Below are positions 1-64,000 of a stretch of 64,000 bases of DNA, piece by piece; the first letter of the stretch is position 1; each line of letters starts with the position of its first letter. The position numbers and the translations under genes were made by a program. The notes beneath the pieces were generated by a model. That model saw only the letters and a list, made by a program, of their open reading frames with translations. It was not told where the DNA came from and searched no databases. The stretch comes from Phenylobacterium sp. Root1290 (GTDB lineage: Bacteria > Pseudomonadota > Alphaproteobacteria > Caulobacterales > Caulobacteraceae): the NCBI RefSeq assembly GCF_001425305.1, contig NZ_LMEE01000001.1:988216-1052215 (forward strand), read 5' to 3'.

Positions 1-145
1 CGGCATCGTCTACGACGTCCGCGTCCGCTGGCGCCGGGGCGACATGACCGGCGTGTCGTTCGACGCCCAGACCCAGATCGAAACCAACTCCGAAGAACGC
101 CTGGTCGGCATCCAGAAGGCCTGGGAAGCGCTGCGCGCGGCCTAA
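1..145 (+). CDS. PilZ-like domain protein, C-terminal end (partial)
   Basis: Only the last 47 codons are in the window, read from base 2 to the TAA at 143-145. The tail contains a beta-strand pattern (VRVRWRRGDMTGVSFD) that resembles the end of alphaproteobacterial PilZ domains, followed by a short helix rich in Glu, Lys and Ala. PilZ domains bind cyclic di-GMP, but the diagnostic RxxxR and D/NxSxxG motifs would lie upstream of the window and cannot be checked. The gene ends four bases inside the convergent DUF1272 gene. The family assignment rests on the fragment alone. Confidence 0.5.
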   Translation, partial: GIVYDVRVRWRRGDMTGVSFDAQTQIETNSEERLVGIQKAWEALRAA

Positions 146-402
146 GCCGCGCTTCGCTTTTCAACGCAGGGCGCCGCTGCGCCCAGGTGGCGCTCGGTCG
201 AGGCCGGGAAGCGCGCCAGGGCGGCCGCAGGCCGGATCGGACGCACCGCGAAATTTCCCCCGCAGTTGGGACAGGCGCCGTTCAGCGCGCCGTCTGCGCA
301 GTCCGCGCAGAATGTGCATTCGAACGAACAGATCCTCGCCTCGGCCGACTCCGGCGGAAGGTCGCGGTCGCAGCATTCGCAGTTCGGCTTGAGCAGCAGC
401 AT
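142..402 (-). CDS. DUF1272 small cysteine-rich (zinc-binding type) protein
   Basis: An 86-residue cytosolic protein whose first 50 residues match the DUF1272 pattern: NCECCDRDLPP, then ICSFECTFCADC, then CPNCGG. Nine cysteines (C8, C10, C11, C25, C29, C32, C35, C44, C47) suggest two zinc sites; this is inference from spacing. No function is established for the family. The ATG at 402 is chosen because GGAGGG lies five bases before it and the conserved block starts at once. An in-frame ATG at 429 lies inside a 20-base palindrome and has no ribosome binding site. The C-terminal 35 residues are Ala/Arg/Pro-rich and not conserved-looking. It overlaps the convergent upstream gene by four bases. Confidence 0.8.
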   Translation of the reverse strand: MLLLKPNCECCDRDLPPESAEARICSFECTFCADCADGALNGACPNCGGNFAVRPIRPAAALARFPASTERHLGAAAPCVEKRSAA

Positions 403-412
403 GGAGCCCTCC

Positions 413-432
413 GGTATGATCTTGATCATACC
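413..432. promoter_or_regulatory. Perfect 20-base palindrome before the DUF1272 gene
   Basis: GGTATGATC and GATCATACC flank a 2-base centre, giving nine perfectly paired bases per arm. It ends 11 bases before the chosen start codon (402) and abuts its ribosome binding site. It could be a repressor operator or, in the mRNA, a hairpin next to the Shine-Dalgarno sequence. No regulator is encoded next to it. Confidence 0.5.
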
Positions 433-493
433 GCCGGCTTGCTTAGCCGAGGAACGACATAGATCCCTCGAATGCCGCCAAACCGGCGGGGGA

Positions 494-748
494 TCAGGCG
501 TCCCACATCCGGCGGCCGCTGTGGGCCACATGGAAATCGCCGCTGACGGACAGGACGATCCAGTCTCCCGCCTGGGCGATCGCCCAGCCTTCAGGGGTGC
601 AGACCTGGACGGCGCCGGCTTCGGTCATGGCCTGGGCGTCATCGCCTAGCCATGCCCAAAGCTTGTGCCAGCTACGGGTGTCGTTGACCGGCGGCACGCG
701 AAGCGCAGCGCCATGATCGAAAGCAGCGTTGGAACGAGCGGACCTCAT
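494..748 (-). CDS. Small hypothetical protein with a GDWI motif
   Basis: An 84-residue soluble protein of unknown function. The central segment runs from VQVCTPEGW to AGDWIVLSVSGDFHVAH. It resembles a short beta domain seen in phage-derived and bacterial hypothetical proteins, in which a TLEG strand is followed by PGDWI and a G(E/D)xY/H strand. I see no signal peptide or membrane segment. The only start that keeps the full reading frame is the ATG at 748, and no good ribosome binding site precedes it, so the start is uncertain. It lies downstream of the ybbP-type permease gene on the same strand, 57 bases from its stop, and might be co-transcribed. Function is not inferred. Confidence 0.5.
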   Translation of the reverse strand: MRSARSNAAFDHGAALRVPPVNDTRSWHKLWAWLGDDAQAMTEAGAVQVCTPEGWAIAQAGDWIVLSVSGDFHVAHSGRRMWDA

Positions 749-805
749 AAGGAGGAAATACGCCCTGCGTCGGTGACCAGAATCTTAAAGCCGGTTCACT
801 CTGTT

Positions 806-3328
806 TCACTCTGATCGCAATGCGGCGGCCGGACGCTTGGCCAGGGCGTGGAGCGAGGCCAGCAAACCGCCAAGCCCGGCCAGGACCGCGGCCCCCAGGA
901 CCAGCGCGGCGACGCCTGACCAGTCCACCGCCCACTCCGACTTGAACACTTGCGTGACCACCGGCCAGGCGGCGATCGCCCCCAGTGCGACGCCGGTCAC
1001 ACCGGCGATCAGCCCGACCGCTCCATATTCAAGCACATAGGCGCCCAGCACCTGCAGCCGCGACGCGCCCAGCACCTTGAGGATCGAGGCCTCGCGGGTG
1101 CGGGCCTGGGCGCGGGCGGCGATGGCCCCGGTCAGCACCAGCAGGCCCGCCAGCGCCGCGACCGCCGCCGCGCTGCGGATCGCCAGCACCAGGCGGTCGA
1201 AGAGCTCCGTGGCCGCCTCCAGTTGCTCGCGCACGGAGATGACGTTCACCTCGGGGAATTCGGCGCCCAGGGCGCGGGTGGCGCGCGCCTCCTGTTCCTG
1301 GCTGGCCTTGGCGATGGCGACATGGCGCAGTTCGGCGCCTTCCAGGGTCGACGGCGTGAGGATCAGCGGGAAGCTGGCGCCGAAGCCGCCGACATCGACC
1401 TTGCGCAGCACCGCGATCTTCGCCTCGATCTCCCGCCCGAGCACCGAGAGGGTGACGGCGTCGCCGACCTTCAGCCCCCCCGCCCGCGCGGCGTCGACCT
1501 CCATCGCCAGCAGCGGCGGGCCCTGATAGTTGGCGGGCCACCAGCGCCCCTCGACGATCTGCGGATCGTTGGGCTCCGGACCGATGGCGGACACCGAGAT
1601 GTCGTTGTCATAGGCCCAGCGCTCGCGCTCGGTGATCGACTTGCGATCGACGGGTTCGCCCTTGATACGAACGATGCGGCCGGTGAGAAATGGCGCGCGC
1701 AAATAGTTGTCGGCGTTGAGTTTCTGGCCGAAGGCGTCCTGGACGATCTGATCGAACCGCGCGGCCTCGGCGCCCGGGATCTCGGTGAAGACCAGCGCAG
1801 GTGCGGTCTTCGGCGCGACCTCGGCGACCTGCCGCAGCAGGCTGGACTGGATCAGCACGACCGCCGCCAACAGGCCGACGCCCAGGCCGATGGCCGGCGC
1901 GGCGGTCCTGGCGGCCGAGCGCGGCCCGGCCAGGTTGGCGAGGCCCATGCGAACCGCACCGCGCGTGCGGCCCCGCAGCTTCCCGGCGAGATGGGCGGCC
2001 AACAGGCCAAGCCCCCACAGCAGCACGAATGAGACCGCCACCCCGCCGATCATCAAGCCGGCGGCGAGCGGCGTCGGAGCGGTCAGGATCGAAAGGACGC
2101 CAAGGCCGAGCGCCGCCAGCGCCGCGCCGACCGTCTCGACGCTGACGCCCAGCCGCCCGCGGGTGTCGCGGCGAAACAGGCTGGCCGGCGGCGTGGCCCT
2201 GGCCCGCGCCAGCGGCGCCAGCGAGAAAGCCGCGGCCGACAGCAGGCCGAAGGCGCCTGCCCGCAGCAGCGGCTCCGGATAGACCGCGAACAGGGCCGGC
2301 ACGGTCAGGTCGTCGGGGATCAGCCCCGCCAGCAGGAACGGCGCAGCCGCGCCGATCGCCAGGCCGATGGCGACGCCGAGAAGCGCCAGCAGCCCGATCT
2401 GAATCAGGTAGAGGTCACGCACCAGCGCGCCCTCGGCCCCCAGCGCCTTAAGCACGGCGATGGAAGGCTTGCGCTCCTCCAGGAAGGCCGTCACCGCGCC
2501 GAACACCCCCAGGCCGCCAGCCACCAGCGAGGCGAGGCCGATGAAGCCCAGGAAGTATTCGAGCTGATCGATCAGCCAGCGGACACCGGGCGCAGCATCG
2601 TCGCGGTCGCGCATCCGCACGCCGCGATCCTTGATTTCCTTGCGCAGCGCCTTGCGCGCCTCGGTGGGCGTCACATCGTTTGGCAGGGCGATGCGCGCCG
2701 TCTCGAGAAACGGCAGGCCCGGCTCCAGGAAGCCGCCGGCCTCGACCGCTTCGCGCCGCACGAGCACGCGCGGGCCCAGGGCGAAGCCGCGGGACAGCCG
2801 GTCCGGTTCCTGGACCAGCACGCCGCGAACCACGACCGGTAACTCGCCGACCAGGACGCGGTCGCCGATCTTCAGGCCCAATCGCTCCAGCAGCACCCGC
2901 TCCACGACGGCTCCGGCGGCGCCGTCGGCGGCGGGGGCGATGGCGCGATGGAAGTCGCCGCCATCCTCCAGCGTGACCTGCCCCGCCAAGGGATAGGCGT
3001 CGCTGACGCCGCGCAGCTCGACCAGGCGGCGCTGGCCGGATTCGGTCTGGGCCATGGCCCGGCTGCCGACCGCCCAGGAGGCCTTGCCCGCCTTCTCGAT
3101 CGCCGAGCGCTCGGCCGGTGTGAAGCGACGCTGCTCGACGGTGACGGCGAGGTCGCCGCCGAGGATCTCGCGGGCCTGGCTGGCCAGGCCCTGGCGGAAG
3201 GCCTCAGCGGTCGAGCCGGCCGCCGCGATGGCCGCGACGCCAAGCGCCAGGCAGGCCAGGAAGATCCGGAAGCCGCTGACGCCGGAGCGCAGCTCGCGGC
3301 CGGCGAAGCGAAACGCGAGCAGGTTCAT
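806..3328 (-). CDS. ybbP: FtsX-family ABC transporter permease (YbbP type)
   Basis: An 840-residue inner-membrane permease with two FtsX/MacB-like units. It has an N-terminal membrane helix (about 20-42), a large periplasmic region, a membrane cluster (about 255-500), a second periplasmic region and three terminal helices (about 720-825). The length and layout match YbbP, the permease encoded beside the ATPase YbbA and the esterase TesA. The substrate is unproven; lipid or lysophospholipid export is usually proposed. Its ATG shares one base with the TGA of the upstream ATPase gene (TGATG), so translation is probably coupled. The 3' end carries a 9-base direct repeat with a 10-base period (795-803 and 805-813) that spans the stop codon, apparently a small duplication. 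Confidence 0.88.
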   Translation of the reverse strand: MNLLAFRFAGRELRSGVSGFRIFLACLALGVAAIAAAGSTAEAFRQGLASQAREILGGDLAVTVEQRRFTPAERSAIEKAGKASWAVGSRAMAQTESGQRRLVELRGVSDAYPLAGQVTLEDGGDFHRAIAPAADGAAGAVVERVLLERLGLKIGDRVLVGELPVVVRGVLVQEPDRLSRGFALGPRVLVRREAVEAGGFLEPGLPFLETARIALPNDVTPTEARKALRKEIKDRGVRMRDRDDAAPGVRWLIDQLEYFLGFIGLASLVAGGLGVFGAVTAFLEERKPSIAVLKALGAEGALVRDLYLIQIGLLALLGVAIGLAIGAAAPFLLAGLIPDDLTVPALFAVYPEPLLRAGAFGLLSAAAFSLAPLARARATPPASLFRRDTRGRLGVSVETVGAALAALGLGVLSILTAPTPLAAGLMIGGVAVSFVLLWGLGLLAAHLAGKLRGRTRGAVRMGLANLAGPRSAARTAAPAIGLGVGLLAAVVLIQSSLLRQVAEVAPKTAPALVFTEIPGAEAARFDQIVQDAFGQKLNADNYLRAPFLTGRIVRIKGEPVDRKSITERERWAYDNDISVSAIGPEPNDPQIVEGRWWPANYQGPPLLAMEVDAARAGGLKVGDAVTLSVLGREIEAKIAVLRKVDVGGFGASFPLILTPSTLEGAELRHVAIAKASQEQEARATRALGAEFPEVNVISVREQLEAATELFDRLVLAIRSAAAVAALAGLLVLTGAIAARAQARTREASILKVLGASRLQVLGAYVLEYGAVGLIAGVTGVALGAIAAWPVVTQVFKSEWAVDWSGVAALVLGAAVLAGLGGLLASLHALAKRPAAALRSE

Positions 3329-4026
3329 CAGGCGTGGCCGCCGCTGAGACGCACCTGACGGTCGGCCCGTTCGGCCAGGGCGGGATCATGGGTGACGAGG
3401 ACCATGGCGGCCCCCTCCTCGGCCACCAGGCCGAACAGCAGGTCGGCGACCTTGGCGGCGTTGGCGGCGTCGAGATTCCCGGTCGGCTCGTCGGCGAACA
3501 GCAGGGCCGGCCGGGGCGCGAGGGCGCGGGCGAGCGCCACGCGCTGCTGCTCGCCGCCGGAAAGCTGGTGCGGATAGTGGCGCAGCCGCGCCGAGAGGCC
3601 GACGCGGTCCAGCCAGCCGCGAGCGATGGCGTCGGCCCCGGCGACGCCGGCGATCTCCAGCGGCGCGGCGACATTCTCCAGCGCCGTCATGTTGGGCAGC
3701 AGGTGGAAGGACTGGAACACCAGCGAGACCTTGCCGCGACGCAGGCGGGCGCGGCCGTCCTCGCCCAGCCGCCCAAGATCGCGCCCAAGCAGTTCGACCG
3801 TGCCGGAGGTCGGCTGTTCCAGCCCCGCGGCGACGGCGATCAGGCTCGACTTGCCAGAGCCTGACGGCCCGGTGATGGCGACGCGTTCGCGCGGCGCCAC
3901 GGAAAAGCTCAAGTCCTTCAGGATTTCGACAGGTCCGGCCGCCGAAGGCAGGGTGAGCGAGACGTTCTTTACGGCGAGCGGCGGAGCGGGGTCGGACAAT
4001 GCGGCCTCTGGGAGATTGAGCTTCAC
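3328..4026 (-). CDS. ybbA: ABC transporter ATP-binding protein (YbbA type)
   Basis: A 232-residue MacB/LolD-type ATPase that should energise the permease encoded directly downstream. It has a Walker A GPSGSGKSS (53-61), Q-loop VFQSF (about 103-107), signature LSGGEQQ (155-161), Walker B LLFADE (175-180) and H-loop VTHD. The gene overlaps ybbP by one base (TGATG). It is divergent from tesA, with only 27 bases between the two start codons, so the promoters must overlap. This ybbP-ybbA/tesA arrangement is widespread in Proteobacteria and supports a shared role of the exporter and the periplasmic esterase. Confidence 0.93.
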   Translation of the reverse strand: MKLNLPEAALSDPAPPLAVKNVSLTLPSAAGPVEILKDLSFSVAPRERVAITGPSGSGKSSLIAVAAGLEQPTSGTVELLGRDLGRLGEDGRARLRRGKVSLVFQSFHLLPNMTALENVAAPLEIAGVAGADAIARGWLDRVGLSARLRHYPHQLSGGEQQRVALARALAPRPALLFADEPTGNLDAANAAKVADLLFGLVAEEGAAMVLVTHDPALAERADRQVRLSGGHA

Positions 4027-4053
4027 AAGCTATCCCCTAGATAGGACAGCGTG

Positions 4054-4698
4054 ATGGATGAGACACCCACCCGATTTCCGAGCCGCCGGCTGATGATCGC
4101 CGGCGCCCTGGCCGCCTGGCCGGCCCATGGCCTGGCCCAGCAGCGCCGGGTGATCACCATACTGGGCGACTCGATCACAGCGGGCTACGGCCTGCCCTCC
4201 AGCGCCGCCCTGCCGGTGCAGTTGCAGGCGCAGCTTCGCAAGCTGGGCTCGGGCGCGCTGGTGCGCGGCGCCGGCGTGTCGGGCGACACCACGGCCGGCG
4301 GGCTGGCGCGGGTGGATTTCAGCGTCCAGCGCGACACTGACGTCTGCCTGGTGGCGCTGGGCGGCAACGACCTGCTGCAGGGCGTCGACCCCAAGCGCAC
4401 GCAGGCCAATCTCGACAAGATCGTCGCCAAGCTGAAAGCGCGGAAAATCGGCGTGGTGCTGGCCGGGCTGCAGCCGCCGCCGGTGATCGGCCGCGCCTAC
4501 GCCCGTGATTTCCAGGCCGTTTTCGCCGCGGTCTCCAAAGGCCAGGGCGTGCCGCTCTATCCGAACCTGCTCGCCGGCGTCGCGCAGACGCCGCGCCTGA
4601 ATCAGCGCGACGGCTTTCACCCGAACGCCCAGGGCGTGGTGGTGATCGCGCAGGGCCTGGCCCCGGTGCTGGTCAAGGCCCTGGCGCGACGCGCCTAG
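4054..4698 (+). CDS. tesA: Periplasmic GDSL arylesterase / lysophospholipase (TesA family)
   Basis: A 214-residue SGNH hydrolase. All catalytic blocks are present: GDSIT with nucleophile Ser40, block II GVSGDTTAGG, block III LGGND, and D186GFH189 for the Asp and His. An N-terminal RR followed by a hydrophobic stretch ending HGLA-QQ looks like a signal peptide; the twin arginine could also route it through Tat. The ATG at 4054 fits the GGA at 4044 better than the GTG at 4051 directly before it. Family members hydrolyse short acyl esters, thioesters and lysophospholipids. It is divergent from ybbA and overlaps the convergent GIN-domain gene by four bases. Confidence 0.9.
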   Translation: MDETPTRFPSRRLMIAGALAAWPAHGLAQQRRVITILGDSITAGYGLPSSAALPVQLQAQLRKLGSGALVRGAGVSGDTTAGGLARVDFSVQRDTDVCLVALGGNDLLQGVDPKRTQANLDKIVAKLKARKIGVVLAGLQPPPVIGRAYARDFQAVFAAVSKGQGVPLYPNLLAGVAQTPRLNQRDGFHPNAQGVVVIAQGLAPVLVKALARRA

Positions 4699-5516
4699 GT
4701 TTCCTGCGGCCCGCGTGTCGGGGTTTTGGCCGGGGTCCCCGCGCCGGCGGCCTTGCCGCCGTCGTCGAAGATCACCGAACCCGCGCCGGCGACATCGGTC
4801 TCCAGGCGCTTGGGCCGGGTGAGCAGGCGCGCCGTCGCCGATCCTGACACCTCAAGGCTTGCGGACTCCTTGGGCGCCAGCGTGACCTCGGCCGACCCGG
4901 AGATGTCGACGTCGGCATCGTCGTTGACGAGGCCGGTGAGGTCGGCCTCGCCAGAACCGGAGAGCTCGATGTCCACTTCGCGCGCCTGGCCGCTGACGAC
5001 CACGTCCGACGATCCGCTGGCGACGACTTCGAGCCGATCCTGCTTGTAGTCGCGGATCTCCAGGCGGTCGTCGCCGCCGACTTCAAACCGGGTGACGGCC
5101 GGCGCGGTCATCACCACCCGCAGGCGGGCCTGGTTGGCGGTGGGACGTTCCAGGCTGAGGCGTCCGTTGGTCAGCCTGACGAGGTCGACCACTTCCTTGG
5201 GCCCATGGATGGTGACCTTGCCGGGTCCGGCCGCCTGGGTGAACTCGACCGAGGCCGGGATGCCGAACTCGGCCTTGGTCGAGCCGTCCCAGGTCAGCTC
5301 GCGGGTGATCTCGCCGGCTTCATTGGCGGGCCGATCCTGACGCAGGTCGCGATCGCGCCACTCCCGGCGGGGGTGGTCGTCGCGGTCATGCCAGTCGACG
5401 AACCATTCCCAGTTGCGGGACGCCAGATCAGGGCCGCCCAGCGCGGCGGCGCCGGCCAGGGCCACGACACCGGCCAGGAAACCGGCGACGGCGATCATCA
5501 CTAGAACACGGATCAT
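4695..5516 (-). CDS. GIN-domain (DUF2807) membrane-anchored protein
   Basis: A 273-residue protein with an uncleaved or cleavable hydrophobic N-terminus (about 3-27), a charged Trp/Asp/Arg-rich linker, then a repetitive beta-helix-like region (about 90-255). The repeats include VVASGSSDVVVSGQ, ELSGSGEADLTG and DISGSAEVTL and match the head GIN domain, formerly called a putative autotransporter adhesin. It should sit in the periplasm, anchored to the inner membrane. It is the last gene of a PadR, HAAS, GIN operon. In such operons the extracytoplasmic beta-helix and the HAAS protein are usually regulated by PadR in response to envelope or membrane stress. Its biochemical role is unknown. Confidence 0.85.
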   Translation of the reverse strand: MIRVLVMIAVAGFLAGVVALAGAAALGGPDLASRNWEWFVDWHDRDDHPRREWRDRDLRQDRPANEAGEITRELTWDGSTKAEFGIPASVEFTQAAGPGKVTIHGPKEVVDLVRLTNGRLSLERPTANQARLRVVMTAPAVTRFEVGGDDRLEIRDYKQDRLEVVASGSSDVVVSGQAREVDIELSGSGEADLTGLVNDDADVDISGSAEVTLAPKESASLEVSGSATARLLTRPKRLETDVAGAGSVIFDDGGKAAGAGTPAKTPTRGPQET

Positions 5517-5531
5517 GTTTGCGCTCCCGGC

Positions 5532-6098
5532 TCAGGACTGCGGTTCAATGGCCGGCTTCAGCAGCCGGTAGTGCAGACGGCCGTACCAGACCAAGGCGTT
5601 GACCAGGCCGATGACGACGATGGTCAGGATGGCTCCGGCCGAGGCGGCCAGGGCCATCAGGCCGATGCCGGCCAGCAACGCCGCGGCCGGGCCGCCGGGC
5701 GGCCCCATGAACGGGCCGGCCGCGAAGACCACGCCCCCGGCGACGAAGACGCCGATGGCGCCGACGATCAGGCCGAACAGGATCCCGCCGACGGTCATCA
5801 GGATCGGCAGCAGGATCAGGATGTCGATGGCGCCCAGGCCCAGCACCGCGAAGATCGCCCCCGCGGCGGAGGTCGGGTTGCGCTGCTCTTCCCACTTCTT
5901 GAGGCCGCTTTCGGCGCGCAGTTCGCGGGCCAGGCGGGCCGGGTCGCCAAGCGCCTGCGCGACCTCCTCCTCGGTGCGGCCCGCAGCCGCGCCCTCGGCG
6001 AAGTGGGTCTCGTAGTCGGCCACGGCGTCCTTGATGGCGGCCGGAGGCAGGCCCGAGAGGCCCAACCGCAGCCGGTCGATGAAGGCCTGACGGTTCAT
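5532..6098 (-). CDS. DUF1700 / HAAS-domain membrane protein
   Basis: A 188-residue protein with an N-terminal HAAS-type helical domain (about 1-70), whose LxxLPxxxxxDxxxDYExHFxEGxxxGxxEEE pattern is clear. It is followed by hydrophobic segments (about 80-175) that make three or four membrane helices. HAAS domains occur almost only beside PadR-family regulators and are thought to transmit or receive a membrane signal. The ATG overlaps the PadR stop codon by four bases (ATGA), so the two are translationally coupled. The GIN-domain gene follows 15 bases later. Confidence 0.88.
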   Translation of the reverse strand: MNRQAFIDRLRLGLSGLPPAAIKDAVADYETHFAEGAAAGRTEEEVAQALGDPARLARELRAESGLKKWEEQRNPTSAAGAIFAVLGLGAIDILILLPILMTVGGILFGLIVGAIGVFVAGGVVFAAGPFMGPPGGPAAALLAGIGLMALAASAGAILTIVVIGLVNALVWYGRLHYRLLKPAIEPQS

Positions 6099-6421
6099 TG
6101 GGCGTCTCCAAGAATGTTATCGACCGCACGGGAAAACGCCGCCCATTCCGCCTTTTGTGCGGAGAAGCTCTCTTTCCCGGCTTCGGTCAGCTTGTAATAT
6201 TTGCGGGGCGGCCCGGCCGAGCTCTCGACCAGGTAGGTCTCCACCAGCCCATCGCTCTGCATCCGCCGCATGAGCGGATAGATCGTCCCTTCCCCCATAT
6301 CGATCCCGTCAGCCAGCCGGCTGGCGATCTCGTAGGCGTAGCTGTCATGGGAAGAGAGCAGCGCGAGCACGCAGAGCTCCAGCACCCCCTTCTTCAGTTG
6401 GACTTGCACGGTTTCCGGCAC
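6095..6421 (-). CDS. PadR-family transcriptional regulator
   Basis: A 108-residue winged-helix protein of the compact PadR-s2 type. It has helix-turn-helix segments LKKGVLELCVLALL and YAYEIASRL, recognition region GEGTIYPLMRRMQSDGLV, and wing PPRKYYKLTEAGKE, then a short dimerisation helix. GTG at 6421 is the start, with GGAG eight bases upstream. It heads the operon with the HAAS and GIN genes and probably represses it. An imperfect inverted repeat lies 20 bases upstream, overlapping the likely -10 region, and is the obvious autoregulatory operator. The ligand is unknown. Confidence 0.92.
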   Translation of the reverse strand: MPETVQVQLKKGVLELCVLALLSSHDSYAYEIASRLADGIDMGEGTIYPLMRRMQSDGLVETYLVESSAGPPRKYYKLTEAGKESFSAQKAEWAAFSRAVDNILGDAQ

Positions 6422-6440
6422 GGCGGATCTCCAGTTCGCC

Positions 6441-6459
6441 TATCGTGTATCGCACGGTA
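6441..6459 (-). promoter_or_regulatory. Candidate PadR operator overlapping the operon promoter
   Basis: TATCGTG-N5-CACGGTA, a 7-base inverted repeat with one mismatch, lies 20 bases before the padR start. On the minus strand a TTGCGA / TACACG pair with a 17-base spacer places the -10 hexamer inside the repeat, so a bound dimer would block RNA polymerase. The link to the adjacent PadR is inference. Confidence 0.5.
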
Positions 6460-6542
6460 GTGATCATCGCAAGGTAGCTTGCATTACATCTTAGTAAGCT
6501 TGAGCGGTGGCCTCCATCGGCAGGTTGTCCGATAGTCTCTCC

Positions 6543-7352
6543 ATGATCCGTACGCTCGCCGCCGCCCTGGCCCTTATGCTCGCCCTGCCCGCACAGGCCG
6601 CCGACTGGCGCGCCCTGGACCCCGAGAACACGCTGGTGATCGAGACCAGCAAAGGTCTTGTGGTCGTCGAGATGCGCCCCGACTTCGCCCCGAAAGCCGT
6701 CGAGCGGATCAAGCTGCTGGCGCGCGAGGGCGTCTATGACGGCCTGCAGTTCCATCGGGTGATCGAAACCTTCGTCGCCCAGACCGGCAATCCGAACAAC
6801 AAGGACGGGGGCGTCTCCAAACACCCCGACCTTCCGCCGGAGTTCACCTTTCGACTGAAGGCCGGGGCGCCGGCCAAGGTCGTCGCCCGCTCGAGCGACA
6901 GCCTGGCAGGTTTCGTCGGCTCCGCGCCGTTCGAGGCGGCCTCGGACCTGGAGGCGCGGCGCGACGGGGACCTGGGACGCCGGGCATGGGGCGCCTACTG
7001 CCCGGGCGTGGCGGGCATGGGCCGGCAGGCCGGCGAAGGCACCGCCAACTCCGAGATCTTCTTCATGCGCGCGGCGAGCCGGCGGCTGGACCGCAGCTAC
7101 ACGGTCTGGGGCCGCGCCGTCGTTGGCCTGGATGTCATCCGCGCCGTGGCGGTGGGCGAGCCGCCCGCCCAGCCGGATGTGATGCGCAAGGTCCGCGTCG
7201 CCGCGGACCTGCCGGCGGCGGAGCGCCCCCGGATCGAGGTCATGGACGAGCATGGCGACGCCTTCGCCGCCCTGGTCGACAAGGTCCGCCGCGACAAGGG
7301 CGCGGACTTCACGATCTGCGACATCGAGGTCCCGGCGCGGCCCGTTCCCTAG
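6543..7352 (+). CDS. Periplasmic cyclophilin-type peptidyl-prolyl isomerase
   Basis: A 269-residue protein with a signal peptide (MIRTLAAALALMLALPAQA) and a cyclophilin fold. The ETSKGLVVVEMRPDFAPKAVERI strand and FHRVI with nearby NTNKDGG-type residues (FHRVIETFVAQTGNP) mark the active-site face. Compared with small cyclophilins it has an insert around the middle and a long C-terminal tail; the canonical GxxSMA region is replaced by GAYCPGVAGMGRQ. It should catalyse proline cis-trans isomerisation during folding of exported proteins. The ATG at 6543 is chosen because it gives a clean signal peptide; an upstream in-frame ATG at 6507 only adds a non-secretory extension. Confidence 0.88.
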   Translation: MIRTLAAALALMLALPAQAADWRALDPENTLVIETSKGLVVVEMRPDFAPKAVERIKLLAREGVYDGLQFHRVIETFVAQTGNPNNKDGGVSKHPDLPPEFTFRLKAGAPAKVVARSSDSLAGFVGSAPFEAASDLEARRDGDLGRRAWGAYCPGVAGMGRQAGEGTANSEIFFMRAASRRLDRSYTVWGRAVVGLDVIRAVAVGEPPAQPDVMRKVRVAADLPAAERPRIEVMDEHGDAFAALVDKVRRDKGADFTICDIEVPARPVP

Positions 7353-7443
7353 GCGCCCGAGGAAAGCGCCGATCAGTTGCGGAAAAGTCGTGCGAACCGG
7401 CAGGCGACCTTGGCTATGAGGGGGTCAGCTTGAGGAGCACGGC

Positions 7444-8076
7444 ATGGTCGCCTGGACGGACTGGATCGCTTTTGGACTGATCGCCCTGGGCATGGCGCTG
7501 ACGCCCGGCCCGAACATGATCTACCTGATCTCGCGATCCATCTCCCAGGGCAAACGCGCGGGGCTGGTCTCCCTGGCCGGCGTGGCCCTGGGCTTCATCT
7601 TCTACATGCTATCGGCCGTGGTCGGCCTGACCGCGCTGGTGATGGCGATTCCGCTGGCCTACGACGCGCTGCGGATCGGCGGGGCGATGTACCTGGCCTG
7701 GCTGGCCTGGAAGACGCTGAAGCCCGGCGCGGCCTCGCCGTTCGAGGTCAAGGCGCTGGAGCCGCATTCCGACGCCAAGCTGTTCGCCATGGGGCTGTTC
7801 ACCAACCTCCTGAATCCGAAGGCGGCGGTGCTCTATCTGTCGCTGCTGCCGCAGTTCATGCACCCCGAGCGCGGGAGCCTGCTGCTGCAGGGCGTCACCC
7901 TGGGCGCCACCCAGATCGCCGCCAGCGTGGCGGTGAACGGGGTGATGATCATGGCCGCCGGCTCGGTCGCCGGCTTCCTGGCGGCGCGTCCGACCTGGGC
8001 GATGGTCCAGCGCTGGATCATGGGCACGGTGCTGGGCGGGCTGGCGGTGCGGATGGCGCTGGACGCGCGCCGCTAG
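7444..8076 (+). CDS. LysE/RhtB-family amino-acid or metabolite exporter
   Basis: A 210-residue inner-membrane protein with six predicted helices and the family signature ALTPGPNMIYLIS near residue 20-32, followed by SQGKRAGLVSLAGVALG. LysE/RhtB members export amino acids or related metabolites by proton antiport; the substrate cannot be read from the sequence. The ATG at 7444 has GAGGAG ten bases upstream. It stands alone between the cyclophilin gene and the stress-type promoter of the PRC-barrel gene. No LysG-type regulator is adjacent. Confidence 0.9.
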   Translation: MVAWTDWIAFGLIALGMALTPGPNMIYLISRSISQGKRAGLVSLAGVALGFIFYMLSAVVGLTALVMAIPLAYDALRIGGAMYLAWLAWKTLKPGAASPFEVKALEPHSDAKLFAMGLFTNLLNPKAAVLYLSLLPQFMHPERGSLLLQGVTLGATQIAASVAVNGVMIMAAGSVAGFLAARPTWAMVQRWIMGTVLGGLAVRMALDARR

Positions 8077-8085
8077 GGCGCAAGC

Positions 8086-8111
8086 GGAACCACAGCGGTC
8101 GCGCGGCCGTT
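8086..8111 (+). promoter_or_regulatory. EcfG (general stress sigma) type promoter
   Basis: GGAAC at 8086-8090, a 17-base spacer and CGTT at 8108-8111 match the alphaproteobacterial EcfG consensus GGAAC-N16/17-CGTT exactly. The start codon of the PRC-barrel gene lies 26 bases downstream of the -10 element, a normal promoter distance. PRC-barrel genes are frequent members of this regulon. Confidence 0.6.
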
Positions 8112-8137
8112 GGGCTCAGAACGCCTGGGAGCCCGCC

Positions 8138-8482
8138 ATGAAACTCGTTGTCCTGCTGACCGCCGCCCTGCTTGCGCCAGCCGCCTATGCGCAGACTGCG
8201 CCAGGCCCGTTGGGCCTGACCGCCGAACAGCTCGACGACGCCGACCTGCTCGACCCCCAGGGGCGCGAGATCGGCGAGGTCGAGAACCTGATGCTGGGCG
8301 CGAACGGCGACGTGGTCGGGGTGATCGTCGAGATCGACCAGCGCACGCCCAAGCCCGACCGCCGCGTGGTGGTGGAGCTGTCGAGCCTGCGCGCTGTGCC
8401 CGATCCGACCGATCCGGGCGAGTTCAACGTCCAGTCCAGCCAAAGCCGCGAACAGCTTCTGGCCCTGCCCGAGGCCCGCTAG
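8138..8482 (+). CDS. Exported PRC-barrel domain protein
   Basis: A 114-residue protein with a signal peptide (MKLVVLLTAALLAPAAYA-QT) and one PRC-barrel domain. The pattern DLLDPQGREIGEVENLMLGANGDVVGVIVEI and the following VVVELSSL strand are typical. PRC barrels bind RNA or protein partners or stabilise envelope complexes; the role here is unknown. An EcfG-type promoter directly upstream suggests induction in stress or stationary phase. The stop codon overlaps that of the convergent MFS gene (CTAG). Confidence 0.88.
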   Translation: MKLVVLLTAALLAPAAYAQTAPGPLGLTAEQLDDADLLDPQGREIGEVENLMLGANGDVVGVIVEIDQRTPKPDRRVVVELSSLRAVPDPTDPGEFNVQSSQSREQLLALPEAR

Positions 8483-9753
8483 GCCAGCGCCGGGACCACC
8501 GCCATGCGGCGGCGGATCATCAGAGACGCGACCGCGGCGACCAGGGCCGCGACGCCGGCGAGGACGAACGCTTCGAGGTAGCGGCCCTGCGCGGCGCGGA
8601 TGACCCCGGCGGTGATCGCGGCGGTGGCCGCGCCGGCCTGATGGCCCGCGGCGATCCAGCCGAACACGATCGGACCGTCATGCTCGCCGAACGCCTCGGT
8701 GGAGAGCCGCACGGTCGGGGGCACGGTGGCGATCCAGTCAAGGCCGTAGAAGACCGCGAAGACGCCGAGCGCGACGATCGAGAAGTCGGTGAACGGCAGG
8801 ATCATCAGCGAGACGCCGCGCAGGCCGTAGTAGACGAACAGCAGCTTGCGCGGGTCGTAGCGGTCGGTGAGCCAGCCCGACAGTGTGGTCCCGATCAGGT
8901 CGAAGATCCCCATCACCGCCAGCAGGGTCGCTGCGCGGGTCTCAGGCAGGCCCTGGTCGGAGCACATGGCGATCATGTGCACGCCGATCAGGCCGTTGGT
9001 GGTGAGACCGCAGACGAAGAAGCCGCCGAACAGCAGCCAGAAGGTCCGGGTGCGCGCAGCCCGGAACAAAGCTCCGAACGCGCCGCGCAGGGCGCCGGCG
9101 GCAGGCGCTGGGGACGGCGGCGCGTACTCGCTCCCGGCGCCATAGGGCTTTTGGCCGATGGAGGCCGGGGTCTCGGGCAGCAGGAACCAGATGACCGGGG
9201 TCAGCACGGCCATGACCGCGGCGACCGCCAGCACCACCGGGCGCCAGCCGCCGGCCTCGGCCAAAGCCGCCATGCCGGGCAGGAAGATCAGCGAGCCCGT
9301 GGCCGCCGAGGCGCTGACCAGGCCCATCATCAGGCCGCGGCGCGTCACGAACCAGCGATTGACCACCGTCGCGCCCAGCACCATCGCCACCGCGCCGGAC
9401 CCCACGCCGCTGACCACGCCCCAGGTCGCGACATAGTGCCAAGGCTGCGTCATCAGCGAGGAGACGGCCGTCGAGGCCGCCATCACGGCCAGGGCGAGGG
9501 TCACCGTCCGGCGCACGCCGAACGACTGCATCAACGCCGCGGCGAAGGGCCCGGTCAGGCCATAGAGGAAGATGCCGACCGCGGCGGCCATCGAGATCGT
9601 GCCGCGGTCCCATTCGAAGGCCCGCTCCAGCGGCAGCATCAGCACGCCTGGCGCAGAGCGAAGGCCGGCCGCCGCCATCAGGGCGATGAACACCGCGCCC
9701 ACCGCCACGAAGGCGTAGTTCTGGCCAAAGGGCTTGGGGCGCGCTATCGTCAT
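8479..9753 (-). CDS. MFS transporter (monocarboxylate/oxalate-formate-like)
   Basis: A 424-residue major facilitator with about twelve membrane helices. The first half (RSAPGVLMLPLERAFEWDRGTIS, GVRRTVTLALAVMAAS, VVNRWFVTRRGLMMGLVSAS) resembles the OFA/monocarboxylate branch. The second half has WLTDRYDPRKLLFVYYGLRG, the loop 8-9 motif. The substrate is probably a small organic acid, which is inference from subfamily resemblance. It is divergent from a TetR regulator with 65 bases between the genes. Two related operator sequences lie there, one touching the start codon, so the TetR protein very likely represses it. Confidence 0.9.
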   Translation of the reverse strand: MTIARPKPFGQNYAFVAVGAVFIALMAAAGLRSAPGVLMLPLERAFEWDRGTISMAAAVGIFLYGLTGPFAAALMQSFGVRRTVTLALAVMAASTAVSSLMTQPWHYVATWGVVSGVGSGAVAMVLGATVVNRWFVTRRGLMMGLVSASAATGSLIFLPGMAALAEAGGWRPVVLAVAAVMAVLTPVIWFLLPETPASIGQKPYGAGSEYAPPSPAPAAGALRGAFGALFRAARTRTFWLLFGGFFVCGLTTNGLIGVHMIAMCSDQGLPETRAATLLAVMGIFDLIGTTLSGWLTDRYDPRKLLFVYYGLRGVSLMILPFTDFSIVALGVFAVFYGLDWIATVPPTVRLSTEAFGEHDGPIVFGWIAAGHQAGAATAAITAGVIRAAQGRYLEAFVLAGVAALVAAVASLMIRRRMAVVPALA

Positions 9754-9756
9754 GTT

Positions 9757-9770
9757 ACTGACCTGTAAGT
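9757..9770. promoter_or_regulatory. Candidate TetR operator 1
   Basis: ACTGACCTGTAAGT, three bases upstream of the MFS start codon. With the second site it shares the pattern AC-N2-AC-N2-GT-N2-GT, and the longer segments around both sites form an inverted repeat (13 of 15 bases match). Binding here would block translation start and transcription of the MFS gene. Confidence 0.55.
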
Positions 9771-9783
9771 TTCATCCCGATAT

Positions 9784-9797
9784 ACGTACCGGTCAGT
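9784..9797. promoter_or_regulatory. Candidate TetR operator 2
   Basis: ACGTACCGGTCAGT, 21 bases upstream of the tetR start. It has the ACCGGT core with outer AC/GT bases typical of TetR-family palindromes and lies 27 bases centre to centre from site 1, nearly 2.5 helical turns. Confidence 0.6.
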
Positions 9798-9818
9798 TAC
9801 ATCGTCAAGCAGACTTCC

Positions 9819-10400
9819 ATGGCCCAGCCCGACAAACCGCCCCAACGCGCCGCCGACAAGATCCGCGAGACCGCGCGCGAGCTGTTCTATCGCGACGGCA
9901 TCCGCGCCGTGGGCGTTGACGAGATCGTCGCCAAGGCGGGCGCGACCAAGCCGAGCCTCTACCGCACCTACAAATCCAAGGACGAGTTGGCCGCTGCGGT
10001 GCTGCGCGAGGGGGCGGCCACCTTCTGGAGCCGCTTCGATGCGGCGGTCGCCGCACATCCCGGGGATCCCCGGGCCCAGGTGCTGGCCTATCTCGAAGGC
10101 CTGTCCGAGCGCGCGCAGCAGAGCGAATACCGCGGCTGCCCGCTGAGCAATGCGGCCGTGGAATATCCGGAACACGGCCACCCAGCCCGTACGACCGCCC
10201 AGGACCACAAGGCCGAGGTGCGCGAACGGCTGCGGGCGATGGCTGCGGAGATGGGCGCCGACGATGCGAACGGCCTGGCCGACGCGCTGCTGCTGCTGCT
10301 GGAGGGCGCGTTCCTGACCACCCAACTGTTCGACCAGGATCGCCCGTCGACGGAGGTGGCCCGCGCCGCCGCCAGGCTGATCGACGCCTATACGCGTTAG
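9819..10400 (+). CDS. TetR-family transcriptional regulator
   Basis: A 193-residue regulator with the canonical N-terminal helix-turn-helix (about 10-57): KIRETARELFYRDGIRAVGVDEIVAKAGATKPSLYRTYKSKDEL. The C-terminal ligand domain (about 75-190) carries a RGCPLSNAAVEYPEHGHPA motif shared by a common TetR subfamily. It is divergent from the MFS transporter gene and likely represses both through the two operators between them, with induction by the transported compound or an analogue. The ligand is unknown. Confidence 0.93.
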   Translation: MAQPDKPPQRAADKIRETARELFYRDGIRAVGVDEIVAKAGATKPSLYRTYKSKDELAAAVLREGAATFWSRFDAAVAAHPGDPRAQVLAYLEGLSERAQQSEYRGCPLSNAAVEYPEHGHPARTTAQDHKAEVRERLRAMAAEMGADDANGLADALLLLLEGAFLTTQLFDQDRPSTEVARAAARLIDAYTR

Positions 10401-10416
10401 TCGGCGCCGCGCCCCT

Positions 10417-10430
10417 GCGCCACGTGGCGC
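10417..10430. repeat. 14-base perfect palindrome GCGCCACGTGGCGC
   Basis: A loopless palindrome with a CACGTG core in the 59-base gap between the TetR stop and the histidine kinase start. It may be an operator for the kinase gene. As RNA it could only form a hairpin with a strained loop, so a DNA-binding role is more plausible. No other copy was noticed. Confidence 0.35.
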
Positions 10431-10459
10431 TGAGCGCATTCACGCACTAGGGTCTGCGG

Positions 10460-11665
10460 ATGTCGCTCAACTCCCTTGGCGAGGCCCCCTCGCCCCCGCG
10501 CCCGTCGCTGCCCAGGGAGGTCGCCGCCGTCGCCCGCCTCGACGCCGTGCAATCCATCCTGGAGGTCTGCCTGCGGGTGACCGGGATGGGATACGGCGTC
10601 ATCGCCCATGTCACCGAGGAGCGCTGGCTGGCCTGCGCGGTTCTCGACGAGATCGACTTCGGCCTCGGGGTCGGCGGCGAACTGCCGATCAAGTCGACGC
10701 TGTGCAACGAGGTCCGGCAGCGCCGTGAGGTGATCGCCTTCGACCACGCCTCGAACGACCCGACATGGCATGACCACCACACGCCCAAGGCCTATGGCCT
10801 GGAAAGCTACATCGCCGTGCCGATCGTCCTGGCCGACGGCGAGGTGTTCGGAACGCTGTGCGCCATCGACCCGCGCCCTGCGCCGGCGTCGAAGCCCTCG
10901 ACCATCAAGATGTTCGAACTCTTCGCGCAGATGATCGCCGCGCAGATGTCGAGCCAGCGCGCCCTCGCGGCCACGCAGGTCGCCTTGATGGACGCCCAGG
11001 CGACCGCGGAACTGCGCGACCAGTTCATCGCCGTGCTGGGCCATGACCTGCGCAACCCGCTGGCGTCGATCGAAGCAGGCGCGAGCCTGCTCGAGCGGCG
11101 CGCGACCGGCCAGGACGTACCGCGCATCCTGGTCGAGATGAAGCGTTCGACGGCGCGCATGGGCCGGCTGATCAACGACGTGCTCGACTTCGCCCGGGGA
11201 CGGCTTGGCGGCGGCATGGTGGCCGTGCGTCGCCCAGCCGACCTGTCCGCCGTGCTGCCGCAGGTGGTCCGCGAACTGCAGCTCGCCCATCCAGAACGGA
11301 AGATCGAGGACCAGATCGAGGTCGGCGACCTGGTGAACTGCGATCCCGACCGGATCGCGCAGCTGGCTTCCAACCTGCTCGCCAACGCCCTGGCGCATGG
11401 CGATCCGGCCGTTCCGGTGCGGATCACGGCGGAAATCGAGGGCGACACGTTCCTGCTCTCGGTGAGGAACGGCGGCGCCCTGACCCCCGAGATCAAGGCG
11501 CGACTGTTCCGGCCGTTCAGCCGCGCGCACAGCGGCGAGATCCGCGATGGGTTGGGCCTGGGCCTCTACATCGCCCGAGAGATCGCCCACGCCCACGATG
11601 GCGCGCTGACGGCGCATTCCGGGGCCGGCTACATCCAGTTCGAGCTTCGGATGCCGCTCGTCTAG
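10460..11665 (+). CDS. GAF-domain sensor histidine kinase (cytosolic)
   Basis: A 401-residue kinase with a GAF domain (about 28-165), a dimerisation and phosphoacceptor segment (GHDLRNPLAS, His195) and an ATPase domain with N-box NLLANALAHGD and G-box GLGLYIAREIA. No membrane segments are visible, so it should sense a cytosolic ligand or redox signal. The GAF sequence resembles those in free-living stress kinases rather than phytochromes. No response regulator is encoded next to it, so it is an orphan kinase. It lies 59 bases after tetR, behind a CACGTG palindrome, and four bases from the convergent amidohydrolase stop. Confidence 0.92.
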   Translation: MSLNSLGEAPSPPRPSLPREVAAVARLDAVQSILEVCLRVTGMGYGVIAHVTEERWLACAVLDEIDFGLGVGGELPIKSTLCNEVRQRREVIAFDHASNDPTWHDHHTPKAYGLESYIAVPIVLADGEVFGTLCAIDPRPAPASKPSTIKMFELFAQMIAAQMSSQRALAATQVALMDAQATAELRDQFIAVLGHDLRNPLASIEAGASLLERRATGQDVPRILVEMKRSTARMGRLINDVLDFARGRLGGGMVAVRRPADLSAVLPQVVRELQLAHPERKIEDQIEVGDLVNCDPDRIAQLASNLLANALAHGDPAVPVRITAEIEGDTFLLSVRNGGALTPEIKARLFRPFSRAHSGEIRDGLGLGLYIAREIAHAHDGALTAHSGAGYIQFELRMPLV

Positions 11666-11669
11666 GCTC

Positions 11670-13319
11670 TCACGGCTTGGCCGCGTCATAGACGACCTTG
11701 CCGCCGACGATGGTCATCACCGCGTGGGCCTGGGCGATGTCGGCGAACGGGGCGGTCATCAGGTCGACCGAGAACACCGAGACATCAGCCGGGCGCCCCG
11801 GCGCCAGGCGGCCAAGGTCGTTCTCGCGGAAGCCGGCATAGGCCGTCCCACGGGTCAGCATGTCCAGCGCCTGGGCGCGGGTGACCGCCTCGTCCAGATG
11901 CCAGTCGGAACCGGCGAAGCCCTTCAGGTCGTGGCGGTAAGCGGCGGCGTAGAACTCCACCAGCGGGTCGCCCTTCTCGACCGGCGCGTCCGAGCCGCCG
12001 GCGACCACGGCGCCGGACTTCAGCAGGCTCTCCCAGGCATAGGCGCCCTTCAGCCGTTCCGGCCCCAGGCGAGCCGGCGCGAAATAGAGGTCACCGATCG
12101 CGTGCGACGGCTGCATCGAGGCGACGACGCCCATCTGCGCAAAGCGCGGCAGGTCTTCCGGGGCGAGGATCTGGGCGTGCTCGACGCGCCAGCGCGCGGC
12201 CTTGAGCGCCGCGGGATCGTCGGCAAAGGCCTGCTGGTAGGCGTCCAGGATGACGCGGTTGCCGCGGTCGCCGATGGCGTGGACGGCGATCTGGGCGCCC
12301 GACTTGCGCGCCTTGGCCAGGATGGCGTCGATGGTCTCGCGCGGGGTGACGATCAGGCCCGTCCCCTCGGCGTCGGCATAGGGCGCCAGCAGCGCCGCGC
12401 CGCGCGATCCCAGCGCGCCGTCCATGAACAGCTTCACGCCCCGCACCCGGACCAGGCCGGAGGCGTCCTGCGAGGGACCGTCCCTGAGCACCGCTTCGGC
12501 GTCCGCCTGGGACATGTAGTTGTCGATGCGGATAGGCAGCTCGCCGCGAGCCGCCAGCGCCTGCTGGATGGCCACCTCCCGCGTCCCCACGCTCATGTCG
12601 TGCAGGCCGGTCCAGCCGCGGGCGGCGTAGACCTGCGCGCCGCGCTTGACCGCTTCGGCCTCTGCTTCGGGGCTGGGCGGCGGCGTCTTGGCGCGCACCA
12701 GCCCCATGGCGTTGTCGATCAGCATGCCGGTCGGCTCGCCCGCCGCGTCCTTCAGGATCTGCCCGCCGGCCGGGGCGGCGGTGTCGCGCCGCACGCCGGC
12801 CAGGGTCAGCATCGCCGAGTTGGCGACCAGGGCGTGGCCGTCGGCGCGGGTCAGCACGACCGGGCGATCGGGCACGGCGCGGTCCAGGTCGGCGCGGGTC
12901 GGGAAGCGCTTCTCGGGCCAGTGCGTTTCGATCCAGCCGCGACCGACGATGGCGTCCGAGCCCGGATTGGCGGCGGTCCACGCCTTCAGCCGCTCGACCA
13001 GCGCCTCGATCGACGGCGTCCCCTCCAGGCTGAGCGTCATCTCGCGGAAGCCGATTCCAGAGAGGTGGGCGTGGGCGTCGACAAAGCCGGGATAGGCGGC
13101 AGCGCCCTTCAGGTCGACGTCCCGGGCGCCTGGCGCGGCGGCGCGCGCCTGCGCCAACGGCCCCGCGAAGGCGACCTTGCCGTCCTTGATCGCCAGCGCC
13201 TCGACCTTGGCCTCGCCGGTGTAGATCGGACCGCCGTGGATCAGCAGGTCCTGGGCGCCGGCCGGAGCCGCAAGGGCCAGGCCCGCCGCCAGGGCCAGGA
13301 AGTTCAGAGCCGTGCGCAT
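11670..13319 (-). CDS. Exported YtcJ-like metal-dependent amidohydrolase
   Basis: A 549-residue amidohydrolase-3 family protein with a signal peptide (MRTALNFLALAAGLALAAPAGA). The metal-binding H83-A-H85 lies in YPGFVDAHAHLSG, and further ligands appear in VHAIGDRGNR and ASMQPSHAI, with the catalytic Asp in GGSDAPVEKGDPL. Related proteins hydrolyse N-substituted amino acids or formamides, but specificity is not predictable. The gene faces a GT-C-like gene across a 126-base divergent region. A second exported amidohydrolase of another subfamily is encoded at 16922-18274, so the organism invests in periplasmic amide hydrolysis. Confidence 0.9.
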   Translation of the reverse strand: MRTALNFLALAAGLALAAPAGAQDLLIHGGPIYTGEAKVEALAIKDGKVAFAGPLAQARAAAPGARDVDLKGAAAYPGFVDAHAHLSGIGFREMTLSLEGTPSIEALVERLKAWTAANPGSDAIVGRGWIETHWPEKRFPTRADLDRAVPDRPVVLTRADGHALVANSAMLTLAGVRRDTAAPAGGQILKDAAGEPTGMLIDNAMGLVRAKTPPPSPEAEAEAVKRGAQVYAARGWTGLHDMSVGTREVAIQQALAARGELPIRIDNYMSQADAEAVLRDGPSQDASGLVRVRGVKLFMDGALGSRGAALLAPYADAEGTGLIVTPRETIDAILAKARKSGAQIAVHAIGDRGNRVILDAYQQAFADDPAALKAARWRVEHAQILAPEDLPRFAQMGVVASMQPSHAIGDLYFAPARLGPERLKGAYAWESLLKSGAVVAGGSDAPVEKGDPLVEFYAAAYRHDLKGFAGSDWHLDEAVTRAQALDMLTRGTAYAGFRENDLGRLAPGRPADVSVFSVDLMTAPFADIAQAHAVMTIVGGKVVYDAAKP

Positions 13320-13445
13320 GTATTCCCCCGCCGCCTTGAGTCGTTAGGGTCCATTGATCGACGATCCCGCCGCCGTCGCAAACCGCGAAGATCAATCGCG
13401 CCAAGCGCTATGGTCACCTGCCCACGGACTCGCCACAGTGCAGGT

Positions 13446-15191
13446 ATGACTCGGGGGGATGCAGCACGGCCTTCATGGCTGGGGGCGCGGGCCGGCTACG
13501 TGCTGTTGGCCCTGGCGGCCGCGGTCATCGCACTGGTCTATGCCGACCGCGTGCTGCTGGACCTGCCGCTCTATGTGGGCGCCGAGACCTCGCACCTTGT
13601 GCATGCGCTCTACGGCAAGACCCTGGCCGCACGCCCGGACCTGCTGCCGCAGGCGCAGAACCTGGGCGACACCCTCTTTGGCCTCATCATCCGCGCCCTG
13701 ACCTATGCGACCCAGAACCTGCTGCCATGGCTGCGGATCCTGAGCGCCGCCGCCTATTTCGGCGGCCTGGCCCTGGTGCTGGCCAGCGTGCGGCCGAGCC
13801 TGGACCGCGACTCCGCCATCGGCGTGCTCATCCTGGCCCTCGCCTACCCCTATTACCGCTTCGCCGCGGCCGCCCTGCCCGACGGCTGGTACATCGGGCT
13901 GCTGGGCGCGGCGGTCTTCGCGACGGCCAGGCTCTATGGCGCGCGGCCGTTGGCGCACGCGGCGCTGGCTGGGGCCCTGGTCGGCGCCATGACGATGCTG
14001 AAGCCGCAGGGACCTGCGGTCGGCTTCGCCTTCCTGGCGCTGGCCGTCGTCGACCTGTTGCTGGGCCGGCGAGATTTCAGGATCTTCCTCGGGCGGGTGC
14101 TGACGCTGGTCGCCGCCTTCCTGCTGAGCATCAATCTGCTGCAGCTGGCCGCGAACCAGGCCGCCGCCGGGCCGCTGGGCTTTCACCTGGACCATCGCTA
14201 CGGCGCGCTGCTGACGGGTGCGGCGACGCCCGATGGCTGGGTCACCGGGGCCCGCGCGCTGGTCGCCATGGTCTCGGCCAGCGTCATGCTGGCGGCGGTT
14301 CCGGGGCTGACTGGACTGCTGCGCGTGGAGATGCGCTGGCGGTGGCATCGCAGCCGGGGGCGGTTCTTCCTGGCCCCGCACGAAACGACCTTCCTGCTGG
14401 TGCTGCTTACCCTTGTCGCCACCCTGGCCCTGACCGCGCTGCTGGCCGCGGGCGAGGCGGCCGATCCCAGCCGGATCTGGGGCCGCCAGTTCGAGGCGCT
14501 GATCCCGCTGCTATGGCTGAGCGCCGCGCCATTCATCGGCGAGTTCGACCGGGCGGGCGGCCGCTGGTGGCGCATGGCGATGGGCGCGGCGCCGGTGGTC
14601 GGCATGGCCGGGCTGGCCGCGTGCCTGGCGGGCGGATTGGTCCCGCGGGCTTGGGACGCCGCGGCGCTGAGCGCCTTCGCCCTGGATCAACCTGTGACCG
14701 CCGGCCTGGCGGCGCTGGCCATCATCGCAGCCGGCGCGGCCACCGCCTTTGGCCGCTGGACCGTGCAGACCATCTGGCTCGGCGCCTTCGCGGCGCTGGC
14801 AGTGCTGTCCACGGCGCTGGACGTCCAGTGGGAGCGCGGCGGCGCGGCGGCGCGGCGGGCGATGGGCGACGAACTGACGGCGGCGGCGATCATCGTCGCG
14901 CAGCGGCCAGGCGGCGTGGCCATCGTCGCCAGGGAACCGATTCCGGCGCGCCTGGCCTATTGGCGGCTGCGGGCCCGGCCGATCACCGTCCTGGCCAAAC
15001 CCAACGCGGCCGCCCTGGGCGAAATCGACACGGTCGTCGCCATCCGCTCGCGGGCGCCGGGCGCCGAATGGAGAGCGGCTTTCCGAGGTCGGGAGTTGAC
15101 CGTCTATACCCGTCAAACGGGGCTCGCGGGCGCGCCGCGCGCATCGGTCGCGGGCGGTGGAGGTCTTCTGTCCGGGCCAGGAAGCGGCTAA
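13446..15191 (+). CDS. Multi-spanning membrane protein, GT-C glycosyltransferase-like
   Basis: A 581-residue integral membrane protein with about ten to twelve helices and a soluble C-terminal part (about 485-580). The first luminal loop (LLDLPLYVGAETSHLVHALYG) and later LPDGWYIGLLG and MLKPQGPAVGFAF segments resemble polyprenol-dependent GT-C enzymes. A clear DD or DE catalytic motif is not obvious in the first loop, so the activity is a guess. The start at 13446 is chosen for the hydrophobic helix that follows within 20 residues; ATG 13410 is an alternative. It may extend lipid-linked glycans for envelope polysaccharides. Codon use is as in its neighbours. Confidence 0.65.
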   Translation: MTRGDAARPSWLGARAGYVLLALAAAVIALVYADRVLLDLPLYVGAETSHLVHALYGKTLAARPDLLPQAQNLGDTLFGLIIRALTYATQNLLPWLRILSAAAYFGGLALVLASVRPSLDRDSAIGVLILALAYPYYRFAAAALPDGWYIGLLGAAVFATARLYGARPLAHAALAGALVGAMTMLKPQGPAVGFAFLALAVVDLLLGRRDFRIFLGRVLTLVAAFLLSINLLQLAANQAAAGPLGFHLDHRYGALLTGAATPDGWVTGARALVAMVSASVMLAAVPGLTGLLRVEMRWRWHRSRGRFFLAPHETTFLLVLLTLVATLALTALLAAGEAADPSRIWGRQFEALIPLLWLSAAPFIGEFDRAGGRWWRMAMGAAPVVGMAGLAACLAGGLVPRAWDAAALSAFALDQPVTAGLAALAIIAAGAATAFGRWTVQTIWLGAFAALAVLSTALDVQWERGGAAARRAMGDELTAAAIIVAQRPGGVAIVAREPIPARLAYWRLRARPITVLAKPNAAALGEIDTVVAIRSRAPGAEWRAAFRGRELTVYTRQTGLAGAPRASVAGGGGLLSGPGSG

Positions 15192-15249
15192 GAGCGCGCA
15201 GAATCATCGCGCCGCCGCGGTCGCGACCAGTAGAGACACGGACGGACAG

Positions 15250-15894
15250 ATGCTGACCTGGTTCCAGGCCTTGATGCCTAAGGAATTGAAATTCTTCGAC
15301 CTCTTCAGCGCCCACGCCGAGAAGTTGGTGGAGGGCGCGACCGCTCTGCGCGAAGTCCTTCACGGCGGCGACGGCGTCGCCGAGGCCTGCGCCCGCGTCG
15401 TGGCGCACGAGGACGCCGCCGACGCGATCACCCGCGAGGTCCTGTTGAACGTGCGCCGCTCGTTCATCACCCCGTTCGACCGCAGCGACATCCAGGACCT
15501 GATCACCTCGCTCGACGACGCCATCGACCAGATGCACAAGACGGTGAAGGTGGTGACCCTGTTCGAACTGCGTGAGTTCGAAGACCCGATGCGGGAAATG
15601 GCCGACATCATCGTCGAGGCCGCCGTGCTCACCCGCGAGGCCGTCGGCCTGCTCAGCAACATGCGCCAGAACGTGACGCGGCTGAGCCAGCTGACCGAGC
15701 AGATCACCCATATCGAGGACCGCTCGGACGCGATCTACGACGCGGGCCGCAAGGCGCTGTTCCTGGCCCATCGCCATGACGACCCGATGGCCTTCGTCGT
15801 CGGCGTGGACGTCTACAGCCACCTGGAAAAGGTCATGGACCGCTTCGAGGACGTGGCGAACCGCATCAGCGGCATCGTGATCGAGCAGGTCTAG
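15250..15894 (+). CDS. DUF47 / PhoU-like phosphate transport accessory protein
   Basis: A 214-residue all-helical protein of the DUF47 (TIGR00153) family, distantly related to PhoU. The start MLTWFQALMPKELKFFDLFSAHAEKLVEGA is typical, as is the later FELREFEDPMREMADIIVEA and HIEDRSDAIYD. These proteins accompany Pit transporters and are thought to gate or regulate phosphate uptake at the membrane. The pit gene follows four bases after its stop codon, so the pair form an operon. The ATG at 15250 is used because upstream in-frame residues would overlap the preceding gene and lack homology. Confidence 0.92.
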   Translation: MLTWFQALMPKELKFFDLFSAHAEKLVEGATALREVLHGGDGVAEACARVVAHEDAADAITREVLLNVRRSFITPFDRSDIQDLITSLDDAIDQMHKTVKVVTLFELREFEDPMREMADIIVEAAVLTREAVGLLSNMRQNVTRLSQLTEQITHIEDRSDAIYDAGRKALFLAHRHDDPMAFVVGVDVYSHLEKVMDRFEDVANRISGIVIEQV

Positions 15895-15898
15895 CCGC

Positions 15899-16915
15899 GT
15901 GGAGCTCCTTACCGGCTACGGGCCGCTGCTGATCTTCCTGATCTTCGTGGCGCTCGCCTTCGACTTCCTGAACGGGCTCCACGACGCGGCCAACTCCATC
16001 GCGACCATCGTCGCGACGCGGGTGCTGCCGCCCTTCGCGGCGGTGGCCTGGGCGGCGTTCTTCAACTTCATCGCCTTCCTGTTCTTCGGCCTGCACGTGG
16101 CCAAGACGGTGGGCGCGGGCCTGGTGATGCCCGACCTGATCAGCGACGGACTGATCTTCTCGGCCTTGATCGGCGCGATCGGCTGGAACCTGTTGACCTG
16201 GTGGGCGGCGATCCCCTCGTCCTCCTCGCACGCCCTGATCGGCGGCCTGGTCGGCGCCGGCATCGCCAAGGCCGGGATGAGCGCCATCATGTGGGGCGGG
16301 CTCAGCAAGACCCTGTTCGCCATCGTGCTGTCGCCGGCGACCGGCTTCGTGCTGGCCCTGATCCTGGTGCTGATCGTCTCGTGGCTGTTCGTGCGATTGA
16401 CGCCGTTCGCGGTCGACGGGGTGTTCCGAAAGCTGCAGTTCGTCTCGGCCTCGCTCTATTCGCTGGGCCACGGCGGCAACGACGCCCAGAAGACCATGGG
16501 CATCATCGCCGCCCTGCTGATCGCCCACGGCATGGGCCCGGCCAGCGGCGAATTCCATGTGCCGCTATGGGTGGTGCTGTCCTGTCAGGCCGCGATGGGC
16601 CTGGGCACGCTGTTCGGCGGCTGGCGGATCGTCCACACCATGGGATCGCGGATCACCCGCCTGACCCCGATGCAGGGCTTCTGCGCCGAGACCGGCGGGG
16701 CGATCACCCTGTTCGCGGCCACCAGCCTGGGCGTGCCGGTGTCGACCACCCACACCATCACCGGCTCGATCGTCGGCGTCGGCGCGGCCAAGCGCGTCTC
16801 GGCCGTGCGCTGGGGCGTGGCCAAGGAGATCGTGACGGCCTGGGTCATCACCCTGCCTGCCGCCGCGATCATCAGCGCCATCACCTACTGGGCGGCCGGC
16901 CGCTTCATGGGCTGA
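15899..16915 (+). CDS. pit: Low-affinity inorganic phosphate transporter (Pit family)
   Basis: A 338-residue inner-membrane symporter of the PiT family (PF01384). Both inverted-repeat signatures are visible: FLNGLHDAANSIATIVATRVL near residue 20-40 and GHGGNDAQKTMGIIAA near 190-205. It takes up phosphate as a metal-phosphate complex with protons. The start is GTG at 15899, four bases after the DUF47 stop; no ATG is available before the first helix. The length is that of the short bacterial Pit group. Its stop is six bases from the convergent amidohydrolase gene. Confidence 0.94.
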   Translation: MELLTGYGPLLIFLIFVALAFDFLNGLHDAANSIATIVATRVLPPFAAVAWAAFFNFIAFLFFGLHVAKTVGAGLVMPDLISDGLIFSALIGAIGWNLLTWWAAIPSSSSHALIGGLVGAGIAKAGMSAIMWGGLSKTLFAIVLSPATGFVLALILVLIVSWLFVRLTPFAVDGVFRKLQFVSASLYSLGHGGNDAQKTMGIIAALLIAHGMGPASGEFHVPLWVVLSCQAAMGLGTLFGGWRIVHTMGSRITRLTPMQGFCAETGGAITLFAATSLGVPVSTTHTITGSIVGVGAAKRVSAVRWGVAKEIVTAWVITLPAAAIISAITYWAAGRFMG

Positions 16916-16921
16916 CGGACG

Positions 16922-18274
16922 TCAATCGTCCACCATGGCGCGGGCGGCGACGTCCGCGGCCGGGTCGAAGTCGGCGCGGGGATACTCCTTCCCGCGCTTG
17001 ACCGTCAGGGTGATGGTGCGCAGCGCCGCGATGTCCTTGGACGGGTCCTGGCTGGTGAACATCAGGTTGGCGAGCTTGCCGGCCTCGATCGTTCCGAAGT
17101 CCGGGGTCTTGCTGACGCCCAGCGCGCCGTTGCGGGTCGCCGCGACGATGGCCTGCATCGGCGAGAAGCCGGACTTGTCGACCAGCAGCTCCAGCTCCTC
17201 GTATAGCGCTGGATAGGCCGCGGCCGGGTTCGAGAACCCGTCGGTGCCGGCCGAGACGATCACCCCGGCCTTGAGCGCCTGGGCGGTCAGTTGGGCGGCG
17301 AGCTGCGTCGAGCAGTAGGGCTTGCTGGGCCGGTCCTTCATCGCCTCGTAGATCCGGACCGTGGCGTCTAGCACGACGCCGTCCTGCTGCATCTTGGCCA
17401 GCAGCGGGGCGACCTGCGGGTGCACGCCCTTGCCGAACTTCTCTTCCTGGACCGCGGCGCGACGATGGTAGCCGGTCGGGATCTGGTCGGAGACCTCATA
17501 GGCCAGCATGCAGACGTGGCTGACGGAGTCCGCGCCCGCGGCGAGCACTTCGGCCGGCGTGGCCGGAAAGACGGCGGCGTGGGCCCAGACCGGCACGCCC
17601 TGGCGATGGGCCTCGGCGGTGATGCGGGCGACTTCCGCGCCGGGCAGGTTCGCATAGATCTTGATCGCCGATGCGCCCGTGCCCTTGGCCTCGGCGACGG
17701 CCTGGCGGATGTCGGTGTCGGCGCTGATCGCCCGCATCCAGGGAACCTGGCCGCCGACTGCGCCCAGCGAGGCGGCGCCGACGCGGGGGTCGTCGAAGAA
17801 CGACGGGCCGGCCATCAGGGCCGCGTAATAGATGTCGGGACCGGGGATCTCGGCGATCCGCGTCGCGCGCGCCAGATCGGCGATGTTGCGCAGGTCGTCG
17901 GCCATGTCGCGGGTCGAGGTGATCCCGCTATAGAGGTCGCGCTTGAGTTGGGCCTCAGCGAAGCGGCGGTTGGGCGGCGTCGCCAGGTGCTGATGGCTGT
18001 CGGTCAGGCCCGGCAGCAGGTACTTGCCGGTCATGTCCACGACCCGCGTGGTCGGCGACAGCTTGAAGGCGATCTCGCCTTCCTTCCAGACGCGCTCGAT
18101 CCGCTCGCCGCGGACGAGGACGGTCATTCCCGCGCGGGCCGGCGCGCCGGTCCCATCGATCAGGGTGACGTTGCGATAGACGGTCTGGGCCTCGGCCGGC
18201 GGCTCTTGGGCGAGCGCAGCGGCGGGCGAGAGGGCGAGGACGGCGGCGAGCGCGGTCAGGCAGGAGCGGATCAT
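16922..18274 (-). CDS. Exported imidazolonepropionase-like amidohydrolase
   Basis: A 450-residue amidohydrolase-1 family protein with a signal peptide (to about LAQEP at 22-26). The metal ligands H94-Q-H96 lie in LPGLTDSHQHLATPP, with later ligands in PVWAHAAV and DSVSHVC, and Asp in SAGTDGFSNPAA. Secreted members of this group hydrolyse dipeptides such as Xaa-Pro or cyclic imides; the exact substrate is unknown. It is unrelated in detail to the YtcJ-like protein at 11670-13319. It lies 45 bases downstream of gltD on the same strand but has its own signal-sequence start and need not be part of that operon. Confidence 0.9.
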   Translation of the reverse strand: MIRSCLTALAAVLALSPAAALAQEPPAEAQTVYRNVTLIDGTGAPARAGMTVLVRGERIERVWKEGEIAFKLSPTTRVVDMTGKYLLPGLTDSHQHLATPPNRRFAEAQLKRDLYSGITSTRDMADDLRNIADLARATRIAEIPGPDIYYAALMAGPSFFDDPRVGAASLGAVGGQVPWMRAISADTDIRQAVAEAKGTGASAIKIYANLPGAEVARITAEAHRQGVPVWAHAAVFPATPAEVLAAGADSVSHVCMLAYEVSDQIPTGYHRRAAVQEEKFGKGVHPQVAPLLAKMQQDGVVLDATVRIYEAMKDRPSKPYCSTQLAAQLTAQALKAGVIVSAGTDGFSNPAAAYPALYEELELLVDKSGFSPMQAIVAATRNGALGVSKTPDFGTIEAGKLANLMFTSQDPSKDIAALRTITLTVKRGKEYPRADFDPAADVAARAMVDD

Positions 18275-18319
18275 GCCCCTGCCCTAGCTGCGTCGCCCGC
18301 CGGCCTCAACGCCTAAGCG

Positions 18320-19771
18320 TCAACGCGGGAGCTTGCTGGTTCCCATCAGGTACTCGTCGACCGCCTGGGCGCACTGGCGACCCTCGCGGATCGCCCAGAC
18401 GACCAGCGACTGGCCGCGGCGCATGTCGCCGCAGGAGAAGATGTTCGCCGAGGTGGTCTTGTAGTCGCTGACCGGCGCCTTGACGTTGCCGCGCGGGTCG
18501 AGCTCGGCGCCCGACTGGGCGATGAACTCGTCGTGGCGCGGGCCGACGAAGCCCATGGCCAGCAGGACTAGGTCGGCCTTGATCTCGAACTCGCTGCCGG
18601 CGACTTCCTGCAGACTCTGGCGACCGTCTTCGCCCATGACCCACTCGACGCGGACGCACTCGACCGCTTCGAGCTTGCCGTTCGAACCGATGAACCGCTT
18701 GGTCTGGACGGCGAAATCGCGATCGCAGCCCTCTTCATGGCTGGACGAAGTGCGCAGCTTCAGCGGCCAGTCGGGCCAGGTCAGCTGCTTGTTCTCGCGG
18801 GCCGGCGGCTGCGGCATGATCTCGAGCTGGGTCACCGACACCGCGCCGTGGCGGTTGGAAGTGCCGATGCAGTCCGAGCCGGTGTCGCCGCCGCCGATCA
18901 CGACGACATGCTTGCCGGTGGCCGAGATCCCGCCCGTCGGGGCGGCGCGCAGTTCGTCGTCGCCGGCGTTGCGCTTGTTCTGCTGGGTCAGGAAGTCCAT
19001 CGCGAAATGGACGCCGGCCAGCTCGCGGCCCGGGACCGGCAGGTCGCGCGGGTCTTCCGCGCCGCCCGCCATGACCAGCACGTCGTAGTCGTCCAGCAGG
19101 CGCTGCACGGAGACGGTCTTGCCGACCTCGAAGTTGGTCCGGAAGATCACGCCTTCGCCTTCCATCTGGGCGACGCGACGGTCGATCAGATGCTTCTCCA
19201 TCTTGAAGTCCGGAATGCCGTAGCGCATCAGCCCGCCGATCCGGTCGTTCTTCTCGAACACGGTCGGGGCGTGGCCGGCGCGGGCCAGCTGCTGGGCGCA
19301 GGCCAGGCCCGCAGGACCCGAGCCGACGACGGCGATGCGCTTGCCGGTGCCGCGCGGCGACATCTGCGGCTTGATCCAGCCTTCCTGCCACCCACGATCG
19401 ACGATCTCGCACTCGATCGTCTTGATGGTGACCGGCGTGTCGATGATGTTCAGGGTGCAGGACGCCTCGCAGGGCGCCGGGCACACGCGGCCGGTGAACT
19501 CCGGGAAGTTGTTGGTCGACTGGAGGTTATCCAGCGCCGTCTTCCACTGGTCGCGATAGACCAGATTGTTGAAGTCCGGGATCTGGTTGTTCACCGGGCA
19601 ACCCTGGTGACAGAACGGAATTCCGCAATCCATGCAGCGCGCGGCCTGCTTGGAAACGTCGGCCACCGGCATCGGGTGGACGAATTCCTTCCAGTTCTTC
19701 AGGCGCTCCTGAGGCGCCTCGTAAGTCCGTTCCTGGCGCTCGATCTCGAGAAAGCCGGTGACCTTACCCAT
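18320..19771 (-). CDS. gltD: Glutamate synthase (NADPH) small subunit
   Basis: A 483-residue subunit that carries electrons from NADPH through FAD and two Fe-S clusters to GltB. N-terminal cysteines C46, C49, C54 and C58 ([13 protein letters not shown]) and CPAPCEASC near residue 95-105 bind the clusters. FAD binding is shown by [21 protein letters not shown] (about 147-167) and NADPH binding by [13 protein letters not shown] (about 290-302). The start ATG at 19771 is 25 bases after the gltB stop, so the two are one operon in the order gltB-gltD. The length matches the family exactly. Confidence 0.97.
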
Positions 19772-19796
19772 AATGCTGTCCTCCGAACTTTCGTGA

Positions 19797-24440
<4,644 letters not shown>

Positions 24441-24500
24441 CAGGATACCTCGCTCTCAAAACTCAGGCGCGCGGGAAGGCCGGCTTTCGGCGACCGTTGT

Positions 24501-24521
24501 TGCGCGCAAATTCGGCGCGCA
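24501..24521 (-). promoter_or_regulatory. Inverted repeat upstream of gltB
   Basis: TGCGCGC and GCGCGCA are separated by an AT-rich 7-base centre. It sits 61 bases before the gltB start in a 141-base gap, where the promoter must be. It has the shape of a dimeric activator or repressor site. The protein that binds it cannot be named from sequence. Confidence 0.4.
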
Positions 24522-24581
24522 TTTACCCGGCAAGATCAGCCCTTGTCGATGGGCGTAAGCGCCCCGGTTTGAAAAGATTTT

Positions 24582-25727
<1,146 letters not shown>

Positions 25728-25783
25728 TCCCCACCTCCCCTGTTCTTGTGGTCATCGATAGTCAGAGTCGCTAGGCAGAGTGC

Positions 25784-26155
25784 ATGAGCAATCTGCGTGC
25801 CTGGACGTCCGCCGCCGCAATCTGCGGCTTTCTCGCCGTCGCGTTCGGCGCCTTCGCCGCCCATGGCGTGACCGATCCGAAAGCCAAGGAATGGATGCAT
25901 ACGGGGGCGACCTACGCCTTCCTGCACGCCTTGGCGGTCTTTGCGGCGGTGAGCGTGGTCAAGGCCGGCGGGCGACTGGCGCGGGTGACGCCGCCGCTGT
26001 TCCTGGCCGGCGTGGTGATCTTTTCAGGCTCGCTGTTCGCCATGGCGCTGGGCGCGCCGCGCTGGTTCGGGGCGATCACGCCAATCGGCGGGACGCTGTT
26101 CCTGATCGGCTGGGCGGTGCTGGCCTGGGCGGCGCTGCAGAAACCTCAGGACTGA
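25784..26155 (+). CDS. DUF423 membrane protein
   Basis: A 123-residue protein with four membrane helices. It has the DUF423 hallmarks: an N-terminal GFLAVAFGAFAAHGV, then a W(M/L)xTGxxYxxxHALA segment and the terminal TPIGGTLFLIGWAVLAWAAL. Function is unknown; family members are widespread small inner-membrane proteins. It is divergent from lldD with 56 bases between starts, and its end overlaps the convergent MFS gene by ten bases. Confidence 0.9.
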   Translation: MSNLRAWTSAAAICGFLAVAFGAFAAHGVTDPKAKEWMHTGATYAFLHALAVFAAVSVVKAGGRLARVTPPLFLAGVVIFSGSLFAMALGAPRWFGAITPIGGTLFLIGWAVLAWAALQKPQD

Positions 26156-27357
26156 GCCGGCTTCGGCAGGGCCAGAGCGCGAAGCGCCACCGCCGAGCCG
26201 ATCACCGCCAGAGCCATCACGATGGCCATCGGCCGCGGCGTGCCGTCGTGGAACGCGCCTGAAAGCGTGGCCGCGAGCGCCCCGACGCCGAACGAGGCGC
26301 CGCCCATCAGGGCCGAGACCGAGCCTGCGCGGCGGACATCGACGTTCAACGCCCCCGCCATGGTGTTGCCCTGCATGAATCCGTAGCTGGCCAGCAGCAG
26401 GAAGAGCAGCGGCAGGATGGTCCAGCGCTCTCCGATCCCCGTCAGCGCCGCCAGGGCCAGCGCGATCGAGGCGACGACCGCCGCGATGCTGGCGCGCGAC
26501 AGCACCTCGTCCGGCGTCGCGCGGCGCAGGAGGTAGCGGTTGACCTGGCTCGCGCCGATCACCGCCGCGGCGTTGAGGCCGAACACCCAGCCGAAGTGTT
26601 GGGGCGAGATCCCGTAGGTCCCGATCAGCAGGTCCGGCGAGGCGGAGATGTAGGTGAAGAGAGTCGCGCCGTTGAGCGCCCCAGCCAGGGCGTAGCCGAC
26701 CAGCCGCGGCTGGCGCAGCAGGGCGAGGTAGGCCCGCAGCGGACTTTCCGACGCCGCCTGGGCGGCGGTCTCGTCCGAACGGGATTCCTTGAGCCACAGC
26801 AGGGTCGCCACGCCGCAGCCGACGCCGAACAGCGCCAGCACCCAGAAGTTCAGCCGCCAGCCGCCGACGGTCAGCAGCAGGCCGCCCAGCATCGGGGCGA
26901 GAATTGGCGCAAGGCCCATGATCAGGGTCAGCAGCGAGAGCATGCGCGCCGTCTCTGTGTGGTTGAACCGGTCGCGCACGACCGCCCGCGCCACCACGCC
27001 GCCCGCGCAGCCGCCCAGCGCCTGGACGAAGCGCGCGGCGATCAGCATGTCGCCCGAGGTCGAGAGCGCACAGGCGATCGAGGCGGCGATGTAGATCACC
27101 ACGCCCACCAGAATCGGCCCGCGCCGACCAAAGCGGTCGGAGGCCGGTCCATAGAAGAACTGGCCGATCGCCATGCCCGCGAAGAACGCCGCCACCGTGC
27201 CCTGAGTCTGGGCGGCGCTGGCGTGCAGGTCCGCGCCGATCGACGGCAGGCTGGGCAGGTACATGTCGATCGACATGGGCGCGAAGGCGGTCAGCGCCCC
27301 GAGCAGGAACACCAGGCCCCAGGGGGTGCGGTCGGCGGCGGCTTGCTGGCTGGTCAT
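26146..27357 (-). CDS. Bcr/CflA-family MFS drug efflux transporter
   Basis: A 403-residue transporter with twelve predicted helices. LGALTAFAPMSIDMYLPSLPSIGADL at the N-terminus is the Bcr/CflA signature, followed by the motif A region GPASDRFGRRGPILVG and the motif C region in helix 5. Family members export drugs such as bicyclomycin and chloramphenicol, or sulfonamides and peptides, by proton antiport. It is divergent from the epoxide-hydrolase-like gene across 103 bases. No regulator is adjacent. Confidence 0.92.
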   Translation of the reverse strand: MTSQQAAADRTPWGLVFLLGALTAFAPMSIDMYLPSLPSIGADLHASAAQTQGTVAAFFAGMAIGQFFYGPASDRFGRRGPILVGVVIYIAASIACALSTSGDMLIAARFVQALGGCAGGVVARAVVRDRFNHTETARMLSLLTLIMGLAPILAPMLGGLLLTVGGWRLNFWVLALFGVGCGVATLLWLKESRSDETAAQAASESPLRAYLALLRQPRLVGYALAGALNGATLFTYISASPDLLIGTYGISPQHFGWVFGLNAAAVIGASQVNRYLLRRATPDEVLSRASIAAVVASIALALAALTGIGERWTILPLLFLLLASYGFMQGNTMAGALNVDVRRAGSVSALMGGASFGVGALAATLSGAFHDGTPRPMAIVMALAVIGSAVALRALALPKPAQS

Positions 27358-27460
27358 CAGGCCCTTCTAGCGCCATTCGCCGGGCAGGCGCCAAGCGAGG
27401 CTTGCCTTCCGCGCAAGGAACCCTGGCAAGCTGCGCCCAAACATTCGGAGGAAGCCCGCC

Positions 27461-28447
27461 ATGTCGTCCGCCCTCGCCCGCCAGATGCCCCCGGTACAGC
27501 ACGCCAAGGTCAATGGAATCGACATGGCCTATTACGAGGTCGGGCCGCGAGGTCAGGGCGTGCCGCTGATCTTCTGCCACGGCTTCCCCGAGCTCGCCTT
27601 CTCCTGGCGTCATCAGCTGGCGGCCTGCGAGGCGGCCGGCGTCTGGGCGATTGCGCCGGACCAGCGCGGCTATGGGCTGAGCTCGCGGCCGGAGGCGGTG
27701 ACCGACTACGACATGGAGCACCTGACCGGCGACCTGGTCGGACTGCTGGACCATCTGGGCGCGGCCAAGGGGGTGTTCGTCGGCCACGACTGGGGCGGGA
27801 TCGTCGTCTGGCAACTGCCGCTGATGCATCCGGACCGCGTGGCGGGGATCATCGGGCTCAACACCCCGTTCATGCGCCGCGCGCCGCTCGACCCGATCGA
27901 GGGCATGCGCAAGGTGTTCGGCGAGGACATGTACATCGTCTGGTTCCAGAAGCCGGCGATCGCCGACGCGGCCCTGGCCGCCGACGTGGACAAGACCATG
28001 CGCTTCTTCATGCGCAAGCCGGCCGCCGTGGAGCAGGCCGCCGCGCCGCCCGCCGGCGGCTCGACCTTCGCCTTCGGCGACGCGCTGAAGGCCTGGGACA
28101 AGAGCGACACCGCCAACCAGCTGCTGAACGCCGACGAACTGGCCGCCTTCGTCGAGACCTTCGAGGCCAGCGGCTTCACCGGCGGCATCAACTGGTATCG
28201 CAACTTCAGCCGCAACTGGGAGCGCTCGGCGGACTTCCCGACGCGGATCGACGGGATCCCCTGCCTGATGATCATGGCCGAGAAGGACGTGGTGCTGTCC
28301 CCGGCCATGGCCGACGGCATGGAGGATGTGATCGGCGACCTGGAAAAGGTGCTGATCAAGGACAGCGGCCACTGGACCCAGCAGGAGAAACCCGAAGAGG
28401 TGAACCGGCTCATCCTGGACTGGATGGAGCGCCGCTTCCCGAAGTAG
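27461..28447 (+). CDS. Epoxide-hydrolase-like alpha/beta hydrolase
   Basis: A 328-residue alpha/beta hydrolase. The nucleophile is Asp110 in GHD110WGG, the oxyanion motif is HGFPE (40-44) and the base is His304 in SGH304W. An Asp rather than Ser nucleophile points to epoxide hydrolase or haloalkane dehalogenase chemistry. The DQRGYGLSSRP segment and long lid (about 150-240) resemble epoxide hydrolases. The natural substrate is unknown. GGAGGAAG precedes the ATG. The prolyl iminopeptidase gene follows after ten bases, so both are probably co-transcribed. Confidence 0.88.
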   Translation: MSSALARQMPPVQHAKVNGIDMAYYEVGPRGQGVPLIFCHGFPELAFSWRHQLAACEAAGVWAIAPDQRGYGLSSRPEAVTDYDMEHLTGDLVGLLDHLGAAKGVFVGHDWGGIVVWQLPLMHPDRVAGIIGLNTPFMRRAPLDPIEGMRKVFGEDMYIVWFQKPAIADAALAADVDKTMRFFMRKPAAVEQAAAPPAGGSTFAFGDALKAWDKSDTANQLLNADELAAFVETFEASGFTGGINWYRNFSRNWERSADFPTRIDGIPCLMIMAEKDVVLSPAMADGMEDVIGDLEKVLIKDSGHWTQQEKPEEVNRLILDWMERRFPK

Positions 28448-28457
28448 ACTGGCGAGG

Positions 28458-29450
28458 ATGGAACGCTACACCCCGCCGCTCACCGTCTCGACCACCGCGC
28501 ACCGCAAGGGGCTGTTCCCGGACAACGAGCCCCATGCCTACGGCTGGCTGCCGACCGGCGGCCCGCACGAGATCTTCTATGAGGAGTGCGGCAATCCGAA
28601 CGGCAAGCCGTGCGTCATCCTGCACGGCGGCCCCGGCGGGGCGATCAACCCGACCATGCGCCGGTTCTTCAACCCGGCGAAGTGGCGGATGGCGCTGTTC
28701 GACCAGCGCGGCTGCGGCAAGTCGCGGCCCAACGCCAGCCTGGACGACAACACCACCTGGACGCTGATCGAGGACATCGAGCGGCTGCGCATCCACCTGG
28801 GCGTCGAGAAGTGGACCGTGTTCGGCGGGTCCTGGGGCTCCACCCTCGCCCTCGCCTACGCGATCACCCATCCGCACCGGGTCGAGGCGCTGGTGCTCCG
28901 CGGGGTGTTCCTGCTGACCCAGCGCGAGCTGCGCTGGTTCTACCAGGAAGGCGCCTCGATGCTGTTCCCGGACGCCTGGGCGCGGTTCTGCGCGCCGATC
29001 CCGGAAGCCGAGCGCGGCGACATGATGAGCGCCTTCCACAAGCGGCTCACCCATCCGGACCGTCGCATCCAGGCCGAGGCGGCCGCCGCCTGGAGCCAGT
29101 GGGAAGGCGACACGATCTCGATCCGCGGCCCCGAGGCGCGGCCCTCGAAGTTCAACGAGATCGACTTCGCAATCGCGTTCGCGCGGATCGAGTGCCACTT
29201 CTTCGCCAACGGCGGCTTCTTCAAGGAAGACAACTGGATCTTGAACAACATCGACAAGATCCGCGGCATCCCGGGCTGGATCGTCCAGGGCCGGTTCGAC
29301 GTGGTCACCCCGATGGACAGCGCCTGGCGGCTGAAGACCGCCTGGCCGGAAGCCAATTTCGACATCGTCTGGGACGCAGGCCACGCCTCGACCGAACCCG
29401 GCATCGTCGACGGCCTGGTGCGGGCGACTGACCAGGCGCTGAAGCTCTAG
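28458..29450 (+). CDS. pip: Prolyl iminopeptidase
   Basis: A 330-residue serine peptidase of family S33 that removes N-terminal proline from short peptides in the cytosol. It has HGGPGG (56-61), DQRGCGKS (82-89), nucleophile GGS125WGS, and a C-terminal DAGH. The length and the cap-domain signature (LRGVFLLTQRELRWFYQEGAS) are those of the proteobacterial Pip group. It follows the epoxide-hydrolase-like gene by ten bases. Its stop is 15 bases from the convergent rodA stop. Confidence 0.93.
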   Translation: MERYTPPLTVSTTAHRKGLFPDNEPHAYGWLPTGGPHEIFYEECGNPNGKPCVILHGGPGGAINPTMRRFFNPAKWRMALFDQRGCGKSRPNASLDDNTTWTLIEDIERLRIHLGVEKWTVFGGSWGSTLALAYAITHPHRVEALVLRGVFLLTQRELRWFYQEGASMLFPDAWARFCAPIPEAERGDMMSAFHKRLTHPDRRIQAEAAAAWSQWEGDTISIRGPEARPSKFNEIDFAIAFARIECHFFANGGFFKEDNWILNNIDKIRGIPGWIVQGRFDVVTPMDSAWRLKTAWPEANFDIVWDAGHASTEPGIVDGLVRATDQALKL

Positions 29451-29465
29451 CGCCTGGCAGGCCTC

Positions 29466-30620
29466 CTACATCAGCGCGCCCTTGCCGCTGGTGACTTCCG
29501 AATAGCGGTGGACGCGCACGGCCTGGACCAGGCCAAAGCCGATCATCACGGTCAGCATGACGGTGCCGCCGTAGGACAGCAGCGGCATCGGCACGCCCAC
29601 GACCGGCGCCAGGCCCATGACCATCGCCCCGTTGATCAGCACATAGAGCGCGAAGGTCGCCGTCGTCCCCGCCGCCGACAGCCGGCCGAAGTGCGAGTGG
29701 GCCAGGGCCGAGGTCCGCAGCGCCATGAAGATCACCGCCGCATAGAGGAAGAGCAGCGAGAAGCAGCCGAGGAAGCCGAACTCCTCCGCCAGGGTGGCGA
29801 AGATGAAGTCGGTCTGTTTCTCGGGCAGGAAGTTCAGCTGGCTCTGCGAGCCCAGGCCGTAACCCTTGCCGAAGAAGCCGCCGGACCCCAGCGCGATCTT
29901 GGACTGCAGGATGTGATAGCCCGAGCCCGAGGGATCGCTCTCCGGGTCCAGGAAGGTCAGCACCCGTTTGCGCTGGTAGTCGTGCAGCACGAACATGACC
30001 AGCGGCGGCACGGCCACCACGAAGGCGGCGATGCCCGCGAAGATGATCCGCCAGGAAAGGCCGGCCAGCACGACGATGGCCACCCCGGTCATGGCGATCA
30101 GCATGGCGGTGCCGAGGTCGGGCTGGTGCATGACCAGCACCGTCGGGGCGCCGATCATCGCCGCCGGGACCAGAAGCCACCAGGACAGGCGCGCGCTGTC
30201 GGCCGAGATGCCGTGGTAGAACCGCGCCAGCGCCAGCACGATGCCAAGCTTCATGATCTCGGAGGGCTGGAAGCTGAACGGCCCGAAGGCCAGCCATCTC
30301 TGCGCGCCCATGCGCACGTCGCCCACCACCTCGACGGCCACGAGCAGCAGCAAGCCTATGCCGTACAAGGGATAGGCAATGGCGAACCAGACCCGCAGGT
30401 CGATCATCGCCAGGCCGATCATCAGCACGAAGCAGAGCGCGAAGCGGCTCAGGTGTTTGGCGGCCCAGGGATCCCATGAGGACCCGGCGATGGAGAACAT
30501 CATCAACGCGCCGGCGCCGGCGATCAGGCACAGCGCCAGGGCGAACAGCCAGTCGATCTCCGCGATCTTGACGACCAGGCGGTCGCGTTCGCCAGGACGG
30601 GTCAGGGCGCTGACGGTCAT
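29466..30620 (-). CDS. rodA: Rod-shape SEDS peptidoglycan polymerase RodA
   Basis: A 384-residue SEDS-family glycosyltransferase with ten membrane helices that polymerises lipid II during cell elongation, paired with PBP2. The conserved region GYGLGSQSQLNFLPEKQTDFIFATLAEEFGFLG near residue 240-275 and the C-terminal GVPMPLLSYGGT motif are complete. Its start overlaps the mrdA stop by four bases (ATGA), ensuring coupled synthesis with its transpeptidase partner. It is the last gene of the mreB-mreC-mreD-mrdA-rodA cluster. Confidence 0.97.
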   Translation of the reverse strand: MTVSALTRPGERDRLVVKIAEIDWLFALALCLIAGAGALMMFSIAGSSWDPWAAKHLSRFALCFVLMIGLAMIDLRVWFAIAYPLYGIGLLLLVAVEVVGDVRMGAQRWLAFGPFSFQPSEIMKLGIVLALARFYHGISADSARLSWWLLVPAAMIGAPTVLVMHQPDLGTAMLIAMTGVAIVVLAGLSWRIIFAGIAAFVVAVPPLVMFVLHDYQRKRVLTFLDPESDPSGSGYHILQSKIALGSGGFFGKGYGLGSQSQLNFLPEKQTDFIFATLAEEFGFLGCFSLLFLYAAVIFMALRTSALAHSHFGRLSAAGTTATFALYVLINGAMVMGLAPVVGVPMPLLSYGGTVMLTVMIGFGLVQAVRVHRYSEVTSGKGALM

Positions 30621-32635
30621 ACTGCGCCTCCGGTGGTGGTGGTCGGCGCCGCCGGCGCGGCGGGAGCCGGCGCGGGAGCCGGGGTCACGGTCGGAGCTCC
30701 GGGCGCGACGCCTTCGGCCTCCATCGGTTCGGGCGCCTCGGGCATAGGCATCGCGGTCTCGATCCGCGAGCGCAGCTCGGGGTCCTTCATCAACGCCACG
30801 CGCATGACCTCACGGGCCCGCGGCGCGCCGGCGGTCGCGCCGCCCAGGCCGCCGTGCTCGACGATGACCGCCACGGCGTAGCGCGGGTCGTCCACCGGGG
30901 CGAAGGCGACGAACAGGTTGTGGTCCTTCAGCCGCCAGGTGACCCCGGCGCTGCTGCGCGAGGCCAGGCCCGCATAGGAGCGCACCTGGGCCGTACCGGT
31001 CTTGCCGGCCATCTGGATGTCTCCCAGGCCAAGCTGGCTCTGGCGATACGCGGTGCCGCCGGTGTCGTTGGCCACGGCCACCATCCCGCCGCGGACATAG
31101 TCCAGCTGTTCCTTGCTGAACGGCAGGTCGGGCGCGTCGTCGCCGTGGGGCATCTCCACCCCGCCGACCGACTTGATGAGCCGCGGGTTGAGCGCCTTCT
31201 TGCCGTTGGCCAGCCGCGCGGTCATCACCGCCAGCTGCAGAGCGTTCACCGCCACATAGCCCTGCCCGATGCCGTAGCTGACGGAGTCGCCCGGCTGCCA
31301 GACCGGCTCACGCTTGACGGCCTTGCGCTTCCACTCGCGCGAGCCGACGACGCCCTTCTTCTGGCCGGGAATGCCGATGTCGAAGATCTGGCCAAAGCCC
31401 ATGGCGTGGGCCGCCTTGGCGATCGGATCCGGCCCCATCCGCAGCGCCGTCTGATAGAAATAGACGTCGCAGGAGTTCTTGATGGCGTCGTGCATGTTCT
31501 GCGAGCCGTGCCCGCCATGCTTCCAGCAGCGCCAGGTGCGCCCGCCCCAGTACCAGCCGCCCGAGCAGTGGATCCTCACCTCCGGGTCGATGCCGGCGGT
31601 CAGCGCGGCCAGGGCCACGGTCGGCTTGAAGGTCGAGCCCGGCGGATAGGTCCCGGTCATCACCTTGTCGAGCAGCGGCTTGCGCTCGTACTGGGCCAGC
31701 GCCCGGTACTCCGGCCCCGACAGGCCCTTGACGAAGCGGTTGGCGTCGAAGCTCGGCGAGGAGGCCATGCACAGCAGGTCCCCGGTCCGGCAGTCCATCA
31801 TGACGATGGCCCCGCTCTCGTCGCCCATGACCTCGAGCGCGCGGTTCTGGACGTCGACGTCCAGGGTGAGTTCGATCCGCTTGCCCGGGGTGCTGGGGAT
31901 GTCCCCGGCCTCGTCCTGGCGGACCTCGCGGCCGTTGGCGTCGACCTCGACCTTGCGGGCGCCGGCCTTGCCGCGCAGGTCCAGGTCGAAGGCCTTCTCC
32001 ACGCCCTGGCGCCCGATCCGAAAGCCGGGGTTCAGAAGAATGGGATCGGAATTGGGCCCCGTCGGGGTGAGGTCCTCGCGGTTGACCTTGGCCACATAGC
32101 CGATGACGTGGGCGAAGGCGCCGCCGTGCGGGTAGACGCGAACCTCGCCCATGTCGGCGGTGACGCCCGGCAGTTCGGGCGCGCGGACATTGATGGCCGA
32201 AAACTCTTCCCAGCTCATGTCTTCGGCCACCGAGACGGGCACCCGCTTGGGGGTCTGCCGGATGTCCTTGATCAACCGCAGCTGACGCGCCTCGTCGAGG
32301 GGCACGAAGGTCGACAGGGTCTTGAGCGTGCCCTCGATGTCCGTGGAGTTGTCCTCGCGCGTGACCAGGAGCCGGAAGTTCGGGCGGTTCGAGGCGAGGA
32401 TCGCGCCGTTGCGGTCGACGATCAGGCCGCGCGGAGGCGGCACCAGGCGGAAGTTGAACTGGTTCGAGGCCGAGAGCTTCTCGTAGCGCTGGGTCTCGAT
32501 GATCTGCAGGTGCGCGAGCCGCGCTCCCAGCGCGCCGAGGCCCAGGCCCGCGATTCCGCCAAGCAGGAACATCCGGCGGTGGAAGACCCCCTGCCGTTCA
32601 TTGACCTCGGAGAAGAAGATCGACGGCTCGGCCAT
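30617..32635 (-). CDS. mrdA: Penicillin-binding protein 2 (elongasome transpeptidase)
   Basis: A 672-residue bitopic class B transpeptidase. It has one N-terminal membrane helix (about 22-44), a pedestal domain with PPPRGLIVDRNG (66-77), and the catalytic motifs S334TFK, S388CD and K545TG. The second motif reads SCD where many enzymes have SxN; PBP2 proteins commonly have SxD here. The last 45 residues are rich in Pro and Ala and probably disordered. It works with RodA, MreC and MreD in side-wall synthesis and is the mecillinam target. The rodA start overlaps its stop. Confidence 0.96.
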   Translation of the reverse strand: MAEPSIFFSEVNERQGVFHRRMFLLGGIAGLGLGALGARLAHLQIIETQRYEKLSASNQFNFRLVPPPRGLIVDRNGAILASNRPNFRLLVTREDNSTDIEGTLKTLSTFVPLDEARQLRLIKDIRQTPKRVPVSVAEDMSWEEFSAINVRAPELPGVTADMGEVRVYPHGGAFAHVIGYVAKVNREDLTPTGPNSDPILLNPGFRIGRQGVEKAFDLDLRGKAGARKVEVDANGREVRQDEAGDIPSTPGKRIELTLDVDVQNRALEVMGDESGAIVMMDCRTGDLLCMASSPSFDANRFVKGLSGPEYRALAQYERKPLLDKVMTGTYPPGSTFKPTVALAALTAGIDPEVRIHCSGGWYWGGRTWRCWKHGGHGSQNMHDAIKNSCDVYFYQTALRMGPDPIAKAAHAMGFGQIFDIGIPGQKKGVVGSREWKRKAVKREPVWQPGDSVSYGIGQGYVAVNALQLAVMTARLANGKKALNPRLIKSVGGVEMPHGDDAPDLPFSKEQLDYVRGGMVAVANDTGGTAYRQSQLGLGDIQMAGKTGTAQVRSYAGLASRSSAGVTWRLKDHNLFVAFAPVDDPRYAVAVIVEHGGLGGATAGAPRAREVMRVALMKDPELRSRIETAMPMPEAPEPMEAEGVAPGAPTVTPAPAPAPAAPAAPTTTTGGAV

Positions 32636-32647
32636 CGCTTCGGGACC

Positions 32648-33157
32648 CTAACGGAAACGCACGTCTGCATCCTCGAACCGGTCGATGAGCAGATGCGCGA
32701 ACGGAAACAAAATGACTGTAGCCAGGAATTGCCACGCGATGGCGATGGGGTCCGCTGTCGCATGCGCCCCGACCATCGTGAACAGGAACGCCGCGCCCAG
32801 GACGAGGCCGGTCGCGGCCGCGTACCAGGCCCACATCACCGGAAAGCTCTGCCCCGCCATCATGCTGCGCCCGACCAGGCCGGCGCCGTAGACCAGCAGC
32901 AGCGACAGCGCCCACAGGCCCAACGGCGCGCCCCAGAGGATGTCGAGGAACAGGCCCATCACCAGCACCCCGGCGGGCGCCAGCATCGAGGGGCGGATCA
33001 CCGCCCAGGCGAACGCCGGCACCATCGGGAAGATCGGCTCAGGCAGGCTGAGGCCGAAAGGCCGGAAGGGCAGTGAGAAGAGGACGGTCAGGATCAGGCA
33101 CTGAACGATCGGGACCCCGATCCAGCGCCAGGGAGCCATGGGACGCGCGCCGGCCAT
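32648..33157 (-). CDS. mreD: Rod-shape-determining protein MreD
   Basis: A 169-residue protein with five or six membrane helices, as expected for MreD, the membrane partner that links MreC to the RodA-PBP2 pair. Sequence conservation in this family is low; the assignment rests on hydropathy, the terminal FPFAHLLIDRFEDADVRFR and position between mreC and mrdA. Its ATG directly abuts the mreC stop codon. The mrdA start follows after 12 bases. Confidence 0.92.
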   Translation of the reverse strand: MAGARPMAPWRWIGVPIVQCLILTVLFSLPFRPFGLSLPEPIFPMVPAFAWAVIRPSMLAPAGVLVMGLFLDILWGAPLGLWALSLLLVYGAGLVGRSMMAGQSFPVMWAWYAAATGLVLGAAFLFTMVGAHATADPIAIAWQFLATVILFPFAHLLIDRFEDADVRFR

Positions 33158-34309
33158 CTAGAATGGTATCTCCGCCGGCGGCGGAGCCTGCGGCTGGGCG
33201 GCGGGGGCGGTCGGCGGCGCCGCCGACGGCGTCGGACGCGCCGGCGCGGGCCTGGGCGTCGCGGGCCGGGGGGCCGCTGGCCGAGGAGCCGCGGGACGTG
33301 TCGCGGCAGGGGCGGCGCTGGCCGGGCGCGCGGCCGCGGGGGCCGCAGCCGCGCCGGCCGTCGCGGCCGGGGCGACCGGCGTGGAGGTCACGCCCACGGT
33401 CGGCGGCGGATTGGCTGGCGGCGGCACGGGCATCCGGTTGAGTTCCGCCGCAGCCGCGGCGGCAAGCTGCGAGAAGTCCTGGAACAGCATGACCTGGACG
33501 AAGTCCACGGGCGCGGCGTCCGAGGCCAGCACCGCGCGCCAGCGGCCGTCCAGCCCCTTGACCGCGACGCCGACCGGCAGGCCGCGCGGCAGCACGCCGC
33601 CGTCGCCGGAGGTGACGATCCGGTCGCCCTGCTTCACCGGGTCCTGGCCGCGCAGGTACTCGAGCCGCGGATTGGGGCCGCCGTCCCCGGCCAGGATGGC
33701 GCGGGCGTTGGTGCGATCGATCATCACCGGCGTGCGCGAGGCGATGTCGGTCAGCAGCAGGATGCGGCTGGCGCCGTTGGTCACGCCGATGATGCGGCCG
33801 ACGACGCCGTTCTCGCTCATCACCGGATTGCCCGGCTGGATGCCCTTCTCAGTCCCGGCGTTGGCCAGGCGGGTGTTGGAGAACGGCCCCCTCGCCTCGC
33901 TGACCGTGCGGGCGGCGACCATCGGGATCGGGGGGTCGGTCTTCAGGCCCAGCAGCGCCTTGTAGCGGTCATTGGTGTCGCGCAGGGCCAGGGCGGCGAC
34001 CTGCCATTGGCGCGCCTCGCGCAGCTCTTCCTTGAGCCGGCGGTTCTCGGACACTGCGAAGAAGTAGCCGCGGATCCCATCGACGCCGTTGCCGATCCAC
34101 TCGCCGGGCGTGGCCAGCACGCCGGTGACCGGCGCGGCGATGGCGTCGCCGACCTTGCGCGATGCGCCATAGGCTTCGGTCTGGAAGGTCTCGCGGCGGT
34201 CCGACATCAGCAGGACCAGCGCCACCACCATGGCGACGACAAGGGCGACCCCGGCCGTCCAGGCCAGGGGGACCTTCAGTTCACCAAACGGGTTCTCGCG
34301 AAGAGCCAC
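33158..34309 (-). CDS. mreC: Rod-shape-determining protein MreC with a long Pro/Ala tail
   Basis: A 383-residue periplasmic scaffold protein with one N-terminal membrane helix (about 14-33), a coiled-coil region (about 70-110) and the two beta-barrel MreC domain (about 120-285). The domain is shown by GIQPGNPVMSENGVVGRIIGVTNGASRILLLTD and GDRIVTSGDGGVLPRGLPVG. After about residue 290 a tail of roughly 90 residues consists almost wholly of Pro, Ala, Arg and Thr. It includes repeats such as RPAAPRPAAPRPATPRPAP, and is likely disordered periplasmic sequence. Such tails occur in Caulobacteraceae MreC but vary. It is 63 bases after mreB. Confidence 0.95.
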   Translation of the reverse strand: MALRENPFGELKVPLAWTAGVALVVAMVVALVLLMSDRRETFQTEAYGASRKVGDAIAAPVTGVLATPGEWIGNGVDGIRGYFFAVSENRRLKEELREARQWQVAALALRDTNDRYKALLGLKTDPPIPMVAARTVSEARGPFSNTRLANAGTEKGIQPGNPVMSENGVVGRIIGVTNGASRILLLTDIASRTPVMIDRTNARAILAGDGGPNPRLEYLRGQDPVKQGDRIVTSGDGGVLPRGLPVGVAVKGLDGRWRAVLASDAAPVDFVQVMLFQDFSQLAAAAAAELNRMPVPPPANPPPTVGVTSTPVAPAATAGAAAAPAAARPASAAPAATRPAAPRPAAPRPATPRPAPARPTPSAAPPTAPAAQPQAPPPAEIPF

Positions 34310-34372
34310 CTGAACTTGCTCGCCCTAAAGGCGCAGCCTGGGAGCCCTCCCCCAGACCGCGACTCGGCAATT

Positions 34373-35560
<1,188 letters not shown>

Positions 35561-35648
35561 TCAAGGCTTAATGACACGTCTGTGGTTTCGCGTCGCACGT
35601 GTGAAGTAGGACGCGCTCCAACAAGCTGCCCAACGGTGAGGGATCGGG

Positions 35649-37076
35649 TCAAACCGTCGCTGAAATCGGGGCGGAAATACGGCAGCGGAGACCACTTTCC
35701 GCAAAGTCGACCTCGACCTGTCCCGTAAGCTCGCGCTCCACCGCGCCCCGAATGAAGCGCAGTCCGAAGCCGCGGCGCGCCGGCTGGGCCGGCGGCGGGC
35801 CGTCCGTCTCGCGCCATTCCAGGAACAGGAAGTCCCCGGCGCGCGTCCAGTGGACCAGCAGCCGGCCCAGGGGCGCGGACAACGCCCCGTGCCGCGCGGC
35901 GTTGGTCGCCAGCTCGTGCAGCACCATGGCGAAGGTCACCGAGGCGCGCGTGGAGAGCTGCACCGACGGCCCCTCGCAGATCGCCACGTCCGCGCCGAAG
36001 GGGGTCAGCACCCCCGCGACGATATCGCCCAGGTCGGCGGCCTCCCACCGGCGCTCGGCCAAACGGTTGTGTGCGCCCGACAGCGCCATCAGCCGCGCCT
36101 CGAACGCCTGGCGCATGCCGGCCGGGTCGCCGACGTCGTGGAAGCTGTGCGCCGCCAGCGATTGCACCGTCGCCAAGGTGTTCTTCACCCGGTGGTTCAG
36201 TTCGTCGAGCAGGGTCTTCTGCAGGTCCTCGGCGCGTTTGCGCTCGGTGACGTCGACCAGCATGTTGATCGCCCCGACCACCTCCCCGTCGGCGCCGGCC
36301 AGCGGGGTCGGATAGGCCAGGAACGCGCCGCGGGTGCCGTCGGGCCGCTCGAAGATCGCTTCGGCCCCGGCGATCTGCCGCCTCTCCTTGAGCGCCACCG
36401 CCATCGAACAGCGGTCGAGCGGCAGGGGCGCGCCCTCGGGCTCGTAGAGCTTGTGCGACCCGCACCAGAGATCCTCGCCGAGCTTGGGCTCACGTCCCCA
36501 GAGGGTGACGGCGGCGTGGTTGTAGCTCAGCACCCGCCCCTCGGGATCGGTCTGGTAAATCGCGATCGGCGAGGTCTCGACGATCCGCTGGGTCCAGGCC
36601 TGGCGGTTGCGCAGCATCTCCCGCGCCTGGCGCAGTTCGGTGACGTCCTGCAGGCAGTTGATCGCGCCGATCAGCCGCCCGGCCTCGTCGAACAGCGGCT
36701 CGGCATTGGCCAGCAGGTGGGTGCGCCGGCCGTCCAGCTGCTGGATGATGACCTCGCGGTCCTTCACCGGCGCGCCGGTGGCCAGCGCCACGGACACCGG
36801 CGACTGCTCGGCCGTCATCTGGGCGCCGTCGGTGTGGAAGGTCCGTTCGAACGGCGGGCTCTCGCCGGCGGGAGGCGGCGTTCCGCCCCAAAGCTCCACC
36901 GCGCGGCTGTTGTAGTGGAGGACGACGCCTTTCCGGTCGCAGACATAGACGCCGATCGGCAGGCGTTCCAGCAGGCCCTCCCAGGACTGGAAGGCGCGCC
37001 TGAGCAGGACTTCAGCGACGGCCGGGCGGCCGTAGAGGCCAGCCTCACCCATCTGCATTCCCCCGACGTCGTCCAT
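35649..37076 (-). CDS. PAS-PAS HWE-family sensor histidine kinase
   Basis: A 475-residue soluble kinase with two PAS domains (about 30-145 and 165-285, each ending in an INxLxDVTExxxA/R-type PAC segment) and an HWE/HisKA_2 core. The phosphoacceptor is His295 in DELNHRVKNTLATVQSLA. The ATPase domain shows HELATNAARHGALS and the WRE motif (LEWRETDGPP) that names the family. HWE kinases often act in light, redox or general-stress circuits. No response regulator, NepR or PhyR gene is adjacent, so its partner is unknown. The start could also be the ATG codon at residue 7 or 9. Confidence 0.92.
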   Translation of the reverse strand: MDDVGGMQMGEAGLYGRPAVAEVLLRRAFQSWEGLLERLPIGVYVCDRKGVVLHYNSRAVELWGGTPPPAGESPPFERTFHTDGAQMTAEQSPVSVALATGAPVKDREVIIQQLDGRRTHLLANAEPLFDEAGRLIGAINCLQDVTELRQAREMLRNRQAWTQRIVETSPIAIYQTDPEGRVLSYNHAAVTLWGREPKLGEDLWCGSHKLYEPEGAPLPLDRCSMAVALKERRQIAGAEAIFERPDGTRGAFLAYPTPLAGADGEVVGAINMLVDVTERKRAEDLQKTLLDELNHRVKNTLATVQSLAAHSFHDVGDPAGMRQAFEARLMALSGAHNRLAERRWEAADLGDIVAGVLTPFGADVAICEGPSVQLSTRASVTFAMVLHELATNAARHGALSAPLGRLLVHWTRAGDFLFLEWRETDGPPPAQPARRGFGLRFIRGAVERELTGQVEVDFAESGLRCRISAPISATV

Positions 37077-37274
37077 ATCGCCGCCCGAAACTACGCATTT
37101 AGGGCCTCAAATCAGTCAGCTCCCCAGATTGTTCCGTCGAGTCGGCGACATTGACGACTCTGCTGTGGACAATGCGTGGACTGTTTCTCTGACGCTACAG
37201 CCAAGCAGCAACCCCAGGCCTACAAAGGCGCTCCCGTCTACCGACCATCCCGGTCGAATGTTCCGTGCACGAAG

Positions 37275-38801
37275 ATGTCATCTCGCCAGGCCGTCCTGGG
37301 CGTCGAAGGCGCCAGCTTCTTCTATGGATCCAACAAGGTATTCGAAGGGGTCAGCTTCCAGCTTGACGATGCGCGCACCGCCCTGGTCGGCGAGAACGGC
37401 GCCGGCAAGTCGACGCTGCTGAAGTGCCTGCTGGGCGAACTGGAGCTGATGGACGGCCAGATCGTCCGCTCTCGCGGCCTGAAGATCGGATACGTCCCCC
37501 AGGAGACCCCGCCGGGCCTGGGCGATAAGAGCGTCCGCGAGGTTCTGGAGGCCGCCCTTCCCCTCTCCGACGGCTCGGAGGACTGGAAGGTCGACGTCCT
37601 GCTGGACGAGATCGGCGTGTCCTACGAGACCGCGCAGCAGCCTTTCGGCTCGCTGAGCGGCGGCTGGCAGAGGCTGTTGCTCATCGCCGCGGCGGCAAGG
37701 CTTTCCGAGCCCGACCTGCTGATCCTCGACGAGCCGACCAACCACCTCGACCTGTCGAACATCAACACGCTGGAGACCTGGCTGGCGCAGGACGACCGGC
37801 TGCCGATGCTGATCGTCAGCCACGATCGCGAGTTCCTGCAGCGTACGACGACGCGCACCCTGTTCCTGCGGGCTGACGGGGCGCACAGCTTCAGGACGCC
37901 GTTCGTGGAGGCGCGCGAGGCGCTGCTCCAGCGCGACGCCGCCGACGCCGTGCGCCGGCAGCTGGAGGGCAAGGAGATCGAGCGCCTGCAGAAGGTGGCG
38001 GCGCGCTACCGCGTCTGGGGCGTGAAGAACGACGCCTTCCACAAGCGCGCCAAGGCCACCGAGAAGCGCATCGAGCGGATCGAAGCCGACCGCACCGGCG
38101 CCTATTCGGCGCGCGAACGGCGGCTGGAGCTGCATGACGGCGACATGGACGCCAAGGTGGCGCTGCGCATTCGCGACTACGCGGTCACCACGCCCGGCGA
38201 GGGGCGCAAGCTGTTCGTGATCGATCGCCTCAATGTCGCCCGCGGCGACCGCATCGCCCTGCTGGGCGTGAACGGCGCCGGCAAGTCGATGCTGTTGTCC
38301 GCCCTCGCCCGCGCCTTCGATCCGGACCTGGAGCACTATGACGGTCAGGCGCCGATCAGCTTCAATCCGCAGAGCCGGCTGGTCTATTTCGATCAGAAGA
38401 TGGCCGACCTGCCGCTGAAGATCAGCCTGCTGGACTATGTGGCCTCGGCCGAGGGGGCGACCGACCGCGACGCCAACGCCCTGCTGGCCAAGGCGGGATT
38501 TCCCTATGTGCGGATCAAGGGTCCGATCGGCGACCTCAGCTATGGCGAGCGGGCGCGGCTGGTCTTCCTGCGCATGAAGCTGGCGCGGCCCAACCTCTAC
38601 CTGCTGGACGAACCGACCAACCACCTCGACATCGAGGGCCAGGAGGCGCTGGAGGCGCAGCTGGAAAGCGCTGACACCGCCTGCATGTTCGTCTCCCACG
38701 ACCGCTACTTCACCCGCAGCGCCGCCACCCGCTTCCTGGAGATCCGCAAGGGCCGGCTGGTCGAGGTCGAGGGCCCCGAAGCGTTCTTCGCCGCCCAATA
38801 G
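37275..38801 (+). CDS. ABC-F family ATPase (ribosome-associated type)
   Basis: A 508-residue soluble protein with two ABC ATPase domains and no membrane part, the ABC-F layout. Domain 1 has ENGAGKST (40-47), LSGGWQRL and ILDEPTNHLD; domain 2 has NGAGKSML and LLDEPTNHLD. The inter-domain linker (about 215-310) is rich in charged helices, as in the P-site tRNA interaction motif. The second signature reads LSYGERARL instead of the usual LSGGE. ABC-F proteins act on the ribosome as translation factors or give antibiotic protection; which applies here is not clear. The ATG at 37275 gives the conserved N-terminus; an upstream ATG at 37176 would add an unrelated 33 residues. Confidence 0.92.
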   Translation: MSSRQAVLGVEGASFFYGSNKVFEGVSFQLDDARTALVGENGAGKSTLLKCLLGELELMDGQIVRSRGLKIGYVPQETPPGLGDKSVREVLEAALPLSDGSEDWKVDVLLDEIGVSYETAQQPFGSLSGGWQRLLLIAAAARLSEPDLLILDEPTNHLDLSNINTLETWLAQDDRLPMLIVSHDREFLQRTTTRTLFLRADGAHSFRTPFVEAREALLQRDAADAVRRQLEGKEIERLQKVAARYRVWGVKNDAFHKRAKATEKRIERIEADRTGAYSARERRLELHDGDMDAKVALRIRDYAVTTPGEGRKLFVIDRLNVARGDRIALLGVNGAGKSMLLSALARAFDPDLEHYDGQAPISFNPQSRLVYFDQKMADLPLKISLLDYVASAEGATDRDANALLAKAGFPYVRIKGPIGDLSYGERARLVFLRMKLARPNLYLLDEPTNHLDIEGQEALEAQLESADTACMFVSHDRYFTRSAATRFLEIRKGRLVEVEGPEAFFAAQ

Positions 38802-38833
38802 GCGCAGGACGCGAAACGCCTTAAGTCGGGGGC

Positions 38834-39187
38834 ATGCAGAAAGTGATCACCTGGGCCGGTCGCGCCGCCCTGCTCGTCGTCCTGGCCGTGTGCGTCGTCG
38901 GCGCCCTGGACCCGAACTACAACGCCAAGAAGTGGGCGCCGCCCGCCGACGCGGTGATGCACATCATCTACGGCTATCTGCTGACGGTGCTGTCGATCCT
39001 GGCGCTGCCGAAGATCAAGCCGTGGAAGATCGGCGGCTTCTACCTGGCCCTGGGCGCGGGGCTCGAGCTGAGCCAGATCCTGGGCGTGGTGTCGGGGACC
39101 TTCCAGTGGAAGGATCTCGTTTCCAACGTCGCAGGCGTGGTCGCCGCCCTGCTTCCGATGTGGCTGGCCCGCCGCAAGGCGCGTTAA
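38834..39187 (+). CDS. VanZ-like small membrane protein
   Basis: A 117-residue protein with about four membrane helices. The motif set ADAVMHIIYGYLLTVLSILALP, then GLELSQILGVVSGTFQWKDLVSNVAGV, matches VanZ-like family proteins, where ExxQ and DxxxNxxG are conserved. VanZ gives low-level teicoplanin resistance in enterococci, but most family members have no known role. It follows the ABC-F gene by 32 bases and may share its transcript. Its stop overlaps that of the convergent modA by four bases. Confidence 0.85.
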   Translation: MQKVITWAGRAALLVVLAVCVVGALDPNYNAKKWAPPADAVMHIIYGYLLTVLSILALPKIKPWKIGGFYLALGAGLELSQILGVVSGTFQWKDLVSNVAGVVAALLPMWLARRKAR

Positions 39188-39948
39188 CGCAGCACCACGA
39201 AGCCGTACTTGCGGAACACCGCCGCAGCCTTCGGCGAGCCCATGAAGGCCAGGAACTTCGCGGCATCCGGGTTCTTGGAGCTGGCCACGACCGCGGCCGG
39301 ATAGACGATCCGGGGGTGCGCGCCTTCCGGGAACAGGCCGACGATGCGGACCTTGGGCTCCACCTTGGCGTCGGTGTCGTAGACGATCCCCAGCGGGGTC
39401 TCGCCGCGCGCCACGAACTGCAGCGCCGCCCGGACGTTCTCGGCCTGGACCAGCTTGCCGGAGACGCCGTCCCAGACTCCGAGGGCGGTCAGCGAGGCGC
39501 GGGCGTACTTGCCCGCCGGCACGTCGGGACCGGCCACGGCCAGCCGGCCCTGCCCCAGGGCCTTGGCGATCGGCATCCCCTTGCCGACCTTCAGCGCGAC
39601 CTTGGAGTCGGCCGGCGCGATCAGGGCCAGGCGGTTGGTCAGCAGATCGCGCCGGCTGGCCGTCACGATCAGCTTGCGCGCGGCCAGATAGTTCATCCAG
39701 TCGACATCGGCCGAGACGTAGATGTCGGCCGGCGCTCCCTGCTCGATCTGGCGGGCGATCGCCGATGAAGCGGCATAGGAGAAACGCACCTCGCCCCCGG
39801 CCTTCTCGTACTCGGCCCCGACCTCGTCGAGGGCGTTCTTGAGCGAGGCGGCGGCGAAGACGGTAAGCGGCGCGGCGTGAGCCGCTCCGGCCATGAGGAC
39901 GGCGGCCAGCAGGCCCGCGGCCCATCGGATCAAGGGAAGCTTGCGCAT
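39184..39948 (-). CDS. modA: Molybdate/tungstate ABC transporter substrate-binding protein
   Basis: A 254-residue periplasmic binding protein with a signal peptide (to AGAAHA-AP). Oxyanion-binding elements are visible: FAAASLKNAL, YAASSAIARQIEQGAPADIYVSAD, GKYARASL and LGIVYDTDA. It should deliver molybdate to a ModBC transporter. Unusually no modB or modC lies beside it; the neighbours are a VanZ-like gene and an EamA transporter. The ATG at 39948 with AGGAA upstream gives a normal signal peptide; the frame extends to 39981 without purpose. The partner permease must be encoded elsewhere. Confidence 0.9.
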   Translation of the reverse strand: MRKLPLIRWAAGLLAAVLMAGAAHAAPLTVFAAASLKNALDEVGAEYEKAGGEVRFSYAASSAIARQIEQGAPADIYVSADVDWMNYLAARKLIVTASRRDLLTNRLALIAPADSKVALKVGKGMPIAKALGQGRLAVAGPDVPAGKYARASLTALGVWDGVSGKLVQAENVRAALQFVARGETPLGIVYDTDAKVEPKVRIVGLFPEGAHPRIVYPAAVVASSKNPDAAKFLAFMGSPKAAAVFRKYGFVVLR

Positions 39949-39995
39949 CGGGTTCCTATTCAACGGCCATCGCATAACCAAACAAGTCGTTCAGG

Positions 39996-40874
39996 TCACC
40001 AGAGCGCGGTCATCACCACGCCGATCGCCGTCGCCGCCCCGCCGATCATCTGACGAAGGCTCAGCTTCTCCTTGAACAGCCGACGGCCCGCGGCGGCGGC
40101 GATCGGCGCCTCGATGACTCCGACGGCGCGCACGGCGCCCGCCGGCGCCAGCGCCAGGGCCGCGAACCAGCAGGCCGACGCCGCCGCGCCGCAGAAACCC
40201 GCGCCCAGCGACTGCCGCCAGGATGCGAACACCGCCCGCAGCGCTGCTGGCCGGGTCATCCCCAGAAACGCCAACAGCGCCGAGGACTGCAGCGCCTGAG
40301 CGATGCAGACCGAGGCCGTCGCCGCATAGATCGGGTGGGCAGGATCGAGCGCCAGGCCAGCCTGCCGATAGGCGTTAAGGGTGACCCCGAAGGCCAGGCC
40401 TGAAGCCAGTCCGAACAGCGCCCCGCGCGCCGCCCCCTTGTCCGCCCCGGCCTTTGGCCAAGACAGCACCGCCAGCCCCGCCGTCGTCGCCGCGACGCCC
40501 AGCCAGGCATGGAGGCTGAGCCTGTCACCGACCACAACCCCCATCAGCGCCGCCAGCGGCAGAGACGACTGCTGCATGAAGGTCGCGACCGCAAAGCCGG
40601 AACGGCGCATGGCCACCAGCAGCGCGGCGGTCGCCGCGACCTGCCCGGCCGCGCCGCTCGCCACAGCCAGGGCGAAGCGCCACGAGAAGCGCGGGTCGGC
40701 GTCGGGGGTCGCCAGGGCGACCGCGCCGAAGATGAGCAAGGCGAACGGCAGGCCGAACAGGAACCGCACCAGCGTCGCGCCCCACGGTCCGGCGTCGCCC
40801 ACCAGGCCGCGCTGCAGCGCGTTGCGCGCCACCTGCAGCGGCGCAGCCGCCGCCGTCAGAATGATCCAGAGCAT
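39996..40874 (-). CDS. EamA/DMT-superfamily transporter
   Basis: A 292-residue membrane protein with ten predicted helices in two five-helix EamA repeats. The ends of both halves (GVVVGDRLSLHAWLGVAATTAGLAVLSW and KEKLSLRQMIGGAATAIGVVMTA) show the typical EamA signature with a charged E/DxLxxxxxxG segment. Substrates of the superfamily include amino acids, nucleotides and metabolites, and no prediction is possible. It lies 47 bases upstream of modA on the same strand; co-transcription is possible. Confidence 0.9.
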   Translation of the reverse strand: MLWIILTAAAAPLQVARNALQRGLVGDAGPWGATLVRFLFGLPFALLIFGAVALATPDADPRFSWRFALAVASGAAGQVAATAALLVAMRRSGFAVATFMQQSSLPLAALMGVVVGDRLSLHAWLGVAATTAGLAVLSWPKAGADKGAARGALFGLASGLAFGVTLNAYRQAGLALDPAHPIYAATASVCIAQALQSSALLAFLGMTRPAALRAVFASWRQSLGAGFCGAAASACWFAALALAPAGAVRAVGVIEAPIAAAAGRRLFKEKLSLRQMIGGAATAIGVVMTALW

Positions 40875-40893
40875 GTCACGATGATCCGCTCAA

Positions 40894-40911
40894 TTCCCGC
40901 GCAGGCGGGAA
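40894..40911. repeat. REP-like hairpin TTCCCGC-GCAG-GCGGGAA
   Basis: A perfect 7-base stem with a GCAG loop between the EamA gene start and the leuA stop. CCCGC...GCGGG hairpins of this form are dispersed in many alphaproteobacterial genomes. Only this copy was recognised here. A second stem, CCGCGCC...GGCGCGG, follows directly (40912-40932). Confidence 0.45.
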
Positions 40912-40948
40912 GCCGCGCCGGGTCGCGGCGCGGGCTGTTCCGATAGGA

Positions 40949-40966
40949 GGCCCCGGGTTTGGGGCC
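40949..40966 (-). terminator. Likely leuA terminator hairpin
   Basis: On the minus strand GGCCCC-AAACCC-GGGGCC begins ten bases after the leuA stop codon. The stem is perfect but no U-tract follows, so termination may be Rho-assisted. Confidence 0.45.
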
Positions 40967-40975
40967 GAGCGGATA

Positions 40976-42553
<1,578 letters not shown>

Positions 42554-42707
42554 TTGCGAACTCTCTTCGCGGGTATTCTGTTGGGGCGGGCGAGCGGGTG
42601 AATTGTCCCCTGAGCGCCCGGCCGCGAAGTCGCGCAGCCTAAAGGGTCGCCCAGGGGCGGCTAAGCCCCAGGTCAAGTAGAAGCAGGCTGTTCGGCTGCG
42701 TGCGCAT
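42554..42707 (-). promoter_or_regulatory. leuA leader: probable translational attenuator
   Basis: The 154-nt leader contains the leucine-rich ORF, then CTTCGCGG (42622-42629). That segment is perfectly complementary to CCGCGAAG (42565-42572), which overlaps the leuA ribosome binding site (GAAGAGAG, 42561-42568). The same CTTCGCGG can instead form a local hairpin with GGCTGCGCG just after the leader stop codon. A ribosome at the stop would cover that competing arm and let the site be hidden. A ribosome stalled at the Leu codons would leave the hairpin intact and the site open. No U-tract is present, so control is more likely translational than by transcription termination. Confidence 0.55.
42639..42707 (-). 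CDS. leuL: leuA leader peptide (22 residues, leucine-rich)
   Basis: ATG at 42707 to TAG at 42639-42641 encodes 22 residues with seven leucines, including the run SLLLLDLGL. Five of the seven use CTT or CTA, codons that are rare in this GC-rich genome, so the peptide is tuned to stall when charged leucyl-tRNA is low. No ribosome binding site precedes it. Instead a promoter (-35 TTGCGG, -10 TACACA) places the transcription start at or next to the A of the ATG, so the mRNA is probably leaderless, as known for the trp leader peptide of Sinorhizobium. It lies 85 bases upstream of leuA. Confidence 0.7.
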   Translation of the reverse strand: MRTQPNSLLLLDLGLSRPWATL

Positions 42708-42714
42708 GGCGCCG

Positions 42715-42743
42715 TGTGTACCCAAACGGCGCCCGAGCCGCAA
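42715..42743 (-). promoter_or_regulatory. leuA promoter driving a leaderless transcript
   Basis: TTGCGG (42738-42743) and TACACA (42715-42720) with a 17-base spacer; seven bases separate the -10 from the leader-peptide ATG. An 8-base inverted repeat (GGCGCCGT at 42708-42715, ACGGCGCC at 42726-42733) overlaps the -10 element. It might be an operator, or the 3' hairpin of the upstream GST gene. Confidence 0.5.
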
Positions 42744-42804
42744 GACTATTGCGCAAAATCAAGGCGTGAAGCGCCTGCGCGCAAGAACCTTCCCCTACGC
42801 GGCG

Positions 42805-43422
42805 TCAGGCGTTTTCCATAGCCATGGCCTTCCAGACGGCCGGACGGGTGATCATTCGCACCATGTGCGCGCTGACCTTGGGAAACTGCGACGGGTCGAC
42901 ACCGTCGTCGTCGAGCCAGCTTGCGAGGGTGAAGAGGTAGGGGTCGCAGACGGTGTACTGTTCGCCCATCACCCAGGGACCAACGAACATCTCGTCCTCG
43001 ATCAGCTGGAAACAGGAGGCCATGTTGTCGGCGACCTTGTCCTGCATCGCCTTCTGGGCCTGGGCGTCGTCGGCCCAGCGCCCCGCGCGGCGGCCATGGG
43101 CGTGGGCGACATGGACGGTGGAGGCAAGGTAGGCGTTGAACTCCTGAACCTTGCCGAAGCCGAACGGATCGGCCGGGGCGAGGTTCGCCTCGGGAAACGC
43201 CTGGGCGATGAAGGCCAGGATCGACACGTTTTCGGTGAGCACGCCCCTATCCGTGACGAGCGCCGGCACCCGGCCCTTGGGGTTGATCTCCAGGTACTCA
43301 GGCTTGTGCTGGTCGCCAGCCCGCAGGTCCATGCGGACGGCTTCGTACTCGGCTCCGGCCTCCTCCAGCGCGATGTGGGAGGCCAGCGCGCAAGAGCCGG
43401 TGGAGTAGTGCAGCTTGAGCAT
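42805..43422 (-). CDS. Glutathione S-transferase family protein
   Basis: A 205-residue GST of the bacterial beta-like group. The thioredoxin-fold half begins LKLHYSTGSCALASHIALEEAGAEYE, with the Ser/Cys pair near residue 9-11, and contains NPKGRVPAL and the LTENVSILAFI cis-Pro/Glu-Asn-Ser site. The helical half carries the N-capping motif TVCDPYLFTLASW. It likely conjugates or reduces electrophiles with glutathione; substrate unknown. Its ATG overlaps the stop codon of the upstream DedA-like gene (TGATG), so the two are translationally coupled. Confidence 0.92.
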   Translation of the reverse strand: MLKLHYSTGSCALASHIALEEAGAEYEAVRMDLRAGDQHKPEYLEINPKGRVPALVTDRGVLTENVSILAFIAQAFPEANLAPADPFGFGKVQEFNAYLASTVHVAHAHGRRAGRWADDAQAQKAMQDKVADNMASCFQLIEDEMFVGPWVMGEQYTVCDPYLFTLASWLDDDGVDPSQFPKVSAHMVRMITRPAVWKAMAMENA

Positions 43423-44150
43423 CAGTCGTCCTTCATCGGCCCGCTGATCGCGTCCTCGCGAGACTTGAGCCAGTTGCGGGCGAACCAGCCGATGGCGATC
43501 CAGATCAGGACGATGAGCCCCAGCCAGAGCAGGTGGGCGCCGCCCTCCCCCTTCAGCACCTGGACAATGGAGTTGCCGGCGAAGGCGGTGAGCACGATCT
43601 TGGGAATGATCCCGATAGCCGTACCCAGCGTGAAGTCGCGCATCCGCATCGGCGTCACGCCGGCCGCCATGTTGACGACGATGAACGGCGCGGAGGGCAC
43701 AAGCCGCACGATCAGACTGGCGAGGAAGCCGTTGCGGCCAACAAGGTCCATGAAGCGCTGCACGCCCTGGCTGGACAGCACCTGCAGCGTCCGCGCCCCG
43801 GCGACGCGCCCGAGATAGAAGCCGACCAGCGCCGAAACCATCGTGCCGATCCAGCTGTAGATGAAGCCCGACCATGCGCCGAAGGCCACCACCGCCGCGG
43901 CGATCAGCACGAATTGCGGCACGCCGACAAAGGCCAGGATCGCAAAGGCGGCGACCGCCACGGGCAACGCCCAGGGGCCGTCGGACGCCAAACCCAGCCA
44001 GCGTTCTACCGTCGCTTCGCCGTCGAAGCCGAGCACCTGGGCGCCGAACAGAAACACGACGCCGACGCCGCCGAACAGGACGAAGGACACGGCTAGCGTT
44101 CGCCAAGCCTTGGCGTCCATTTCGGTGAGGAAGCGGAGGATGCGGCGCAT
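43422..44150 (-). CDS. TVP38/TMEM64 (DedA-like) membrane protein
   Basis: A 242-residue inner-membrane protein of the SNARE-associated/VTT group with about six hydrophobic segments. The key region GRNGFLASLIVRLVPSAPFIVVNMAAGVTPMRMRDFTLGTAIGIIPKIVLTAFAG contains the family re-entrant loop with its R-x(3)-P pattern. Relatives are lipid scramblases or undecaprenyl-phosphate flippases and affect membrane stability. GGGAGAGCG precedes the ATG at 44150. The GST gene follows with a one-base overlap. Confidence 0.9.
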   Translation of the reverse strand: MRRILRFLTEMDAKAWRTLAVSFVLFGGVGVVFLFGAQVLGFDGEATVERWLGLASDGPWALPVAVAAFAILAFVGVPQFVLIAAAVVAFGAWSGFIYSWIGTMVSALVGFYLGRVAGARTLQVLSSQGVQRFMDLVGRNGFLASLIVRLVPSAPFIVVNMAAGVTPMRMRDFTLGTAIGIIPKIVLTAFAGNSIVQVLKGEGGAHLLWLGLIVLIWIAIGWFARNWLKSREDAISGPMKDD

Positions 44151-44223
44151 CGCTCTCCCGTCGCCTGTTCGCGCCGCTGGGTCAAGGCAGGCGGGACCCG
44201 AGGCGCGGACCCGGCGGGGCGGA

Positions 44224-46423
<2,200 letters not shown>

Positions 46424-46445
46424 CCCGTTTCAAGAGCTGAATACG

Positions 46446-46480
46446 GAAACGGCCCGGATCGCTCCGGGCCGTTTCTGTTT
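46446..46480 (+). terminator. Intrinsic terminator after aspartate aminotransferase
   Basis: A perfect 13-base stem (GAAACGGCCCGGA / TCCGGGCCGTTTC) with a TCGC loop, followed by TGTTT. The stem begins with A residues, so it can also stop the convergent DUF2171 transcript. Confidence 0.85.
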
Positions 46481-46484
46481 GGCG

Positions 46485-46715
46485 CTAGTGCTTTTCGCGC
46501 CAGGCGGCCTTCGCCGCATCCTTGGTCAGGTTGAGCCTGACCTTCTCATCCACCACGTCATCGACCCACGAGAGCGGGATCATGTGGTGCTTGAGCCCCG
46601 CGCCCAGGTCGAGCTTGGCCAGTTCGATGTCGTTGCCGACCACGTGGTCGACCCGGCCGACGTGGCCGCCGTCCGAACCGATGACTTCCATATGTTCGCG
46701 AATGCCGGGATGCAT
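46485..46715 (-). CDS. DUF2171 PRC-barrel-like small protein
   Basis: A 76-residue protein with the DUF2171 pattern IREHMEVIGSDGGHVGRVDHVVGNDIELAK followed by HHMIPLSWVDDVVDEKVRLN. It is soluble and has no signal peptide. Related proteins are often induced by stress in alphaproteobacteria; function is unknown. A near-consensus EcfG promoter (GAAAC-N16-CGTT at 46754-46778, one mismatch) lies upstream, which fits that view but is weaker than the two exact matches elsewhere in the window. The gene is convergent with the aminotransferase and shares its terminator. Confidence 0.88.
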   Translation of the reverse strand: MHPGIREHMEVIGSDGGHVGRVDHVVGNDIELAKLDLGAGLKHHMIPLSWVDDVVDEKVRLNLTKDAAKAAWREKH

Positions 46716-46785
46716 GGCGTTCTCCTGGTCTTGCGTTTTGAGGGTCGCAAGAGAACGACTGATCGCCAGGCCGGTTTCAGCTTGG

Positions 46786-46805
46786 CCGGAGATTCGGGCC
46801 TCCGG
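46786..46805 (-). terminator. Hairpin after the NYN-domain gene
   Basis: CCGGAG-N8-CTCCGG lies just after the NYN/OST-HTH stop codon on the minus strand. The stem has six base pairs and no U-tract, so it is a weak terminator candidate. Confidence 0.3.
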
Positions 46806-46808
46806 CGT

Positions 46809-47540
46809 TCAGGACCTCGCTGGCCGGGTGCGGATAAAAATCGGGCCGGCTTCATCGCGCCGCACCTCGAACGCTCCTGCCTTGTCGACCAGATCGCTGA
46901 GCTTTGCACAGCCATAGGTCCGGGGGTCGAAGTCCGACGCGAGGATGGCCAATTGCTGGCCCACCCGCCCAAGAGGCGCCCAGCCTTCGGCCTCGTCCAG
47001 TTGTGCGAGGGCCTTGCGGATCAATGGCCGTGCGGCGCTAGGCGACCTGCGCGGTGGACTTGCGGAGACAGGTTCAGGCCGATCCGGCGCCGGCGCCTCT
47101 GGCAACAGATTCTCGGTGTAGACGAAACGCCGGCAGGCCTGGCGAAAGCTCTCGGGCGTCTTCTGCTCCCCGAACCCATAAACGTCGACGCCCTGCTCGC
47201 GAATGCGGGCGGCCAGACGCGTGAAGTCACTGTCGGAGGATACCAGGCAAAAGCCGTCGAACCGCCCGCTGTGCAGCAGGTCCATGGCGTCGATCACCAG
47301 GGCGATGTCGGACGCGTTCTTGCCCGAGGTGTAGGCGAAGTTCTGATGCGGCATGATGGCGTAGGTGGACAGGATGTCAGCCCACCCCTTGAGCCGGGTC
47401 CCCGAGAAATCCCCGTAGATGCGCCGCACGCTGGCCTCGCCGATCTTGGCGATCTCCTCAAACAGGCCCTGTGCGATGCGTGACGAGGCGTTGTCGGCGT
47501 CGATGAGGACCGCCAGGCGGGGCGCTCTCTGCTCAGCCAT
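46809..47540 (-). CDS. NYN-domain (LabA/DUF88-like) putative RNase with OST-HTH domain
   Basis: A 243-residue protein with an N-terminal NYN/PIN-like nuclease domain (about 8-150). Its acidic residues lie in LIDADNASS (Asp14, Asp16), SDIALVIDAMDLL and LVSSDSDFTRLA. A Pro/Ser linker (about 150-170) leads to a C-terminal OST-HTH/LOTUS domain (about 172-240; RKALAQLDEAEGWAPLGRVGQQLAILASDFDPRTYGCAKLSDLVDKAG) that binds RNA, often G-quadruplex RNA. The combination predicts a metal-dependent endoribonuclease with an RNA-targeting module; bacterial targets are unknown. It stands alone. Confidence 0.88.
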   Translation of the reverse strand: MAEQRAPRLAVLIDADNASSRIAQGLFEEIAKIGEASVRRIYGDFSGTRLKGWADILSTYAIMPHQNFAYTSGKNASDIALVIDAMDLLHSGRFDGFCLVSSDSDFTRLAARIREQGVDVYGFGEQKTPESFRQACRRFVYTENLLPEAPAPDRPEPVSASPPRRSPSAARPLIRKALAQLDEAEGWAPLGRVGQQLAILASDFDPRTYGCAKLSDLVDKAGAFEVRRDEAGPIFIRTRPARS

Positions 47541-47640
47541 GGCTCGATAACTCCCGCGGCGTTGGCGGGACTGTATCAGCGCAATTCAGAGTAAACCTAG
47601 CCCCGTACCGTGGAATTCGGGGCAGAACTCCAGCGAACAT

Positions 47641-49341
47641 CTAAGCCGCCGATCCGAGGTCGAGGATCTCCTCTTCCACGCCTGCCGCGGGCAAGGCGAA
47701 GACGATCGTGCAGACGACGCCGTCGCGGGCGAAATCGAGGTCGACCACGCCGTCCAACTGATGGGCGAGCCCGCCGACGATGACGCGCGTGCCAAAGCCG
47801 CGTCGGTCGGGTTGGGTGACCCGCGGGCCGCCGATCTCGCGCCAGACGATCCTCAGTTGGCGCGATCCCGATCCCGGCGCCAGCGTCCAGGTCACGTGGA
47901 CCCGCCCGTCCTCGTTCGAGAGCGCGCCGTATTTGACCGCGTTGGTCGCCAGTTCGTGGAACGCCATGCCCAAGGCCACGGCGGTGTTGGGCGCAAGCCA
48001 GACGGGCTCTCCCGCCAGAACCACCCGTTCGCCGTGATCCCCGCCATAGGGACTGAGCTCGCTGTCGAGCAGCTCCGCCAGGCTCACTCCGGTCCAATTG
48101 TCTCGAGTCAGCAGATTGTGCGCCTGGGACAGCGCGATCAGGCGCGCTTCGAAGCTCTTGCGCACGCTGTTCACGTCGGTGCCGTGGCGCAGGCTTTGCG
48201 CGGCGATGGACTGCACGGTGGCCAAGGTGTTCTTCACGCGATGGTTCAGCTCGTCGAGGAGCAGCTTCTGGCGGGCCTCGGCGGCGATACGCGCCACGAT
48301 CTCGCGCTCAGCGGCCAAGCGCGCCTTGACCTGCCGCCAGGTCGCCAGGCTGACCAGGGTGGTCGCAATCAGTCCGCCGACGATGAAGGCCAGCGTCACC
48401 CAGCGATCGGCCCCATGGTCATAGTCGGCGCGCGCCCGATAGATGATCGTCCAGTTGCGTCCGGCGATGTCGAGCGTGCGCGTCGCCACCAGGCCGCCGC
48501 GCTGGGCGGCGGCGTCCGGCGACTGGCTCAGCAGCGTGCCGACGGAGGGCTTTCCGTCGTAAACAGCGTAGTCGAGCCCTGCGCCCTTCGTCGCCGGCAG
48601 GACGCTCCCCAACAGATCGCTGGCCTGAAAGGGCGCATAGACAAACCCTTCGAGACGTTCCCGGCGCTCGGCGACGGTGGCCGGGACATCGCCCCCGTCA
48701 TAGACCGGTTCGTAAATGAGGAAGCCAGCCTGGCGCTTGGCGTCGACCTCTTCAATGGCCTCGACCTTTCCCGATAGAGCCGGCAAGCCCGTATCGCGGG
48801 CTCGATCCATCGCCTCGCGGCGCACCGGGAAGGCGTACATGTTGAAGCCCAGGGCGCGCCGGTTCACGAAGTCCAGCGGCTCCAGATAGATGATGGCGTG
48901 CACCTCGCCGTCGGTGGGGGGCCGCAGCTCGGCGTCAGCGATGCCCTCCGCCCGCATTCGGGCAGCCAGCGCCGGCGCGCCTCCGGGTGGCGCGCGCAGC
49001 GTGTAGCCGATGCCCTGAATCCCGGGATAGCGGCGGGTCAGCTCGACGCGCTGCGCGAAGGCGCGGAATTCAGGAGCGCTGACGTCCTCGCTGGCCGCAA
49101 AGAGACCGGCGCCCGCGCGCAGAACAGCGATGTAGGTGTCGAGCCGGTTGGCGACCGCCTCGTTGGCCTGATCGACCACCGCGTCGAAGCGCAGGCTTTC
49201 ACGCGCCTGGCGCCCCTGCTCCATCATGTAGGTCCCGGCGAGCGTAGCGATCAGGCCGACCGCAGCCACAATGGCCGGCCACGTCAGCACCGGCCATCCG
49301 CGCACCCGCTCGATCAGTGTCTGAGAAAGGCTGGTCGCCAC
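47641..49341 (-). CDS. CHASE-domain HWE-family sensor histidine kinase
   Basis: A 566-residue membrane kinase. Membrane helices at about 20-39 and 312-336 bracket a periplasmic CHASE domain (about 60-300; RRYPGIQGIGYTLRAPPG and FNMYAFPVRREAMDRARDTG are diagnostic). The cytosolic HWE/HisKA_2 core has His367 in LLLDELNHRVKNTLATVQ, N-box HELATNAVKYGALS and a WRE motif (IVWREIGGP). CHASE domains bind small ligands such as cytokinin-like compounds or peptides. No response regulator is adjacent. A 17-base palindrome lies in the upstream region shared with the DUF4169 gene. Confidence 0.93.
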   Translation of the reverse strand: MATSLSQTLIERVRGWPVLTWPAIVAAVGLIATLAGTYMMEQGRQARESLRFDAVVDQANEAVANRLDTYIAVLRAGAGLFAASEDVSAPEFRAFAQRVELTRRYPGIQGIGYTLRAPPGGAPALAARMRAEGIADAELRPPTDGEVHAIIYLEPLDFVNRRALGFNMYAFPVRREAMDRARDTGLPALSGKVEAIEEVDAKRQAGFLIYEPVYDGGDVPATVAERRERLEGFVYAPFQASDLLGSVLPATKGAGLDYAVYDGKPSVGTLLSQSPDAAAQRGGLVATRTLDIAGRNWTIIYRARADYDHGADRWVTLAFIVGGLIATTLVSLATWRQVKARLAAEREIVARIAAEARQKLLLDELNHRVKNTLATVQSIAAQSLRHGTDVNSVRKSFEARLIALSQAHNLLTRDNWTGVSLAELLDSELSPYGGDHGERVVLAGEPVWLAPNTAVALGMAFHELATNAVKYGALSNEDGRVHVTWTLAPGSGSRQLRIVWREIGGPRVTQPDRRGFGTRVIVGGLAHQLDGVVDLDFARDGVVCTIVFALPAAGVEEEILDLGSAA

Positions 49342-49397
49342 GGCGTCTTCCGATCCTAGCCGACCAACAACGCCTTAGCTCCGAATAGGCGCCCTGG

Positions 49398-49414
49398 AAA
49401 GAACGGCGTTCTTT
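49398..49414. promoter_or_regulatory. Palindrome AAAGAACG-G-CGTTCTTT
   Basis: A perfect 8-base inverted repeat with a single central base, between the divergent CHASE kinase and DUF4169 genes. It is 57 bases from the kinase start and 94 from the DUF4169 start. The form is that of a symmetric operator. It does not fit the alphaproteobacterial LexA site (GTTC-N7-GTTC). Confidence 0.4.
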
Positions 49415-49507
49415 CGTTTGCGCCGGCGGCCTGACAGCGCGTCGTTCAAGGGGTATCTGGAAGAGGGACTCGTCACGCAGTCCAGAGCCCAAGCGCAGGG
49501 AGGGCCC

Positions 49508-49690
49508 ATGAGCAACGTCGTGAACCTGAACAAGGCCCGCAAGGCGCGTGAACGGGACAGGGCGCGCGATCAGGCCCGCGAGAACCGCGCTAAGTTCGGC
49601 CGGACAAGGGCGGACAAGGATCTGAGCAAGGCCGAGACGCAGAAGGCCGATCAGGCTCTGGACGGCGCCAAGCTCGACAAGCCCGAATAG
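49508..49690 (+). CDS. DUF4169 small charged protein
   Basis: A 60-residue, highly charged, helical protein. The VVNLNKARKARERDRARDQARENRAKFGRT segment and the later AxQALDGAKLD match DUF4169, a family of tiny alphaproteobacterial proteins of unknown function. The start at 49508 follows GGGAGG by five bases; the longer frame upstream is not conserved. Its basic and acidic residues alternate in coiled-coil-like spacing. It is divergent from the CHASE kinase and followed by three hairpins. Confidence 0.85.
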   Translation: MSNVVNLNKARKARERDRARDQARENRAKFGRTRADKDLSKAETQKADQALDGAKLDKPE

Positions 49691-49714
49691 TCAGGCCGGC
49701 CAGAGCAAGGGCGT

Positions 49715-49800
49715 GGGTGGGGAAGGCTCGACACTCCCCCACCCGCCCGGCGCTGTGCACAGCGCCGTTCGTGCGCGCCGCTCCCCCCGGACCGGCGCGC
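49715..49800. terminator. Three consecutive hairpins between convergent genes
   Basis: Stem 1 is GGGTGGGG/CCCCACCC (49715-49744). Stem 2 is the perfect palindrome GGCGCTGTGCACAGCGCC (49749-49766). Stem 3 is GCGCGCCG/CGGCGCGC (49773-49800). They fill the gap between the DUF4169 stop and the convergent coq4 stop. A shared transcription end region is the simplest reading, although U-tracts are absent. Confidence 0.5.
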
Positions 49801-49808
49801 AGAACGCG

Positions 49809-50591
49809 TTACATCCGGGCCGGAACCGCCCCATCGCGCGCCTCGACCGGGATGGATTCGTAGATGGTGGCCGGCGTGATGCCGAGACGCTCGCGCGCGG
49901 CGTCCAGCGGCTCGTTGAGCAGGCGCTCGTAGTCCTCGCCCAGCAGCCAGCGAGCGGCCTTGCCGCGCTGGTAGCCCTGCCAGATCGCCTTGACGTACGG
50001 GTAGTCCGAGCCGCGCGAGCGCGACGCCGCGCCCAAAGCGATCAGAGCCCAGCCCAGGCCCTTGGTCTGGGCGTAGGAGAACGCGACCAGGCAGGACTCG
50101 CCCAGACCGTCGCGGTGATAGCCCGAAAGGATGTGCCAGATGTCGTGCACGTCGCGGGTGCGGCGGCCCATCCAGGCGTAGGGATGGACGATGTCGACCT
50201 CATTGCCCTCGATCCGGCTGACCTCGGCCAGGCCTTCCGCCGACAGCTCCTCGGATCGCACGAAGTCCCGGTAGGCGGCCCCGACCGTGCCCGGCGCGAG
50301 CGAATCGAGCCAGGCGTCGTCCATCAGACGGTCGGCCAGTTCCTGCCGCTCGTAGGCGATGCGGCCGCCCTGGGTCGTGGTCAGCAGGCGCTGATAGCAG
50401 TCCGCCGTCGAGGTGCCGTTGAGCGCCCGCATGATCTCGAACACCTGGCCGGTGTCTTCCTTGTCGTTCAGCAGGCGCTGCAGCGCCTTCAGCGCCGTCC
50501 CCCACTGCATGCGGGGCTTGGGCAGGCGGACGTTCGCAGGCGCAGCCTGGCGGGCCATCGGGGCGTCAAGTGCGTCGGCAGTCATGGCCAT
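49809..50591 (-). CDS. COQ4-family protein (ubiquinone biosynthesis)
   Basis: A 260-residue soluble protein of the COQ4 family. The zinc-binding signature HDIWHxxxGxxxxxxGE is complete in VHDIWHILSGYHRDGLGE, and GRIAYERQELADRLMD and LARLPPGTVGxAYxxFx-type segments (LAPGTVGAAYRDFV) are present. In eukaryotes COQ4 organises the coenzyme Q complex and removes the C1 carboxyl group; a similar role in alphaproteobacteria is plausible. Starts at 50591 or 50585 are both possible; the frame extends to 50702 without homology. It is divergent from an RHH protein gene with a TGACGC-N2-GCGTCA palindrome between them. Confidence 0.87.
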   Translation of the reverse strand: MAMTADALDAPMARQAAPANVRLPKPRMQWGTALKALQRLLNDKEDTGQVFEIMRALNGTSTADCYQRLLTTTQGGRIAYERQELADRLMDDAWLDSLAPGTVGAAYRDFVRSEELSAEGLAEVSRIEGNEVDIVHPYAWMGRRTRDVHDIWHILSGYHRDGLGESCLVAFSYAQTKGLGWALIALGAASRSRGSDYPYVKAIWQGYQRGKAARWLLGEDYERLLNEPLDAARERLGITPATIYESIPVEARDGAVPARM

Positions 50592-50632
50592 GGGGAAGCA
50601 GCCTTCGAAGCGAACAACGTTTGGATTGAAAG

Positions 50633-50646
50633 TGACGCAGGCGTCA
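50633..50646. promoter_or_regulatory. Palindrome TGACGC-AG-GCGTCA between coq4 and RHH genes
   Basis: A perfect 6-base inverted repeat with a 2-base centre, 42 bases before the coq4 start and 65 before the RHH start. On the minus strand it lies between TTGCAA (-35-like) and coq4, where a repressor would act. The adjacent RHH protein is a natural candidate to bind it, by position only. Confidence 0.4.
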
Positions 50647-50710
50647 TCTTTTTGCAAGATAACAAACGAACGCTTTGCCGCAACGTGGCGCCTGGGCCAC
50701 AACTCCTCTC

Positions 50711-50920
50711 ATGGCATCCTTGAAGAAACGTTCGATCCTGCTCTCGGGCCACGCGACCTCCATGGCGCTGGAGCCGGAGTTCTGGGCGGTGATGGACGAG
50801 ATGGCGGCGGCGCGTGGCGTCAGCCTGGCGGTGCTGATCGCGCAGATCGACGAGACCCGCGGCGAACGGCCCCTGGCCTCGGCCTGCCGCGTCGCCGCAC
50901 TGGTGTTTGCGAAGGGCTAG
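50711..50920 (+). CDS. Ribbon-helix-helix (RHH_4) domain protein
   Basis: A 69-residue protein that matches the RHH_4 pattern throughout: KKRSILLSGHATSMALEPEFWAVMDEMAAARGVSLAVLIAQIDETRGERPLASACRV. The first strand (RSILLSGH) would contact DNA, or in some relatives acts in non-DNA roles. No toxin gene is beside it, so an antitoxin role is not supported. It is divergent from coq4 and could regulate it through the palindrome in the gap. Its stop overlaps the end of the tiny membrane protein gene on the other strand. Confidence 0.85.
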   Translation: MASLKKRSILLSGHATSMALEPEFWAVMDEMAAARGVSLAVLIAQIDETRGERPLASACRVAALVFAKG

Positions 50921-51048
50921 CCGATCCCTGGCGGATTGAGCGCCCGCATCGTGAACATGAAGGCGATCGCCACCAGGAAGCCGATGATCGTCCACAAAAA
51001 GAGCGGGATCGGTTTGCGCCGGGGCGGAGGGGGTTCGTCGTCGCTCAC
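50917..51048 (-). CDS. 43-residue single-span membrane protein
   Basis: A small gene from GTG 51048 to the TAG at 50917-50919. The product has an acidic/proline start (SDDEPPPPRRKP), one hydrophobic helix (IPLFLWTIIGFLVAIAFMFTM) and a short tail (RALNPPGIG). Arg and Lys before the helix and the acidic N-terminus give a clear topology signal. The GTG lies two bases after the stop codon of the 71-residue membrane protein gene, so both are probably one translation unit behind the EcfG-type promoter at 51300-51324. I recognise no family. It is easily missed because of its size. Confidence 0.6.
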   Translation of the reverse strand: MSDDEPPPPRRKPIPLFLWTIIGFLVAIAFMFTMRALNPPGIG

Positions 51049-51050
51049 GG

Positions 51051-51266
51051 CTATCTCGGCGCCGGCAGCGGCGCGTCGGGCATCTTCGGCGCATCGGGCA
51101 GCGACGGCGGTCGCGGCACGTTGATGTCCACGTCGATGGCCTTGGGGAGATCGGACTGCGCCTGCCGGCTGACGACGGCATAGCCGATGGCGCCGATGCC
51201 CAGAACCAGCGCTCCGATCAGGATCGCCAGCCAGACCATGGTGCTCGAACTAGACCTGTCCGCCAT
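51051..51266 (-). CDS. 71-residue single-span membrane protein, stress-promoter associated
   Basis: A small protein with a short Ser-rich N-terminus, one membrane helix (MVWLAILIGALVLGIGAIGYAVV, about 10-32) and a periplasmic or cytosolic tail rich in Pro, Asp and Ala (PRPPSLPDAPKMPDAPLPAPR). GGGAGGAG precedes the ATG. An exact EcfG-type promoter lies 34 bases upstream. The 43-residue membrane protein gene follows after two bases. No known family is recognised; the proline-rich tail may contact the cell wall or a partner. Confidence 0.7.
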   Translation of the reverse strand: MADRSSSSTMVWLAILIGALVLGIGAIGYAVVSRQAQSDLPKAIDVDINVPRPPSLPDAPKMPDAPLPAPR

Positions 51267-51299
51267 GAACTCCTCCCTGGGCTCAGGGTCGAGGTGGAA

Positions 51300-51324
51300 A
51301 ACGAACGCTGGCGACGGCGGTTCC
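51300..51324 (-). promoter_or_regulatory. EcfG (general stress sigma) type promoter for the small membrane proteins
   Basis: On the minus strand GGAAC (51320-51324), a 16-base spacer and CGTT (51300-51303) match the EcfG consensus exactly. The start codon of the 71-residue gene is 34 bases downstream of the -10 element, leaving a short leader with a good ribosome binding site. Confidence 0.6.
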
Positions 51325-51362
51325 GACTTAAGCCGCCCGCGCCGTGTGCTACATATGTTCCA

Positions 51363-53717
51363 ATGTCCTCGCCTGAATCATTCGACAACCCGTTCGACGA
51401 CGCCCTGCCCGCTCCGCGTGTCAGCGACCTGGCGCGCGTGCGCGGCCCCGACTACCTGACCGGCCTCAATCCCGAACAGCGGGCGGCCGTTGAAGCCACC
51501 GAAGGTCCGGTGCTGGTGCTGGCCGGCGCCGGCACAGGCAAGACCCGTGTGCTGACCACCCGCCTGGCCCACATCCTGGCCACCGGCCGGGCCAAGCCGT
51601 GGGAACTGCTGGTCGTCACCTTCACCAACAAGGCCGCGCGCGAGATGCGCGAGCGGATCACCCACATCATCGGTCCGGCGGCCGAGGGCCTGCGCTGGCT
51701 GGGCACCTTCCACTCGGTCGCCGCCCAGATTCTGCGTCGCAACGCCGAACTGGTCGGCCTGAAGTCGAACTTCACCATCCTCGACACCGACGACCAGGAA
51801 CGTCTGATCAAGCAGGTTCTGGAAGCCGAGAACATCGACTCCAAGCGCTGGACGCCCAAGGCCCTGGCCGGGATGATCGACCACTGGAAGAACCGCGGCT
51901 GGACGCCCGATCGGGTGCCGCCGTCCGAGGGCGGCGAGTTCGCCAATGGCAAGGGCCCGGCGCTCTACCGGCTGTATCAAGAGCGCATGCGGGTGCTGAA
52001 CGCCTGCGACTTCGGCGACCTGCTGCTGCACAACCTGACCATCTTCATGGCCAATCCCGATGTGCTGGCCGACTTCCACGAACGGTTCAAGTACGTGCTG
52101 GTGGACGAATACCAGGACACCAACGTCGCCCAGTATCTGTGGCTGCGGCTGCTGGCCCAGAAGCGGCAGAACGTCTGCTGCGTCGGCGACGACGACCAGT
52201 CGATCTATGGCTGGCGGGGCGCTGAGGTGGACAACATCCTGCGCTTCGAGCGCGATTTCCCCGGCGCGACGGTGATCCGTCTGGAGCGCAACTATCGCTC
52301 GACGAGCCACATCCTCGCGGCCGCTTCGGGCCTGATCAAGGCCAACAAGGGCCGTCTGGGCAAGACGCTGTGGACCGAACACAACGGCGGCGAGAAGGTC
52401 ATCGTCCGCGGGGTCTGGGACGGCGAGGCCGAGAGCCGACTGATCGCCGAGGAAATCGAGCGCGCCAAGAAGGGCGGGACCGAAAAGGACCCGCGCAAGT
52501 ACCGCGACATCGCCATCCTGGTCCGCGCCTCCTTCCAGATGCGGGCGTTCGAAGAGCGCTTCGTGATGCTGCAGATCCCCTACACGGTGGTCGGCGGCCC
52601 CCGGTTCTTCGAACGGGCCGAGATCCGCGACGCCCACGCCTATCTGCGGCTGATCCAGTCGCCGGACGACGACCTGGCCTTCGAGCGGATCGTCAACGTG
52701 CCCAAGCGCGGCATCGGCGACACCACCGTGCAGAAGCTGCTGCAGATCGCGCGCGTGAACGGCGTGCCGGTCATGCAGGCCGCGCGTGAAGCGGTGCAGA
52801 CCGACGAACTGGCGGCCCGCACGCGCACCGCGCTCTCCAACTTCCTGCGCGACGTCGATCGCTGGCGCGGTCAGGCCCAGGCCATCCACCATTCGCGCCT
52901 GACCGAGCAGGTCCTGGAGGAGAGCGGCTACACCGACGCGCTTCGCCTGGACAAGACGCCGACGGCCCAGACCCGGCTGGAGAACCTGAAGGAGCTCGTC
53001 CAGTCGATGGGGTCCTTCGACACGCTGGAAAGCTATCTCGAGCACGTGTCGTTGGTGATGGACATGGACCGCGGGCCGCAGGCCGATGCTGTCCAGATCA
53101 TGACCTTGCACTCAGCCAAGGGCCTGGAGTTCCCGCTGGTCTTCCTGCCCGGCTGGGAGGAAGGCGTCTTCCCGTCCCAGCGCAGCATGGACGAGAAAGG
53201 GGAGAAGGGGCTCGAGGAGGAACGCCGGCTGGCCTATGTCGGCATCACCCGAGCGCGCGAAGAAGCCCGGATCTCATTCGTCGCCAACCGCCAAGTCTAC
53301 GGCCGCTGGACCAGCCAACTGCCCAGCCGCTTCGTCGACGAACTGCCGCTGGAGAACGTCGAGGCCAGTTCCGAGACCGGCTACTACGGCGGCGGCCCAG
53401 GCATGCAGCAACAGCACGGCAGCCGCTGGGACGAGAGTCCGACCTTCGGCGCGGGCTACTCCAGCCCCGGCTGGAAGCGCGCCCAGGAGCGGAACTTCCG
53501 CGGCAGCCATCCAGGCCGCGGCGCAGTGATCGAAGGCGAAGGCCGGCTGGTGGTGTCGGAATCCTCGGCCGCCAGCGACTTCAAGCGCGGCGAGCGGGTG
53601 TTCCACCAGAAGTTCGGCTACGGCCAGGTGAAGTCGGTGGACGGCAACAAGCTGACCGTCGGCTTCGACAAAGCCGGCGACAAGAAGGTCATCGACAGCT
53701 TCGTGACGAAGGCCTGA
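51363..53717 (+). CDS. uvrD: UvrD/PcrA-family DNA helicase
   Basis: A 784-residue superfamily 1A 3'-5' helicase for excision and mismatch repair. The motifs are in order: Q-motif LNPEQRAAVE, Walker A AGAGTGKT (54-61), motif Ia TFTNKAA, Walker B VDEYQDTN, motif III GDDDQSIYGWRGA, motif IV ERNYRST, motif V LHSAKGLEF and motif VI YVGITRAR. The C-terminal Tudor-like module (GERVFHQKFGYGQVKSVDGNKLTVGFD) contacts RNA polymerase in homologues. The ATG at 51363 has no ribosome binding site, but TACATA ends seven bases before it, so the mRNA may be leaderless. Confidence 0.95.
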   Translation: MSSPESFDNPFDDALPAPRVSDLARVRGPDYLTGLNPEQRAAVEATEGPVLVLAGAGTGKTRVLTTRLAHILATGRAKPWELLVVTFTNKAAREMRERITHIIGPAAEGLRWLGTFHSVAAQILRRNAELVGLKSNFTILDTDDQERLIKQVLEAENIDSKRWTPKALAGMIDHWKNRGWTPDRVPPSEGGEFANGKGPALYRLYQERMRVLNACDFGDLLLHNLTIFMANPDVLADFHERFKYVLVDEYQDTNVAQYLWLRLLAQKRQNVCCVGDDDQSIYGWRGAEVDNILRFERDFPGATVIRLERNYRSTSHILAAASGLIKANKGRLGKTLWTEHNGGEKVIVRGVWDGEAESRLIAEEIERAKKGGTEKDPRKYRDIAILVRASFQMRAFEERFVMLQIPYTVVGGPRFFERAEIRDAHAYLRLIQSPDDDLAFERIVNVPKRGIGDTTVQKLLQIARVNGVPVMQAAREAVQTDELAARTRTALSNFLRDVDRWRGQAQAIHHSRLTEQVLEESGYTDALRLDKTPTAQTRLENLKELVQSMGSFDTLESYLEHVSLVMDMDRGPQADAVQIMTLHSAKGLEFPLVFLPGWEEGVFPSQRSMDEKGEKGLEEERRLAYVGITRAREEARISFVANRQVYGRWTSQLPSRFVDELPLENVEASSETGYYGGGPGMQQQHGSRWDESPTFGAGYSSPGWKRAQERNFRGSHPGRGAVIEGEGRLVVSESSAASDFKRGERVFHQKFGYGQVKSVDGNKLTVGFDKAGDKKVIDSFVTKA

Positions 53718-53742
53718 GGACGTGGGCGGCTTGCCGCCGTCC
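53718..53742 (+). terminator. Hairpin after uvrD
   Basis: GGCGGC-TT-GCCGCC, extended by GGAC/GTCC across a small bulge, starts right after the uvrD stop. A T-rich stretch follows about 15 bases later. A plausible terminator. Confidence 0.45.
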
Positions 53743-53788
53743 CCGCCCTGCTTCAGGTTGTTTCCCAACAATCGCTGGGAGAGCCGAA

Positions 53789-54691
53789 ATGCCGACGATC
53801 ACCGCCAACGGGATTCCGTTGTACTATGAGGACCACGGCCCGGCGGACGGCGACGTCATCCTGTTGATCATGGGGCTGGGCGCACAGATGACGCGCTGGC
53901 CGCTCGGCTTCATCGAACTGTTGACCGCGGGCGGCCGCCGCGTGGTGGCCTACGACAACCGCGACTGTGGACTGTCCCACAAGTTCGACGAGGCGGGACC
54001 AGCGGACATGCCGGCGCTTTATGCGTCGCTGATGAAGGGCGAAAAGCCCAACGCGCCCTACCTGGTGTCGGACATGGCGAACGACGCCGTGGGTCTGCTG
54101 GACGCGCTCGGCGTCAAGAAGGCCCACATCGTCGGCGCCTCGATGGGCGGGATGATCGCCCAGATGGTCGCTGCCGAGCATCCCGAGCGGGTGTTGTCGC
54201 TGACCTCGGTCATGTCGACCACCGGCAATCCCGCCGTGCCGCCGGCCTCGCCCGAGGCGTCGAAGCGGCTTACCGGCGTGGCCCCGAACCCCAAGGCCGA
54301 TATCGACGCATTCCTCGACTACGGCTTGGCCAGCGCCAAGGTGATCGGCAGCCCCGGCTATCCGGTCGATGACGCCGATCAGCGTGCGCAGCTGCTCTCG
54401 GACTATGAACGCGCCTTCTATCCGGTCGGCACGTCGCGCCAGATGGCGGCCATCGTCGCCAGCGGCGATCGCCGCGCAGCACTGGCGAAGATCACCGCGC
54501 CCACCGTGGTCATCCACGGCGCGGACGACCCGCTGGTGCCGGTGCAAGGCGGCGAGGACACCGCCGCGACGATCCCGGGCGCGGAACTGCACATCATCCC
54601 AGGCATGGGCCACAACCTGCCCAAGGCGCTGTGGAAGCAGGTGGCCGACCTGATCGAGCATGCCACCCGCCGCGCGAGCGTCAGCGCCTAG
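53789..54691 (+). CDS. Alpha/beta hydrolase (RdmC/methylesterase-like)
   Basis: A 300-residue serine hydrolase. The nucleophile elbow is GAS118MGG, the oxyanion region is LLIMGLGAQMTRWP, and the base His lies in IPGMGHNLP near residue 275; the acid is in GADDPLVP. The DNRDCGLSHKFDEAG segment resembles the aclacinomycin methylesterase-like group. The physiological substrate is unknown. GGGAGAG precedes the ATG. It ends three bases from the convergent DUF7662-type gene. Confidence 0.88.
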   Translation: MPTITANGIPLYYEDHGPADGDVILLIMGLGAQMTRWPLGFIELLTAGGRRVVAYDNRDCGLSHKFDEAGPADMPALYASLMKGEKPNAPYLVSDMANDAVGLLDALGVKKAHIVGASMGGMIAQMVAAEHPERVLSLTSVMSTTGNPAVPPASPEASKRLTGVAPNPKADIDAFLDYGLASAKVIGSPGYPVDDADQRAQLLSDYERAFYPVGTSRQMAAIVASGDRRAALAKITAPTVVIHGADDPLVPVQGGEDTAATIPGAELHIIPGMGHNLPKALWKQVADLIEHATRRASVSA

Positions 54692-54694
54692 GGA

Positions 54695-55093
54695 TCATGT
54701 CGACTTGCGGCCGCCAATCACCTTGGCGGCCAGCAGGCCCAGCCCCGCCAGCACGGCGATGGCGCCGCCGACCGCCGCGGCGATGCCCGCGGTTTGGCGG
54801 ACGTGCGCCTGGGTGGAGGCGGTCTCGGCTGCAGCCTTCAGGGCCGGAGGCTGCACCTCGTGGGCGACGGTGCGCTTGAACGAGACCATGCCTTCGCCCA
54901 CCGCGGAGACGCGCCATCCGTGATCGAGCCACGACTTCTGGTGAGGCTTGTCAGCGCCGATCCACCAGGCCGGCTGGCGCGCGGCCTTGGGCAGGGACGC
55001 GCCCAGCACCATCTCGATCTCTGCAAAGCTGGCGCGCCAGTCGTCCTCGGCGCGTTGGGCGAGATGATCCGAGAGGGGGCTGTACTTGCTCAT
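54695..55093 (-). CDS. Hypothetical protein: DUF7662-like domain plus C-terminal membrane helix
   Basis: A 132-residue protein. Residues 1-70 fit a small domain found across bacteria: KYSPLSDHLAQ at the start, then FAEIEMVLGASLPKAARQPAWWIG and a HxxxWLDHGWRVSAVG ending in a VSFKR strand. In other genomes this unit usually stands alone and may bind nucleic acid. Here a helix (about 100-128, AGIAAAVGGAIAVLAGLGLLAAKVIGG) adds a membrane anchor, which is unusual. GAGG lies ahead of the ATG at 55093. The gene is divergent from prmA. Confidence 0.7.
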   Translation of the reverse strand: MSKYSPLSDHLAQRAEDDWRASFAEIEMVLGASLPKAARQPAWWIGADKPHQKSWLDHGWRVSAVGEGMVSFKRTVAHEVQPPALKAAAETASTQAHVRQTAGIAAAVGGAIAVLAGLGLLAAKVIGGRKST

Positions 55094-55206
55094 GGGCGAA
55101 ACCTCGTCACTGGAAAGCCCATGATGGCACGCTGGGGCGCGGAAGTGAAAACACGGGCGCGCCATGCCCCCTCGCCTTTCGCGCGCCCAGCCTCTAAAGG
55201 GCGCGC

Positions 55207-56073
55207 ATGAGCCAAGACGCTGTTCAGATCATCTCCCGCGGTCCCCGCGCCATTGCCGAAGCCGCCGCCGAAGCGATCGACGCCAATCCGCTGCTCGAAG
55301 GGGCGACCTACTCGATCCTCGAGGAGGACGAGGACCGCAACGTCTGGCGGATCGACGCCTTCCCGACCACGACCGAAGAGGCCGACGGCCTGGTCGAGGC
55401 GCTGGCCGCCTATCCGGAGCTGAAGACCGTCGTCGAGAAGCTGGCCGACGCCGACTGGCTGGCCATGGCCCTGTCAGGTCTGCCGCCGGTGCGCGCTGGG
55501 CGGTTCTTCGTGTTCGGCGCCCACGACAAGGGCCGCGCCCCGACCAACGCCGTGAACCTGCGCATCGAGGCCGGCGCTGCGTTCGGCACCGGCCACCACG
55601 GCACCACCGTCGGCTGCCTGATCGCGTACAACGACCTGATCAAGTCGCGTCGCTTCGACAAGGTCCTGGACGTGGGCGCCGGGACCGGCGTCCTGGCCAT
55701 CGCCGCAGCGCTGACCGGCAGCAAACTCGCGGTTGGCACCGACATCGACGGCCCGTCGGTGCGCATCTCCAACGAGAACGCCAAGCTCAACAAGTCGACC
55801 GCGCGCTTCGTGCACGCCTCCGGCCTCGGGCACCGACTGGTGGCGAAGGCCGCGCCCTACGATCTGGTGTTCGCCAACATTCTGGCGCCGCCGCTGGTGG
55901 CGCTGTCGCAGGACATCAAATCCGCGCTGAAGCCGGGCGGCTTCGCGATCCTTTCGGGCCTGCTGCGCACCCAGGAGCGCCGGGTGCTGGCCGCCTACCT
56001 GTCCAAGGGTTTCCGCTTGCATCGCCGCATCCACCGCGACGCCTGGGCGACGCTGGTCCTGCGCCGGGCCTAG
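55207..56073 (+). CDS. prmA: Ribosomal protein L11 methyltransferase
   Basis: A 288-residue SAM-dependent enzyme that trimethylates lysines of ribosomal protein L11. An N-terminal substrate domain (about 1-110) is followed by the Rossmann domain with [10 protein letters not shown] (about 122-131), [16 protein letters not shown] (motif I), [19 protein letters not shown] and [16 protein letters not shown]. The length is that of Caulobacter PrmA. The FGTGHHGTT motif has His where many proteins read THPTT, a variant seen in alphaproteobacteria. It is divergent from the DUF7662-type gene across 113 bases. Confidence 0.93.
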
Positions 56074-56114
56074 CCGGCGCCGAGGTCCAAAGGCCTCGGG
56101 CGCCGGGCCGCCGG

Positions 56115-56681
56115 TCAGGCAGCGTCAGCGCGCGACGCCCACTCCTGCGCGAGCAGGCCGTAGACGTGGGTGTCGCGCCAGCCGCCATCGCGGGCCGGCT
56201 GGTTCCGCCGCAGGGTGCCTTCCCGCCGCATGCCAAGCTTTTCCATGATGGCGTAGGAGCCGGCGTTGCGGGTGTCGCAGGTCGCCCAGAGCCTGTGCAC
56301 GCCGAGCGCGTCGAACGCATGGGCCGTGATGGCGTGCGCGGCCTCGTACCCATAGCCCTGACGCCACCAGGCGCTGCCGTAGCTGTAGCCGATGTCAGCG
56401 TTGCGGTGTGGCCAGAGCCCCAGCCGGATCGAGCCGATCACGGTTCCGGTTTCGAGGTGCTGCACGGCCAGACCGACGTGCACGCGCGGCGAGACGCTCG
56501 CACGCTCGATTTCCTCACCCAGAAAGATCCTGGTCTGTTCGCGAGTATTCGGACCCCAGTCCATGTAGCGGACGGTTGCGTCGTCGCTGGCGTAGACGTG
56601 GACATCATCCTCGTCCGCAGGCGTGAACTCCCGCAGCAAGAGGCGTGGCGTCCGGAGGCTGTAAGGTGGTGTCTGGTCCAT
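56115..56681 (-). CDS. GNAT acetyltransferase (RimJ/RimL type)
   Basis: A 188-residue acetyltransferase of the RimJ/RimL group, opening with TPRLLLREFTPADEDDVHVYA. The acetyl-CoA region is in WWRQGYGYEAAHAITAHAFDALGVHRLWATCDTRNAGSYAIMEKLGMRREGTLRRN, with the N-terminal residue-binding RxxGxG replaced by RQGYGY. Targets may be protein N-termini, aminoglycosides or small amines. It stands between prmA (convergent) and a 203-base gap containing a strong hairpin. Confidence 0.9.
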   Translation of the reverse strand: MDQTPPYSLRTPRLLLREFTPADEDDVHVYASDDATVRYMDWGPNTREQTRIFLGEEIERASVSPRVHVGLAVQHLETGTVIGSIRLGLWPHRNADIGYSYGSAWWRQGYGYEAAHAITAHAFDALGVHRLWATCDTRNAGSYAIMEKLGMRREGTLRRNQPARDGGWRDTHVYGLLAQEWASRADAA

Positions 56682-56736
56682 GGGAGCTTCCCTTTCGAGG
56701 GCTGATAGCCGTCGGCGGGGCTCGAATGCGTCGTCA

Positions 56737-56762
56737 TCGACCCTGCCGCGCGGCGGGGTCGA
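56737..56762. repeat. Strong 26-base imperfect palindrome
   Basis: A near-perfect 26-base inverted repeat with arms TCGACCCTGCCG and CGGCGGGGTCGA; the single mismatched pair becomes a G-U wobble in RNA. It lies 123 bases past the GIY-YIG stop and 56 bases before the GNAT start. It may terminate the GIY-YIG transcript. A weaker repeat, GCATA-N7-TATGC (56852-56868, approximate), lies closer to the GIY-YIG stop. Confidence 0.4.
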
Positions 56763-56884
56763 CGTGGGTCTAAGGTGTGGCGATCAGCCCACGCGAAGAC
56801 ACACGGCCCCAATGGGACCGCAGGAATTCGAGAGGGCGATTGCGTGACGCATAGCGATGTTATGCAGGACGCCTTGGCGGCCGT

Positions 56885-57229
56885 CTAGATCGCCGAGCGG
56901 GCGTGGAGTTGCTCGCGCCAATGACGCTCCCGCGACTTCAGCCAAGTGTCGCGGCCGATTGGACCGAGCTCTTCGTCCTCAAGCTGCTCCAGGATCACGA
57001 ATTCGAAGCCTGGCTCCCCGCCCGCTGCGTTCCACGCCGCCTGCAGGTCCTTGTTGCGATGGCTGCCGAGCCGCAGGCCAAACAGCGAAGAGTTGCGCTG
57101 TCCGTCGAGGTTGCGCGACGCGCCCACCCAGGCCTGTCCAGACGTCAGGCAGCGCAGGGCGAAGATCCCGATCGGGACCTTGCGTTCCTTGTACTGGCGG
57201 ATGGCCTCGCGGCGGTTGCTCTTGTCCAT
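56885..57229 (-). CDS. GIY-YIG nuclease-family protein
   Basis: A 114-residue single-domain protein of the small GIY-YIG group. The first motif reads GIFALRC and the second is VGASRNLDGQRN, with Arg in FGLRLGSHRNKDLQAAWN and a Glu in FVILEQLEDEE. The YIG element is degenerate (WVGAS), as in many free-standing relatives, so nuclease activity is not certain. The ATG at 57229 is preferred over a TTG nine bases upstream. An AT-rich element lies in the short divergent gap before the MFS gene. Confidence 0.82.
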   Translation of the reverse strand: MDKSNRREAIRQYKERKVPIGIFALRCLTSGQAWVGASRNLDGQRNSSLFGLRLGSHRNKDLQAAWNAAGGEPGFEFVILEQLEDEELGPIGRDTWLKSRERHWREQLHARSAI

Positions 57230-57262
57230 ACCGATCAAATGGCCGGCCCGGGACGCCGAGTC

Positions 57263-57285
57263 AATTATATCCGGGTAAATTATTT
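57263..57285. promoter_or_regulatory. AT-rich element between GIY-YIG and MFS genes
   Basis: AATTAT occurs twice around a TCCGGGTA centre, in a 23-base stretch that is far more AT-rich than its surroundings. It lies 34 bases before the GIY-YIG start and 54 before the MFS start. Promoter or operator for one or both genes. Confidence 0.35.
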
Positions 57286-57338
57286 GGGCGGTCAGAGGCG
57301 CCGACTCCCCTTAGGCCTCGGAGCGAAGGAGGCCGGGC

Positions 57339-58511
57339 ATGCAGGCGCCAGCCATCACTCCCCGCCGCGCGGTCTGGACCTTGGGCGTCACGCAGCTGAT
57401 CGGCTACGGCTGCACCAGCTATCTGCCCGCCACCCTGGCGAAGGCGCAGGCGAGCTCACTCGGCGTTTCCACAGCCTTCGTCTTCGGAGCCTTCTCAGGC
57501 GGCCTGCTGCTCTCAGCGCTGCTCGGCCCAATGGCCGGGCGCGCTGTGGACCGCCACGGGGCGCGGCGTCCGCTGGCGATCGGCAGCCTGGTGCTCACGC
57601 TCGCGCTCGTCGGCATGGCCATGGCTCAGGACGGCCGGCAATTGGCCCTGGCCTGGGTGGTCCTGGGCGCTGGCATGGCGCTGGCGCTCTACGACATCGC
57701 CTTCGCCGGTCTGGTCGGCTGGTTCGGACAGGACGCCCGCCGCTCGATCACCGGCGTGACTCTGATCGCCGGCTTCGCCAGCACCATCGCCTGGCCGCTC
57801 TCGGCCTGGATGGAGAGCGCCTATGGCTGGCGCGCCACGGCGCTCTTTTGGGCCGCGGCCAACCTGCTGATCGCCCTCCCCCTTCACCTGACCCTGCCGC
57901 GGCCGGTGCGTCTGGCAAGCAAGGGCCATGTGCAGGCCCAAGAAGAGGACGAGCCGCCCGTTCCCGGCATGGCCCTGAAGATGGTCCTGCTGGCCGCCGC
58001 CCTGGCGGTCATGGCCGGGGTCGGATCAGTGATGGCGGCTCATCTTCCGCCGCTGCTGATGGGCCTGGGCGCCGGCGCCGCGGCCGCCATCGCCGCCGGG
58101 ATGCTGGTCGGCCCGGCCCAGGTGGCGGCGCGGCTGGCGGAGTTCGCCCTGGTGCGCCGGATCCATCCGCTGGTTTCGGCGCGAGCTGCGGTGGCCATGT
58201 TCCCGGCGGGCGCGCTGCTGTTGCTAGCCCTGGGCCCGCTGGCGGCGGCGCCCTTCGCGATCCTCTACGGCGCCGGCAACGGCCTCTTCACGATCGTACG
58301 CGGCACCCTGCCTCTGGTGCTGTTCGGCAGCCGAAACTACGGCGGCCGGCTGGGCGCCTTGAGCGTGCCCTCGCGGCTGGTCGGGGCCGCCGCGCCGCTG
58401 ATCTTCGCGCTCGGTGTGGAGCGCTCGCCGCAGATGTCGCTGTGGGTGCTGATCATCGCCTGCCTGGGCGCGTTGGGCTGCCTCTTCGTCCTGCGCAAAC
58501 CCACGGCCTAG
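57339..58511 (+). CDS. MFS transporter
   Basis: A 390-residue transporter with about twelve helices. The N-terminal LGVTQLIGYGCTSYLPATLAKAQASSLGVS and motif A GPMAGRAVDRHGARRPLAIG are visible, and the centre loop (about 198-215) is short and acidic (QEEDEPPVPG). It resembles a group of uncharacterised proteobacterial permeases. No substrate can be proposed. It is divergent from the GIY-YIG gene and followed by pepP after 37 bases. Confidence 0.9.
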   Translation: MQAPAITPRRAVWTLGVTQLIGYGCTSYLPATLAKAQASSLGVSTAFVFGAFSGGLLLSALLGPMAGRAVDRHGARRPLAIGSLVLTLALVGMAMAQDGRQLALAWVVLGAGMALALYDIAFAGLVGWFGQDARRSITGVTLIAGFASTIAWPLSAWMESAYGWRATALFWAAANLLIALPLHLTLPRPVRLASKGHVQAQEEDEPPVPGMALKMVLLAAALAVMAGVGSVMAAHLPPLLMGLGAGAAAAIAAGMLVGPAQVAARLAEFALVRRIHPLVSARAAVAMFPAGALLLLALGPLAAAPFAILYGAGNGLFTIVRGTLPLVLFGSRNYGGRLGALSVPSRLVGAAAPLIFALGVERSPQMSLWVLIIACLGALGCLFVLRKPTA

Positions 58512-58548
58512 GGTGGCGCAGGGGCTGCGGCGGGACTAAGTTCGCGCC

Positions 58549-60366
58549 ATGCGTCAGACCTTTGATGAAACCACCGATCCTTCCTTCGGCCCGAAGCACG
58601 TCCCCCTGATCCGCGCGGCCATGAAGGCGCAAGGGTTGGACGGCTTCCTGGTGCCCCACGAGGACGAACACCAGAACGAGTACCTGCCCGAGGCCAACGA
58701 CCGGCTGGGCTGGGCGACCGGCTTCACCGGTTCGGCAGGCGCCGCGGTGATCCTCGCCGACAAGGCCGCGATCTTCGTGGACGGCCGCTACACCCTGCAG
58801 GTCCGCGATCAGGTCGACGCCGACGTCTTTGAAATCCGCGATCTCGTGGAGGGCGGCGTCCCGGCCTATCTGGAGACCGCTACGGGCAAGGGCCAGCTCA
58901 TCGGCTACGATCCGCGCCTGCATTCGCCCGATGCGCTGGAGCGCCTGAAGGCCGCCGCCGCCAAGGCCGGCGCGGCGCTGAAGCCCGTCGCCGCCAACCC
59001 CCTGGATGAAGCCTGGGGCGCCGCCCGGCCGTCCCAGCCCACCGCGCCGGTCGTGCCGCACGCCCTGATACATGCGGGCGAGGAATCCTCGGCCAAGCGC
59101 AACCGCATCGGCCAGGCCCTGGCCGGCAAGAACGCCGACGCCACGGTGCTGACCGCGCCGTCGTCCATCGCGTGGCTGTTCAATGTCCGCGGCGGCGACG
59201 TCATCCGCTCGCCCCTGCCGCTGGGCCAGGCGATCCTGAACAAGGATGGATCGGCGCGCCTGTTCCTCGATCCCGTGAAGGTCTCGCCAGAGCTGCGTGC
59301 GTGGTTGGGCAACGAAGTGGCCTTGGAGACGCCGGACGACCTGCCCGCGGCCCTCGCCGACCTGAAGGGCAAGCGCGTGTTGATCGATCCGGGCCAATCC
59401 TCGGCCTGGTACTTCGACACCCTGCTCAAGGCCGGCGCCGAGGTCGTGCGCGGCGAAGATCCCTGCGCCTTGCCCCGCGCCTGCAAGAACCCGGTCGAGA
59501 TCGCCGGCACGCGTGAGGCCCATGCTCGCGACGGCGTCGCCGTCACCCGCTTCCTGCATTGGGTCGCTACCGAGGGCCAAAGCCGCACCGTGGACGAGGT
59601 CGAGGTGGTCACCCGCCTGGAAGGATTCCGCCAGGACACCGGCGCGCTGAAGGACCTCTCGTTCGACACCATCGCCGGCGCGGCCTCGAACGGCGCCATC
59701 GTCCACTATCGGCCGACGACGCGCCTCAACAAGCAGGCCGAGAAGGGCTCACTGCTGCTCGTCGATTCCGGGGCCCAATACCTGGACGGCACCACCGACA
59801 TCACCCGCACCGTCGCGATCGGCGAGCCGAGCCAGGAGATGCGCGAGCGCTTCACCCTGGTGCTGAAGGGCCACCTGGCGCTGGCGGTGATCCGTTTCCC
59901 CGCCGGGACCACCGGCTCGGCGCTGGACGTGCTGGCGCGCGCGCCGCTCTGGAACCTCGGCCTCGACTACGACCACGGCACCGGGCACGGCGTGGGCTCG
60001 TATCTGGGCGTGCATGAAGGTCCGCAGCGGATCTCCAAGCTGCCGAACTTCGTGGCGCTGCGGCCTGGCATGATCCTCTCGAACGAGCCCGGCTACTACA
60101 AGGAAGGCGCCTACGGCATCCGCATCGAAAACCTGCAGTTCGTCACCGAGCCCGCGCCTATTCCCGGCGGCGAGCGCGAGATGCTGGGCTTCGAGACCCT
60201 CACCCTGGCGCCGATGGATCGCCGCCTGATCGTGGTGGAGATGCTGACGGCGCAGGAGCGCGCGCAGATGGACGCTTACCATGCGCGGGTGCTCGAGGTG
60301 GTCGGCCCGCGGGTCGAGCAGCCGGACGTGCGCGCCTGGCTGGAAGCGGCCTGCGCGCCGCTTTAG
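58549..60366 (+). CDS. pepP: Xaa-Pro aminopeptidase (M24B, aminopeptidase P family)
   Basis: A 605-residue three-domain enzyme of the long aminopeptidase P type that removes residues before proline in peptides. Two creatinase-like N-terminal domains (about 1-310) precede the M24 pita-bread domain. The metal ligands are in LLLVDSGAQYLDGTTDITRT (two Asp), GTGHGVGSYLGVHEGP (His), NEPGYY (Glu) and IRIENLQFV (Glu), all present. The C-terminal extension after about 520 is characteristic of the XPNPEP1-like branch. It is likely cytosolic. Confidence 0.93.
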   Translation: MRQTFDETTDPSFGPKHVPLIRAAMKAQGLDGFLVPHEDEHQNEYLPEANDRLGWATGFTGSAGAAVILADKAAIFVDGRYTLQVRDQVDADVFEIRDLVEGGVPAYLETATGKGQLIGYDPRLHSPDALERLKAAAAKAGAALKPVAANPLDEAWGAARPSQPTAPVVPHALIHAGEESSAKRNRIGQALAGKNADATVLTAPSSIAWLFNVRGGDVIRSPLPLGQAILNKDGSARLFLDPVKVSPELRAWLGNEVALETPDDLPAALADLKGKRVLIDPGQSSAWYFDTLLKAGAEVVRGEDPCALPRACKNPVEIAGTREAHARDGVAVTRFLHWVATEGQSRTVDEVEVVTRLEGFRQDTGALKDLSFDTIAGAASNGAIVHYRPTTRLNKQAEKGSLLLVDSGAQYLDGTTDITRTVAIGEPSQEMRERFTLVLKGHLALAVIRFPAGTTGSALDVLARAPLWNLGLDYDHGTGHGVGSYLGVHEGPQRISKLPNFVALRPGMILSNEPGYYKEGAYGIRIENLQFVTEPAPIPGGEREMLGFETLTLAPMDRRLIVVEMLTAQERAQMDAYHARVLEVVGPRVEQPDVRAWLEAACAPL

Positions 60367-60396
60367 CGCTTACGGGAGCGTCGCGAGGCGCTCCTG

Positions 60397-60807
60397 CTAT
60401 TCGCCCGCCATCTTCAGGATCGTGGCCCAATCGGCGGCGCTGACCGGCGAGACCGAAAGCCGCCCCTGGCGCAGCATCGCCATATCGGCCAGCGCCGGGT
60501 TGGCCTTCATGTCCGCCAGGGTCACCGACTTGGCCAGCTTGCGGACAGGGGTCAGCTCCACGGCGACGAACTTTCCCGTCGGATCGCTGGCGTCAGGAAA
60601 GGCCTCCCTGGCGACCTGCGCGATGGCGACGACGTCCTTGCCCTCTTGCGAGTGGTAGAAGAACACCTGATCGCCGATCTTCATCGACTTCAGATGGGAG
60701 GCGGCCGCGAAGTTGCGCACGCCGTCCCAGACGGTGCGTCCGTCCCGTTCGAGATCGGCGTAGGAATAGGTGTCCGGTTCGGACTTCACGAGCCAGTGCG
60801 ACGCCAC
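60397..60807 (-). CDS. EVE (PUA-like) domain protein
   Basis: A 136-residue single EVE domain. HWLVKSEPDTYSYADLERDGRTVWDGVRNFAAASHLKSMKIGDQVFFYHSQEGKDVVAIA is the full consensus, including the WDGVRNxxAxxxLxxMxxGD core. EVE domains bind modified bases in DNA or RNA and appear in modification-dependent systems; as a free protein its role is unknown. The start is GTG at 60807, fixed by AAGGAG eight bases upstream; the longer frame to 60861 is not conserved. It follows ligA on the same strand with a hairpin between them. Confidence 0.92.
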   Translation of the reverse strand: MASHWLVKSEPDTYSYADLERDGRTVWDGVRNFAAASHLKSMKIGDQVFFYHSQEGKDVVAIAQVAREAFPDASDPTGKFVAVELTPVRKLAKSVTLADMKANPALADMAMLRQGRLSVSPVSAADWATILKMAGE

Positions 60808-60838
60808 GGCGATGCTCCTTGTATCTGGTCCAAGGTTG

Positions 60839-60854
60839 GGGACTGCGCAGTCCC
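60839..60854 (-). terminator. Perfect 16-base palindrome after ligA
   Basis: GGGACTGCGCAGTCCC lies 20 bases after the ligA stop and 31 before the EVE start. It can fold as a 6-base stem with a GCGC loop. A probable ligA terminator or attenuator before the EVE gene. Confidence 0.45.
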
Positions 60855-60874
60855 ACGACAAGTCCGGTCGACGC

Positions 60875-64000
<3,126 letters not shown>

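Follow-up and report, generated by a model that had tools for sequence, protein, structure and literature searches.

Attenuators controlled by the ribosome are known from the trp, his, leu and ilv operons of enterobacteria, where they act on transcription. The leader found upstream of leuA in Phenylobacterium sp. Root1290 resembles them in having an ORF rich in the regulatory amino acid and mutually exclusive pairings of the 1:2, 2:3 and 3:4 kind that, in the model, depend on ribosome position, and its four arms (A, B, C and D) are laid out like the classical 1-2-3-4 attenuator, but its output differs. Unlike the enterobacterial attenuators, it lacks a U-run, its OFF structure reaches the downstream ribosome-binding region, it probably has no 5' UTR, and its ribosome-free RNA is modelled as ON-like. 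In translational attenuation of the erm type, masking of a downstream ribosome-binding site is controlled by translation of the leader; translation of the leuA leader would likewise set the mask, although erm leaders sense drugs through ribosome arrest whereas charged leucyl-tRNA is the signal proposed here.

A regulatory leader of leuA has been described in Actinobacteria, the LEU element (Seliverstov et al. 2005, PMC1262725), in which, according to the accessible part of that article, a run of Leu codons pairs with the leuA Shine-Dalgarno sequence within a pseudoknot. The same part of the article cites leader-peptide mutants of Streptomyces leuA, for which it mentions some effect unlike classical attenuation while its conclusion speaks of no influence, and its authors favour a binding protein. 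In both systems, as far as that part describes the LEU element, a leader ORF with a run of Leu codons precedes leuA, the remaining elements of an attenuator are absent, and the leuA Shine-Dalgarno box is part of a stem; the LEU element further resembles the leaders found outside Caulobacteraceae in that the Leu run itself is the Shine-Dalgarno partner; it is described there as a pseudoknot, whereas the leader reported here has a B:C hairpin core and, in Caulobacteraceae, a separate partner, arm X. Leaderless leader ORFs have a precedent in the alphaproteobacterium Sinorhizobium meliloti, whose trpL, in the portion of PMC10117765 available, is a leaderless ORF for a 14-aa peptide with which an attenuator RNA begins; unlike the leuA leader, it belongs to a Trp attenuator that acts on transcription and releases an sRNA. 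Caulobacter crescentus, from the same family as Phenylobacterium, has an ilv attenuator with a leader ORF for branched-chain amino acids and a rho-independent terminator, according to the available text of PMC4117421, the main text of which contains neither leuA nor leucine. An ilvB leader peptide is mentioned in the available part of a screen for RNA motifs in alpha-proteobacteria (PMC1273637), where leuA has no occurrence. No description of an alphaproteobacterial leuA leader was recognised among the titles and abstracts listed from a collection consisting largely of open-access papers.

The window analysed is a stretch of 64,000 nt, and all features of the leader lie on its minus strand. 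The leuA gene (40976..42553, with its ATG at 42553) codes for a predicted 2-isopropylmalate synthase of 525 aa, as judged from the ORF and its homologues and named as in an earlier note on this DNA. It is preceded, after a gap of 85 nt, by a predicted leaderless ORF (MRTQPNSLLLLDLGLSRPWATL and a stop codon, 42639..42707). The elements that the earlier note had described are all found in the sequence: the ORF has 22 codons, seven of them for Leu and five of these CTT or CTA; a promoter TTGCGG-N17-TACACA has its -35 element at 42743-42738 and its -10 element at 42720-42715, the latter ending 7 nt before the ATG; arm X, CUUCGCGG (42629-42622), is perfectly complementary over 8 bases to arm Y, CCGCGAAG (42572-42565); and GGCUGCG (42639-42633), whose first base is also the final one of the leader stop codon, can pair with CGCGGCC (42626-42620), forming a local hairpin that hides X. 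The overlap of Y with the leuA ribosome-binding region (GAAGAGAG, 42568-42561) also exists, although it is limited to the upstream half of that region.

The proposed sensor codons, a choice suggested by the sequence and by folding at successive ribosome positions, form a Leu run CUG CUU CUA CUU (42675..42686), and the other Leu codons of the leader are at 42671-42669, 42665-42663 and 42644-42642. Arm A, GGGGC (42665..42669), has a possible partner in the GCCCC of arm B (42658-42654). CUUA (42662..42665) is made of the final Leu codon before arm B plus an A and is the start of the core element in all 48 class-wide sequences described below. Arm B, CCCCUGGGCG (42648..42657), encodes the residues RPWA. 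Arm C, CGGGCGCUCAGGGG (42607..42620), has two overlapping halves, of which CGCUCAGGGG (42616-42607) would pair with B and CGGGCG (42620-42615) with arm D (CGCCCG, 42587..42592), its partner in the proposed OFF state, which has no U-run on its 3' side. The minimum-energy fold contains a further hairpin at the start of leuA, GCGAA-gagag-UUCGC (42556..42570), that may compete with X:Y.

Little of this stands out in the single sequence. Folding of the window leader, which the earlier note had put forward as a check, gave an unremarkable energy (z -1.24, with 23 of 200 shuffles equally good), a generic promoter scan had no match in 42450-42900 and leaves the leader promoter unscored, and none of the 4227 covariance models of Rfam 15 matched positions 40000-45000 of the window at E up to 1. 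The finding rests on comparison, and it is the conservation of the leader, not the folding energy of one sequence, that argues against chance. A terminator-like hairpin with a T-rich tail (42776-42762, minus strand) was also observed downstream of the preceding gene, just upstream of the leader promoter.

Of 101 genomes of the same genus, 100 had a LeuA match at E 0.001 or better, which was weak (about 1e-4) in two of them (G087 and G095). One leuA locus with its upstream DNA was taken from each of 90 genomes, and the leader was present in 86 of these 90 loci. The loci without it were L014 and L015, whose upstream DNA is short because of contig ends, L113 and L165. In L113 (G053) the leader frame lacks the usual stop and reads through X, C, D and Y towards leuA, which is either a sequencing error or a natural read-through variant of the attenuator. 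L165 (G057), with a core of the rhizobial type (CTTATCCGCCCCTGAG), is one leuA copy of a Phenylobacterium assembly in which another leuA piece is present, and reflects either contamination or transfer. TTGC was found 33-40 nt before the ATG in 85 of the 86 leaders, the exception (L125) being cut by a contig end, and these leaders contain a mean of 6.6 Leu codons, in a screen that required at least 3. Outside the genus, a covariance model matched 74 genomes of the family; 60 loci were fetched and 58 re-found by pattern, all 58 with a TTG 35-37 nt before the chosen start, a count favoured by a start choice that preferred promoter support.

Among 139 distinct Caulobacteraceae leaders, TTGC lies 36, 35 or 37 nt before the ATG in 79, 36 and 22 leaders (137 in total); one of the other two has TTGC at both 39 and 35 nt, and in the last none lies in range. 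A TTGC at 33-40 nt had been the reason for keeping most of these leaders, a choice that cost the family L125 (contig end) alone. Further loci left out were L061, L063 and L088 (leuA start unrecognised), later L104, and 13 loci from outside Caulobacteraceae lacking a promoter match at this spacing. A single TA-type -10 match was found at 13, 12 or 14 nt in 73, 36 and 17 leaders (126 of 139), and position -1 is C in 90% of them. No Shine-Dalgarno sequence precedes the leader ATG, the duplex with the anti-Shine-Dalgarno having -1.23 kcal/mol there, weaker than the -1.84 of randomly chosen upstream positions and the -2.70 before leuA. The fixed promoter position is strong circumstantial evidence that transcription of the leader begins at its ATG, and, together with the start context and the lack of a Shine-Dalgarno sequence, good circumstantial evidence that the leader is translated leaderless, as the earlier note had suggested for this Leu-rich peptide.

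Two mutually exclusive sets of helices were evaluated in an alignment of 98 distinct leaders (A1), and the core was followed in 48 class-wide sequences (A2). The ON set joins 42657-42648 to 42616-42607 in B:C, and 42639-42633 to 42626-42620 in the local hairpin, and has 93.6% of its cells paired in the 98 leaders as compared with 32-53% for slid partners; its covariation score beats all but 1 of 500 shuffles yet is near that of slide +1, and the set contains only one double change. The B:C helix has 95.8% of its cells paired in the 48 cores and 91.5% in the 98 leaders. The two parts of the local hairpin reach 96.3 and 97.4% in the 98 leaders and 84.7 and 76.2% in the 48 cores, where pair 38:66 has changed on both sides in 11 sequences, and the claim that this hairpin hides X is supported accordingly in both alignments. 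The OFF set (A:B, C:D and X:Y) has 89.9% of its cells paired in the 98 leaders, with 29-54% for slid partners. It contains 12 double-change cells, as compared with 4.4 +- 1.9 after shuffling (reached in 0 of 500), although slide +1 also gives 12, and its covariation score was not significant in these leaders (58 of 500 shuffles). Within this set, C:D alone has 84.7% of its cells paired, and A:B 94.9% but no changes on both sides. The class-wide cores contain 21 double changes where 9.1 were expected, and slide -1 gives 27. The A2 sequences (48 of 49 representatives, L165 being removed by hand) were picked by a pattern that required CTTA, CCCCTG and a GGGG end of arm C, so that the invariance of these bases is partly by construction. 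Pairing is well kept, but double changes do not exceed those of the slid controls.

The RNA downstream of the ribosome was folded for each codon position in the 98 leaders, with a footprint of 10 nt beyond the A-site codon and positions numbered from the CUU codon nearest upstream of arm B (42665-42663). While the A-site occupies the Leu run (-7 to -4), the model gives 7.7-9.1 expected pairs for B:C and 1.6-2.5 for X:Y, and from that CUU on it gives 0.6 or less for B:C, 8.3-9.6 for C:D and 4.8-8.2 for X:Y. The predicted exchange between B:C and C:D persists over footprints of 8-14 nt, with the point of exchange displaced by one or two codons. In 70 of the 98 leaders the model gives more X:Y pairing for a ribosome at the stop codon than for one at -6 (P 6e-6), and the X:Y value at the stop falls from 6.6 to 4.9, 3.2 and 2.1 pairs as the footprint grows from 8 to 10, 12 and 14 nt. 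In the window's own sequence X:Y is predicted only for A-site positions +1 to +6, with 0.02 pairs at the stop codon, a loss that may be explained by competition from the GCGAA:UUCGC hairpin at the leuA start, and X:Y is thus marginal there in the model. Predicted unpairing of the Shine-Dalgarno window of leuA barely differs between stalled and finished ribosomes (0.50 and 0.53, P 0.09, 98 leaders). With a wider window and a 13-nt footprint, the modelled cost of opening is 4.8 kcal/mol on the Leu run and 5.6-6.3 past it, and 4.5 kcal/mol at +8, which is the stop codon of 22-codon leaders such as that of the window. RNA free of ribosomes is predicted to be ON-like (B:C 7.7, X:Y 2.4). Since arm C exchanges between B and D in the model, the structure would depend on the position of the ribosome, and since arm B is already covered in the model when a ribosome waits at the CUU just upstream of it, the sensing codons should precede that CUU.

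It is reasonably likely, in our judgement, that this arrangement is a leucine-responsive, ribosome-controlled attenuator of leuA. Transcription would start at the A of the leader AUG, as the promoter position indicates, so that translation would begin at the very 5' end of the RNA. When leucyl-tRNA is scarce, ribosomes would stall on the Leu run and arm B would be free to pair with C, a state in which the local hairpin is predicted to hold X and the leuA start to remain usable. A ribosome that has gone beyond the last Leu codon before B would cover this arm, so that C would pair with D; X, once released, would pair with Y over the leuA ribosome-binding region, and initiation would presumably drop. 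The step from X:Y to repression is inferred, because the modelled Shine-Dalgarno accessibility hardly moves and X:Y is lost at the stop in the window. The observation made in the earlier note is confirmed, and its interpretation is in part supported: the local hairpin and X:Y were recognised in it but the main switch, arm C pairing with B or with D, was missed, and the release of X that it ascribed to a ribosome finishing the peptide is predicted past the last CUU upstream of B but lost at the stop in the window.

The output would probably be translational, perhaps with Rho-dependent termination as a consequence. An effect on transcription itself, with the C:D hairpin terminating intrinsically or through Rho and X:Y being secondary, is the alternative that survives best, although we regard it as unlikely: the A-B-C-D geometry matches that of classical transcription attenuators, the modelled states with X:Y also contain C:D, which is the stronger of the two, and a leader with a rho-independent terminator is described for Caulobacter ilvBN in the available text of PMC4117421, but no U-run follows C:D in the 98 leaders, where the richest 8-nt window on the 3' side of arm C holds at most 4 T in 97 and 5 in one, and a terminator scan found none on the minus strand at that place. 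The missing U-run makes translational control likelier than intrinsic termination, which is itself unlikely on the sequence. Moreover, a terminator at C:D would leave arm Y, which lies downstream of D and upstream of leuA, without a function, even though its ability to pair with X is maintained.

That maintenance is seen across the family. Of 128 distinct X/Y pairs, 107 can form a helix of 6 bp or more and 15 reach at most 4 bp; the helix occurs in several different sequences, such as CUUCGCGG:CCGCGAAG, CUCGCGG:CCGCGAG, CGUCGCGG:CCGCGACG, UCGUCG:CGACGA and UUCGUCGC:GCGACGAA. When the arms were swapped between leaders, own pairs bound better than swapped ones (-14.02 and -12.73; z -7.2, 0 of 5000), with a weaker result outside Phenylobacterium (27 of 5000); a first run of this test had left out 8 of the 98 leaders, in which the C arm was missed by the pattern. 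Control comparisons also deviate (z -3.7 for X with a window upstream of the promoter, and z -5.3 and -4.6 for leader windows at -42 and -36), so that the test is inflated by relatedness, and the swapped-duplex energies, weakened in this way as a decisive proof of X:Y, were complemented with a test that takes the tree into account. In this test, substitutions were redistributed over a FastTree tree of 138 leaders, for which the leader sequences (with X and Y) and 45 nt of leuA had been used; the paired fraction of X:Y was 0.766 as compared with a null of 0.531 +- 0.037 (0 of 1000), while registers slid by -1, +1 and +2 were at the null and -2 was above it (6 of 300). Because MAFFT misplaced Y in Caulobacter, consensus patterns served to anchor X and Y, which favours the consensus equally in observed and null data. 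Compensatory changes on the same branch numbered 4 against 1.1 expected (22 of 1000), after exclusion of L299, a doubtful alignment that had given 3 of 7 events, and slide -1 also gives 4 (reached in 1 of 300). Pairing of the two arms, as claimed from the window, is thus maintained across Caulobacteraceae, although strict compensatory changes are few and the evidence from double changes is modest. As to topology, B:C and X:Y could together make a pseudoknot.

The earlier note had placed the leader in Caulobacteraceae, where it and X:Y are indeed kept, but its core is spread beyond that family: the element CUUAnnnGCCCCUGR...CAGGGG recurs upstream of leuA in many Alphaproteobacteria. A covariance model of the core (R1), built from the 48 sequences of A2, matched 63 of 385 genomes of the class, 112 of 199 of the family and 47 of 398 of the phylum, counts that are lower bounds because the stricter filters of Infernal were used; 46 of the 47 phylum matches are within the class, and one partial, weak match is outside it (G837, E 0.0033). 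The 29 best class-wide matches besides the window (L175-L203) are all upstream of leuA by tblastn, and 56 of 60 weaker matches have a leuA-like start downstream by a loose pattern, the other 4 including the single one outside the class. In the window's own genome R1 gave the leuA site with E 2.9e-14 and one partial match at chance level (E 0.17) with no adjoining leuA, and Rfam 15 had no match in 10 homologous loci. A second weak match was present in each of G743, G751 and G830, which may be chance or another regulated gene. The sister genus g2 (G163 and G378) has neither the core nor a match to this type of leuA at E 1e-100 or better, so its leucine synthesis must use another leuA type or differ in regulation, and a genome of another genus lacking a core match has a leuA with 58% identity.

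Outside Caulobacteraceae it is the Leu run that best complements the 22-24 nt upstream of leuA. In 43 such loci, 2 of which (L189 and L192) were kept despite an implausibly short distance to the assigned leuA start, the window at -18 gives z -5.0, and the position of X is weak (z -2.6 at +24 and -1.3 at +30). After the pattern had been noticed, 60 further loci were fetched, of which 15 were left out (core or leuA start unrecognised) and 45 were usable; these give z -4.0 at -18 and -5.0 at -12 (0 of 2000 each), -2.2 at +24, and -2.6 and -2.5 at -30 and -48. Helices of at least 8 bp between the Leu run and the leuA region are possible in 17 of the 45, where 5.9 were expected and 2000 permutations reached at most 14, such as UCCUUCGACU:AGUCGAAGGA (L321) and UGGUCCUUCG:CGAAGGACCA (L359), and about a third of the loci do not exceed 5 bp. 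Some genera occur in both sets, and these statistics ignore kinship. Such pairing recalls the LEU element and raises the alternative that in the window, too, the Leu run directly masks the leuA ribosome-binding site, which a ribosome on those codons would free. The agreement of both sets of loci speaks for it, but in 136 Caulobacteraceae leaders the Leu-run window gives z -1.7 and the X window z -7.2, so that this trait of the LEU element was not found in the window's family, and the window's Leu run, CUUCUACUU, has only short complementarity to GAAGAGAG, making direct masking by the Leu run improbable at this locus. The likeliest reading of these comparisons is that one sensor would operate with two masks, the Leu run outside Caulobacteraceae and X inside. 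A broader proposal, which in our estimation stops a little short of probable, is that leuA is controlled across much of Alphaproteobacteria by a previously undescribed element, CUUA-N3-GCCCCUGR ... CAGGGG. The Leu codons of many lineages would then be both sensor and anti-Shine-Dalgarno mask, lifted by the leucine-starved ribosome sitting on it, and in Caulobacteraceae a separate arm would have taken over as the mask and the leader would have turned into a leaderless ORF with a fixed place at the RNA 5' end.

The codons of the leader are also distinctive. CTT and CTA, called rare in the earlier note, make up 16% of 1773 Leu codons in 34 long ORFs of the window (chosen by length, their status as genes unchecked) and 54% of 869 in the 139 leaders, and CTT alone accounts for 13.3 and 52.5%, respectively. 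The end of the peptide, LGLSRPWA, is well conserved (PWA is kept in 78 of 86 genus leaders) and corresponds to the coding side of arms A and B, a stretch in which third codon positions (CTT, CCC) are fixed too. In 8 of the 86, however, the leader stops after SRP with a UGA inside arm B, so that the leader can do without the residues WAPL whereas the RNA arm persists. This clade (L051, L074, L151, L154, L161 and relatives) has ..GLSRP* in place of ..SRPWAPL*, as in other Alphaproteobacteria, and outside Caulobacteraceae most recognised leaders end in P, also with the UGA inside B. The coincidence with the arms, the fixed third positions and the leaders ending at SRP indicate that conservation follows the RNA, and an action of the peptide itself, through arrest of the nascent chain or in trans like peTrpL, which the conservation of LGLSRPWA and PWA might suggest, is for the same reasons very improbable.

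The core is a candidate RNA family unmatched by Rfam 15, and the spread of the element across the class offers many natural variants for testing how a single sensor may be connected to various masks. The element is also of relevance to the unsolved LEU element of Actinobacteria, whose logic is similar on paper. If the proposed attenuator is true, its output would be at translation rather than termination, and a bacterial family that includes the model organism Caulobacter would control leucine synthesis through a leader beginning with the very first nucleotide of its RNA, so that leucine sensing would depend on leaderless initiation.
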